Made by a program: the position numbers and the translations under genes. The notes under the pieces are model-generated. The model was not told the DNA's origin and did no database searches. It worked only from the letters and a program-made list of their open reading frames with translations. This document shows, in pieces, positions 1-64,000 of a DNA stretch of 64,000 nt (positions within the stretch are counted from its first letter, which is position 1; every line of letters starts with the position of its first letter). Source of the stretch: Dissophora ornata (taxonomy: Eukaryota > Mortierellomycota > Mortierellomycetes > Mortierellales > Mortierellaceae); assembly GCA_025201705.1 (NCBI GenBank), contig MU616603.1:6874-70873 (forward strand). Direction: 5' to 3'.

Positions 1-75
<75 letters not shown>

Positions 76-250
76 GGTTGGTATGATTGTATGCGTGGCG
101 GCACGGGGGGATATGGCACATGTTGTTGCTGTAGCTGTTGTTGCTGTTGTTGTTGTTGCTGTTGTTGCTGTTGTTGTTGCTGTTGTTGTTGCTGTTGGTA
201 TTGTTGTTGCTGTTGGTATTGTTGCTGGTGTTGTTGCTGGTGTTGTCGCT
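1..250. repeat. GTTGCT/GTTGTT microsatellite (poly-Gln coding)
   Basis: Perfect GTTGCT hexanucleotide repeats from 1 to about 73, then a degenerate GTTGTT/GCT tract to about 250. On the minus strand these are CAA/CAG codons of the flanking Gln-rich exon. Confidence 0.9.
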
Positions 251-394
251 GTTGCCAATAAAGGTCATCGGCCGGCAGCGGCAGCTGCCCTTGTTGATGA
301 AACGTTGGCTGATGGCCCGGGTGGTAGTGTTCAAGTTGCGGAGCTGGGTATTGTTCGTGCGATCGTGGTGTGCTTCCAATCGAAAGACCTTCAA
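1..394 (-). CDS. Gln-rich protein, partial exon running off the left edge
   Basis: Read on the minus strand, this stretch is open and ends at the window edge. It begins with a mixed segment (AVEGLSIGS..., HEQYPAPQLEH) and passes into long CAA/CAG runs broken by H, Y, P and R, then a PYPPVPP patch. Minus-strand sequence just before 394 ends in CTCTTGCAG, a good splice acceptor, and an in-frame TGA lies upstream of it, so 394 is probably the start of an internal exon. A possible first exon with ATG at 477 (MADQENASL...) lies upstream, but I could not phase a donor to it. Poly-Gln tracts of this kind are common in fungal transcription and signalling proteins. No domain is visible, so no function is assigned. 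The 3' end lies outside the window. Confidence 0.5.
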
Positions 395-477
395 CTGCAA
401 GAGTGTCCACACTAGCATTCCTTTGTCATACAAAGACAACAGACGAAACGAGTGAAGCATTTTCTTGGTCAGCCATG

Positions 478-2819
478 AACATAAATTGGAAGCGCACAAG
501 ATATGATGGTGGAACCAGGTACATACACCATTGTGGGACGGCTTCCGTCGTTTGGTTTTGAAGACAAGGTTCGGTCGCTGCTGTCACCACCATCCTGCTG
601 TCCTGGACCTGTTGTCATGGTCATGGTTTACTAGAGGGTGTGTCCTGGATCAATCTGATGAAGCGAGAAGAGGGGAGCGTAGCGACGAAGCGAGCAGTAG
701 CGTGAAAAGAAGGGGCGTGGAGGGTGATGCGAGTGATGGATGAGCAAATGACGAGAAGCGAGATGAGTAGGATGAGGAAATGTAGGCGAATGGCGGTAAT
801 CCTCGGAGCAATAAAAGGAAAAGAGTGAGTCGAGGCGTGGTGAGCGGCGTGGTGAGCGGCGTTGTCAGGCTGCTGGCTGTGCATCAACAAAAATAGATTT
901 TTACGCCCTTTTGGGTTTTCGCTCCTCCACTGCGATCAGCCCAGCTCAACACAAGGCAGCCAGCCAAGAACTTTCTATCTGAGCCAGACGAATGTGGGGA
1001 CGGCGGATGAATACGTAGAGATAGTCAGTACCCTCTGCCGCTCGTTGTGTGTCCTGATTCTATTGCTTCTGACACAGATACTCCCCCGTGGCGCATCTAC
1101 GCAGCTGCCAATAAACGTCGTGTACCCCAGACGAAAGAAAGGCGCCTCTGCAGGAAGCAGACCCTTTCCCGCAGCAGATCCGTACACCAATGTAGACCCT
1201 GTTGACGATGACAATTATCAACCCATTAGGTTGTTGCCACAAGACTCTATTATGACCTATCGTTCATCTTGAGGAACGATTGCAATGTACTGCAACCATG
1301 TATCTATCCATTCATTTCACGTCGACCCGCTTACCAGGGCTGAGACCGTCTGCTCCTGTCCACTGCCCGATGATTACTGCTGCACTGCACGTCCGACGCT
1401 TACCTGTTTATGCTCCGCTTCCCTCCCTCCACCGTGCATTGTTTAGCGTGGAAGCTTGTTGTTGGGGGAGGTTGCACAAAAACGAAAACAGACAGGGTCA
1501 AATCAGCGACAGCATGTGCAATACATGACAATACCATCAGAGAACAACAAAAAAAACGTGTGTGTACTCAGGTCCTGGAACAGGTGTACATCGGCGTCGA
1601 GAGGGAAAGATCCCGATACATCGATCATGCAAGTAACCTCAAGAATAGACCCCAGGAGATTTTCGCCATGCACCCGTTCCGCACACCCACCCACCCACAC
1701 ATACACACACCACCACAGACACATTCAAACATGCAACACTCAGGGTTACACTACTGTCTGAAAATGTGCAGTTCGTTCTGTCCGAGCGGGATGCTCTTCC
1801 ATGTCATTGGTGTTTTCCCTTGGAGGATGCAAACTGATTTTATTATTTTATTGTGGGTCAAGATGCATGCATACAGTTTAAAACAGGAATAACGGTACAA
1901 TCAACCCGCAAAGACGGACACACAAGGAGATCCGCAGAGACACAGAAGTTGAAATAGGGGTGTGCAGGAAGATGACAATGCCACGACGACCGTGCGGTCC
2001 TTTTCGCAGTCTAGCTTGATTGCTTGTTCGTTTCGGCTTGGAGAGCGATGAATCACCTCGTCGGAATCGATCGTTCGTTCCGTCGTTCCGTCGCTCGGCC
2101 GTCGGTCTGTTGGTCGTTTGTGCCTCCCCTTTTCTCTTTCCATCCCTCTCGATGGGCGCTCTCAGTCCTGCCATCGGCAACGCATCCTGCGCATCGCACT
2201 CGATCACCTGTCTCCTTGCCCTGCGACCATTTTGACCCTCACTCTCTGTGTATTCACATTTCTGCTCGTCTGGTCTGTCTGTTGTTTTGTTTGTTTGTGT
2301 TGTGCTGCTGTTCCTCTTCTTTCCCGCAGCGCACAGTTCACCCCAGTGATTATAATTTAAAAACGAAGAGCAATGATAATAATAAATAAAACGCCATGCA
2401 CGCCATGCACATCCACAATCCACGAGCGGACCATTGAACAGCATCGAGAGCAAAGCAGAGCACATGCATACACAGGCACATCCCCCTTCCCCCATCCACA
2501 GCACAGATGCAACCCAAATATACACGTAGAGAAAAAAAACCCTTTTTTTTATTCATTCTATATCTCATCTCCCTTTTGTCCTTCAGTCTTTCCTTGCTTC
2601 CATTCTTTCCTCCTTCCTTCCTTGCTTTAATCCTTTCCTCCTTACTTCATTGCTGCCATCCTTCCCTCCTTCTTCCTATCATTTCCCATTCGCTTTCGCT
2701 AGTCCCATCACCTATCACCCGACCATCGCTGACCTATCAACACAATTGACACGAAACAGGCACCTTAGACAGGAACAACCACCCCTCTCCCCAAAACTTC
2801 CGTCCCTCCTCCATTTGGG
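478..2819. other. Gene-poor stretch upstream of the large Ser-rich gene
   Basis: No gene is supported. Short open frames occur (for example 862-1272 on plus), but they lack recognisable domains and splice structure. The part from about 2530 to 2760 is very pyrimidine-rich (runs of CCTTCC and CTTTCC), which fits the leader of the gene starting at 2820. Confidence 0.5.
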
Positions 2820-5800
2820 ATGAATCGACACTCACATTCACAATCACATTCAACCTCATCAAGTACCTCGTCTCCTCCTGGTTATTCAACACCCCCCAGC
2901 TGTCGTTCCCGTTCCCCCTCGCCCTCGTCTTCGCCAACTTCGAGAAGTGCGGTCATCACGTCACATATACCACTCACCTCTGTCGCCCTGTCGTCCTTCA
3001 CCTGCTCCTTTCATGCACACCAGCACTCGCCCCAAAAAAAGAACTTCGATCATTCCCTCTGCCAGCATTCCCTCTGCGAGGACAACAAGCATAGAAGCGA
3101 TCATCGCTGCAGGAGCGACAGCCAGACTTTATGTATGTCCCTTGCTCACATGAGCAACGAGTGTGACGAGAGCCATAATTTACCCTCTGCAGCTATGCAG
3201 CTTCAATACCAGCACCACTACGACCGCGACCAGCAGCAGCAGTATGATCATCCTCATCTGTATCAACGACTGCCCCCTCTCATGTCCGGCCTCTTATCTG
3301 ATGATAATGCCTCTGCTGCACCAGAGAAGAAAAACAAAGTAGAGGAAGAAGGCTCCGATTTGGTGTGCCATACCTTGTCCTCCCAGCTCCCCTGTCCATC
3401 ACCCTCCCCTCCTTCATACCTATCCTCGGGCTGCTCCTCGGATATCAACCCAAAGAATCAACAACATCATAATCATAATCACCATACCGCTGGTGCTGTT
3501 ATCGGCGATTTGTATCCAGGACATGCCATAAGCAATGGCGAACAGGTTGTTTGTAGCACAAGCCCTGGCCGTGCAACTAAACCTTCAACTGGCGCTCTCG
3601 CTCGTGTCACACCAACACCTGTAGACGAGGCTCTTGCTATTGTTGGTCTTGCCGCGGTTGTCATCCCTGATTGTCCACCCGGCTCTGGATTTGTGCAGTC
3701 CTCCCGTGCTTCTGATTTGATTTCTCCATCTGTGGCAGAACGCGCCATGTTTACTGCCACTGCAGGTCAACGTGAAAGAGAGCGGGAGAGAGAGAGGGCT
3801 GCAGCTGCATCTGCACAGAATGCAGAAGAGGAGGGACATGGTATGGATGCAGCAGGTAAGGCAGGCGGACCATCAATTGCTCATGATTTGGAGACAGCAG
3901 TAACAACGACGCGGTTTGCATGGCCACATCATCACACGAATCTTCTTTTTTTTTTTTTTTTGCGTATCTACGATCCATCTTTCTTTCGCTCCCTTGCATT
4001 CAACGTCTTTATCATTGGGGCTCCACTTCTATCTCCTCTTCACTCTCTCGCTCCCCTGCTCACTGAACCTCCTCCAGCAATTGTAACAACACCTTTTGGA
4101 ATCTGCTATCACCCTTGAACAGAGAGCCCCTTTCTTGGGTCCGTTATCCGTTGAAACAAAACGGGACTGGACCCAACCGGCTGTGATACCTCCCCAACGA
4201 CCCAAGAGCATGCTCTTGCTTATCTGCTTCTCTACTTACTCGCAATCTACGAATATTATCACCTCCATTCTGCCATCGACATCTTCTATAAACAAAGCAC
4301 ATCCTTGCTTTCAGAGAGAGCTGATTTTGAACACTTCTTTTTCATTTACGCGTTCCACATCAGCAGAATCCAGCGATACCAAAGAACACGGATTGCCGTG
4401 CCTCGACGACAACTGGGGCTCGGGTCAACTGCTCGACCATCCTCACATCATATACCCAACGATGCTTCAGTCGCAGGTCAAGGACGACAATGGCAAGATC
4501 ATGGCATCTAAAGAAATTACATCTATCACTTCAATTGTAACATCAACACCATCATCATTACCACCATCACGGTGTGCCTCAAGGGCATGGGAGATGGATC
4601 ACGATCGCATCTACCACAGAGAGAGCGGCAGAAGTGTCCCAGAACAGGATAGTGATGATGCCGAGCACGAGAGCGCTGATGGAATCGAGGACGAGAGCAG
4701 TGATTCTGAGGTAGAGCGTAGAAGACGCGCGCCAGCCGAGACTCACAGAGCCATCTCCGTGAAGCGTAGGAAAGTGAGCGAGGGTGATGATGATGATGAT
4801 GATGCAGATAACATCAGCGATGGCCGTACTCAGAGGTACGATGAGCCGTTTGTGAGTGTATCTAGCTCTCCTCGGCGACATTCTCAGCCGACAAACTTTC
4901 CATCCACATCATCAGCGTCTTCGCCATCCCCTACAAGGCCCTCGTCTCAGCGGCCGTCAAGTTGGCCTGCTAGAAAACGCAGAAGCATCCTCGCTGCCGA
5001 TCCATCTTTATTACTGTCAACCTTCTCCGAATCAAGCAATGGCCAGACAGAGATGCCCAGCATCATTGACACGTCGTCGTTGAGTTTGCTCTCGGCAACA
5101 TCTGAGCTGGTCTCTGCTGGTACGATTCCAATTTTGGACAATGATAGGAGAAACAACAACGACGGCGATTTTCTGCCTCCACTGCTGCTGTCTCCACCAA
5201 CACCGTCTTCGTCATCGGCGTCGTCATCGGCATCGTCTCCGACTGAATCTCGATGTTCTTCAATTTTGGACTCTTTTGCTGCCGATAATATCCTCGGGAA
5301 ACAATCGAGCGTTACTAATTCAACGCGAAGATCAGCATCGTCATCTTCGTCTTCTTTCTGCCGGCATTTGAGGTACTGTTTCCCACTGCTGGGAGCCTGC
5401 CGCAAACGGAATTTCGAGGATGCCATCGAGCTGACGCGACCCCTTGGAAACGACCCATCAGTTGAGTATAAGGGTTGGTGGCTCGGATCGATCAAGCGTC
5501 GCAAGATACATCATTTCCCAACACGATGGACTTCGACCTTATCGCCTTCACCTTATGTCAAGTTGATGGCGATGCGTGATTTTTGGGACGTGATGAGATC
5601 GCGTCTAGATCTATCGTGGCTTGATCTTTGGACGATCACCTCTTCGAACTGGAAGGAAGGGTTTCAAATCGAGACTAGGGAGATGGACATTGCACCCACT
5701 GAAGGCGCTGGTGGCAGCAGCAGCAGAAGAATCGGCCGAGACTTTGGAGAGACAAATGTTAGGACCACTTATTCTTCGACGACATCGGGCTCTCTCTTTA

Positions 5801-7511
5801 TGAACTCCACTACTGCTAGCACAGGCGCTGTCGACTCTGGTGCAGCTCTGGCCAAGAGAAGGATTAGCAGGAAAGAAGAGCTCAAAGACGAAAGCAAGAG
5901 CCAGAGCCCGGACGACCGTTGGTCTGATGATGAAGCATGGTCTATTATGAAACTGAGAAATCGTCGGAGAACCGTGGTGCAGCATCCAAGCACCGGCTTG
6001 TTTCTAAGGGGGCTGTGGGAAGAAGAAGAGAGGTGTCGGCGGCAAAGACAAATGATTCCAGAATGTGTTCACAAACCCCTGAGGAGCAAGATCCTGAACA
6101 GGAAACCCATCCCACGAATGGCCAGTGTTGCCAAGAACAACCGGACGATTTCATGGATTAAACCCAAGGGATCATCGGACTCGGCCGATTCGTCATCACC
6201 ATCATTCTCCTCAGACAACCCTGGCCAGACGGCAGGGAATATGGCGGATGATCAAGACGATGGTGTCACTGAGCATAAAGATGCCGAGTCAGGTATGGAG
6301 TCGGAAGCGGGACCGTCTCAACAACAGCAGATCCAGGCAGATAAAGAAATGATGCTGCGAAAGAAACATGGCCCAGCAGCAGCAACAGTTCGCTGTAAGT
6401 TATGTAGAAAATGCTGCCCGCACACATGTGAACGAAAGATCTTCATCTAACAACCGAGGATGGTCTTTTCGTTCCCCTGATACCTTTACCTTTAATCAAT
6501 AGCGAATGCACTGTCCGAAGGATACGATTTGAACGAGTACAAGCCCTGGAGAGACGGCACAATCACGCCTCACCAGGGCAGTATCCGCACTCTCTGTCAG
6601 CTCCGAAATACGATGCTCGACCCGTGGCCTATTGAGGAGTCCAGGGCCAAGGATGAGTGCACCAGGGTTCTGCATCGCATGCGTGAGCAACTGAATGTGG
6701 TCATTAACTTGCAAAGTATGTTGCTATGACGTTTTCTCCTCTCAAGCCCTTTTTGATCGCTGGTATGCGATGAACAGCGAGAACTAACGTCTCATTGCTC
6801 TTTCGCCCACTTGCCACTACCTCCCTCATATAACAAAAAAAAGTACATTTGCGCTCCGTGATCAAAACGACGCCTTCACACATGTCGTTTTTGCTCTCGA
6901 TTCGCCATCCGGGTCAAGTATCCGTTGAGCTGCTGAACGCGCTCTATGGACCACAGTTCATGCAGACGAGCGCCTTTCGATCGATCGAGCAGTTGCTCTG
7001 GGGAAAGTACCAACCTCCACAGATAGAACACGATCATCCTCAGCATCGCTATGACTATGACGACCATGGCAACTACCAGCAACAGCAGCCGACTCTTCCA
7101 CCACCTGCATATTCATATGATCACAACAATCACGAGACGTTTGAAAGTGTGGTGGATGCTCGTGTTCATGGGGACCAGCAGCAGCAGCAGCAGCATCGCA
7201 ATGACCATGACCATTATCACGCATTCCAACAACAACACCAGCATTTCTATGAACAACATGCGACGGGCGATGAGGAAGGGTGTGAGTTCGAGGAAGAGTT
7301 TGATGATCAGACGCATGGGGATCCTGTGCTGGAGATGAGTCGCCATGTTGTGATGGATAGCACATATAAGGTTATGGCAGCCACTGTAGACAAGGTGGTC
7401 GTCGGAGATGATGTTGCTGTGAGCGAGGAGAGTGAGATTGAGGCGTTGGGGATCTCCTCGAGAAGGCTGGACGGTATGTTGGTGGACGCTGAGCACGAGC
7501 TGGGATGCTGA
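2820..7511 (+). CDS. Large disordered Ser/acidic-rich protein, function unknown
   Basis: Four exons join in phase: 2820-3855, 4367-6394, 6503-6715 and 6844-7511 (about 1314 residues). The donors are GTAAGG, GTAAGT and GTATGT. The first intron is long (511 nt) and holds a T15 run; its phase-1 junction G|AA restores a clean frame. The N-terminal half is low complexity (Ser, His, Gln), with acidic patches and basic RRRRR/KRRK clusters that could be nuclear signals. A better conserved-looking core lies around WWLGSIKRRKIHHF and FWDVMRSRLDLSWLDLW. A helical C-terminal block spans exons 3-4 (WRDGTITPHQGSIRTL, then HLRSVIKTTPSHMSFLL), followed by a Gln/His-rich tail. The basic patches and disorder suggest a nuclear regulator, but this is only inference. 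I compared it mentally with the Opi1-type repressor family and did not find a convincing match. Confidence 0.7.
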
Positions 7512-8683
7512 GCGTCGCTGGCACTCTTTGATCTTTTCCGTTTCATACGTAATCTTCATTATCACTTTTTACATCTTGTAGACTATCTTCTTTTTTTTCC
7601 CCCATTGTTTGCTTTGATTTCTCATGTAGATTAGAACGAGTATCGACTCACGTCCATTATTAAAGAAACCCATTTTCACATTCCCCCTATTCAAGGCTAT
7701 TTTACTACAAATAGCGGAGACTATTGTTTATAGCCTCGAGCTGTAAGCGGTCGCAAATCAATTGTCAGAGCGTGCATGCGATGCGACTCAACAGGATGGC
7801 CTCTCATCTTTACACGCGTCACGCCTTTTCATCTGCTTCATCTGCCGCTTTCCTGTTCTTCCACTCGCACATGCACGTCCCAACAGCCATGGCAACCCTT
7901 GCGGACAAGAAGAATATATTCCATATTCCCGAGATCAAAAGCCCCATCTCGCCAAGTCTCTGTACATGTACAGGATGCCATCTCTTGTGTGGTTAGGTCC
8001 AAAAGAGCAGGACCCAATGCACTTGATCAGGAAAAGGGGCCGGAGGTCGTATTGGAGACAGAGGTAGGAACAGCAGCGGCGACCATAATGAAGTCGGCAA
8101 GATAGGCGGGCAGGAGGAGTGAGATGGATTTCATGGCTATTGAGGACAGGCAAAGTTAGGTTAGTGCTAATTGATCAATTGGAGAGAGCTTTGGATCTCG
8201 ATTGGAGTTGATAGTGAGGCAAACGTCTGCAGCATGTGGCATACATATATGCCATGGATGAATGCGAGAACGCGAATGGAGCGTGGGCGGAGTTCGCAAA
8301 CATTTGTGGGTTGCTGCATTCTTGGCGCGCGTGCATGTTTTTTCGAACAAGTTGAACGATTACAAATGTGGGCTAATTTTATGCCTAACCTTGAACTGCA
8401 ATCCAAAGGCTGTTGCCCTCCCAGGATGCAGAGCAACAATTCAACTATTCACAGAGATCAGTAGGACTGACGGTTCTTCACGAGACAGCAAACGATGGTT
8501 CTGCGCAACCTTCTTTTGCTGTGCTCTTGTTACCTTTGTCTCTTTCAATGTTTGTGCTTCATAGCGCGTTTTTGGCTCGCTTCGGATAGAGCAAGAGGTA
8601 TCCCTCGCAATCTCGACTCGAGTACGAACTCGCTCCTTAATCTGAAATAGGGCTCCGGATATACATAATCTAGCCCCAATGTT

Positions 8684-9104
8684 GTGCATTCATTGCGATG
8701 CGGCATTGAGTCTCGCTCTATTTCAATTTCGCGTAATGTAAAAAGAAATCATGGTCTACTACTACCAGGAGGTCTTGCATCAAGCAAATTTGGCCCTTTT
8801 GAGATGCACTGCGACCGGATCTACTACATAAAGGGCGAGACCGAGATATGCGCCTCGGAGGAGGATGCCGAGGCTATTCGAGAGTCTCGAAGATGTCTTG
8901 GAGGTATTCAATGTGTACAGAAAGACGGACCCGATCCAGATCAAGTCTAAGAGCGGCAAGTCGGTCCTAATTGCGGCAGCAAGAGATCCTACAGATCTAG
9001 GAGGAAGAAGATCAACTCAAAGCCGAAGGTCAAGTCGGAAGCAGAAGCCAAGCAGTAGGAATATTACGGATAAGCGGACAAGCAGACAAGATGGAGATAG
9101 CTGA
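8684..9104 (+). pseudogene. Possible decayed coding sequence, family unknown
   Basis: Frame one reads a plausible protein up to about 8870 (FEMHCDRIYYIKGETEI, then CASEEDAE). It then continues most naturally in another frame (LFESLEDVLEVFNVYRKTD, then IQIKSKSGKSVLIAAARDP). The apparent switch near 8870 has no splice signals, so a frameshift is likelier than an intron. A Lys/Arg/Ser-rich tail follows in both frames. I do not recognise the family. Confidence 0.25.
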
Positions 9105-10098
9105 TGTTGCCGTGACTGAAACGACTGCCGCCATCGAGATTGCACATAAACTACATAGACTACATCACCCCTGAGAGGTTTCCGCATGGTGAAAGGTATG
9201 CATGCTTACCTCCCTCCTTACTATTCATTATCCGCTTTGGGTCCTGGAAGGTGCAAAGCATACATGCAAGCAGTATGCTTTCGGAATGTGTGTTACAAGC
9301 CAAATCAAAAGGCTCTCTTGCATTCTCTTTCCTTGTGATGTCGCTTTTTTCATCATGTAAGGGGGACAGCAGGGCTCCACAGTCGAGTGCAGGAGCGTCG
9401 ACCATGATTGGGTGGCCTCGAGATGTTGAGGCTAGAACATGACTCCCCGCCACAAGGAACCACGAGAAGATTATTATGACCCTCTGGATATTCTGCCTGG
9501 GGCAAGAAGGAGCTGACTGTGCCGAGAATGGAACGGAGTTGAAGGTACGGGCCTAGACTGCGCGTCGTCCGTGGCTTGGATGGCGACCGCTTGCGTAATG
9601 AAAATGTTATTTCGAAACTGTCGCAGGAACCAAACTGCACTGTGCGAAGACAAGGAAATGTTAATAGAAAGCAAATAAGTACAAGGCAGCAATACAAACC
9701 TGCATCCTGCAGCTCAACAGGGTGCACACCATCGTGTGTCACTTTAGGACCTGATGAGACCCTGCTTACATGGCCACAATGAGCACGAGTAAGGTTCTGG
9801 GCATCCATGGTTCTAATACCTCAACATATACTTTGTGCGAGCGAGGAAGTGTGCCGAGTAGCTAAACAAATAATAGTAACAGTAATAAAAAAAACGAGCA
9901 AGAAGAAGCAAACGCCTATTGAAGGACTACAGAAATCAACGACACCCATTCATACCTGCTGGCGGTTACGCCGTTGGAATGATATAACCAGCCCTCCCTT
10001 TTGTCCGACTCTTGTCTGCAAGGGTGTATCTTAGTATGTGGAGAGAGGTATCTCTTTCGCATCAAAGATGCGCCACCAAAGCTTCAGGGACATTTGTC

Positions 10099-10140
10099 AG
10101 TTTTTGTGTTTGTGTTTGTGTCTGTGTCTGTGTTTGTGTC
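10099..10140. repeat. TTTGTG/TCTGTG hexanucleotide repeat
   Basis: About seven tandem units of TTTGTG or TCTGTG in non-coding DNA. Confidence 0.85.
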
Positions 10141-12080
10141 GTGGGTCCATCGCACATCTTGGACTGTCGTCGTCGCAAAACTTAATGCATACGCATGAAC
10201 GTAATAAGTGAGCGGGATGTATTGGTTTGACGCAAGAGCATGCTCTTTTTGGGTACCTCATCCTTGTCAGCTTTCAAGCTCTTCAGCTCTCATATTTCTA
10301 AGACATTAGAACACTTAGTCAGTCATTTGGCGCAAGGCTGGGTTCTCTCGCTATCAGCCTACAGCGGCAGTTTTGTTTTATCTTATACTTCGACCGAGTG
10401 CCCTGCGTGTTATATTTCATCTTCATTGAGATATGCATGCAAAGAGTAATTTGGAAGAGCAAAAAGATCTCCGAGAGAATAAGGAGCAGGGTAGACTGTG
10501 AGGATGAGCAGCAGCAGATAGAGCAAGATACAAGCGAATCATGCAAAAACCAAACGTTCGCTGCCGAAAGTAATACACCAAAGTACGATTATTGTTGATT
10601 TGTTTGCTTCGCTCCCTCTAGGATTGAGAGTGAGTTTGAGCATGCCAAAAGTCCGTCTGCACTAAGCCCAGCTAGTCCCCGTTCTGAGGGAACGCGAGCG
10701 GCGGGGCTAATTTTGGGGGACTCGGTTACGTGCTCAACCAGAGCTGGCGCACAGGTCGATAATAAAGATGTCTGATCCGCGCGAGCTTACGGCACCCCAT
10801 GCTTTCAAAGCGCATAGCCTGCTACGACGTCGTGGATACATGCCGTCGAGACGTTGCTCGAGAAAGCATACTGCTGAATGACACTTTACTTCGGCAGGAG
10901 GCGGGATCTAATCGGACTTTTTAGAAGCCACGTTTTTTTCTGTTGCGCCAATAAAACAATCACTCAGTGAGGGCTCTTGTCTTTTTTTTTGTTTTTTTTA
11001 AAAAATGCGCCTAACAACATTTCGCGCAAGCTGACCATGCATGCGGAGGAACGCTATTTGGACACAAGAGGAGGGGGGAATGAACGGGACAGCCGTTGAC
11101 AGAGGAGACTTGTACCCCCCAACAGTATTAAACATGGTTTATTGCAGGCGAGATGTATTATTAGCGGTGTACACGGCCTGGGTGTATTAATGTCATCTGC
11201 ATCAACAAAACATGGATGGGAAAAGATAGAGGTTGATATGAACAAAACGACTATGCAGCACAATGCAAGATGCCAGGAACCGATGTGTTCGACTCTAGAA
11301 AAGTCCCGGCGGGGCGACCAGGCTGTCGTCAAAGAGCAAACACGCCTTCATTTGGGCGCAGTGTCTCAGTGTCAACGTAGACTATCCTACTAGTAAATCT
11401 TGCCTGCGATGAGAGCGACAAAGAACAACACGAACTCTAAAGGAGCATCTGGACTGATCGTCGGCCCTCGACGCATCCACATTCAATAATGATTACATTG
11501 ATGCCATGGACAAACAAGTATACAAGACCTCATAGTCGTGTCAGGTTGCGAATAGCTGCCATTAGTTCCATTAGTATGTCAATATCAATCCATCACACCC
11601 TGTCTCCGATTTGGCTTTTGGATGATTGGACAGGGAGACAGGGAGATTGAGGTGGTTGAGAGATCATAGCGCGAGTCGGGGTGGGTTAAAGTTCCACGAA
11701 GAAGATCTCTGACGGAAAAAGAAAGCGCATGCCTTGGGCCTTGGGAGCGAGGGATTCAACCCCCAACGGTTGCTTTGTGTTTTCCCTATTTCCCCCCTCT
11801 CCCCCCCTCTCCCTCTCTCTCTCCTTCGTCCTGTCACTTCTTCCCTCCTTCACCCTCTCTGTCGCCCGCTGTTCTGCTGCACCCATAGCTCATCATTCCT
11901 CTCATCATCCTCTCATCATTCCTCTCATTACGAATCTCATCTCTCGCTAAACTATCACCCATTCACTCTTTGCCTGGGAAACGATATTTTGTCTCACGTT
12001 AAAGTTGCTCCTATAAGATCCAGGAACGCCACTTCCCCGTCTTTCCTTTCTCCCTATTCCTTCACACAGACCACTTTACC

Positions 12081-14311
12081 ATGCGATTATCAAACGGATC
12101 GAGAGAATCAGCCTCTCGCAACGACAACAATGCAGCAACCTCCGCCTCTGAAATCTCCCAGTACTCTTCTTACGAGTCCTTGTTCACCAATCACCAGAAA
12201 TCCGCTACTTTCAAGGTCCTGATTGTGGGCGCTGGGATCGGTGGTCTATTGCTGGGCCTCTGTCTTGAGAAGGCTAACATCGACTATGTGATCCTTGAAA
12301 GAGATCAGAGACCCGAGATTCCGAAGGCAACCTTCCAATTGACATTCAACACGTTGTACTCGATAGAGCAGCTTGGTCTGCTCGACGAGGTTATGGCGAT
12401 TTCCAAGCCAGTGGCCCAGATTGCTTTGCGTAAACACAACTTGTCTGTCATTGGGAAGATTGATTGCCTGTATTTCAAGGAGAGGTATGAAGACAAACAA
12501 ACCCCTCTCCTCCCACCTGATACCGAGCGAGGCTCTGTAAAAAATAAAATTTCGTACGACGACGGCGCAAATAATCGGACGGCGCACACTTTCGAGCCAT
12601 TCAACAAAAAGTGCACCGTCAAAGACATCGCGCCCCAGTACATCGCTATCTATAGCTGCCGTGCAGATACTGGGGCATCTTATTTATTCTTGCTCGTTGC
12701 AACATCACCCGTCTTCATTCTTTATATCTCGTGTATTGCCTGCCCATCAAATGCTTCCAGATCTCTAATTTTTTTTCCTTTTCTTCCTCGTCACTTGTGT
12801 AGATATGGTCACTATTCGTACGTCGTACAAAGGACCGAGTTTTGCCAACTCTTGATCGCAAGGATGCGTCCAGATCGCATCCTATGGGGTCTCAAAGTGC
12901 TCGAGACCGTCAGCGGCGACATGGGAGTTCAATGCCGATGTGCGAACGGTCATGTAGAGCAGGGCGACATCCTCGTCGGCGCAGACGGCGCTCATTCCGC
13001 AGTCCGACAAAACTTGTATAGAACTCTCCGGGAAAAGAATCTTCTACCCAAAGTCGATCAGGAGAGCATGAAGTTTACGCAGAACGCAGTCATTGGACTG
13101 ACAAATCCCTTGGATTTGAGTCGGTTCCCGGAGGCGGGAGCAGAGTTTGCTCAAGTCCACATCGTCGTGGGCAAAGAATCTCCCCTCACGGTAAGTGTTT
13201 TTAACAGCCCGGTTCATCTTGACAATACCAGAATCAATAGCTGGAGGCTGGAAGCAGGGAGCTAACCGAAGACATCTGGCGTCTCACTCCTCATAGATGT
13301 GGCTTTCGCCAACGTCCGGAAACAAGGTGAACTGGTCGGTTACAGGACCATTGCTGACAAGCAACCGGTCTGAAGAAAATTTCATGGTGTCACAGTTTGG
13401 ACCGGAGGAGATTGATAAAACCTGCCGCCTTCTTGAGCATCTGCAAATCCCTTACGGAGGCACTCTTGCAGACCTGATTGCGAATACACCCAGAGATTGC
13501 ATAACCAAATTCTTGGTTGAAGAAAAGGTAAACGAGAAGGCGGAGTGTTTTTTTACTTGTCTGACGCGTTATTTTGAGTGTAGGATCTAACAGGCGGTTT
13601 ATCTTTTCTGCAAAAACAGCACTACAAAACATGGTATCATAGGCGGACAGTTCTTATTGGTGAAGGTTGGTGCCTTCAAGCGGTGCTCCTTGATTGATTT
13701 CTCTTTGTTCTTGAAATTGTTCCCTTTACTCATCGCGCGTTTCTATCCTATCCTTATGCACTTTTCACTTTCATCAGCTTCCCACAAGGTAAAGACTGCT
13801 TTCTAGCGGCCCTGATCAGGACTAACGTTCCTCTCTCCGCGCTTATCATTTGTCGCTTATCCCCCCACACCACTAATCTCCCACCTCATTGTTCTTCAAA
13901 TGACAGTTTGTCTCATTCTCGGGTCAAGGAGCTGAACAGGCAATCCTCGATGCTGTCACCCTGGCCAACCTTCTTGAAAAGATCCCAAGTCCGTACACCT
14001 TAAGTGATATCACCGAGTCATTTAAGGAGTTCCAGGAGCAGCGACTCCCTTCGATCAAAGCGGCTAGAGCATCTTCCGGGCAGGTTACCAACATGATCAA
14101 CAGCCAGGGGCTCGGGGTTGAGATCATGCGCAAGATAGTGTTTAACCTGCCGACATGGGTCCAAGCGGTTTCGATAGACAAGGCGCAAGCACGGCCATCG
14201 CTGGACTACTTGCCAGCGGTGCAGTTACGGGGAACAAAGACGATACGTTCCCCTAGTAGCAAAAGGGATGGTCTTACGAAGCACAGTACCGTATCATCAT
14301 TGATGCTGTAG
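12081..14311 (+). CDS. FAD-dependent monooxygenase (group A, PHBH-like fold)
   Basis: Six exons join in phase: 12081-12484, 12803-13190, 13297-13527, 13620-13665, 13778-13788 and 13907-14311 (494 residues). After about 40 disordered residues comes the Rossmann motif VLIVGAGIGGLLLGLCLEKA with its distal acidic residue (ILERD). The second FAD/NADPH motif is GADGAHSAVR. The third motif reads LIGEASHKF, then FSGQGAEQAILDA. It is completed only if an 11-nt exon (13778-13788, encoding the A-SHK piece) is included, which strongly supports that exon. Here the usual GD is GE, and the Pro that normally follows the His is missing, so cofactor geometry may differ. The family hydroxylates or epoxidises aromatic and polyketide-like substrates with NAD(P)H; the substrate is unknown. 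It is a distant paralogue of the pair at 48756-52801. Confidence 0.88.
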
Positions 14312-14518
14312 TCATAATCCCACCACAAAATAAAAAAAAGCATTGCATCTGATTCATCCTGAATAAATGCCCCTTAACAACGGTCCACTCTTGTGTTTTC
14401 TCAAAAAAAAAAAGCAACAAAGCAACAAAGGCAAGTGTAGTAGCCCTGCGAACAACCACACACAAACCTCCCATCACCTGTAATCGCCTAAACCCCACAC
14501 GCACATCCGCCATCAGTC

Positions 14519-15658
14519 ATGACACGATACACCAAGTTGGAGAGAAAGCGCCATGTTGATGCTTCAGAGTCGTTTGCAGTCACGCCGTTGATGCCCTCCA
14601 AGTTGGCTCAATCTTCGTCTTCTACAACTGCAGCGGCTCCAGCGCCTAGCACAGTTTCAGAAACGGCCAAGCGGCCCCAGGAACCCAAGGAACCCAAGAC
14701 TTCAAAGACTCACAAGACAGAGGGTGAAGGACAAGGTGAAAGTCCTGCTAGTAAGAAGAGAAAAGCTGAGGATTCGAGCGCATCGAACAACACCGCAGAG
14801 TCAGGGGAATCCAAGGCTGAGGGTGGGGCAGGGCCCTCCAAGAAGGTCAATGGAAAGAAGAACAAAGGCAAGGGCGCGGGCAAGGATGCAGAGTCCAAGA
14901 CTAATGAACAAGGTACGGATTCACACATCATTTAGAATGCTACGTCCCTATAGTTGCCTACAAGGAGAATCTCGTCGAAATGTAGCATGTATACTAAAAC
15001 CACTCTGGCATCAACTTCCTGCACCTTTTGGTCATTTTAGACAAGTCAGCAAGGTCAGAGAGGCGTCGTTTGAGGAGGCAGAAGGAAAAGAACAACGCGT
15101 CTGTAAGTTTTATAACCACAGATCTGGCCAGGCACCGAGCTTGTATCCAAGATTACCATCCGACTGAACGCTCTTTTTTCATTATTGTCTTTCTTGTAGG
15201 TCTGCTTCGCTTGCCGCAAGACAGGACACAGTGCCAAGAACTGCAAAGAGTCTTCAGGAGTCGGGATGTGTTACAGCTGTGGATCATTGGAGCACACGAC
15301 CAAAGATTGTAAGAAACTGTCCAAGGACGGCAACAAGTTCAAGTTTGCGACTTGCTTTGTTTGCAAGGAGCAAGGCCATCTTGCAGGACAGTGCCCAAAG
15401 AATGAGAGAGGACTGTACCCCAATGGCGGGTCATGCCGTTTCTGTGATAAGGTGGATCACTTGGCCAAGGATTGTAAGCTGACGAAGGACGAGGTCGGCA
15501 CGGTGACCTTGGGCAAGATTGATCTGGTGCAGGGAGCAGATGACGACGATTTCCATATATTTGTGGACGAAAAGCGCAAGTTGACTGAGGAACAAAAGAC
15601 AATCAAGAGGATGGTCAAAGCCCCAGTAAAGGCCCCCAAGAAGGTGGTCTCCTTTTGA
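14519..15658 (+). CDS. ZCCHC9: ZCCHC9-type zinc-knuckle protein
   Basis: Exons 14519-14912, 15041-15102 and 15200-15658 give 304 residues. The N-terminus starts MTRYTKLERKRH, like the MTRW start of animal ZCCHC9, and is followed by a Lys/Ser/Glu-rich disordered segment. The short second exon encodes SERRRLRRQKEKNN, matching the conserved basic helix before the knuckles. Four CCHC knuckles follow: CFACRKTGHSAKNC, CYSCGSLEHTTKDC, CFVCKEQGHLAGQC and CRFCDKVDHLAKDC. The tail ends PKKVVSF, close to the KVVNF end of the animal protein. CCHC knuckles bind single-stranded RNA, and ZCCHC9 relatives are nucleolar proteins linked to ribosome biogenesis. It starts 207 bp after the monooxygenase on the same strand. 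Confidence 0.9.
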
Positions 15659-16057
15659 TCAATTTGTAACAATAAACAAATAATTGCTAGAAAGCCGGGC
15701 CGGTAGGACTTGCGCCGCTCTGAATAGCACTGACTGTGTATGCGGGGAGTTTTCTTTATTACCAATTGCACAAGGACTTGTCTAGTTTTGTTTTCGATCT
15801 GCGACAGTAGGCGGGATGACCAAAAAAGGGAAATGCATCAACAGAGGTGACTGTTCGTGGACCCACGGCAAGATTCACCTAGACAGTCGTCCACTGTGCA
15901 CGGAACGAACAGACGCCCAACAAAAACAATACCATCGTAGAAAACTGATCTTTTCGTTCCATTCGATTCTTTCCCCTCCTTTATTTGCCTCAACCTACCC
16001 GACGCCTGTCCCTCGAAGACACCCACCCAGCCTCCACTGCTATATCCTTCCGCCGCC
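15659..16057. other. Spacer between ZCCHC9 and GrpE genes
   Basis: Contains the 3' flank of ZCCHC9 (AATAAACAAATAA near 15670 is a likely poly(A) signal region) and a pyrimidine-rich leader from about 15950 ahead of the GrpE start. No further gene is seen. Confidence 0.5.
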
Positions 16058-16975
16058 ATGTCTCTCTCCATCCTCTCCTCATCCCTCAAGGGATCCCTCC
16101 TCAAGGCCGTCCGTGTCTCCGCCGCGACCTCTGCTTCAAGGCCCGCTTCCGTCTGGACCTCAAAGTTCTACTCGACAAACACCAGCAATAGTAATAACAG
16201 TAACGGAGACAAGGACAATAAGGAGACCAAGGACACAACGGCAGCTGGAGCCGAGCCAGCAGCCACCGACGCATCAGCGCAACAAACAGACAACGCAAAG
16301 GCTGCCCAAGAGGAGGCTCTTGCGGCCAAGGATAAGCAGATTGCCGACTTCAAGGTAAAGAAAGGGACACAAAGGCGTCAGTGCTAGTTACTATAGCCTT
16401 GCTACTGTGGTGTATAGATTTTGGCATGATATCCCATAGCTCGAAAGCTGGATGCTGTTTTGTTGTTTTAGAATGTCTCAGAAGCATATCCAACTTACCG
16501 GCAACGACCCCTGTTTCTTTTCTTGATCTTTGAATAGGACCGCCTGTTGCGCACGCTTGCTGATATGGAAAACCTCCGCCAGAGAACAGCCAAGGAGGTT
16601 GCCAACACCAAAGATTATGCAATTCAAAAGTTTGCCAAGGATCTGTTGGATACCGCCGATATCTTGGAAATGGCCATCAAGAACGTGCCTGCGGAAGAGC
16701 TGTCCGAGAACTCTAGCAACATTCACCTAAAGTCGCTGCACACGGGTGTCTCGATGACGAGAGATGAACTTCTCAAGACCTTGAAGCGGTACGGAGTCGA
16801 GTCTTTTGATCCCATGAACGAGAAGTTCGACCCCAACTTGCATCAGGCGAACTTCCAGGTGCCCATGCCTGGCAAGGAGCCCGGAACCGTGTTTGATGTG
16901 CAGAAGATTGGATTCATGATTAAGGGACGTGTCTTGCGGCCGGCACAGGTCGGTGTTGTTCAGTCGACTGACTGA
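16058..16975 (+). CDS. MGE1: Mitochondrial GrpE nucleotide-exchange factor (Mge1)
   Basis: Two exons, 16058-16354 and 16538-16975, give 244 residues. The N-terminus is a Ser/Arg/Ala-rich presequence without acidic residues (MSLSILSSSLKGSLLKAVRV, then KFYSTN), typical of matrix targeting. A low-complexity linker and a long coiled-coil helix follow (KDKQIADFKDRLLRTLADME, then NLRQRTAKEV). The C-terminal beta domain carries the GrpE signature region: FDPNLHQANFQV, then GTVFDVQKIGFMIKGRVLRPAQVGVV. GrpE releases ADP from the matrix Hsp70 that drives protein import and folding. Length and motif order match the fungal family. It lies convergent to COX23, 354 bp away. Confidence 0.95.
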
Positions 16976-17329
16976 AGCAACTATTAGCAAAGCAGCGTTC
17001 ACAAGCGCTTTTGTATTCATGGCAGGAAGTTAGAACGCAGATCTTGAGAAAGCATTGATGGGGGAGGCTGTATCTGGGAGAAAGTGCCAATCAGGTCTGC
17101 GTGGAGAAGCTGTAGGGCATATTGGTTGTTGTTCGTCGTTATTTTCTTTTCTTTTTTTCTTTTCTTCGTCCGTTAACATCGTAATACTAGAGCATCGGTT
17201 ATTTCCCCCCCTTCCAGTTCACAATTGCAACTCATCAATATATACACATACATCATGTAGATTTATATATTGTCAACGGCTGATGTGTTTTATTGCGGAC
17301 CTCAGTCTCGGCAAAAAAGATAAAGCGGA

Positions 17330-18030
17330 TTATGATGAAGAGTTCGCGGCAGATGCAGAGTCCTTTTTGATATCTGGGATTTCATCGTCGTCTACGATTC
17401 CCAGGTTTTTCTTTCGACGCTCCTCGCGCAGTGATTCCAGCTAAAATCCAAGAATTATAGACATCAGTTGATGTGAACGGTTTCAAGCCGACGCTCAAGC
17501 CTGGAAAATATTTATTTCCGCAGTGGAGCACACGCACACGAACATTGCACTTTGATCTATCCCGTGCCTCAATTATCTCCTTCTGGGCTGGTCTATCTTA
17601 ACAAGCCCTCATTCTGCTCTGTTCTATCCGGTTCTGTTCCGACCGCGTCTCTTGTATGAATCCCACGAATGATCTCCTCATTTTCCCTGTTTTCGCGTTG
17701 AAAACTTACCCACTTCTTTTTACAGTCTGAATAATCCTTGAAGAATCGCGTGCATCGTCGCTTATCATAGTTATTCTCATCCATGCACTTCATCGAAGCC
17801 TTGGTCTGCGCCTGGCAAGGATCCATGTACTGCGACTGTGCCTTTGCATGATAGCCTCTGTTGAATTGCTTCAATTCCTCGTCCGAGGTCCGAATGTGTT
17901 CATGGCGTCTTCTCTGTCCTCGAGGTACTTCACCGCTTTCGGGTGCAGCAGTCTCAGGATGGAGCGCAGTGCTGGAGATAGTGGTGTTGTTTCCCCTAGT
18001 TGTGCTGGGTTTAGAAGATTCGGTTGACAT
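17330..18030 (-). CDS. COX23: Cox23-like twin CX9C protein
   Basis: Exon 1 runs 18030-17710 and exon 2 runs 17440-17330 (143 residues), joined at a GTAAGT donor right after KKKW. After about 65 hydrophilic residues comes a CHCH domain with C72, C82, C93 and C103: two exact CX9C motifs (DPCQAQTKASMKC and RRCTRFFKDYSDC). These form the disulphide-linked hairpin made by Mia40 in the mitochondrial intermembrane space. The short basic exon 2 (LESLREERRKKNLG) replaces the C-terminal helix seen in Cox23 relatives. Cox23 is needed for copper-dependent cytochrome c oxidase assembly. CHCHD7-like is the alternative name for the same family. It lies convergent to the GrpE gene. Confidence 0.9.
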
Positions 18031-20222
18031 GGTGCTCGTTTTGTGGGTTGTGGAGAATGTGTGGGAATGGGGGTGGCTCCGGGTGGAGTCGCGTTTTTCC
18101 GCACTACATACTGCTCACGTGACGAGGGAGTATATTTGAGACTCAGTTTCATAGACGGGTTCCTGACCTCTGCCAACGTGTCTACTTCGAAGGACAAGAC
18201 TGTCGCCATTCTGGATCTAGTCAGGCTGAGGAGGTGCTCAGAGCATGTTATTTTGATGTCATTTGATCCCGTATGCTCTAGACTGTAGACAGTGCTTTTC
18301 TAGGGTGAAACGAGAGGTAGGCTATCTATGGGATGGAACCCATACGCTCGATCGCATCATGTCGTTTCTAGCCTGCTCCTGGTCTTCTCTGATGACCTCC
18401 CAATGTCTCTTCAAGCAACACCGTATTTCTTGTCACCGTCGCATGTCTTCATGGATTCGCAACATGGTCCTTGTTCCTTTTACATGCACCAACTAAGCTG
18501 TCCATCTCAATCTGTTCTGAAGTGCCTATTGTTCTATAGTTGTTTCTAAAAGCAACGCATGTCGGCTTTCTCCGGTGTTCAATTCCAACCCCGAGACCCC
18601 GAGGACACTCCTCTCGGCATATTGAAGTCCGGCAACTTTAACAGAGTCGAGTCCGCGGGTGGATATTGATTCTGAAAAAATGCCCATCGTTGCACCTCGG
18701 AGCCTGGAGGTTGATATGTGTTTTTTTTTTCTTTTTGTCAAGTGTTCAAGACAACACCGTTGCTTTCCACATGATAACCGAAACACGCGATAAACATTCA
18801 CAAAGACCCACCAGATAGCTTTTGGATTAGAGACACGTTTATGAAAATATGAGCCGAGCAATCGGGCCATGCCAGTAAACACATTATTCGTTCGTGACCG
18901 AGACTCCAGAAGAGATCGTCTACGCGCCACATACCAGGAGAGAATGGCTTGCTGCGGTCGCAGGATTCTCTACGTAGTTGTGTGGCAATGCCCAGGGGGG
19001 CGGTGTCGCATAAGTAGAATCTGGGGGCAGTGTCGCATAAGCAACATCTGGGCGCAATGTCTTCTACGCACTCGATGGCAGTGCTGTTTGTGGATCTGTG
19101 CTTTTGTAAAGCACTGTAGAGCACAGAGAGGGAAGGAGGGAGGAGTGCATGAAAGAACAAAAACTGCAGGATCTGCATTGCCACAACTGAAAGGGAGTGA
19201 CAAAAAAATCAAGGCAGGGGTGGCCAGTTCTTTTCACCACAATGGAAGAGTGGAGAGTGCACCATGTAAAAACCTTGATGCGCATTCATATATGTAGACT
19301 ACAGCCATGAACATGTACCCTGAACAACTGAAGTGGATCGCGGCATGCTCTCAAAGTCGAGAGCACATTTAATACAACAAGATGCTCTGGGTCGGTGTTC
19401 AGCGATCGTGTAACACCAATGAGTGGCCAGGTGCAGTATGTCGGTACTGCGTCTTTCCCCCACTTGTCAGTTGCGTCAGTTGCATGAGGGTCATGGCCGC
19501 AGCATTCGAAGATTTAAATCATTGACAGACAGAACGAGGGAAGTGATAGACATGTGTACGTTGGCCGTTCGGGGAAAGGAGGTGGTAGGAGCATACCAGA
19601 GGTGAAGGGACAATTTCCCGCGGAGGCTCGGGGTTGGTCCACAGGTTAAGATTTTTGCAACAGTGGCATGCACATTTTTTTGATTTTTTTGATCTCTCAG
19701 TGGTTCGCCGTTTTGTGCTTAAAGTTTTCTTTTCCCGTTCAAGGCTTGGGTTCTCCTCATGGGTCCCACACAGAGTTCCTCGGGTGCATGTGTCTCCGCA
19801 ACTCAGTCCACCATGCCACTCAGCCATCTTTGTTTTCTGTTTATCTCCCCTTTGCTGAGTCCAATTGCACCAAGACGGAACTGATGCTGTATTTGCCCTG
19901 CCCTGCCCCTGTCCAGCCTGCATGCCCTGCCCATCTTCTGTCCAGCCTACCCTGCCTCTTTGTTGTCCAGAAAATATATAAACATTCCAGACCACCCTAT
20001 TTTTCTGTATTTTTCTTACTCAAAGCGAAAAGTGCTGCATACCCCTCCCGTACTCTTCTTATCCTGCTAATATATACCCCCCCTCCTCTCCTCATCCACC
20101 CCCCGCATTATATCTCATCCTACCCTGGCTACAACAAAAGGACATAGAAAAGCCTATAAAAGAAATCCTATTTCTCCTTCTGAACACTGCAAAACTACGC
20201 ACACTCTACCCGTTACTCTAAG
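18031..20222. other. Intergenic region, no supported gene
   Basis: Short open frames exist on both strands but none shows domains, splice logic or consistent composition. A small 27-bp tandem repeat sits at 19003-19056. The stretch from about 19870 to 20220 is C/T-rich with TATA-like ATATAAACA near 19976, probably the promoter and leader of the gene starting at 20223. Confidence 0.5.
19003..19056. repeat. 27-bp tandem repeat, two copies plus decayed third
   Basis: Two adjacent 27-bp units share GTGTCGCATAAG and CTGGG; a weaker third copy follows to about 19080. Confidence 0.6.
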
Positions 20223-21785
20223 ATGTCCAGAAACCCATACTTCTCACACTTGCCCACCTGGCGCAACCGCCAGGATCTGGCCCATGCACTCGACAGCCTC
20301 CCTCATATTCTTACATCCTTCACATCATCATTTTCGTCACTACACTCCTCACCATACTCCTCTGCCTCACACTCGCGGTCATGTTCCTCCATCTCTTCAA
20401 CATCAACATCATCGTCAATTGTCTCGGATAATTCTCAGCACCATCAACAACAGAGGCTACGATACCAAAGAAGGCTGGTCGAGCGACACCTTAGCAGCAA
20501 TTACAACGGCCACAATATCCTTCTATTTTCAACTCGCGCACAAGCCATGGGGTTCTTGATTGATATTCTCCGATCACTACAAGAAGAACCTTGCAAATGC
20601 GATCTCGTTCAGGGGTGTTTCTGCTCACCTGAGGGTGTAGAGGATCATTCGGGGATGGCACCTTGCTACGTCTGTGGGGAGTGGTATGCAGAGCAGGTGT
20701 ACTGCCGAGACGAAGAGACCATGGAGGTCTATCAAGTCGATGGACGGAGGTGGCATGAGCAAGGCGCATCATTGAGGCATCATGTGGCAGAGGCCAGTGT
20801 CCGTGAATGGTTGGATCAGGTCGTTGCAGTACCGCAGCAGCAACAATATCCACGATCTGCAACAGTGCAGAGGGCGAATACTTGTCCCACGGGAGTAGCA
20901 GCCTCCCCGAGGCCTACCCCAACAAGGACTGTGTCAACTCCGACAAGCTTTATGATCCCGCAGGAGATTCTGAATCCCAGCTGTCGTTCACCAGGTTTCC
21001 GCATCAAGGGTAAAACAGATTCACCCTCTCCCCCACCCTCGCCCTCTCCCTCAGATAATGACGACAAATACGCCGCACCGCAGACAACGCTTTCGTCCGC
21101 CACTACCAGCAGCAGCAGCTCATTCAGATTCAGCTTCACCTCGGAGCGGTTCAAAATGGCGATCCAGGAATCGATGGAAAAATCATCGGGTGCAGATGCA
21201 TTGACGTCGCCAGAGCCGAAGCCCGCGAAGGTTGTCGACTCTTCTGTTCCCCAGGGGCACGTGGAGGAGTGCACAGAGCAACAGACCTCATCATCCGTTT
21301 GTGAGACATCGAACCACGCTATCTCCCAAATGGAAATTCTGGAATCGAGCGCCTCCACCGCCACCATCGAACTCTCACAAGACACCACCTTTGCCACTGT
21401 TGGCAACAACAACGAGGACCAACACTCAATCCCGACAGTCGTTCCTGAACACCCCATGCCAGCATCCGACGAGCATGCATCCGACGAGCCATCCTCGGAG
21501 TTTGGAAACTGGAAGTGTCCCATCCAATCGCATGAATATTCCGCCACTCGACCCACAGCCGCAGCTGCAAACACCCACGCACAAGCCATTGCCACCACGT
21601 CATTATCAGAATCGAATGCGATGTCTGAGGAAAATCCCGCGGAGAAATCTGCGGCGGTGTCAGGACCGTGGCCGTCGATCAGAGCTGGGTGGCAATCCAT
21701 GCGTAGGATGTTGGCAAGGCGATGGTCCAGTGTCGTGCCTGTTCAACAGTCGTGGTGCGGAGGTTCATCGCGCCTGGCAATGTAA
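20223..21785 (+). CDS. Ser-rich protein with a Cys/His cluster, function unknown
   Basis: A single uninterrupted frame of 520 residues. Residues 1-75 are Ser/Thr-rich. A folded-looking part follows (GHNILLFSTRAQAMGFLIDI, a probable alpha/beta segment). Then comes a compact Cys/His cluster: C124, C126, C132, C134, H142, C148, C151 and C161, ending YVCGEWYAEQVYC, which resembles a structural zinc site. Residues from about 200 to 480 are low complexity, with Pro/Ser stretches and acidic Glu/Ser runs. The last 40 residues are basic and Trp-containing (WPSIRAGWQSMRRMLARRWS), perhaps an amphipathic helix. I recognise no family. The absence of introns is unusual next to its neighbours. Confidence 0.7.
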   Translation: MSRNPYFSHLPTWRNRQDLAHALDSLPHILTSFTSSFSSLHSSPYSSASHSRSCSSISSTSTSSSIVSDNSQHHQQQRLRYQRRLVERHLSSNYNGHNILLFSTRAQAMGFLIDILRSLQEEPCKCDLVQGCFCSPEGVEDHSGMAPCYVCGEWYAEQVYCRDEETMEVYQVDGRRWHEQGASLRHHVAEASVREWLDQVVAVPQQQQYPRSATVQRANTCPTGVAASPRPTPTRTVSTPTSFMIPQEILNPSCRSPGFRIKGKTDSPSPPPSPSPSDNDDKYAAPQTTLSSATTSSSSSFRFSFTSERFKMAIQESMEKSSGADALTSPEPKPAKVVDSSVPQGHVEECTEQQTSSSVCETSNHAISQMEILESSASTATIELSQDTTFATVGNNNEDQHSIPTVVPEHPMPASDEHASDEPSSEFGNWKCPIQSHEYSATRPTAAAANTHAQAIATTSLSESNAMSEENPAEKSAAVSGPWPSIRAGWQSMRRMLARRWSSVVPVQQSWCGGSSRLAM

Positions 21786-21879
21786 AATATAACTAATAAA
21801 CTAAACATAATGTGTACAGTACCATACTATTTCATGTCCGCTTATTTCCTTATCGACATCCTAAATATGTACCATGTTA

Positions 21880-22060
21880 ACTTTGGAGAGCGCTCTTTCT
21901 GCGTTTCTGACTGCTTCTGCAGTGCTTCATACTGTACTGGGGATCTTCGTTTTCTTGTCTGCGATCTGCATCTCCCTTAGATTTGCTTGGAACTCCGTTT
22001 ATATTGCCTCCAGTCGATCACCAACATCCTTACTTCTCTTTAATGCTTACGCAGCGGTAG
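21880..22060 (-). pseudogene. Decayed fragment related to the coiled-coil gene at the right edge
   Basis: On the minus strand this reads DRLEAI-stop-TEFQANLREMQ and, after a frame change, VQYEALQKQSETQKE. The gene ending at 63793 reads HRLEAMQKKFDTSLKEIQ and AQYEALQMQLKELTALL at matching spacing. The fragment carries a stop and a frameshift, so it looks like a dead partial copy of the same family. Confidence 0.45.
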
Positions 22061-22762
22061 ACTATTAGCAGCAGCATCGTCGAGTCCCGCGGGGTTGCGA
22101 AATATGTATCCTTTCTGCCAATGTTTATGTGATCGGCCACCAAGGCAATATCGATGTCTTATCTCCCTATAGGCAGCGTTTGCATTGATGCTTGTTAAAG
22201 TGAGTAGCGAAACGCATTACTGAACGCCCTACTTATCCAATATCATCTCGCTTCGTGATTTACTGCGTCAATTGCACGCTCCATTTGCATTTGGACGATT
22301 TACCATCATGCGCTCTTTCGTTGGCTTAACCTTCCCTGGCTCTTATGATTTTAAGTAGGTAAAAGTGGCGCGAGTTACTAATAGTGTCGTGTTTGCGAGA
22401 TTTGGTTGTTGGCAGAAGATAGCAACGCTGTTCTTTCCTTTACCTGTCTGCTTCAATGAATATGGTTATGGAGTAATAATATCTTTTACTATACGGATCC
22501 TCCTGGAAACACCCTCGCAAGGCTGCTCGTTGAAGAGGTTGATTTTCGCAGATGGTGAAGAACGGGACATGTAGTCGGTATAGATATTCGCGAATTCCTT
22601 CAGGAACAGAGCATGAAATATAACCAAACGTGGATACCAGCGCAGACACTCGTGGTTACTGCAAGTGGCCCATCTGGGGGTGTTACATCGTCGTTGGTGG
22701 ATGAAGACTTTTGAATGAGTTTATCCTCCGCCATAGCTGAAAGGTGTCTGTTCACTTGTATT
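22061..22762. other. Spacer with no supported gene
   Basis: AT-rich, with many short frames and no recognisable motif. It separates two decayed minus-strand fragments. Confidence 0.4.
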
Positions 22763-23404
22763 CTAGCAGTCAACGCGGAGCACAAACTGAAGTTGGATAA
22801 GATGAACGTGGCGCGTAGTACAAATGATCGCCCCTTGCGACTTATTCTTCCAGCTGCAGCTGCACACCTCATTTTTCTCTGTTGACCTTGAAGCAGCTCC
22901 ATTGGCTATTGTATCTGTAGTTCCATTTTTCATTTGTATCTGCAGCACCACTTGCTGCTGTTGATATGCCTGTTCCTTCAATTTACGGCATATTACCTCT
23001 TGTAGTTTGTGATGCTTATTGTTGCTGGGCTCGTCTAGAAAAGACAAATCGTCCTCAAGCAGGAGCTTCTCCAAGGTGAGCGTTGCAAGCTGGGGCATCA
23101 GTCTCAGGAAACATTTATTACTTTAGTGATGTTGAAGTGCTGAAGACTTGGATAGTTGATGATTTGTGATGTAGATAAGATGCTGATGGCCCTCTGAACC
23201 TCCATACTTTTTGACCAAGTGAGAGGGGTTTTGTCAAAGCCTGGGCTGATAGATGTCGAGTTTTTTGGTACACCAGAGGAGTGGCGCGAATTCGGCATTC
23301 CACAGACGACAAATCAGCATGCCCCTTGCGAGACTGCAATTATCAAGGAAGTAACCCATGTCCTGAAGGATCTCAGGCAATTGCAAAGGATTGATGAGGC
23401 CCAT
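22763..23404 (-). pseudogene. F-box / leucine-rich-repeat protein, broken
   Basis: From an ATG at 23404 the minus strand reads a typical fungal F-box: NPLQLPEILQDMGYFLDNCS, then ICRLWNAEFAPLLW. An in-frame TGA ends this at about 23240. The continuation is recovered in a second frame (ISILSTSQIINYPSLQHFNI) and again in a third from about 23098 (LMPQLATLTLEKLLLEDD), which resembles one LRR-like strand. No splice signals explain these switches. F-box proteins recruit substrates to SCF ubiquitin ligases; this copy is probably inactive. Such genes form large families in Mortierella-like fungi. Confidence 0.65.
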
Positions 23405-23756
23405 GGCAGGTTTTCCGAAAAACGATAGAGGGCGCAGATTATCTAAAAATGAAGCTTTATTATTTTATCCATAATGCGATCTCTGGTACTCTATGAATAA
23501 TCTTGCTGCCTATACCGCATGGAGCAATCGCATCAGTGGCGCCTTCAAAAGCTTGACCAGATAGGCAAACGCCGCAACACGGCCCAGGATCGCAAACAAG
23601 AATGCCTGCCTGACTATGCGATAATAGCTTTCCCACGAACCCACTCTGTTCATCTGCGTCGTTTTCCTATACATATTGAAACGGAGAGCGTCAATACCCG
23701 TGACCAATACCAAGGTATTCTGATTCGAGACAAATAATAAAGGCAAAAGTGGCTAC

Positions 23757-25149
23757 TTACTTTTCTGTTCCCACCCATGAATGAAACTTGAGCAACGCCC
23801 TTACCCAGAAATGCATATCCGCTTGCGAGAATCCAGGCAAGAACCCTGCATCCAAGCGCCGTCTCATCCTCTTGGAATCCCAGACCTTTTGCCGGATATC
23901 CAACTGAATAGGCCCATCCTTGAGCTCCAATAGATCAGCCATCATTTGCAGCGTTAGTCCCCACAACTTGAGCGGTCGATGATCGGGATCCCATTCGGGC
24001 TCATGGTCAACGATTGTTGCGGCCAGGGTTGTTGGAGACAGGGATCCTGATCTTCCTCCTTGCTCGGACATCCTGTCTTGCTGTGTCCGAAGAACGAATT
24101 CCGGCTTGTAGGGCATCTCGATCGAGTGCATAGACATTGTCCCGAAAAGACCTCGCAGGAATGTCCGTGAGAGACGTGGGGTCAATTTGCTGGAGAGAGT
24201 GATTGTCATGGGTGTCCACTGAGGAGTTTCAAGTCGATCCAGGAACAGGGACAGAGGCTGCCAATGGACTGATGCGACTTCATCCGGCTGAGGCTTCAAT
24301 GGGGGTGTTGAAGGCGAGAGTTGGATGTAGACTAAGTTGGAGGTGAGAAGGTTGTTCTTCTGGTTAGTTTGCATGTGTCAGATCGCAGCAAACTGAATGT
24401 GCTGGCAAATAATTCATCCTCTGCATGACTCTTTTCCGTAGGTTGCTTCGGCTCGAGAAGCCAAAATAAAAAGAGCAATTGAACACGGATCACAGTAGAG
24501 ACATACCGAAGGGTGAAAGCACCATCAAAAAGACTCTTCCGAAAGAGGTCCAGAGCTCCCGATCGTCCAGTGCGCCCAGACACCGGAACCGTGTCAAATC
24601 CTGGAGATCGAGGCCGATCTCCTCCAGCGTCTCTCTTTCTGCTGTCTGCTGATCATACTCGTCGGCTTCCTCTCGCTTGCCTCCAGGCAGGGCCACATGG
24701 CCGCTCCATCGATCTGTATTGCGGGTTGCGCGTTCGATGAAGAGGACCTCGGGTACTCCGGTGCGGACCCAGTCCTGGTCAAAGAACTCGTCCAGGGACT
24801 TGGGGTTCTCGATTGCCTGAACCGGACGGAGTTGCGGTTGGTGTGGGTGCTGGTACGTCTGCTTCGGGGAGTGGATCGTGGGTGGGTGGCGAGAGGTGTT
24901 GTATTGCGGGTATCGGTCGTGGTCAGGCCTGATCCGGATGATGATGGCGACAGAAGCTCTGCGATACTTTGGGCCGCGCGACTTTATCTTTCTTGGCGGA
25001 CCAAGCGAGTCGATTATGGTGTGGAGAGCAGCGATTTCTCGGGACATTAGTGCGAGGACAGGACAGGTGCAGGGCAGCACAACAGGAATGAGATTGATAG
25101 ATGAATCGGACAAGTTCGATTCGGTGGCGGATGGGTGGTGGCTCGACAA
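23757..25149 (-). CDS. Nudix hydrolase (CoA-pyrophosphatase-like)
   Basis: Exon 1 is 25149-24507, then a GTATGT donor; exon 2 is 24331-23757, joined in phase (405 residues). The Nudix box lies at residues 156-181: PGGKREEADEY, then AERETLEEIGLDL, preceded by RWSGHVALPGG. That arrangement resembles the NUDT7/8/Pcd1 group that cleaves coenzyme A and related diphosphates. The Nudix box has one extra residue between its Gly and first Glu compared with GX5E. The second exon holds DEVASVHWQPLS and a long C-terminal extension. The 3' end is uncertain. The frame stops at 23757 just after a possible GTAAGT donor, and a plausible membrane-associated exon (SYYRIVRQAFLFAILGRV) lies at about 23725-23510, but its phase does not join cleanly. 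Substrate unknown. Confidence 0.82.
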
Positions 25150-26901
25150 GATGAGGGAGTGAACAGATGAGTAGAATGTCAGTCAGGGTGGGATTGAGAG
25201 AGCAGCACAGACGGGAGCGGTTGGTGGTACGGAGCGTCTGTGTGGTTCGGGGTGTTGATCTTGCCTCTGCGTGAAGTGAACAACAACACGTGAGAAGGCA
25301 ATCGGCGAATCGCTGAGTGCATCGTACAGGGACTATGATTGTGGTGCACCAACGAGCAGCAAGATTGCTTGCATGGGTCTGCTGTGATGCATCACGTGCG
25401 CTGCCCGGTCCCTTGCACTGCAGTGCACACCACCCGTGGACAAGCAACAGGACCTGGAGCTGAGTCACCCAGCATGCGCACCGTCCACTTTCTTCCCTCT
25501 ACGTTGATCCGGCGTGTGCAGGGTCGGCATGGAGCCAGGGGCATGTTATTACGATAACAGTAATACATTACAATAGATAACCATAAAAGAATAATCCCGA
25601 GACATGCCCTTGCGCACCCTCCACACTGCCGATCGACTATTCAATTCACAAAAGCGCCGTAGTCCCTGGTTTCGTCGCTGATTTTTTTGTTGATGTGAAG
25701 TCTTGTTTGTTCAGTACATCCCCATTCTCTCCGATCGATGCTGATGCTCGTATATCCTGACCCAGCCCTGACCCAGCCATGCTATATCCTTGTTTTTCTT
25801 TGCCATAGTAATAAAGCGACACAGGCAAGCAACAACAGAGTCGACAAAGCAGAAAGCGAGAGAGGCAGAGGGGAATAGAGAGCGTTCAAAGGCTCACTCC
25901 CACACCATGCAATCACTCCCTTGTGATCCTCTCCTCTCCAACTTGAATGAGTAATACACGGCTGCTCGCAGACACAGAGTATGTCGTGTACATACATGTA
26001 CAGACATGAACCCCCTCATCTTTTTTTTTTTTTTCTTCCCTATTGTCGCACCACGTTGTGTTGCGTTGTGATGCGAGCAATGCGATGGACCTCCTCTCCC
26101 ACAAACGGATAGTCCGACATGACCCAATTGAGACACAGACACACGCCGAAGAAGTACACAGGACTCTGGCATTCTTGCTTTGGGCGCTTACCCAGACCGA
26201 CCCTGTCTCGAGCGAGAGCCCTATCCGATCTTGCCAACTTTTCTGCACTTTGACAGAGAGCAACGCCTGCTCTGTCTGTCTCCTTGACAGCTGTTGATAT
26301 ATTTTTGGTTTGCTCTGCTCATTTTTGGGGTTGCTTGCTATTGCTAACGCAGGACACATGTATTCGCATCCGCTGTTATTGCGGCCTTGCTGCCTGTTGC
26401 AGTCCGGCATGGGCTGTCCCGCACCTGCAGTCGCAAGCACGCACGCACAACGACACCCTCGACATGGACATGGACATCGGGTGTCCCGTCCCCATGATTT
26501 AGGATATTTGATGAGCAATCAGGCCTCGCTTGATGTAATTACTCTGCCTGACTGACGTGGAACCCAGAAATTATTATTATGCGCTGTTGTGTGATGAGCA
26601 CTTTTATTGCTTTCTTGCTAAAGTTGCGTGGTGCTACTGCGTCTTTATCTTCTCGCTCCATCACCACACAGACCAAACTTTCGCCTCTCGCTCTACACGA
26701 ACCCGCTTTCCCTTTGTTCCTTTTTCTTCATCAGCAGCCCCGCTCATCTCTTCATCACATTCCTTCACTTCTCTGCCCGTACCCTCGACTGCCCATTTCC
26801 CCACACCTCTCTCTCACCTCTCTCTCACACCCATACCTACTCACATACCACACCCTTGTCCGCTTCTTTCTGTCACCTAGTCTACGCCTTTCCTGCCTCT
26901 C
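25150..26901. other. Intergenic region and CT-rich leader
   Basis: No gene is supported. The first part is the upstream region of the minus-strand Nudix gene. The part from about 26650 to 26895 is CT-rich and precedes the ankyrin-DIL start at 26902. A T14 run lies near 26020. Confidence 0.5.
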
Positions 26902-29256
26902 GTGGACTCGTTCATGGATCCAGCTCAAGTGCATGACACCCTCCTAGACATCACCGCAACCACCATGCATTCCCACAGCGAGGACCTTCACCAGCATATG
27001 CAATCAGACGACACAGAGACTGTCGCATCTTCCACAGATACCCTTACCAACGACCGCGACCACGCCAACGAGTCTGTCATGAACAAGCACCTCTCATACG
27101 CCTCCGCCACCTCTGTTGCCACCACAGAGTTCGACGACGATGACGACGACCGCCGCCTTCGGGACCATCACCGCCGCAGCCATTCTGGATCCGAATCGCT
27201 CTACTCAGTTGTCACAGAGACAACCGAGCCGCACTCCAACTACAAGTCCCCAGTTGCTTCCACAACGAAGCCAGCAGAGGCCAGCGCTGTAGTTCCAAGA
27301 GCAACAAGCCCGTTGCTACCCATGCCAACTGAGGAGCAGCTCGATCCTTGGGGATCAAACCCATATGATCAGGAGGACTTGGCGAGCACCTTGCACTTCA
27401 AAAGAACAGATGATGTCGACTCTGCAGAGCTACAGGATAGCCTCACAGGCTTGGCACTGACCACCTCATCTGCAGCAACAACAACAACAACAACAGACAG
27501 CACAGCAGTCGCTCCCTCCCTCTCGTCCCCAGGAGTAGGAGAGGCAGGAACCGATATACTGGCACGGCTAGACCGCGAGTTCGAGATGCTGACCAAGGGC
27601 CAAGCAATTCAAATCGCTACTACTGACGCTACATCACCCATCGCACTCGAATTCGAAAGAGAGCAGCTGGATGATCCTCGCGGGATCATGGTACGCTCTA
27701 TCTCAGACAAGGACAAAAAGATCAAGATGTCCAAGTTGTTTTCAAGAGCCTCGTCGAACGGAGACATGAACCGGGTGGCGGACATGCTCGATAACTTTCG
27801 AGAGTGGATCGACCTTGAGGCACACGACGAGGACGGTACTACCCCGCTCATCTACGCCGCCTGTTTCGGCCACACGGAGATTGCGTTTATGCTTCTTGAA
27901 GCAGGAGCGTTGGTCGACGCCAGAGACAAGTTCGGCTGGACGGCACTTGTGTGGGCAACGAACAATAAGCACGAGAACATTGTGCGACTTCTCCTAGAAC
28001 AGGGCGCATCGACATCTGCCCAGACATCAAAGGGACATACGATCGTCGATTTTTTGCGCCATGACCCCAATGACAACGCAAAGATTGTGCAAATATTCCA
28101 AGAACCTTCCAGGCGCGACAGCGTCTCTAGTAACGGCTCACTCTTTAGGACCAACAACTCTTCTCTTGGCGATGACCTCTTTTACCAGAGCGGCATTGAA
28201 GGCTTTGAGGAAATCATGGCGGAGAATGAGCGGCGGTACCGGATGGCGATGGATAGCGCTAATGCGTTCGAAGTCGATATGGCAGATCTATCTTTGGCAG
28301 ATCAGGTGCGTTCACAGTCTACTCCTCTATTCAAGAGAAGCATGTGTGGCCAGTGCATGTAATGCGTTTTGCACGCCTGTACATGATCATATGGACCGGC
28401 GGTTACAAAACATGACGGGATGGGCGCAGTGCTATTTTTGAAATTTTTTGCGGAAAGGGGCAATGGAAAGAGCAGATGAGCTGAGGGGGAATCATCCGCA
28501 CTTTGCACATGGTCAAAATGCACTCCTTTTTTTTTTCTTTTGCTTCCATGAAGCTAAACATTATTCTCCAATCCCATGTGTGCATTAGCCGCAACTGGAT
28601 GACGAAGGCGAGTTCGACTGGGAACGTTGTCTGCCTGATCAGATGTTTGTGTTCTCGAGCAAGGACATCAAGCATATCATCGAGACGACTATCACAACCA
28701 TGGAGCCAGGCCGCTCAAGGTCTCACAAACCCATCCCAGCCTATGTACTCTTCCTCGCAGCGAGATTTGCGCACTACTTTAGTTCGTCCGAGCTACTGGA
28801 TGAGCTGCTCGAGGCAGCTTCGGCTGCCATTCATTCTGTCACCAAGGTACTTAGAGCAAACAAGAATGCTATGCTTCATTCAGTTAGCCTCAATGAGGCC
28901 GAGGGAGGGATGATTTACTGATTTTCTCTTTATCGTTTGGTGCAAATGGTAATATCCAGAGCAAGCCCGAGGACATGACTCTGACGGCATACTGGATCTC
29001 TAACACAAGCGTCCTCCTGCACTTCCTCCGCAAGGATCCTGGACTCAGCATCGCTTCTGGATTCCACCAACTCAAGATCGAGGCTCTTTTGCTGGATATG
29101 ATTCATATGGTTATCCTGGACGCCGAGAGGCGCATCGAGCGAATTCTTGAGCCAGCAATGCTCGACCATGATACCATCGCTGGACTGGATGAGGTCAAGT
29201 TCCAATCCGATTGGGCATTCCTCTGGAGAAGAAGCGTGAGCAAAGTGTCAACGAAG

Positions 29257-29293
<37 letters not shown>

Positions 29294-30300
29294 ATAACAC
29301 AGTGGGGAGAACGAGCTCATCCCTGTCACCTAACCCAAGCTCAACGGCAACGTTCGGTGGATCAACAGAAGACTCGACATCGCCCTCACTAAAACCCCGG
29401 CGTCTGACCAGCACGACGTCTCAGCCAATGGTGCCTCTGACAAACCGAGCCCCCTCGCCACGTCAACGTCGTATTTCACCCAGGACAATCACAACGATGC
29501 TGTCGTCGCTGTTATTTGTGATGCAGACGTACGACGTCCACCCAGACATTATTCACTACGTGATCGCACAGCTCCTCCTATATGTCTCATGCGAAGTCTT
29601 TAACCGCATGATGGTTAACAAGAAGATGCTCTCGCGCAGCAAGGCCCTCCAGACTCGCCTGAATCTTTCGATTCTCGAGGACTGGATCCGACTCAACCAC
29701 TTGCCGTCCAAGCTGTCAGATCAGTTTGCACCCTTGATCCAGCTGTTACAGCTGTTGCAAGTCTTGTCTCTGCAAGAGGATTTTGCCACCTGGATTGAGA
29801 CACTAAAGAAACTGGAGTTGCTCAACCCTATTCAAGTCAAGCGAGTGGTGAGCGCGTACCGGTTCGAGGTGAACGAGCCCAGACTTAGCGAGGAAATCAC
29901 ACAGTATGTCCTCCAAGTTGCCTCGGATACAGAAAAGATGCTCAGGCGGCAGATGATGAATAGGAAACGAGAGCGGCCGTTGACGATGATGTCGCTAGTC
30001 GATTCTGCTACAGGATCGTTGCTTGAGAGCGATGAATCACCTTCAAGGATGAGCATGTCGGTAGTGCCCTCCACCACACCTGCCTTGTTGACCGAGGCAG
30101 AGAAGGCAAGAGCAAAACAGCGACAACGTGAACAGGAGGAAGAGGCTTCGTTGTTGTCAGAAAAGAGGAATAGCAAAGCATGGTTGCCGTTTGTGATCCC
30201 AGAGAATATGGCGGAACGAGAGAATGGCGAGGAGCGCGTCTTTGTACCGTTGGTTCCTGAGGAGATGATGTCGCTGCTGGACACGCACTCATCGTCTTGA
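26902..30300 (+). CDS. Ankyrin repeat and DIL (dilute) domain protein
   Basis: Three exons, 26902-28305, 28589-28846 and 28960-30300, all phase 0, give 1000 residues. The first 265 residues are acidic, Ser/Thr-rich and disordered. Ankyrin repeats lie at about 270-390 (EDGTTPLIYAACFGHTEIAF and DKFGWTALVWATNNKHENIV). A DIL domain, as in the cargo-binding tail of myosin V, starts in exon 2. Its markers are MTLTAYWISNTSVLLHFLRK, then FNRMMVNKKMLSRSKALQ and NLSILEDWIRLN. It is interrupted by a low-complexity Asn/Ser insert encoded by an AGCAAC repeat. There is no motor domain, so this is the fungal ankyrin-DIL family rather than a myosin. By analogy it may act in polarity or vesicle tethering. Residues after 900 are charged and probably coiled or disordered. 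Confidence 0.92.
29257..29295. repeat. AGCAAC microsatellite inside the DIL gene
   Basis: About six AGCAAC units encode alternating Ser-Asn within an apparent surface loop of the DIL domain. Confidence 0.9.
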
Positions 30301-30308
30301 ATGAGCAC

Positions 30309-30339
<31 letters not shown>

Positions 30340-32437
30340 GTGATACCAAAAACCTGCATATGTGTTACTTGCTTCCTTGAATGCAAATAGTCATTCTTTT
30401 TGAACAAAATCAAAAGCCAAACAAAACCATAGAACCATATAAATGTCTCTCTGTCATTGAAAACGCTAGTCCCTTTGGTGATTGCATGGTGCACTAAAAC
30501 ATTGATATGCAAAATTTCTCAGCCCATCATTCGCTCCTATACGCCACAATATCTTGGGTTTACGCAGACAACGCCGAGAACGGGTTGTACGGGCTGTGTC
30601 TCTACACAGATTAGTAATTTAGCACACACGCTGCAAAATTAGGTAGAACGTTGCTCGTACGAACTTCAACTTCAATTCGGATTAAACTTGTCATGAAAGA
30701 AGATGGGTGATCCAGGAACCTCGCTGTACGTTGTGCAGTGAGTTATGTCAGAGTAATACGTTGTCGAGGTTGCCTTGCAACCCAGACCGGAGATAAAATA
30801 AGCCAGCCTGGACCAGTCCGACATATCTTTGCCTGGTACCCCACCCCTAGCCCGAGTCACACAGACTGGGGAGTACAGTACCCAGACAATAAACGTTGCA
30901 AGAATAGCATCGGCATGCGTATGTACCTGTGTACACCCTTGCGTGCGATGTTGCGAACCCCACCTTCACCTTTTTCATTTTGAAAATTGTTGATGCTGAG
31001 CCCTCGCTGTATTGCATCTTTTTCCTAACCTGACCTTGACCATGCAAAAACGCTATCATCCCATTAGTCCAGCTGGACTTGAGAGCCCCATTCTGGAAAA
31101 ACAAATTCACAGACACACGCCCTGAACCCTTATTGGGATGGGGCTCATTCCCTCTTTGAGTTCGACTGCAATAACGGCGTTGGTTGAAAACACAAATGTC
31201 GCGAGATGCAGAGATGCAAGGCACTTTCTAACTGTTGAGCAAAGAGTGTCCACATTCCTCTATTTTCCATTCTGGCCACAAGCCTGGACATGTCGCATGG
31301 AGAGTAAGGGATGGAGGGAGAAACATGGCCGTGTTCTGTTCCAAAGCGATGTCATCGATACTAAGCTGCGTTTCATGGTTTAGCCGTCGCCAAGCTGGCC
31401 TTGGGGGTTGTTGCCCTGAAAATAGGACGGGGAAAGTGTGGAACATGCATGCAGGTAATAGCAAAAGGGTGTTCGAAGAGAACCTATTTGTTTGACGATC
31501 AAAGTTACCTCCATGACTCTCACGCCCTCTTTTTTTTACGATCGTTCTGAAATCAAATCAAACATTAAAAAAAAGCCTTGAGCATCTCGACAGTGAGTCT
31601 AACGTCTGACCCCAATGGAGTGACGCCAATTGAGTCCGTCCTCGGAAGAGGTTGAGGTCCTTTTCCGCACTTGCAATTTCCCAGACTACGATGGTTAGTT
31701 GATCGGCTGATTGTAGGTTGGTGGTGCTTGCCGCACCAGCTGTGCTGATTGGACTAGTGCGTGGACTAGCTTGCAGAGCGTGGATCGTTTTCCTGAACGG
31801 ATGTTTGAGATCTCCATACTCCAGGCGCGTCGCCATCCGCCCCATCTCTGGAACACAGCCTCCTCATCTATTAATATATTCTCGTGCGGCGGTAAGGAGA
31901 AGGGGATATTTTCTTTTGTTTGCGAGTAAGGGTTGGTTGGTCATTGGTGCTGAACGTTTTTCCCTCCTCCGAAATTGGTTGCAGAAAGGCTCCTACTTTG
32001 AGGTTACTTTTTTGTGCCCGAGAGCATCTCTTGAGAAAGACCAGCGCGGTCGCATCGTCTAATGCCCTCCCATGAACTGGGCCATATTACTCAAAACACG
32101 CCGGCGACCGCACGCACGCTTTCGGGCGAGATAACCCCTGTCGCTGCAATATCTCTTTGCTCAGCTCCAATAGAAAACAAGAAGGCTCTCATAATTTGTC
32201 CAACATCTCCTCGCTTCCTATTTGGAGGTTTTACTGGACACACGCTGCAAAACTCTTTTCTTGGATGGTCTGCCCCATCTCGAGTATAAGTAGCAGACAC
32301 CCCACGCAACGTTCAGCTTTTCCCCTTGTCTTTCATCCCTTCATCGAATACCCCCCTCACTTTGCTCCACCTACAGCAACCCTCCCCACACACGTTCCAC
32401 ACGTCCCAAACCTCGCAAACAAACAAATCCTATCATC
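30301..32437. other. Intergenic region, no supported gene
   Basis: Begins with A-rich runs at 30308-30340 after the DIL gene stop. Short frames on both strands show no domains. The last 160 bp hold the LPMO promoter and a C-rich leader. Confidence 0.5.
32285..32290 (+). promoter_or_regulatory. TATA-like box of the LPMO gene
   Basis: TATAAG about 150 bp before the ATG, followed by a C/T-rich leader. This fits a strongly expressed secreted-protein gene. Confidence 0.45.
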
Positions 32438-33322
32438 ATGAAGGCCATCACCCTCGCTAGCAGCGTCCTCCTCGCCACCACCACCCTCTTCTCCTTCCTC
32501 TCCACCTCCTCCGCCCACATGGCCATCTCCAACCCTCCCGCCCAGGCCGGTCCCTGGTCCAACAACCCCTCCAACGCCGTCCACGCCTGGATCGGCTACA
32601 AGGGAAAGACTTTCCCCTGCGGTACGTTCCTCTTTTTATCTTGCTGTCAAATACTTTTCGAGAAGACAACGAGAAGGAATGGATTGACTGACTGTCTATT
32701 TTTATCGATTCAATTTCGTTTTTGTGTCCGTATTCTTTTGTCATTAGGTGGCTACAAGAAGGGTCCCGTCACGACCTACTCTGCCGGTCAGGTCATCCCT
32801 GTCCGCTTCTGGAACTTTGAGATCACCAATTACAAGAAGTTCCCCCCACCCAAGGGTCTCAGCCAGTCCCGCCACGGCGGTGGAGCCTGCGAGTTCTCGC
32901 TCTCCTACGACGGTGGTAAGACCTGGAAGGTCATTGGTCAGTACACCAAGACCTGCCCCGATATCTACTACGAGTGGCCCGTTCTGATCCCCAGCAACGT
33001 CCCCTCGTGCACGGACTCCACCAAGTGCTTGTTCGCTTTCTCCTGGACTGCTTACTCCACCGACCAGTTCTACCACCACTGCGCTAACGTCTTGATCAAG
33101 GGTGTCAAGAACGGCAAGTTGCCCACTTTGGACATGACCAGGGACGACATGACCCAGTTGAAGGAGAAGATGGACACCCATGCCAACGGTGACAAGCTTA
33201 GCACCAAGAGCTCCGGCCCTAGCTCCGCGGAGGTGAAGTTGAACAAGAGCGGATACTTCGCCAGCAATGGTGCCGGCAAGAACAAGGGCATCGACCTTGG
33301 TTTGGTCGTCATCAAGAAATAA
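32438..33322 (+). CDS. Secreted LPMO-like protein (AA10/AA11-type, chitin or glucan)
   Basis: Two exons, 32438-32621 and 32748-33322, give 252 residues. Residues 1-26 form a signal peptide ending TSSA, so the mature protein starts with His27 (HMAISNPPAQAGPWSNNPSN). An N-terminal His is the hallmark of the copper His-brace of lytic polysaccharide monooxygenases. A likely second ligand is H104 in SRHGGGACEFSLSYD. Paired Cys (C61, C109, further Cys at TCPD, SCTDSTKC and HHCAN) fit a disulphide-rich beta sandwich. The FYHHCANVLIKG strand resembles the conserved C-terminal core strand of the family. The C-terminal 60 residues are charged with no carbohydrate module. Family number and substrate cannot be fixed by eye. 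The 126-nt intron keeps the frame open, so its retention would still give a protein. Confidence 0.85.
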   Translation: MKAITLASSVLLATTTLFSFLSTSSAHMAISNPPAQAGPWSNNPSNAVHAWIGYKGKTFPCGTFLFLSCCQILFEKTTRRNGLTDCLFLSIQFRFCVRILLSLGGYKKGPVTTYSAGQVIPVRFWNFEITNYKKFPPPKGLSQSRHGGGACEFSLSYDGGKTWKVIGQYTKTCPDIYYEWPVLIPSNVPSCTDSTKCLFAFSWTAYSTDQFYHHCANVLIKGVKNGKLPTLDMTRDDMTQLKEKMDTHANGDKLSTKSSGPSSAEVKLNKSGYFASNGAGKNKGIDLGLVVIKK

Positions 33323-33971
33323 GTTCGAGGAAATGAGAAATGGGAGCTGTACGGTAGCGGCTGGCCTCACCGCATTTAGAGATATCTCACCCTTGAAAAA
33401 TAAAATGAAGAACGAAAAAGAAAGCGCCCTCTTTTTCCTATTTCTTGCACATGCTTTGCCAATGTCGTTTTTTTTTGTTGGTTGATGATTTGTTAGATCG
33501 CAATGTGATGACAAACATGACAAACTCATGAAATGCAATTAAAAGACACCCCCCCCCCTCCCTTTGTGTTGCACTGCATGCATTTGGACTGTGGTCCTGC
33601 GCGAAGAGCACGGTCTGTCGTGACATTTGCAATCTCAATTTACTCCGTCAACATGTTTGTACTGTGCACATTTCGCAGTTGTTCTCGAGTCTTGCGGACA
33701 ATATGCCACTCAGACAAGGCTGTTCTAATGCTGCACTTGCAAACTCTTCTTTCTACATGTCTTGGGCAGGCTGAGAAACAAAAACGCGCTAAAGAAAAAA
33801 AAATGTCTTGCAGTCATTTTCAAAAAGTACATCAGTGTTACCCTCGACTGCAATTTACTTCATTCACATTCATATTCACATTCATTCAACTCCAGTTGAC
33901 AAGTTGTCATTTTTTTTCCCCGTTTAGTGGTGCCCTGGACTAATCCCACAACGACGAGCACGTATAAAAAA
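33323..33971. other. Spacer between LPMO and F-box genes
   Basis: Holds the LPMO 3' flank (AAATAAAATG near 33400), a C10 run at about 33550, and repeated CATTCA/CATATTCA motifs near 33865. CGTATAAAAAAATG immediately precedes the next start, so the TATA-like string there is too close to be its TATA box. Confidence 0.5.
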
Positions 33972-35489
33972 ATGATGGTAATCCTTGAGCTCCCAGACGA
34001 GATCCTCTGTCACCTGTTGTCGGTATGTTAGCAGTGCCTCTGTGCATTTTTGGGCGAAGTAACATGTGACCCAAGCGTTAATTCGTGATATTCCATCTTG
34101 GCACAGTACGTCGAGGACATTGATCTCCAGGTAAACTCGGCGCAGAGATGGCCCTCTCTGTATCGTCTATTCTTGCTGACAAAAAAAAAAAAAAAACAAT
34201 TGGACACACAAAGAACTAGAAAGAGAAGAAGGCGAAAGAACCTCGGTATCCTTTACTATCTTCTCACTCACCTCGAAGCATTTCGTTTGTTTCTCTGTTT
34301 TCACCAACGCTTTGTTTGTGGTGGGTGGTCCATCTAGACCTTGGCCGTCACCTGCAAGCGCTTGCGCTGCGTCACTATGGATGGACTTCTCCGCCGCCAC
34401 ATCCTCCTAAAGCGCACACCAGCCCGTCTCCAATCCTCGCTCTTGGATCGTCCCTCTCGGGAATCTCTAGCCAAACAAAACATTCTGAGGGGTATTCATA
34501 TTCGCCAACATATCCAGGAAGGAGGATACATTGGTGGACCCACCACTGTTCAGTCTTATCATATATCATGTCGACTGGAGCGACAGATGGTGAGCATCCG
34601 GATTGCAAAAAAGTTGAAGATGCGGCCGGACTGGACAGAATTGGTGGAAAGAGGATTGATCCCGGAAGAGATGTTTGTAAATGAGGATGAGTTTGAGACT
34701 AAACGGAAATGGAAGAGTTATCAAGAGCAGCAGCAGCAAAAGCTTCTACAGGACGAACTTGATGAGCCCATGGATATAAAGGAGCCAGACACCTTTGAAC
34801 CACAACAACAGCGACAAAGCCAAGGTGACAGGATGCGTAGTCGGCCGGAATTCGAATTCTCAGTGGCTGCATCAAGAGGATCTGTTCCACCGCCGTCGCC
34901 ACCGCCAGCATCATCGGCACATTTGTCGACACAACCCACACATTCTTCTTCCACACCATCTAGGTCGTCAGCAGAAACAGCAAAAGTCAACAGCTCATAC
35001 TCCAGTCGTCCTCGCCGTCAAAAGAAAGCTATTAGCATGGTTCTCGTCCCCAAGATTGAAGTCCTCCGAAAGGCCATGGACCGAGATCGACTCTCTCGGC
35101 TGGTTCAAAAGCGTCCTTCGCCAGCAGAGTTGAATCAATCCCCGAAGACGGCGACTGTGTTGCAGGCCTACCACTTGATCGCGTTTTCGTCAACCTCGCC
35201 ACACTTGGTCCCATTGACGGCGCAGCTGAACTTTTTGCTGAAGGGTGAACGATTGAGCCACTGGCTCTACCATCGGCCTAGTCTATCCGTGATTCTGAAT
35301 GAACGGCACATCTTGAAGACAGAAGTCAGCACGGCGTGGATGGTGTGTCCAGGTGTGAGCAAGAAGGTCCGGTTTTATGAGGGCTTGATTCAGGAGAGAA
35401 GGATGTACGAACAGCAGCATCAGCGTCAGCATCAGCTTCAACTCCAACATCTCCAACAGTATCACTTCTCGCAAACGGCCGTCGCATGA
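33972..35489 (+). CDS. F-box protein with RPEL-like motifs
   Basis: Three exons, 33972-34022, 34107-34130 (only 24 nt) and 34338-35489, all phase 0, give 408 residues. Joined, the first two exons and the start of the third encode a textbook F-box: LELPDEILCHLLS, then YVEDIDLQ, then TLAVTCKRLRCV. Two RPEL-like segments follow: about 57-76 (LLDRPSRESLAKQNILRG) and about 106-135 (KLKMRPDWTELVERGLIPEE); a third at about 256-275 (LVQKRPSPAELNQ) is weak. RPEL motifs bind G-actin in other proteins. The middle is Pro/Ser-rich and the C-terminus ends in Gln/His repeats. A substrate adaptor for an SCF ligase with an actin-linked input is a reasonable inference. It converges on CCDC97 with only 55 bp between stops. 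Confidence 0.82.
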
Positions 35490-35544
35490 ATGTCGTTTTA
35501 TTTGACATATAGACAATATTATATTATAATCGCTGCCGCCTCCA

Positions 35545-37657
35545 TCAATAGTCGTACTCTCCAGATCCGTTCTGTGCGCTATTCTCCCACGCCTGCACAC
35601 GTTCATCAAATGTCATCCGCGAAGGTGCATTTGAACCTCCTCTCATTGGCCGCACCGCGCGCGTACTCGTTGTCGCTCTTGAGCTAGCACCTCTTTCTTT
35701 TCTTTCATCATCCAGTCCCTCTCCATCTTCCTCCTCCTCATCAAACCACCGATCCTCTTCATCATGGTCTTCCTGCTCCAGATCATCCAAATTCTCGTCA
35801 AAATCGACCGTCGAATAGTCAAAGTTCTTGTCAAATCCGTCCAAGAACCGTTGCTTCATCAACAACACGAACTCTTGTCTTAATGCTTCCTGATCCTCCT
35901 TGCGGTTAATCGTGGCCTGGTCCAACTCCATCTCCTCATCCGATGACTCTGAATGCGAATCAAATCCATTCTCAACATGAGCAAAGAGCGCTCGCTCCTC
36001 TGGCTGTTCGAGCGTCATGGCAGCAGAGGCGAGGGTGGATGATACAAACCCCGGGATGGGATCTGGAGGGATAGGAGGGGTGACGCTAGTCTTGGCGACG
36101 ATTTCGTCGTCGGCAATGTCCCGGAGGGGGCCTTTTCTGTCTTCCTCATCCACATCATCGACTCCTCCTGCCATCTCAGTGTCATCGACCTCGCTCTCAG
36201 TATCAAACTCTTCCTCAAACTCACTTTCAGGGTCATTTCTCTTTGGTAACATGGTGAGAGGTCCATGGCTACCCTCCTGTTGCTGTTGTTGCCGTGACGA
36301 TCCTGATGTTCCTGAAGACTCTTCACGATCATTTTGCTCGACATGTCTCTGCCGCTCCAATAATTGCTGCTTCCGAGTTGGATGGTCAATATTCCAGAGG
36401 ATCCTATCAACTAGACCGACATCTTTGTCAAATGGCTTCTGTTCTGGGGTTTTCCTCCTACGCCTACTACTCCCTTGACCTTCGTCATCCGCGTCTTCAG
36501 TCCCTGCTGCTCCGTTACGACCTCCATCTTTATCCTCGTCCGAATCCTCTTCCACGGTATCGCTGAATTCACCATCCTCATCATCGCCCTTAATTTCGTC
36601 ATCATCTTCGTCATTGTCCATGAACCGTCCAATGTACTGCTGGTACAATTCTGGCGCCCGTGCCTCCATTTCTGCGTCCGAGAAATAGGTCGATTCCGAG
36701 AAGCTAAGGTTCGACATGGATCCTGATATAGATAAGATAGTGGCTAGAGTTGGACGATGCTGAGGATCCTGGCCACCACTGCCACTGCTGTTCATGTTAC
36801 TATTGCCAACGTTGAGGCTGCTACTACTGTGACGGGTTGCATGTCCTGCAGGACCTTTGCCTTTAGCATCCGAGGTGAAAGAAGAAGGCAAAGAGTACTC
36901 GCTAGGATCGGGTGGTGCGAGATAACGGAGCAAGTAGTTAAGTCGTCTGTTCCGGCGGGTGTTTTGTGGGATGATCGATCGGGTGAAGAGATCGTTCTGT
37001 CCTGGGTTAGGTCTACGTTCTTCCGGTGGGATATCCTTGCTCTGATAGGATGATGAGTCCTGGTACTCGATCTCCATATCGTCATTAGCAGAGTTGACAT
37101 CGGTTGTACTGCCGGATCTGAGATGCTCTTGTCGGGAAGCTTTGAACCTGGCATGTTCCGTGAGTCGTTGCAGTTGCTGGTAGAGCTTTGTGAGTTGGTA
37201 GTTGACCTCGTAGTCGACTACAAATTCATTTTGCGAATCAAAAGAAGTCATTTAGTTTTATGGTGCAGAGCTGCGGAAGACTTTTTTTTTTTCACCCGTG
37301 TGAAGATCCGGGTCACGTACCGGCAAGCGGAGCAAATATATCCAAAATGTCCTTTGCACTTAAACTATCCTTGGCCGCTGACGATGGCACTGCATCTCCA
37401 TTGACAAAGTTTTCTGTGGAAGCGGCTGCGGGAGCTTCTGGGCGAGGATAGAGAATAACAGACCCCCATTTTGTCAAGAAGATGCCGGGGTCTTTGACTA
37501 AGGTTGCTTCGATTTTTTGTCGCTTTTGGTCTTTGGTCAGAGCGGGCTCGTTAGGACGTGTTGAAGTCGGAAATCCTGTCTGGAGAGTGTTGAGGTGCGG
37601 GTCCAGGTATTGCAATATCGTTTCGATTGAGGAAGGCGTGAGGGACATTGTTCTCAT
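35545..37657 (-). CDS. CCDC97: CCDC97-like protein (SF3b/U2-associated family)
   Basis: Exon 1 is 37657-37321 (a second ATG at 37648), then a GTACGT donor; exon 2 is 37217-35545. The phase-1 junction reads APLA-V-DYEVNYQL (669 residues). Exon 1 gives a helical N-terminus with FLTKWGSVIL. The joined DYEVNYQLTKLYQQLQ matches the conserved N-terminal block of CCDC97. The C-terminus has the family signature LRQEFVLLMKQRFLDGFD, then FDYSTVDFDENLDDLE and DEEDRWFDEEEE. Between them is a very long acidic, Ser-rich linker that makes this protein about twice the length of animal CCDC97. CCDC97 has been linked to the SF3b part of the U2 snRNP. It is divergent from U2SURP, another U2 factor. Confidence 0.85.
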
Positions 37658-37886
37658 TGTTCTGGATAAATGAGGGGGAGGTTTGAATGGAAGAATGGGG
37701 GAAACGAAATGGAGGCTCGAAAAAGTCTTTCATGGAGAGCCGCGTCTTGGAGTGACTGGGGTCCGTGGGTGGATCTAAATACGGTTGAGGTCCATGGAGG
37801 GCAATTCGTACGCGCCCTTTTCATTTTTATCATCGCCCAAGATCATTACTCATACACTCACAGTTATACAGGAACACAACGCCACG
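37658..37886. promoter_or_regulatory. Shared promoter of CCDC97 and U2SURP
   Basis: 229 bp separate the two divergent start codons. No clear TATA box was seen on either side. Confidence 0.5.
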
Positions 37887-40914
<3,028 letters not shown>

Positions 40915-41536
40915 GGTCGTGTCAAAGAAAATAAATTTATACTTCGAAGGATAAAGTGTAGGTCATCCACAGTGGAAGCACTGTTCTGCAGGGAAGAGGG
41001 GGTTTCCAAGGTACGGAAGACAATGATCATCAGCTGGAAGTGATACAAACGCAATTCCAGGCGAGTCTGAAGGAGATGCAAGGGCAAAAAAGGCAGCTGA
41101 AAGTGCAGGCGAATGCCTCAAGATCAGTAGGACAAGTAGGGTGTGATAGAGCGATTGATGGCCATGAAGTGCCACACCTTGGTCTGTGTGTAAATACTGG
41201 GGGGTGCTTCATTCAGAATAGTCCGATCTTCACTTACTTCAGTCCCTACTTCCTACAAACGACAACCTCGCGCCACTCTCATAATCTTTTACCAGGGTTA
41301 AGCAGCAAAGCTATCCCGTACTACGCCTCTCCTCTTCATAGGTTCTCATGCGCTGCCTGTACTATGGCTGTCCGTCATTGCGTTTTCTTTTGCCACACAA
41401 CCGCTAATGCTGCTGAGCTGTTTATCCCTATTTTGTTGCCAGATGGGTGCTACAGGCTTTTATCAAGCTCTTAAGAAGCGCCGTCTCAATCTAGCTCCTA
41501 CAGATAATTCGCACAGCATGCTCTCCGTCAGACTCG

Positions 41537-41895
41537 TGGGTCCATGAGGGAATGAACGGTGAGGAGCGCGAAGAATCCCTCCATAAGACCCCATCCTTTC
41601 TCGAATCCACTTCTCGCTGGGATGAGCAGAGACCCATATCGCTTCAGTGAAGAGTCAACTCCATGGGTCCATGAGCGGCGAAAGGCAAAGCTTAGGCGCT
41701 GGCTGTCCCTCCATATGACCTCTCCTAGTCAAGGTTCCTTGTAACCTTGGCCAAGGTGGTGCTGTTGGCTTGGAGCTGTAGCATCTTGTTGCTCCTTGGG
41801 TCCATGACCGGCATAGGCTTAGCTTAGGCGCTGGCCGTCCATCCATACGACCTCTCCCAGTCATGGTTCATTCCTTTGACTGCGGTGGTGCTGCA
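41537..41895. repeat. Degenerate tandem repeat, about 130-bp unit, three copies
   Basis: Copies start with TGGGTCCATGA at 41537, 41664 and 41797 (spacing 127 and 133). Copies 2 and 3 share GCTTAGGCGCTGGC, CCTCCATA-type and GACCTCTCC blocks in the same order; copy 1 is more decayed. Confidence 0.7.
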
Positions 41896-42016
41896 ATCAG
41901 AGCCGTCTCTTGGGATGGCTATGGTGACCGTGAGTCTTTGCCTAGCTGCGGCTGTTTTCACCGCTGGGTGACTGGGGCCACTACGTTGTGTAGATTAATA
42001 GCATCAAGGGAGTTGT

Positions 42017-42688
42017 ATGGTTGTGTTTGATCCTCCGTCATTAACCATTACGTTTTCCTCAGTGGATTCTCTGACTATTGAAAGGGCCGGCACTGCTGAA
42101 AGAACTGCAGCAAAGTACAATCTTTGCTCGCACTGGCATTCTTTTCAGAGACGCACGTCCTTTCGCCGACTTTTGCAGCTGTGTCGAGTGTTGTTGAATC
42201 AAGATCATAAGGAACGTCCGAGATTAGACGAGTCGATCTGTCTGGAGGACGATACCGAGAGCTCAGAGGCGAGTAAAGACGAAAATGGCCGTGACACATG
42301 CAGCGCGTCGACATCGAGCTTGATTGTCCTATGCCAAGGGCGCGACCCACTGCCAGGTAAGGACTAGAATGTCCTTCGCTTGGACTTGGTTTGCTCCACG
42401 TTCTCTAAAAAGTTAAATACCTGGTTCTCAATTGGTGCTTCTGTGAACCAAGCATCTCTCAATTTTCTTTCCTTGTCCTCAGGTATCTAGATCATCCTCA
42501 AATCCCAACTTATGGAACTGGGGAGCCGAGCAGAAGTCGAGAATGTTGATGTACCAGCTGACACTGGCGGCATGTTCGAATCAGGCAAGGACATCCACAA
42601 CGCCAAGTACCCGGATCAAGTGGCATTCCTCTGCGAATAGTTCTGTTCAGCGCTGGGCTTCAGCGTGATCACATTCGGAGGTTAGGCA
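42017..42688 (+). pseudogene. Possible decayed coding sequence, family unknown
   Basis: An open stretch at 42017-42356 (SSLIVLCQGRDPLP) ends at a good GTAAGG donor. After a CTCAG acceptor near 42482 the frame meets a stop at once. Downstream, 42512-42640 reads VDVPADTGGMFESGKDIHNA, then KYPDQVAFLCE, a stop, and FCSALGFSVITFGG in the same frame. This looks like a gene broken by nonsense changes. Confidence 0.3.
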
Positions 42689-43622
42689 GCGCTAAAACCC
42701 ATAGCTGGGTGACACTATTTCGCAAAGAATGGCCATAACGGCAGTCTGGCTCGTCAAGGCTAGAGAACAAGGATATGTCTGCCATGTGCAACCGTTGATT
42801 GTGTGCCATGATTCCTCAAGGTTGTAAGCATGGAGTATATGCATCACTCAAAAGACATTTATGACCGTGATAGAAAACACGTTGGAATAGATGTTGTGCG
42901 CAACAACACCACCTACGCTAATGACAACAAATACAGTCGGTACGCCATCGACACTGCTGCCTCGACCGCCTCGACTGTCTCCAAGTACGCCGTGTTTATA
43001 GTTGCTGGACGAGAAAAGGAGAGGGGTGGAGATGGGCAAATGAGCTCTGGCAAGAAACTACCTGCCGTGTCCTCTTTGTACTGTTCGTAGGTGGTGCAAT
43101 GAAAGCGAAAAGTGCAAGCAAAAGGCGGCTTCGTGACAATATCTCGCTCACACACACATTGTACGCCGTTTCCTTCCATCCATCCAGTGATGAGATATCT
43201 CGTATGAGGATTGGCCCTGGGGAGGGGGGTCGTCAAAATGTTGCGTCCAAAATAAAAATGGTGAGGCATCATATTTTTGGCAACAATGCCAGAGATGAAA
43301 GTAATCTCTGCGTGTTCTTTATATTATAAAGTATAACGACCTAGTCTTTCAACACACACCAGCCATCTTTACGAGAGGGCGGGCAATAGGAAGGAATACA
43401 CGATCGGAAAACATGATATCTGACAATGTTTATTCGCTTGGCACCATTCGCAAGATATGGCTGAGCATTGAGTGTGGGGAATGAATAGCAGCTTGCTCGC
43501 GATTTCTTTATTTCTCAGGAAAAGTGGCAAGACAAGAAAGCTTGGGTAACGTGAAAGCTGACTGTGTCTGGGTCAGGGTACTTAGGATGAAGGGCTGGAA
43601 GAGCATGAGAGATTGTAGTTTC

Positions 43623-44308
43623 CTACTGTTTCTCTGGCTCAGAGGCCGTCTCCGGAGTGACCTCAAGAGTGCTTGGGGGAGGAGCTGGAATAGGACGAGG
43701 AACCGGGTTTTCCCAGCGTTTCTCTGGAGTGACCTCGAGAGTGCTTGGAGGAGGAGCTGGAATAGGACGAGGAACCGGGTTTTCCCAGCGTTTCTCTGGA
43801 GTGACCTCGAGAGTGCTTGGAGGAGGAGCTGGAATAGGACGAGGAACCGGGTTTTCCCAGCGTTTCTCTAGAGTGACCTCGAGAGTGCTTGGAGGAGGGG
43901 CTGGAATAGGACGAGGAACCGGGTTTTCCCAGCGTTTCTCTGGAGTGACCTCGAGAGTGCTTGGAGGAGAGGCTGGAATAGGACGAGGAACCGGGTTTTC
44001 CCAGCGTTTCTCTGGAGTGACCTCGAGAGTGCTTGGAGGAGGGTCTGGAATAGGACGAGGAACCGGGTTTTCCCACCGTTTCATTGGCTCAGAATGGATC
44101 TCTGAGAGCTCTAAAATGAGGTATGCCGGTTAGCGCTTTGGGATTCTACGCAGTGGATACAAGAGGCATATAAAATACACGCAGTGGCATATATTCGACG
44201 CGCTGTATTGATGTTGGAATTGTACTTACTGCCTTCGGGGATAGGCGCAGCTGACGCCGAGAAGGAAGCAGCCAAGATAATGGCGAAGGTGAGAGTGGTG
44301 ATACGCAT
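43623..44308 (-). CDS. Secreted Kex2-type repeat peptide precursor
   Basis: Exon 1 is 44308-44230, GTAAGT donor; exon 2 is 44110-43623, acceptor TTTTAG; phase 1 agrees (188 residues). Residues 1-20 are a signal peptide (MRITTLTFAIILAASFSASA). A short propeptide follows to residue 36 (APIPEGKLSEIHSEPM). From residue 37 there are six units of 24 residues, each beginning Lys-Arg (K37-R38, 61-62, 85-86, 109-110, 133-134 and 157-158). The released peptide would be 22 residues: WENPVPRPIPAPPP, then STLEVTPE. Variants are Asp-Pro (unit 1), Ala-Ser (unit 2) and Leu-Glu at the end of unit 3. The tail is TASEPEKQ. Signal peptide plus identical units divided by dibasic kexin sites is the layout of yeast alpha-factor and of fungal kexin-processed peptides. 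No Cys is present. Function (signal, antimicrobial, or cyclised product) is unknown. Confidence 0.85.
43650..44085 (-). repeat. 72-bp coding minisatellite, six copies
   Basis: Six in-frame 72-bp units, almost identical in DNA with only one or a few substitutions each. Such uniformity indicates recent unequal exchange or gene conversion. They encode the six peptide units of the precursor. Confidence 0.95.
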
Positions 44309-45130
44309 TATGGATGGAAAGGTGTATCTCTTGTGAACGAAGCGAAGTGAAGAAGTGGGTAGGAGAAAAGGGCGTGAAGATAGCTTTATTTATATGAATA
44401 TGCGTCAAGTTCCAAAATTGTCATGAGATACCGCGACATCGATGATTGGTATTCTACATGGCAAAACCAAGTACCCATATTCTTTGTCTCCTAAACCCAT
44501 ATTGTAAAATATAAGACATTTACAAAGAGGCGAACGCGAAAGTAACGGAAGAGGCGATGTGGGGCGTAGCTCAGACGGAGGCGAGTGATTTTCTTTTTCG
44601 ATGCTGTGCGATGTCAACAACAATCCTACAAGGCGAGTGAAACACGGTTGCACAAACGCAAATGGGAGTAAGAAGCGCGATCTCGTCTTGGGGTTTTCTG
44701 CTTTTGCTTCAGGTTATGGTCCTGAATATGTAGCATTACCGAGGTGAACATATGGTTCTTGATACCTGGATCTTATACAGGCATTACTCGAACAGAATCA
44801 AGGTGGGAATTGGAGTCCATATAAATAGGCCGGTTCATGCACAAATGCTGTGTCCATTGCTTGACCAAAATATAAGCAAATATGCATGCTGCTTGGGGCT
44901 CGTCTAACTTGCTATGCTACAATACACAATACATTAGCGCAGGCGATGAAACTGACCATTGTGAACTTAAAAGAATCATGCAAAAGGTCATCGGCCCTGA
45001 AAATCCTTGATTAGTGACGCCGGGTGGAGTGAGCCCTTTTCCCAAGCACAGCAGCACATGGCCGGGGAGGGTAGTCAAACCTTATTCCCATGACCCGAGC
45101 ACTAGGGCGACATCTTTCTTGATAGCGCTG
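44309..45130. other. Upstream region of the repeat-peptide gene
   Basis: AT-rich, with no supported gene. The promoter of the minus-strand precursor should lie in its first few hundred bases. Confidence 0.45.
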
Positions 45131-46486
45131 ATACGAGCGGGTATACATAGTATATTTTGAGGTATCGCAGCAAAGCAACGAGCCATACACTCATGAGATA
45201 ATAGAGTTCTCCTTGAAATACCATCAAAGAGAGCGGCCAAGAAGAAGGAGAAGAAAAGGAAATGGGCCCTGCCAAAGAAGGCTAAGAGCGGGGGCGATAG
45301 CAGACGACCTGGAGGCGCGACGAAACGAGGCCGGGGCCTGCGACGCTGCTACCAGGTGAAAACGCTGCTACCAGGTGAAAACGCTGCTACCAGGTGAAAA
45401 CGCTGACCGTGGGCTGCATCAAGGCCAATGCGCAGAGATCTCTTGCCTTGGACTCTGCTGACTCGAGCAGTTCCTCGGCTGGTACATCCTCTGCAGCTGT
45501 GCACACAGCCGAGACGGATGCCGCGTGTATCGCACAGCGGCTGCGATTGTGTGTAGGAGTGATCAATAAGATCCAAATTCATGTTTTTGAGAATATCGCT
45601 CTAGACATTGCAACTCTGGTCAGGCCAGATCTATTGGGCCAAGAAAGCCAGGATGGGCTGCAGGGCGCAGGGGTAGCTGGTTGAAAGGGTAAGCAAAGAG
45701 CTGAGGGTGAGTTGCTGGGTGCAGGAGCCGCGACCAGCTCTAGTCTCAGAGGCAAACGAAAGGCCGAAGCTGATCAAGAAGGCCTTGATGACCAGCGCCT
45801 TTGCGACCTCCAAGACATTCTAGAGAACGAGGGGTTTTATTACTCTCTCTGTACCCTATTATGCTCGGGTAAACTTGGAGCGATGTCAAAGTACGAGCTC
45901 GTTCGCAATGCTCCGGCAACGACCATGGCGACTAGACGTACTCCTGCCGGTTCCTGTGCGACCATGGATGTGCCTCATGCGCAACGCGTGTATGATCGTT
46001 ACAAAGCGGCAAGCGCCTTCATCCCGTTTGCGGATCAAGGGATCATCAATATGTTCCCGTCTACTGTGGCACGCCTTGCGGTACGCATGGTCATAAATGC
46101 GATCAGAGCTCACTACTATAGTTCGAAGGAATGCAGAAAAATCCAATGCTGGGATTAAATACCGCTTTGATGAATATCAATTAACAGCCTTTATTTCATT
46201 CAATTTGCAGGGGGTGAAAAAAGGAATGCGATCGAGTATTTTTTCGAGATGAGTCGCAAGGAGCGGATGTTTGTAGATCTTCCCAAGTCAGAGTTAGCTC
46301 CAGGGTTCATATACCTGAGCGAGACGGATCTGGTCCACATTCTCTTCACAGACGAAGTCATGAATAAGAGCGTGGCCTATCGTGTCGTCCAGAGAATTCT
46401 TGGATGTCCTAACGCCAAGTCAGCCGAGAAGAAGGTTGTGGACTGCAAAGGCTTCTTGATCCAGCAGCTCTTTTTCAGGACCAATT
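45131..46486 (+). pseudogene. Broken gene of unknown family
   Basis: From about 45131 one frame reads coding-like sequence (VYIVYFEVSQQSNEPYTHEI, then a Lys-rich AAKKKEKKRKWALPKKAKSG) up to a 19-bp triplication at 45345-45401. The natural continuation (TVGCIKANAQRSLALDSADS, then QIHVFENIALDIATLVRP) is in the frame reached with one copy instead of three. That frame meets an in-frame TGA at 45682, runs on (LRGKRKAEADQEGLDD, then YDRYKAASAFIPFADQGI) to 46158, and after a gap continues at 46249-46486 (MSRKERMFVDLPKSELAP). The downstream end meets the left arm of a long inverted repeat at 46487. The family is not recognised; Lys-rich N-terminal signals suggest a nuclear protein. Confidence 0.5.
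45345..45401. repeat. 19-bp perfect triplication causing a frameshift
   Basis: Three exact head-to-tail copies of GCTGCTACCAGGTGAAAAC. Two extra copies add 38 bp, which is not a multiple of three, and break the surrounding reading frame. Confidence 0.95.
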
Positions 46487-47030
46487 TCTCAGTATATCTC
46501 TATACCCTTTGTATACTCACGCAGCGACCATAACGCCATTGAACGTTTGGAAAGATTCCACGACAGGAAGTGCCTGGGCCTTCCTGAAAGTGAGGAGATT
46601 CTGCTTTTTTGAAACTCCTACCATTAGTCTCCAACCATTGCATTTTTCACAGTGACGGTTACAAGGAGCAGGCCGAAGTGGCAGTACAGCTCGTGGTTGT
46701 TCTGTGACCGACTGAAGCACAACGGAAACAACACTTCTAACTGAAACTGCCTTCTCGTATTCCATCGAAAAATTTCGTGTCACTCACAAATCACAAAATC
46801 TGTTGTTCATTAGGAGGTGTATTGAACTTTCGGTACTCTTGGTAACACTACGCCCTATAGACTTAATTGCGACTCACGTTTAGATAAAGTTGTGCTTTCT
46901 TTTTTTATTGCGTGCCAACTACATAACTGTAGCGTGCAGATCAACCAATGAGGCGACCAAAGTCAATGCCGAAGCTACTACCAAACGCCGAGATAGACAC
47001 CTTGCGCCCGATCTGGAAGCCGCAGCCTGC
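46487..47030. repeat. Left arm of a long inverted repeat
   Basis: Begins at TCTCAGTATATC and ends at CGCAGCCTGC. Its sequence recurs in reverse complement at 47523-48032 with scattered substitutions and small gaps. On the plus strand it encodes the end DHNAIERLERFHDRKCLGLP...EEILLF-stop; on the minus strand it encodes AGCGFQIGRKVSISAFGSSF-type sequence. Confidence 0.92.
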
Positions 47031-47612
47031 AAGATTGATGGCTCCTGGGTTTCGGACAACTTCGATCTTCGAGACGTCATCATGAACAACGACGGCGTTT
47101 TCCAAGCAATCAACGTCCCGATGATCCTGGCGATTCCGGACAACCAACAAAGTATCGTCTTCAGACAGCTGGAGGAAGCGTCAGCTCGCCCCGACTTCAA
47201 GATTCAAGCTTTTGACGAACCGGACGGTTCAACAACCTTCTACGTGAACGCGAGCGCCGAGGCAGAGGGCACCATCTTCAGGACGTACACGGCCGAAGGC
47301 AGAGCCTCTGTCTTGCATGTAGTCCAGTCAAATGGCAAGCAGATCGAGCAGGTCAGCGTCGATGTGTTCACTGCCGGAATCGGCGCGACGGTCGGGTCCT
47401 ACATGGGTGTTGAAGCGAATGTCAGTCTGATCAAAGCCAAGGCAAGTATCTTTGACTTGAACCTCGTTGTTGGCGTCAACACGGGTGCTAGGATCAAGGA
47501 CGAGTCCTTTGAAGCGAATGTAGCAGGCTGCGGCTTCCAGATCGGGCGCAAGGTGTCAATCTCGGCGTTTGGTAGTAGCTTCGGCATTGACTTTGGTCGC
47601 CTCATTGGTTGA
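47031..47612 (+). pseudogene. 5'-truncated gene fragment in the hairpin loop
   Basis: An open frame reads SWVSDNFDLRDVIMNNDGVF, VPMILAIPDNQQSIVFRQLE, VDVFTAGIGATVGSYMGVEA and KAKASIFDLNLVVGVNTGA, ending FGIDFGRLIG-stop. The Gly/Ala/Ser beta-rich C-terminus resembles stand-alone solenoid-like tails seen at the end of diverse eukaryotic proteins of unknown function. Upstream of 47031 the frame stays open to 46890, but that part is only the antisense of this gene's own 3' end lying in the left arm. The true 5' end therefore seems to have been lost when the inverted duplication formed. It might still be transcribed. Confidence 0.55.
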
Positions 47613-48032
47613 TCTGCACGCTACAGTCATATAGTCGACACGCAATAAATAATGAGAAATCACAAACTTTATCTGAACACGAGTCGCAATTGAGTCTATG
47701 AGGCGCAGTGTTACCAAGAGTACAGAACAAGTTTTGTGATTTGTGAGTGACACGATGGAATATGAGAAGGCAGTTTCAGCTAGACGTGTCGTTTCCGTTG
47801 TGCTTCAGTCGGTCACAGAACAACCGCGAACTGTACTGCCACTTCCGCCTGCTCCTTGTACCGTCACTGTGAAAAATGTAATGGTTGAAGACTAATGGTA
47901 GGAGTTTCAAAAAAGCAGAATCTCCTCATTTTCAGGAAGGCCCAGGCACTTCCTGTCGTGGAATCCTTCCAAACGCTCAATGGCGTTATGGTCGCTGCGT
48001 GAGTATACAAGGGGTCTAGAGATATACTGAGA
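47523..48032. repeat. Right arm of a long inverted repeat
   Basis: Reverse complement of 46487-47030. It covers the last 90 bases of the gene fragment at 47031-47612, its 3' flank, and the C-terminal coding part of the minus-strand fragment at 47907-48212. Differences from the left arm include short indels near 47650-47760. Confidence 0.92.
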
Positions 48033-48212
48033 GGTGTATGAGTCTGCAAATTCCAAAACCAAGTCGTCCACAAAGTCGATGTCACCATTCGATATCGGAA
48101 GAGTTCCCTCAAATTCGAGCGTCCTTAAATCATCCAGCATTGAAAGGCTGTAGAGACAAGAAGCCTCCAGACGCTCTAACTGCACCGAAATTGCTGCCTC
48201 GAGTCGCGCTTG
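47907..48212 (-). pseudogene. C-terminal exon fragment of an unknown protein
   Basis: After a CATTAG acceptor the minus strand reads QARLEAAISVQLERLEASCL, LEFEGTLPISNGDIDFVDDL, YISRPLVYSRSDHNAIERL and GLPENEEILLF-stop. The last 43 codons recur in the left arm of the inverted repeat. No upstream exon was found before the window becomes non-coding, so it is probably an isolated fragment. Confidence 0.45.
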
Positions 48213-48755
48213 CTAATGTTTCTCGTCTTGAGGAGGAGCCTTATTTTTAATATACATATCCATGCAGTTGGTATTTTACAAGGGGAGGAAGGCCTGAGCG
48301 TCTTTAAGGATGGTGATTATAGTCAGACGGAGAGGTAACTAATGCGTCATGAAGTAGGGGTGAATTCAGGGTTGGATAGATGCTTGTGCATAAAGGCTAT
48401 ATGTTGGTGACAAAAATCGTATCTGCTATCTAACCAATGCGCATTGAGACGAGCACCGTCTCAGGGCATGGCCTCAAGACCAGGCTGCAGACGGTGAAAG
48501 CTCGATGACTGGTCCTTATTATCCGAGCTGATGCTTCCATTGTCTGACGCAATTGAGCCACGTTTCAGATAAATCCTTTCCATAGCAGCAATCGGGCTGT
48601 TACCGCAAATTTTCCCAACCTCAGCGCCGTTAGGCTCTGAGAGTTGCAGTCATACAAACCTGAATATCATTTACTGTTATCAAACCTAGATGGTCGGTGT
48701 CTGCGCTTGTGAAGTAATCGTTTTATCGTGTCGGAAAAGCTACGTTTAGAACATG
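48213..48755. other. Spacer, no supported gene
   Basis: Non-coding, 3' flank of the monooxygenase ending at 48756. Confidence 0.45.
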
Positions 48756-50554
48756 CTAGACAGCTGCGGCAGATGTCTCTGTTGCAGCCGGTTCGCTCTC
48801 CTGCTGCCCCGCCTGCTCTCGCTCATGCTGTTGCTTCTCAAGGTACCTCTTGCAGGGTTCCTGGGGAAGAGGCTTGACGAAACCCTTGTGCGGAAATAGC
48901 GGCAAGAACCCAGCCTGGGGCTGATAGACACCCATCTTGTCCATGGCCTTTCGAACTACAAACTTTGGCACGTAGTTGAGAGCAATCTTTCGGACTATGC
49001 GGTCCCAGAAGCTCTATACATGTATGCCAGCGGATTCACGCGAAATACTCATATCAGACATCGGAATATTAAGGAATGTAAGGAAAGCAAATGATGACAG
49101 GCGACTTGAGAAAAACCTACGGCGCCCATGAGGATCTTGCCAAGCTGTTTGCTGGTGTTGATGTGATACCCTGCTTGCGTGAATCGAGCATCCTGATACT
49201 TCCTGAACGCGTTCGTGATTTCCTGAGAAGTATTGTAACGAATGTCGTAGATCATGTTGGCAAGAATAATGGCGTCGTGCATTGCGTTGATCGCACCTAA
49301 TGGCGAAAATGAAGGTGGCGGAGTCCTCCCTGATGTTAGCCCTCGATGCGTGCAGCTACTGGTAGGCAAGTATAATAAAAAGGTCTTTGACGAGATTTCC
49401 CTACCTTGGCCACCGCTAGGAAGCATCTTGTGGCAGGCATCTCCTAATAAAACAGCCCTGCCATCATACCACGTCTTGAACTGCTTCTCCTCCAGCATGA
49501 CTTTTGAGATTAAGGTCTTATCTGTTTGTTCGATCAGATCTCCCAAATCTCCACCATATGGCGTCTTATATCCTTTCACCTGCTGACACATAGCCTCTGC
49601 AGCCTCAGGTCCCCACTCCGAGTTGTTCACAATCTTTTCCTCCTTAGCTTTACTAGAGGCTTTCTGCAGCTGCAGAGTTACAAACCAACAGATCCTGTTC
49701 TCAGGCACGGTGAAGCACCAGACTGAGTAGCGCATACCGGGGGGTCCCATCAGGATAGAATGTCGGGTATCAGTTTCTTTGAGGATGGGGTATTTTTCAG
49801 AGTCGAGCTCTTTGGTAGTTCCAACTAAGCAGGTGTGACTGAAAGAGAGCTCTCCGGCGTCAGAGGCATGCAGCTTGTTCTTTTTGAGGAGATCCTCGTA
49901 CATGTGTTGACGAACGACACTGTAGGCACCATCAGCACCAACGATGATATCGCCCTGGGCGACTGTGCCGTCGGAACAGGTGATCTTGACACCGGTGCCG
50001 GGTTGAGCGGTGGGGGAAAAATCCTGTTCTACCAAGGTGATCTTCTTGCCCATGTGGATCTTGGTCTGGGGGACTTGGGACAACAGCAAGTCGTACAATT
50101 CGGGTCTTGCAACAATGACACTCGGATATCCCATCCTGAATATTAAATGGAAGGACACATGCACACACAGGTGCGCACTCAAATTAGCAACGAAAAAAAC
50201 CCCCTGGGTTCCGATGTCGCTTGTCGTACCTCGATCACCCAATTAGTGTGTTGGTGATACCTACCGTGCTTCAATCTCGGTGGCGTCGATCTGCCCCAAA
50301 CTCTGGAGGTTCTCTCCAACTACACGGGTATACTGGACGCGCTTTCCAAATTTCCAGACGTCGTCACAAATGCCCAGTTGCTGAAAGAACGGGAGGATGT
50401 TGGCGTTGAGCTGGACTGCAGAACCAAGAGGTCGGACCTGTGCGGCACGTTCGTAGACCTCATAGTCAATGCCGGCCTTTTCGAGAAGAATCGCTGTGGT
50501 GAGTCCACCGATGCCAGCTCCGACAATAAGCACTTTGAGATTCGGATCTTCCAT
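48756..50554 (-). CDS. FAD-dependent monooxygenase, tandem copy 1
   Basis: Exons 50554-50265, 50135-49405, 49296-49121 and 49013-48756 join in phase (484 residues). The N-terminus has KVLIVGAGIGGLTTAILLEK, then an ERAAQVRPLGSA stretch. The DG motif is GADGAYSVVRQ. The third motif is VLLGDACHKMLPSGGQG-AINAMHDAI, with the expected GD and Pro, split by the third intron of the region. The C-terminal tail is Pro/Glu-rich. The family uses FAD and NAD(P)H to hydroxylate small molecules. It lies 506 bp downstream of a close paralogue on the same strand. The retained motifs predict a working enzyme; the substrate is unknown. Confidence 0.92.
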
Positions 50555-51060
50555 GGCGCACCAAAGAAAATGGAAGCGGGTATAAATAGGTAAATAGAGT
50601 CAAGGGAGAAACAGAGGGGCGGAGGAATGAAAAGCAATGGGAATGAAATGGGGATGAGGAGAGCGATTGTCTCGTTGCCGATTATGAATGGAAGGGCAAG
50701 AAGGAGTGCACCTTGGCGGTCTTCTCCAGTTGCTAAGCTGAAAATGTACTGTAGTGAGCAGGATGAGCTTCCATTGTTTGGGAGCAAGCATTCTCTCCTG
50801 CTCGGAATGCATATTTGTTTTCTGTGAATGCAAACGCGGAAAGATTGAATTCTATTAACTTAAAAAAACTATGCCATGCACCTAACCATCAAGACAACGT
50901 CCGCCATGCATGCGGCTGAATAGAAAAGAAGCTCTAGATCGCTACTGTCAATTTCGAGGTCGATGGCGTTGTGAGGATGATGTCGATGCTAATCGTTTAT
51001 CTTGGAGGTACCAGAGGCGCTGTGCGCGGATAGCGACGACGATGACTACGAGCCTGGCCC
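50555..51060. other. Spacer between tandem monooxygenase genes
   Basis: Promoter of copy 1 and 3' flank of copy 2; no further gene seen. Confidence 0.5.
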
Positions 51061-52801
51061 CTATCTGGATGGTGTCTGCGGAAAGACCTTCATGATTCCT
51101 CGCGTAGGGACCTGTGGAAGAATTGTCGACTGTGGCCGGTATGCACCGTTGCGGTCAAGCACCTTGCGCATGACAAACTTGGGGATGTAGTTCAGCGTCA
51201 CCCGGCGGAAGAATTCTTCAAATAATGTCTAGTACGCATAACCCACGCACATGTACGAGTAGGATATGTTATAATGCAATTTGGCAACACAGACAGAAGA
51301 ATGCATACAGAGACCCCACAGAGATATCCGTACCTGGCCCATGAGCGCCTTACCGAGCTGTTTGGACGCATTGACACTGTATTCTGCGTGTTTGTATCTC
51401 GACTGCTGGTAGAGCTTCAATGCAGTAGCAATATCCTGCGCCTTTTTGTCTTCGAGATCGTTGAGTATGTTACTAAGTACGATAGCATCCTGCATGGCAT
51501 TGATGGCGCCCTGCCCTCCGCTCAGCAACATCTTGTGGCATGCTGCACGTATTTAAGAATAGGACGGAGATGAGTCCTCTGCATCTTTGGCAACCCAAGT
51601 CTTTTCGCATTCCTCGGAGTGGAACACAGCAAGACATAAAAGTCTTACCATCGCCTATGAGCACAGTTCTACCGCTTGTCCAAGTATCGAAGAGCTTGTC
51701 CTCCAGCATGACCTTAGTTATCAAGTCCTTGGGCGTGACATCGATCAATTCACCAAGTGTACCACCGTACGGTGAATTGAAGTGCTTCACTTCATTGCAC
51801 ATCGACTCTGTTGCTTCGGGGCCCCATTCAGAGTTTCGAAACGCATCGTCGTTCTTACTCATCTCTTTCTTGAGTTGAATTGTTAGGTTCCAGCAGACAC
51901 GGTTACCTGGAATTGTGAAACACCACAACTTCTCGCAAACAAAGAGAAAAAATGCCTCGATTAGCATTTATATCCCTTCAAACAAAGACAACGCAACAAA
52001 GTACGCGATAGAATGTGGCACATACAGAGTACGGAGACTTGTCTCCCATGAGAATGATATGTTTGCAGTCCTCCTCCAACACCATTGGGTACTTTACTGG
52101 GTCCACAGGCAGCGTTGTACCCACAAGACAGATATGCGAATATGTCAGATCTTCTTGGTCTGATATAGGAAGTTCACCCTTCTGCTGCAACTGCCGAAAC
52201 AGAGACTGACGCACGGCGCTATAGACACCATCGGCTCCAACCAGAACATCACCCTGGGCGTCGGAATTGTCTGAGAACTGGATCTTGACGCTGGTTTCGT
52301 CTTGTTTGATCGAGAGGACTTTACGGTTCATGTGGATCTTGTTATTTGGGACCAATGTCAACAACAGCTCATAGAGCTCTTGCCTGTGGACAATCAGTGC
52401 TGGATATCCTGACCTTGTTTCAGAAAGTAAACGGGTTGATGTGGCTATCAGCGACTCGTACACCATCGGAGGGCATTTCTCTCGATTTGCGGCGGTATCT
52501 TGTAGTAAACTCACCGTTCCACAAATTCCAAGCTGTCAATGACTCCAATGACATTCATATTGTGATTTAACACCTTTGTCTCCCATACCTGTTTTGATAT
52601 GGCTTTGAGCTGGTCATAAAGGCCAAGTTGTTCAAATAGTGGGAGGATGTTGCAGTTCAAATGCATGGCGGATCCAAGTGGCCGCACTTTGACAGCTCGC
52701 TCAAAGACCATGTATGGGATACCAGCCTTTTCGAGCAAAATTGCTAGAACAAGTCCTCCTAAACCGGCTCCCACGATGAGCACTCCGACTTTGTTGTCCA
52801 T
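51061..52801 (-). CDS. FAD-dependent monooxygenase, tandem copy 2
   Basis: Exons 52801-52515, 52413-52026, 51928-51649, 51542-51334 and 51228-51061 join in phase (443 residues). Motifs are GVLIVGAGLGGLVLAILLEK, then GADGVYSAVRQ, then VLIGDACHKMLLSGGQGAINA. The Pro of the third motif is Leu here. The first intron position matches copy 1. Copy 2 has an extra intron between PYS and WCFTIP that copy 1 lacks, and its third-motif intron sits after the GD rather than after GGQG. The C-terminus lacks the Glu/Gln tail of copy 1. A tandem duplicate with later divergence; substrate unknown. Confidence 0.92.
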
Positions 52802-54105
52802 GATGGTGTATGTGAAGAAGGATGGTATACTAGAGAATATGGATTTTGTGTGATTTCAGGACACGGCGACCGTTGGACAAAGAATAGAGCCGGTTCTGGG
52901 AGAAGCGGAATGAGTGCGGTTTGAATAAGTGCAAGGATCGAGAACGAGCAGAGAGGGGAGAGAAGGATTAAAAAAAAAAAAAAAAAAAGTGTCCCCACAC
53001 CTGTCCTGCCCATGCTCTTATTGTACCCATGGTGTATCCATCTCTTCCTGTCATCGTGTGGTGCTTCTGTGTCCGCATTTATTTAGTCCGTTTTGTATTG
53101 AAAACCGCCATTGTGGGCCGTTCTGTCCAATACCGGCAACATGGCTCAAGTCCAACAAGTTTTCCCTTTTCGCCTCTCTTTCCCCCTTGACTCTTGTGTG
53201 ACAAATAGAAAAACAGTAACTGAGGCATGGCCAGGCCCCCGCTCCATGCTGTTTGGTCTTGTCTGTGTATTACATTGTGTACATGTACATACTGTGCAGA
53301 CAGAGATGCGTTGCCGAGGAAGTAGGTGTCCCACCCTTGTCTTGTTTTTCGTAGGCAACTGTGAGCAGGGTTTCGATGATCGTGATGATAAATTATAAGC
53401 TACTAGCTCAGCCGACCTCTTTGTTTCCTCGCTGGTCGCGACAGTATGGTTGCAGACTCACAATGCGTAATGTTCAAGTATTTTTGCCGAAATCTCTTTC
53501 CTTTGTTTATTTTACAAGCGCGAAAGTATTTGGCTGGAATTGCTAAAAACAAAAAAAGTTCTAGGTGTGCATGTGTCCCATCTGGGTGAATTGGGAGGGA
53601 ACGCGGACAGATCCAGTTGGCCATGACATAGAAAAAAATGCGACCTTTTAATGGATGCGATACAATAGACGACATTTGTTTCTATGGACTGTGTTTGTTT
53701 ATTGTCGACAAACACTTTCACGCATGTGCACCCTCCGTTCTATGCTCCTCCACAATATAGAAGTCGCAAGGGCGGGCAAGACACGACACATGGAGAGCAA
53801 GCTGTCTGAGTGATACCCCTAAAATTTCTCTCGACGAGACGATACTGTCATCATCATCATCATGTCTTTTGCAGGCAGTGTACAGTAGTAAGAGCGAGCT
53901 TCAATTGGACGCGAGTAAACAAAGGCTGCATTCTCATTCATTGGCGAGAGAGAGAAAGAGAGAAAGAGAGAAAGAGAGAGAGAGAGATAGGAAAAGAGGT
54001 TTAATGATAGACAGGAGACAAATTAGGTAATCTCAGAGAAGGGAGTCTTGTTCAAACTTTGGCAACACAGCAAAAACAGACGAAGCTATTTTGAACAAGT
54101 AGACT
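52802..54105. other. Intergenic region, no supported gene
   Basis: An A18 run at about 52970-52988, a GA-rich microsatellite at 53945-53988, and short frames without domain support. Confidence 0.5.
53945..53988. repeat. GA/GAAA microsatellite
   Basis: Purine-only GAGAGAGAAAGAGA-type tract of about 44 bp downstream of the DUF3684 gene. Confidence 0.85.
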
Positions 54106-57100
54106 CTATCTAGGCACTGGGGTATCCATTATATTAAGCGGAGCGGTCGCCTGTGAAGCATTTGTCTCGGGCACCGCAGGCTTTGCGGCCATGGCTGTCA
54201 TCAGTGCAGGAAGGTACTGCTCGCAGAACGACGAGAAGTAGAACTAGTTCGACATGAATCATATTTAAATGAAAACCATGTTAGCACACCGTTACTCACA
54301 CACATCGTATTTTCATCAGTGACACAACATATCGCATATCGTAGGACAAACCTCGTGCTTGCTGTTGTGTTCGCCCACAAAGTTGTGAGCCAATTCATGT
54401 GCCATAGTAAAGAACCAGTAAATCAATCCCTCTTCCCTTGCAGTGACAGTTCGTCCTTGCACTTGCTTCTTCCCTTGTCCTGCGCCATCGTCGTGTCCTA
54501 GTGCAACATAGTACCGCCAGTTGAAAAATAGCGATCCCCCGCGGTTGAAGGCAATCGTCTGTCCCTCAGGATCATAGTAGACATGCATCGTCTCCGGGGC
54601 CAGTCCAAACACATCCTGCGCAAGAATCATTAGCAGCCTTACAAACCGGGTCAGAGACTTCAAGTTGTCCTTGGTCATGATCTGGTCTGCATCACAATCT
54701 TTGTCCAAGTAAAACTCGAGCTCGCCCGCACGACCTGCAAAGTTTAGTTGATGTCCCGGCTTGACATCGCAGTACGAGTTGGTGAGCACCTCTGAGACTT
54801 GAGATGCCGTGGGTTCGCTTCGGATATCGTCGCGACCGTTCGACTTGCAGTTTGATACCGCGTTCTTGAGGGACTGTTCCAAGTTTTCTTGATAGTCAGG
54901 CTCGAATCCCTTTACGATCGAGTTGGTGGGTGGCTGCGCTACAGTGCTTTTGATTCCAGAGGTAGCGCCTGGACCAGAGGCTTCGACTCCAGTAATTATA
55001 TCGCTTTGAGTGGGAGCCGTGATCGGTTTTCCAATGACAGTATCCCTGATACTCTTCAGCCGACTGAAAAAAGATCCACCAACACCACCAGACGATAAAC
55101 CTTGATCAGGACCGCCTGTCGCTGGAGGGGGCAGAGTCGAGATGGTAGAAACATTGGAAGCATTCGAGTTCTGCGTTGGAAAAGATCCTGGGACTGGTGT
55201 TGGAATAGCGTTGCTGTTGCCCTTATTGTTGTTGATACGGGGATATCCTGAGTCCAGCAGCTTCATCGTAACACGTTGCACATGATCCTGGGTCTCCTTG
55301 GAGATGGCATCCATCAAGAAGGCTGGATCACAGTCCGGGAAAACTTCCCTTAGCTGAGTAAGGTAATCTGCTGCTTGTTTAGGGCCGAGTTTGTTAGCAG
55401 CAACTTGTGCAGCAGCGGCTGCGTCGGCCTTGGCGGCAGCTTCAACCCTAGCCTTTTCGGCTTTTTTCGCGTTCAAAATACGATCCACTTGGAAACCCTG
55501 TAAGAAGAGACACAGCACAAAGATTGTTAATTAGCAGCTTCATAAATCTCAGATCAATGAATGCCTGATGATATGGAGCTTTCCTACCTTGCGTTTCAAA
55601 TTCAACAAACTAGTGAACAGCAGGTTAGACCACCAGATTGAATCGTTGAGTTTCTTCTTCCTCAGAAGCAGTTTTGCCAACGCATCCGCGATATCGAAAT
55701 AATCCATGTCCCCTTTTGCCGTCACCAGTAAATAGTACGCCCTGGCTTGGTCCTGCACAATACAGGCTGTGGTCGACTCAACGTGGGTCGCTCCAGTTGG
55801 AATAAACTCTCGTCTCAGCTGAATCTCCGGTACCTGTCGCACCTTCAGCTTGGTTGTCAGCCAGTCCAAGTCAAAGTTAAGTCGATTCGATGGATGATCG
55901 CTAAGCAAAAGCGGTGCGCGCTCGACAATCAACTCTTGCAGATTCTCCGATCGACGCGTTACTGCCAACGCTCCTTGGGGTCGCGAGGTCTCCTTGACTT
56001 GCTTCGAAATCCAAGTACTTCCAAGATTTTCATAGAGGGTCTCTAGCAGGTTCTCCATGGGTGCGCTAAGCGGAGTAAAGATCTGCTGAAGAACAGTGTC
56101 GTCAATCAGATAAATATCACTAGCCCGAGCAAGCTTGTATTGCACGATCGCTTGGCCCATGTTCGACGAATCATCTTCGCCAGCTTCAGCCTCTTTACTG
56201 TCCGAACCCTTGGCAGCCGACGAAGATTCTTCCTCGAGATCTTGGTTGATTCTCTTCTCACCAAGCAAAAATGGTGTTCGGATCATCTCGTTCAAAAGCG
56301 CCTTGTTTGTCCGGATGACGTGCATGTGAGAGGCAATCTGTCGTAAAATCGACTTATAGCTCTCCACACCTCCATTTCTATTCAAAAAATCCTGTGGCGA
56401 GCGCACAACCAACTGCGTCAATTCTAGGGGAGTGGGCTCATCCTTGACGCCACAGTTCTTCAAGAACAAGTTGGCAGTGCGTCCGAAGTCGATCGTCGTC
56501 AGAAGATCCGGGTGAAATGCTGAATCCTTCTTATTAAAGTAACAGCTCTGAGGCTCAACCAACGCCTTTCCAGTATCATCCAATGGAATGAACTTGAGTG
56601 TGCGCAGAGAGGACCAGTGATGGTGTTGAAACTCTCCTTGAAATTTACTCAGTGTTTCAAACACCTGACGCGCCTTGTCCTTGGTGGTGGGAGGCGACTG
56701 CCTGAGTCGTTCAAGCAACTTGGCTGCGTCTGGGTTCTCTCTTATGCGAAGAGTCGCGGCATGGACTCGCAAGTCCTCGCGCAGGACCGGGAACCCCATG
56801 ACACTGCATGAGGGGTTGGTGTAGCATCCCTAGTTGGTCAATAGTAATAATATCGAAAGATTCAGTGATCCGCTGCAGGCCTGGCTCTCCCATGAAATAA
56901 AAACATCGCATAATAAATCATACTAGTGGTGTTTCCAAAGTGCCGGTGGTCGTAGGCAGGAATGTCACACTGATTTTGCTTGGATTATACTGAGACGCGT
57001 ACTGAGCCTTGAACTGCTCAAGGAAATACAGCAGTGCCTTTGCCTGTAGGGCCTTTTCGTTCGAGGATGCAGCCAGTCCCAGAACGACGTCCATGGCAGG

Positions 57101-60100
57101 ATGCGTCAGCAATCCGAGTTCCAGCAATAATTTGGCTTCATCTGAAGTTGATCTCCAACGGCCCTAGAGGTTTGGGAATTAAATCATTAGTATGCCGACT
57201 TAGACGATAGTTTGGTCGATGTGCGATTCTTCGCTGCCGGTCGTTACCTTCCACTCAATTACAGGCAACCCAAGAGCCACATGGTCTTCTGTGGGAACAT
57301 AGAGTGTGTTGGCTGGGTACCGCTTGATAGGCAAAGCAGGAGGAGTGGGTATTGCTGGCGATTCAGTGGTAGGATCATCCGTCTTTGGTGGCAAAGTTGC
57401 GGTCTTTTCCTTTTCGAAATCTTCCTTGGGAAAGATTGAAGTCGCCTTTAGACGCTTCATCTCGCCAGATGAAAGCGTGTCCCTGACAGAGGCCAGGTAC
57501 TTGACCAGCTGCATATGATCCCAGCTTCCTGCATTCACCAGCCTATCAAACACCAATTGCAGTTCCACACTCTGGGATGCAGTAAAAGGAGAGGGACCTC
57601 AGTCAGTTAACATCATATGGTATATTATCCTTTAGCGAATAGAAGCCACAGTTAATACAATCCTCACCTTACGAGCCCCCATTGCCGCTAAGAGCTTCTC
57701 AAGTGGCTGCTTCGTAAACACCATGACAGGAAGGTCTGGGAATAATGTTACAGTCTTGAAATACGACTCGTTCGGCAACTTCATGCCATACTTGGTCGGG
57801 ATGCACTTTTTCTGTGCTATCATCGCGACGGTTGCCTTTTGGGTATTTTCATGGAGCTGTGTCCACCCACGCGACAGGACCAACAGAACCTTTTCGGCGA
57901 ACGCAGGCGACTCCTCAAAGTCGGGTTCATTCACGATGAACTTTGTCCACTCCAGCAAATTGAGCTCTTGCCAAGCTCCTGAGATCCGGTATAACTCGGG
58001 CTGCGTAAACGTCTTTGTGATATCGTAAGGCACTGTGTTGGGCGGGAGAGGCATATCGATCGGCGTCACCTTTGGATTTACAAACCACTTGAGCATTGAT
58101 AGGGGCTTGATCGAGTCGCCAGATTTCACAAGCGCCGACTGGAAAAACGCATTAACATCCGCGTCTGGGAGCGTCTGCCTTGGCCGGTAATCGATCCACC
58201 ACTTCAGCATGGCCACCATCTGTGGTTCGGGCAGCGCCCTACCCTCAAGCTCCGCCAGAACATCCTTGAACGAGATTCTCTGCACCTTACCCGCCCTCTC
58301 TAGCTTATCCATGAATTTTTCGCTTCCAGAGTACACACTAGTTGGAATAATGGGAACTTTCTTCAAGAACCCTGCCATAGTTGGCTCTGGGATGCGGACT
58401 TTATCTAATGGCTTGACTCCACGAGAGGATAGAGTCGATAGCGCCAGTGTGGACATCCTGAAAAAATAGGCGTCGATGTAGTGTCCGACCTGGGGACTGG
58501 GGGTACTTGGGTGGAACTGGAAAGCCTGCAAGGCATGAAGCGCGCGCTTTTCCAGCCATTCTCGTGCTACTGCTGATGTTTCATCGTCGACTTCATCTGG
58601 GTTCTGATGAGCAAGAATCATCTCGTTATAAAGATTGCCAATTTGCAAGAGCTCGTCCTCGTAGAGTGCGCGAGAGAGCAATCCAGCCATTGACAGTAGC
58701 TCATGATTCCAAATCTGAAGAGTTTTGTCGACAAAATCCAAGCTCTCGCGCTCAACAGTTGGGATGAATCGTCCTGCTACATGGCTGCAGAATCCAGTTG
58801 TCTGGTGCGTTGGAAACCCAATGAAGATCCTGCCTTGTTCCGGGAAAGGAACTAAATCTTTGAAGATAGTCTTGTTTTCTGCAGACGCCTGTTTCTCATC
58901 GTGTCCAACGTATAAGATTTGAATAGCGGTTTGGCTTGGAGGGTATTTCTTTGTTGTCCGCTCCATCTCGGCGGAAAACTGCTTTGTCACCTTGACGTCC
59001 AGATTTCCAGACGCAGTTCTCAAAAAGATGGTTGTGACACTCGTACTGACTTCCCTGGTCCATCTCGAGACTTCCATCCTGGTGGCGTCCATTTGCACAC
59101 TCTGAAGGTCGACTGACTTCAGCGTAAAGATCTTTTGTGGGGATGTCATGTACATGGTCTTTGGTAATGTCATCGGGCGAGGTTCCCTCATCTTCTTGGA
59201 GATATTCAAGAGTCGATGGTGATCTAGGTACACAGAAATGTCGCGCAAATTGCCGGTGAAGCCTAGGGATCGGGCAAGAAAAGGGCCGAACTCATCCATG
59301 CTCAGCATGTCCATGGGTTCACGGAGATCTAGCAAAAACGTTGTCCAGTCATCCTTTTGATTGTCTTCGTCGGGAATCGCTGCCCTCTTCGCATATAGCT
59401 GATCATTCCTCCAGTAAAACGCCATGCACTCTTTTCCGGACGATACACTACGTAGAAGTATATTAACGTTAGATTTCATTGAGATACATGGTGTATGTAC
59501 TACCTCCTCAACTCAACCCAAAACTTACAATGGTTCTTCGCAAATCGAAAAGAGCGAGTACTGTAATCAAAGTGTTGATACGAGAGTTAAAGTCAGTAGG
59601 GTGTCGTGTGATGCCGATAATCCGGACAAGAGGCATCAGAAGCCACGTTTCTCAAAGACTTACAAATCCGACACCGAAAGCGCCGATCTAGTCATGTATG
59701 AAGAGCCAATCAAGTCAGTCCGTTTGTCTTGAGAAAGTCAAAGAGATATCTGCCAGTGATTGGCGCAGCGCTATACCTTGGATTCATCTGGGTTTCCCTC
59801 AGCAATCTTCTTCAAGCGGTTCCAATCTTCCGGTCTAAAGGCCATTCCGTTGTTTTTGAAAAGGACCCTAGTGATCTTGGCGCTCAAGTTAGGGACTGTC
59901 TCGTGGCTACTTGGCGATGCAGTCTCGAAGACTATCTCTATCCCCTTGGCTCCGGCATCGTCTGATCAAATCGAGGATTGTATCAGTAACATGCAGCGCT
60001 TCTGGTCTTCGTACGTCACTGTAATTGTAATCAGAAGGCATCAACGTACCAGAGTTCTGCATGAGTTCTCGGTAGACGACATATTCGGCCGAGTATCTAT

Positions 60101-60474
60101 ACGCTCAAGCAGCATGTTAGACTGTGTAGCCATAGAATAAATGTGCAACGTATGGCAGATATTCCATGTGGTCCATCGTGCCAAGGACGAGGGCGCAGCA
60201 CAGCGGCCACGTAATGATTTCGCTAATGCGCGCATTAATCACGCTTTATTATTTCAAAGGACATACCTTGCCAAAATCTTGTCGATAAGATGGCGTTGGT
60301 TGACTAAACGAGCAAAGAGGAAGGTTTGAGTTGGCTTTGTGGTGAATGTGCTAGTTCAATGGATAGCCACGGGAGCAAGGATGTGCCCTCCTCACCTTCA
60401 ACTCGCTCCTCAGCACCAGTGTGAGACAAGACCTGAGAGCGCAGAGCGTCCAGGGCAGACTTTTTTGACGCCAT
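54106..60474 (-). CDS. DUF3684 protein with sacsin/HSP90-like ATPase domain
   Basis: Twelve exons: 60474-60396, 60303-60267, 60096-60050, 59961-59777, 59687-59664 (24 nt), 59560-59529, 59447-57668, 57571-57248, 57163-56924, 56829-55588, 55497-54352 and 54243-54106. Every phase agrees, giving 1757 residues. The N-terminus is a GHKL/HSP90-type ATP site spread over six small exons. It has YSAEYVVYRELMQNSDDAGA (Asn and Asp of the N-box), then NNGMAFRPEDW and IGAFGVGFYSLFSICEEPFV. Such sites occur in sacsin-like chaperones. The long middle and end match the fungal DUF3684 family. Near the C-terminus is HELAHNFVGEH (H1697, E1698, H1701, H1707), then HNSKHEFYFSSFCEQY, close to a zinc-metalloprotease motif. 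A chaperone-like role is inferred; the biological role is unknown. It is divergent from UVSSA. Confidence 0.93.
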
Positions 60475-60782
60475 TGTGAGATTGTTTAAAACAACTGTCT
60501 ATATGTGAATGACTTTCGCAAATGAATAAAACTACGAGGATTTGAAAACAAAAATGGTTGCGAATGTAGAGGGGGATGTCTGCAGTGAGTTAACAAAAGG
60601 ATGAAAGGAGAATGATGAAGCGAAGAAGTGGTTGTCCACCCCCTCTCGCATTCCTTCTTTTTAGGTTCCTGTTGTGACTGCAATAGCCATTGCCACCAAA
60701 AACGAACCGAAAAAGGTCAACTGAGCTGACAAACCGCAAGTCGCAAGCTTACATCTTTTCCATTCAATTCCATGCTGCCACG
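60475..60782. promoter_or_regulatory. Shared promoter of DUF3684 and UVSSA genes
   Basis: 308 bp between divergent start codons. A possible upstream in-frame start for UVSSA is near 60690, but the ATG at 60783 fits the family start better. Confidence 0.5.
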
Positions 60783-63651
60783 ATGGCATTCAACATCGAA
60801 GAACGTGAAAGCCTGTCGGCCCTTATCTTGGCCATTACCAAGACTGGTGATCTCTACCTTGACCCAGCACAGGTCAAGGTACAGCTGCGCTTCCTTTTTT
60901 CCTTTTTAATGTCTTGGCATTGGAAAGCACTAGAACGCACTTGTTTGAACGAGGAAAGAGCAACCTCCTTGTTCACCTATGTCTCGACTTTGCTCAAATA
61001 CCAATGGACCATAGGAAGTGAAATCCATATGTAAAAAATCAGAGATCAATGTCAAGATTGCCTATGAGCTGCTAATGATCCAGCTCCAGCGCAAGCATGC
61101 CCAGGTATAGACCACATCCCATCAGTCGAACATCCGAGAGTATGACCAAGTATCATTAACAAGTATTTGTATGAATTTGCTCGCGTCTTCAACAAAAGAT
61201 CCGTTTTTCAAGCACACAGCTCGTTGCAGAGCTCTTCCAACGATCCCACGTCTTTCGCGAGCTGCTTGTGGCAGACTATTCCATTTTCCTACAGCTGACA
61301 GTTGGGATACACCAGAACACCCTCCCGCCTCCAGCACTCTTTGCAGAGAAGACGAAGCAACTTGCCGTATCACTCACAAATGAGTGGAATGCAAAATACG
61401 GGGCTGTCTACAAGCAGGTATCACTTTTTTGAAGTCGTTTCTGTAGCGATAATTAGAGTCTTAAGATGCACCTTCGCCTAACATCTCTATTGCAGATCGC
61501 TTTAGGTTACGAGTTCTTGAAATACCATCTCAAGGTTGACTTTACAAATCTTGTCCCTGTTACCGAAGAGGCTCGCAATGCTGAGCAGAGGGCGCAGGAG
61601 GTGACTAGTCGACGGCTTCGCCAAAAACGATACGAGAAAGCTGCTGCGGAAATGGAAGAGGAGGCCGAGGACATTCAAGAGAGCCTTCGAAAAATGGTTA
61701 GTGTGAACTACTGACGTTGGCCTTTTGACAATCTGCAATCACTAGACCTGACCTCAAAGACCATGTGTGTTATATCTCCAACAGCACTCCTGTTTTGAAA
61801 TTTTGGTACCAAACTTGGACGACGATGCGGCCCTCAATGCAATTTTCAGCGCACCCTCAAATACGGAGGAACGCCAGGGCGTAGACAGCGCAGGAGAAGA
61901 GATCCAAGGTGAAAACCAGGAGCAGCAGGAGCAAGAAGGCGAGAGCTCGGCTATGGAAGATGAAGCGATGCTGAGACATGATCCCGTTGGAGTGTATGCT
62001 AACGCTTTGGGATCCAACCGGTACAAGTTGACTATCAATGTTAATAAGGAGAACCCTGTCGATGTCATGGAATCAGAAGAGAACTCAGAACTGTTTGCGA
62101 CTCTGCGGGAGTGCTACCGATTGATTGTGAAAAAGCACTGGCCGTTGATTATGGGGTGGTTGGATGTCTTAATGAAGGCAGATCATGAACCTGGTGAACA
62201 ACGGGCAGAGTATGACCGGCTACTCAGGCTGGCAATTGATCTTAAGAAGGGTGTGACAGATGCCAAGAGCAAGAGCGAAGATCTTGGTGTTAACATGGAC
62301 ACTATGTATGGTACGTTATCTCGTGAAAACAAAGCGATCTGCACCACTCGTTGTAAACAATTATGACTAACATGATGTGCGCAAATAGGGCCAAATGAAC
62401 ATGAATCTGATGAGGATGACGAGGAATTTGAGGAAGTCGATATATCAGCATCCAGGGATGACAGAAAGAAAGGCAAACAGGTGAAAAGAAATGCGCCAAT
62501 ACCGGAGCCTCGCAAGCCTAGGAACCCTGTCTTTGCAATGCAAGGAGAAGACGTTTTGAAAGACGACCCTACTTACGCGGGAGGTACGAAAATACTACCG
62601 ATGCGCACTGTAGAAGCGTCTGATCCACCAAAGATTCCTTCTACAGCGGGCAACTTGAGAGCAGCAAGCGAGGTGCCTACACCGCCAGCCGAAAGAGACG
62701 ATGGAGAAGAGACAAGAGAAGGTAATCATTGGCGTTTGAGCCTGACTGAGATTCGCACAGGATCTGAATCTCCGCAATATGCTGATTCGTGAATCGTCGA
62801 TTTATCATAGCGTTGATGGCAAGAGCACCGGTGATCCCATGGGATGACGATTTGGCCGTATGGGATAAAAAGGAGATGGCGTTCAATACCTCTGGATTGG
62901 AATATTCGCATCGCTTCCTCGGAGTAGGCGACGGCAGCAACATGGTATCTCAGGCAACATTGGAGAGAATGAAGATGCGAACGCGTATTTACGACCCGGA
63001 GCTACCTGAAGTTATAAAGGTATAAAGTGATGGTAATGACTGTAGAACATGTGTTCGTTGCGAATTGTCTTCGTATCTGACACCTGCCACGCTGCTTTTT
63101 AGGCGTGTCGATATCCGATGAGCAATGGTCGACTATGTATGAGAAGGGACTTGGTACGCTGCCCATATCATGGACCCATTGTGTCTCGAGATGATCACGG
63201 CCAGATCCACCAGGAAGGCGGCTTCATTGCTGATGAGGATGCACTGGACGACGACCAAGAAGCGGACCTAATTCAAAGGGCAGTAGCAGCAGCCTCTGGT
63301 TCTTCAAAGCCAATGTCTGGAGGGCGGGGATATGGATCTGCAGCGCGTTCTTCGTCACGACTGCTCAAGGACAGTTCGACCTGGGAAGACATCGAAGATG
63401 ACGTGAACCAAGCGCTAGGCCTTGAAAAGATTGAGCCGAAACGGAAACGGGGCCAAGGGAATACAGAAGGAAAGCAGAAAAAATCTCACAAACCACCATC
63501 GGCGCTGGTTAATATATCTAAACCGCCAGACTCTTCGCGTGCGAGACTGATAAAGCATTTGGGAAAGAAAGCAGTCAAGGACTCTGTGGAGCAGGATCGA
63601 CGATCAGAGAGAGCAGAGCTGGCAAAGGACTCACGAATACATCGATGGTAA
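60783..63651 (+). CDS. UVSSA: UV-stimulated scaffold protein A (transcription-coupled repair)
   Basis: Eight exons: 60783-60878, 61045-61104, 61199-61417, 61496-61696, 61785-62310, 62389-62721, 62811-63019 and 63103-63651 (730 residues). The N-terminal VHS-like helical domain reads VKIAYELLMIQLQRKHAQ, ELFQRSHVFRELLVADYSIF, LPPPALFAEKTKQLA and YKQIALGYEFLKYHLKVDF, as in UVSSA. A coiled, acidic middle follows. The C-terminal DUF2043 region has RAPVIPWDDDL and a zinc-binding set C550, C559, C566 and H569 (CRYPMSNGRLC, then RCPYHGPIVSRDD). Animal UVSSA works with CSA/CSB to bring TFIIH to RNA polymerase II stalled at DNA damage. Many yeasts lack it. An alternative acceptor near 62760 would give an early stop instead of the DUF2043 region. 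It converges with the gene ending at 63793. Confidence 0.94.
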
Positions 63652-63792
63652 TCTAGAAGCGTTCTTGTACTGAGCTTATAATAAAAACTAGAAAACTATC
63701 AGTTTTGAAGCTATAGTCCATCGCGTTTTATTGGCGTTCTATATTAAAGAAGCCAACATATTGCATGCGGTATATCAAAAGCCGCCAGCCTT

Positions 63793-64000
63793 TTATTCAA
63801 TTCGAGGATTCTGCTGTACTCGTAGCAGCGCTGTCAATTCTTTCAATTGCATCTGCAGTGCCTCATACTGGGCATCCGCTTTTTCCTGCCTCCGATCAGC
63901 CTGTTCTTGGATCTCCTTCAAACTCGTATCGAACTTCTTTTGCATCGCTTCCAGTCGGTGGTCGATTTCCTCTGTTCTCTCCGATGTTGCTGCAGTTGCT
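63793..64000 (-). CDS. Coiled-coil protein, C-terminal end only
   Basis: The minus-strand frame is open from the window edge to a TAA at 63793. It reads a charged heptad-type helix (EIDHRLEAMQKKFDTSLKEI, QADRRQEKADAQYEALQ, LKELTALLRVQQNPRIE). The composition indicates a long coiled coil ending about 10 residues before the stop. Most of the gene lies outside. A decayed relative is seen at 21880-22060, so this belongs to a multi-copy family. Confidence 0.7.
   Translation of the reverse strand, partial: ATAATSERTEEIDHRLEAMQKKFDTSLKEIQEQADRRQEKADAQYEALQMQLKELTALLRVQQNPRIE

Follow-up and report, generated by a model that had tools for sequence, protein, structure and literature searches.

A predicted KEX2-processed repeat protein with six near-identical proline-rich units, an orphan in the searches made, from a probable Mortierellomycota genome

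The minus strand of a 64,000-nucleotide stretch of fungal DNA (the window) carries at positions 43623-44308 a gene that probably encodes a secreted KEX2-processed repeat protein (KEP). The gene layout, the six Lys-Arg (KR) pairs in register with the repeat and the genome's own kexin and carboxypeptidase genes are observed. The predicted signal peptide would route the precursor into the secretory pathway, where kexin, in the late Golgi, would cut after each of the six KR pairs and a Kex1-type carboxypeptidase would trim off the Lys-Arg left at the end of each of the first five. The secreted products would then be five 22-residue peptides, WENPVPRPIP[A/D][P/S]PPSTLEVT[P/L]E, and one 30-residue C-terminal peptide, all linear, acidic and proline-rich. 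On the sequence, we regard the gene as a putative orphan member of a known fungal precursor type.

The predicted 188-residue protein is encoded by two putative exons that join in frame, and the original prediction was right in its coordinates and in its description of a signal-peptide-like start, a propeptide running to MKR, six 24-residue KR units and a short tail. The features are, in the direction of transcription:

44387..44394 (-), TATA-like element TATAAATA, 86 nt upstream of the ATG (by consensus match only)
44230..44308 (-), exon 1, 79 nt: ATG, signal-peptide-like MRITTLTFAIILAASFSASA, then APIPEG (by hydropathy and an A-S-A site)
44111..44229 (-), intron, 119 nt, GT-AG type, GTAAGT...GCTAAC...TTTTAG (by sequence signals)
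43623..44110 (-), exon 2: propeptide end, six units, tail, stop codon TAG
44010..44081 (-), unit 1, KRWENPVPRPIPDPPPSTLEVTPE
43938..44009 (-), unit 2, KRWENPVPRPIPASPPSTLEVTPE
43866..43937 (-), unit 3, KRWENPVPRPIPAPPPSTLEVTLE
43794..43865 (-), unit 4, KRWENPVPRPIPAPPPSTLEVTPE
43722..43793 (-), unit 5, KRWENPVPRPIPAPPPSTLEVTPE
43650..43721 (-), unit 6, KRWENPVPRPIPAPPPSTLEVTPE, with three silent changes relative to unit 5 and no KR after it
43623..43649 (-), tail, TASEPEKQ and stop codon
43507..43512 (-), AATAAA, 111 nt past the stop codon, possible polyadenylation signal (by consensus match only)
43434-43429 (-), second AATAAA (by consensus match only)

The precursor thus reads MRITTLTFAIILAASFSASA-APIPEGKLSEIHSEPM-KR, with the six 24-residue units counted from that KR (the end of the propeptide being MKR), followed by TASEPEKQ and the stop. 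The succession of TATA-like element, leader exon, donor GTAAGT, GCTAAC and AATAAA is that expected for a gene. Within the intron, GCTAAC lies at 44134-44129, so that its branch-type A stands 19 nt before the 3' end of the intron. The window contains three instances of this donor-branch-acceptor pattern, and 30 Markov controls contain 1.8 on average and at most 5; the pattern is therefore compatible with the predicted intron without proving it. The leader, which presupposes that intron, contains an A-S-A site and a hydrophobic stretch whose 11-residue hydropathy mean reaches 2.37, the signal peptide being called from hydropathy alone. According to computed translations, retention of the intron would give a 65-residue product devoid of units, and initiation at the ATG of MKR would give a 153-residue protein lacking the signal peptide. 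The window gave no match in Rfam or tRNA scans.

The array has a period of 72 nt and 6.0 copies, with 97% matches, 0% indels and a score of 798 (TRF). Each unit consists of KR followed by a 22-mer; the six units of 24 residues cover 144 of the 188 residues, and five of them are bounded by KR on both sides. Units 4, 5 and 6 encode the same 22-mer, WENPVPRPIPAPPPSTLEVTPE. The original prediction of near-identical units beginning Trp-Glu-Asn-Pro holds at 97% likeness, with the qualification that units 1, 2 and 3 carry the single-residue variants D, S and L, respectively. It had also proposed six 22-residue products, which is correct for five of them; because no KR follows unit 6, full processing would yield a 30-mer from that unit. 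The six KR, each opening a unit, are the only dibasic pairs in the protein. The array edges fall on the KR boundary: agreement with the base lying 72 nt downstream sets in at 44082, a single base ahead of the first KR codon, and breaks off one base past unit 6. When the repeat number and coverage thresholds of the pipeline described in PMC6339444 are applied, the protein passes the minimum of three similar fragments delimited by KR, RR or KK sites, and its repeats exceed 15% of its length (144 of 188 residues).

An open reading frame in such an array is little proof of coding, since repeating a 72-nt unit leaves every frame open that is open in one copy; in the present unit this applies to five of six. 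The changes between units are more informative. In this frame five of the eight leave the protein unchanged, where 28% would be expected to do so (P about 0.046, before any correction for six frames), compared with 1, 1, 1, 4 and 2 of 8 in the other five. With eight changes and six frames inspected, this test favors the proposed frame weakly. Taken together, the silent changes, the array edges at KR and the ordered gene signals favor this frame as the putative coding one. The window and 20 other parts of the genome (together 255,943 bases, or about 0.8% of 31.4 Mb) were scanned in all six frames for sets of three or more resembling fragments delimited by KR or RR, and this gene alone was found. 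The six-unit KR layout is confirmed at the level of sequence, and the scan points to more than chance.

The genome, 31.4 Mb in size, contains two tandem kexin-type genes with S8 and P domains (L003 and L004, contig C442, 7506-14767); yeast has one kexin gene. For each of the two, the one piece that was compared with solved structures had kexin as its best match (E 1e-70 for L003 and 3.4e-43 for L004). Three serine carboxypeptidase matches were compared likewise. The C-terminal piece on contig C143 is closest, narrowly, to KEX1 (E 7.9e-5 vs. 4.5e-4 for carboxypeptidase Y), and those on C300 (E 2.4e-143) and C634 are closest to carboxypeptidase Y. The presence of kexin and carboxypeptidase genes makes cutting at KR and subsequent trimming plausible, and the original assignment to a kexin-type repeat precursor is supported.

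The same layout could be read as that of a secreted repeat protein, rich in proline and belonging to the cell wall or matrix, in which Lys-Arg is an accidental part of the unit and stays uncut. Eight of 22 residues of the unit are Pro, and, since the units are about 97% alike, the shared KR could be a mere consequence of recent duplication, so that its conservation is uninformative. By the counts in PMC7329392, 7,878 of 69,264 secreted tandem-repeat proteins are KEPs (11%) and 61,386 are not, which makes the chance of a KR in each unit without purpose not negligible. An accidental pair does not readily account, however, for the placing of KR at both the edge of the array and the end of the propeptide, nor for the lack of any further dibasic pair in the 188 residues. 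Trp directly after KR should, moreover, be acceptable to kexin. We consider an uncut protein improbable.

The predicted 22-mer contains eight Pro among its 22 residues, no Cys and no Tyr, and has a charge of about -2.2 at pH 7 and a pI of 4.5; for units 4 and 5 its computed monoisotopic mass is 2422.25 Da. Units begin with WENP immediately after KR, with no STE13-type XA/XP dipeptide repeat, and every unit includes a PRP motif. The segment PIPAPPPST bears what we take to be a faint likeness to plant abscission-type peptides. The product is taken as a putative linear secreted peptide, and our guess is that a diffusible self-signal or a cell-surface peptide is likelier than a toxin or a cyclized RiPP.

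Proline-rich antimicrobial peptides form a cationic class, and the predicted peptide has the proline content of that class but, with a net charge of about -2 at pH 7 and a pI of 4.5, lacks its positive charge. A role as a proline-rich antimicrobial, or as an effector toward other organisms, accordingly has little probability, in spite of the PRP motif in each unit and of the Apidaecin annotation given to a KEP type common to Rhizophagus, Diversispora and Trichomonascus (PMC7329392). Neither Apidaecin nor any other Pfam family was matched at E up to 1.

A peptide signal for mating or between hyphae, acting like alpha-factor through a seven-helix receptor, would be a functional version of the KEP reading and does not compete with it. 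The precursor plan is that of alpha-factor, and the yeast peptide likewise starts with Trp. In length, the 22-residue unit falls within the range of 9-24 residues given for alpha-pheromones in PMC6339444. On the other side, no homologue or paralogue was found in the searches made, no Pfam family, mating factors included, was matched at E up to 1, and no STE13-type XA/XP repeat follows KR; without that repeat and a mating-factor match, the gene cannot be filed as alpha-factor. Searches of the genome for the receptors STE2 and STE3 gave no matches but were uninformative, being silent in the control genomes too, and the seven-helix family PF05462 also gave none. An alpha-factor-like role is unlikely, though conceivable. 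A more specific proposal, which we put forward very tentatively as an improbable one, is a putative lineage-specific linear peptide hormone that would serve mating or hyphal communication beside carotenoid-derived signals and be perceived by a receptor that belongs to none of the known pheromone receptor families. In work on the KEPs of Coprinopsis, which describes their expression in Pichia, no specific function is reported for any of the peptides studied (PMC9769878).

Searches for relatives were made at several levels. The full protein had no match at E up to 0.001 in 5.8 billion proteins, among the 8,000 best candidates scored, and the leader with the first unit gave six candidates, none at E up to 10. 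Pattern matches in viral contigs (8) and in bacterial and archaeal genome contigs (60) were not confirmed in any case, two units had no match to PDB sequences at E up to 1, and the precursor matched no Pfam family at E up to 1. Within the genome, a DNA search and a search with the 38-residue leader for a second copy recovered this gene only. The exon 2 protein matched itself and, weakly, an 826-residue open frame on contig C116 (27% identity, E 7.3e-6), which is taken as putative proline-rich low complexity; these paralogue searches are blind to a KEP built on an unrelated unit. The term orphan therefore applies to the protein, viral, bacterial/archaeal and PDB sets searched and holds for these searches only, because a short spliced gene is easily absent from protein sets, and a relative in a sister species could easily be missed. 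Orphan status is common for this type of precursor, given that 2,560 of the 7,878 KEPs surveyed, i.e., a third, had no homologue (PMC7329392).

The original prediction had considered an early-diverging lineage, and a neighboring DUF3684 protein (57632-59479) agrees with this, although as one gene only: its best named relative is from Benniella sp. (Mortierellaceae), at 58%. Its best matches reach 62-67% over 90-97% of the query, with two partial ones at 77 and 81%, and the next named matches after Benniella sp. are Cetraspora and Ambispora, which we take to belong to Glomeromycotina. The host lineage is likely to be Mortierellomycota, the DUF3684 protein being the sole evidence for this placement.

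Several other elements occur in the window. A near-palindromic inverted repeat at 46487-48032 (arms 46487-47036 and 47517-48032, five blocks of 87-96%) encloses an open frame at 46890-47612 with a sub-threshold match to the CVNH lectin family; it could be a mobile or duplicated element. An exact 19-nt tandem repeat of 3.3 copies is found at 45343-45405, and the window starts with a TGTTGC-type hexanucleotide repeat (1-255, 42 copies, 71%). Two adjoining, intron-split genes for FAD-dependent monooxygenases lie at 48756-52855 (-), the first recognized by Pfam and the second by eye from open frames, and a further FAD_binding_3 match is located at 12081-13265 (+).

Cyclization of the peptide in the manner of dikaritins (by UstY/DUF3328 enzymes), which the original prediction had raised, is disfavored and has, in our view, only the slightest probability. 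Dikaritin precursors follow the same plan, and FAD monooxygenase genes stand 4.5 to 8.5 kb away. Exon-level matches to FAD_binding_3 number at least 22, however, and are spread over 11 contigs, with 19 of 96 candidates scored, so that the local presence of this domain is not special, and the neighboring monooxygenases were dropped as candidate tailoring enzymes. No unit contains Tyr, which is usual in dikaritin cores for ether cyclization, if not universal. As originally noted, no DUF3328 gene is seen nearby: there is none among the 10 open reading frames of the window scanned, and PF11807 gave no matches in the genome, in a search made without a positive control. In the survey of PMC7329392, DUF3328 proteins were found in none of the six phyla besides Ascomycota and Basidiomycota.

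The expectation that a peptide of this type would be new for an early-diverging lineage does not stand, and the claim to novelty is weaker for it. KEPs in early-diverging fungi are reported in the pipeline study, where their role is described as still to be determined (Le Marquer 2019, PMC6339444), and in a survey of Mucoromycota, mainly Glomeromycotina and Mucoromycotina, that recorded 357 KEPs, spread over 38 of the 39 strains and in no case next to DUF3328 genes (Umemura 2020, PMC7329392). The word "Mortierella" is absent from the main texts of these two papers, and no study of such precursors in Mortierellomycota appeared among the papers listed in literature searches, judged by titles and abstract openings. 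Taken alone, the gene adds one orphan to thousands of others. It also supplies one defined, easily synthesized 22-residue signal candidate with a predicted mass, and bears on the peptide signals of early-diverging fungi.

Compared with known systems, the predicted precursor most resembles the KEPs of Mucoromycota and other early-diverging fungi, with which it shares a signal-peptide-like start, near-identical units separated by KR, a 22-residue peptide and no DUF3328 partner seen; in sequence, no match between them and this gene was found in the searches made. The precursor of yeast alpha-factor (MFalpha1) likewise has KR at each unit and a peptide with N-terminal Trp, but the present gene lacks the STE13-type spacer, would encode a different peptide and has no Pfam mating-factor match. 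The dikaritins (ustiloxin, phomopsin) are similar in precursor plan and differ in that the unit described here has no Tyr, no DUF3328 gene was found and there is no sign of cyclization. SP7 and related proteins of Rhizophagus irregularis, likened here by description, also come from an early-diverging fungus and are secreted repeat proteins with predicted kexin sites in their units; in contrast to the processed peptides proposed for the present gene, SP7 is described as active in the plant nucleus in its native form (PMC5293756).
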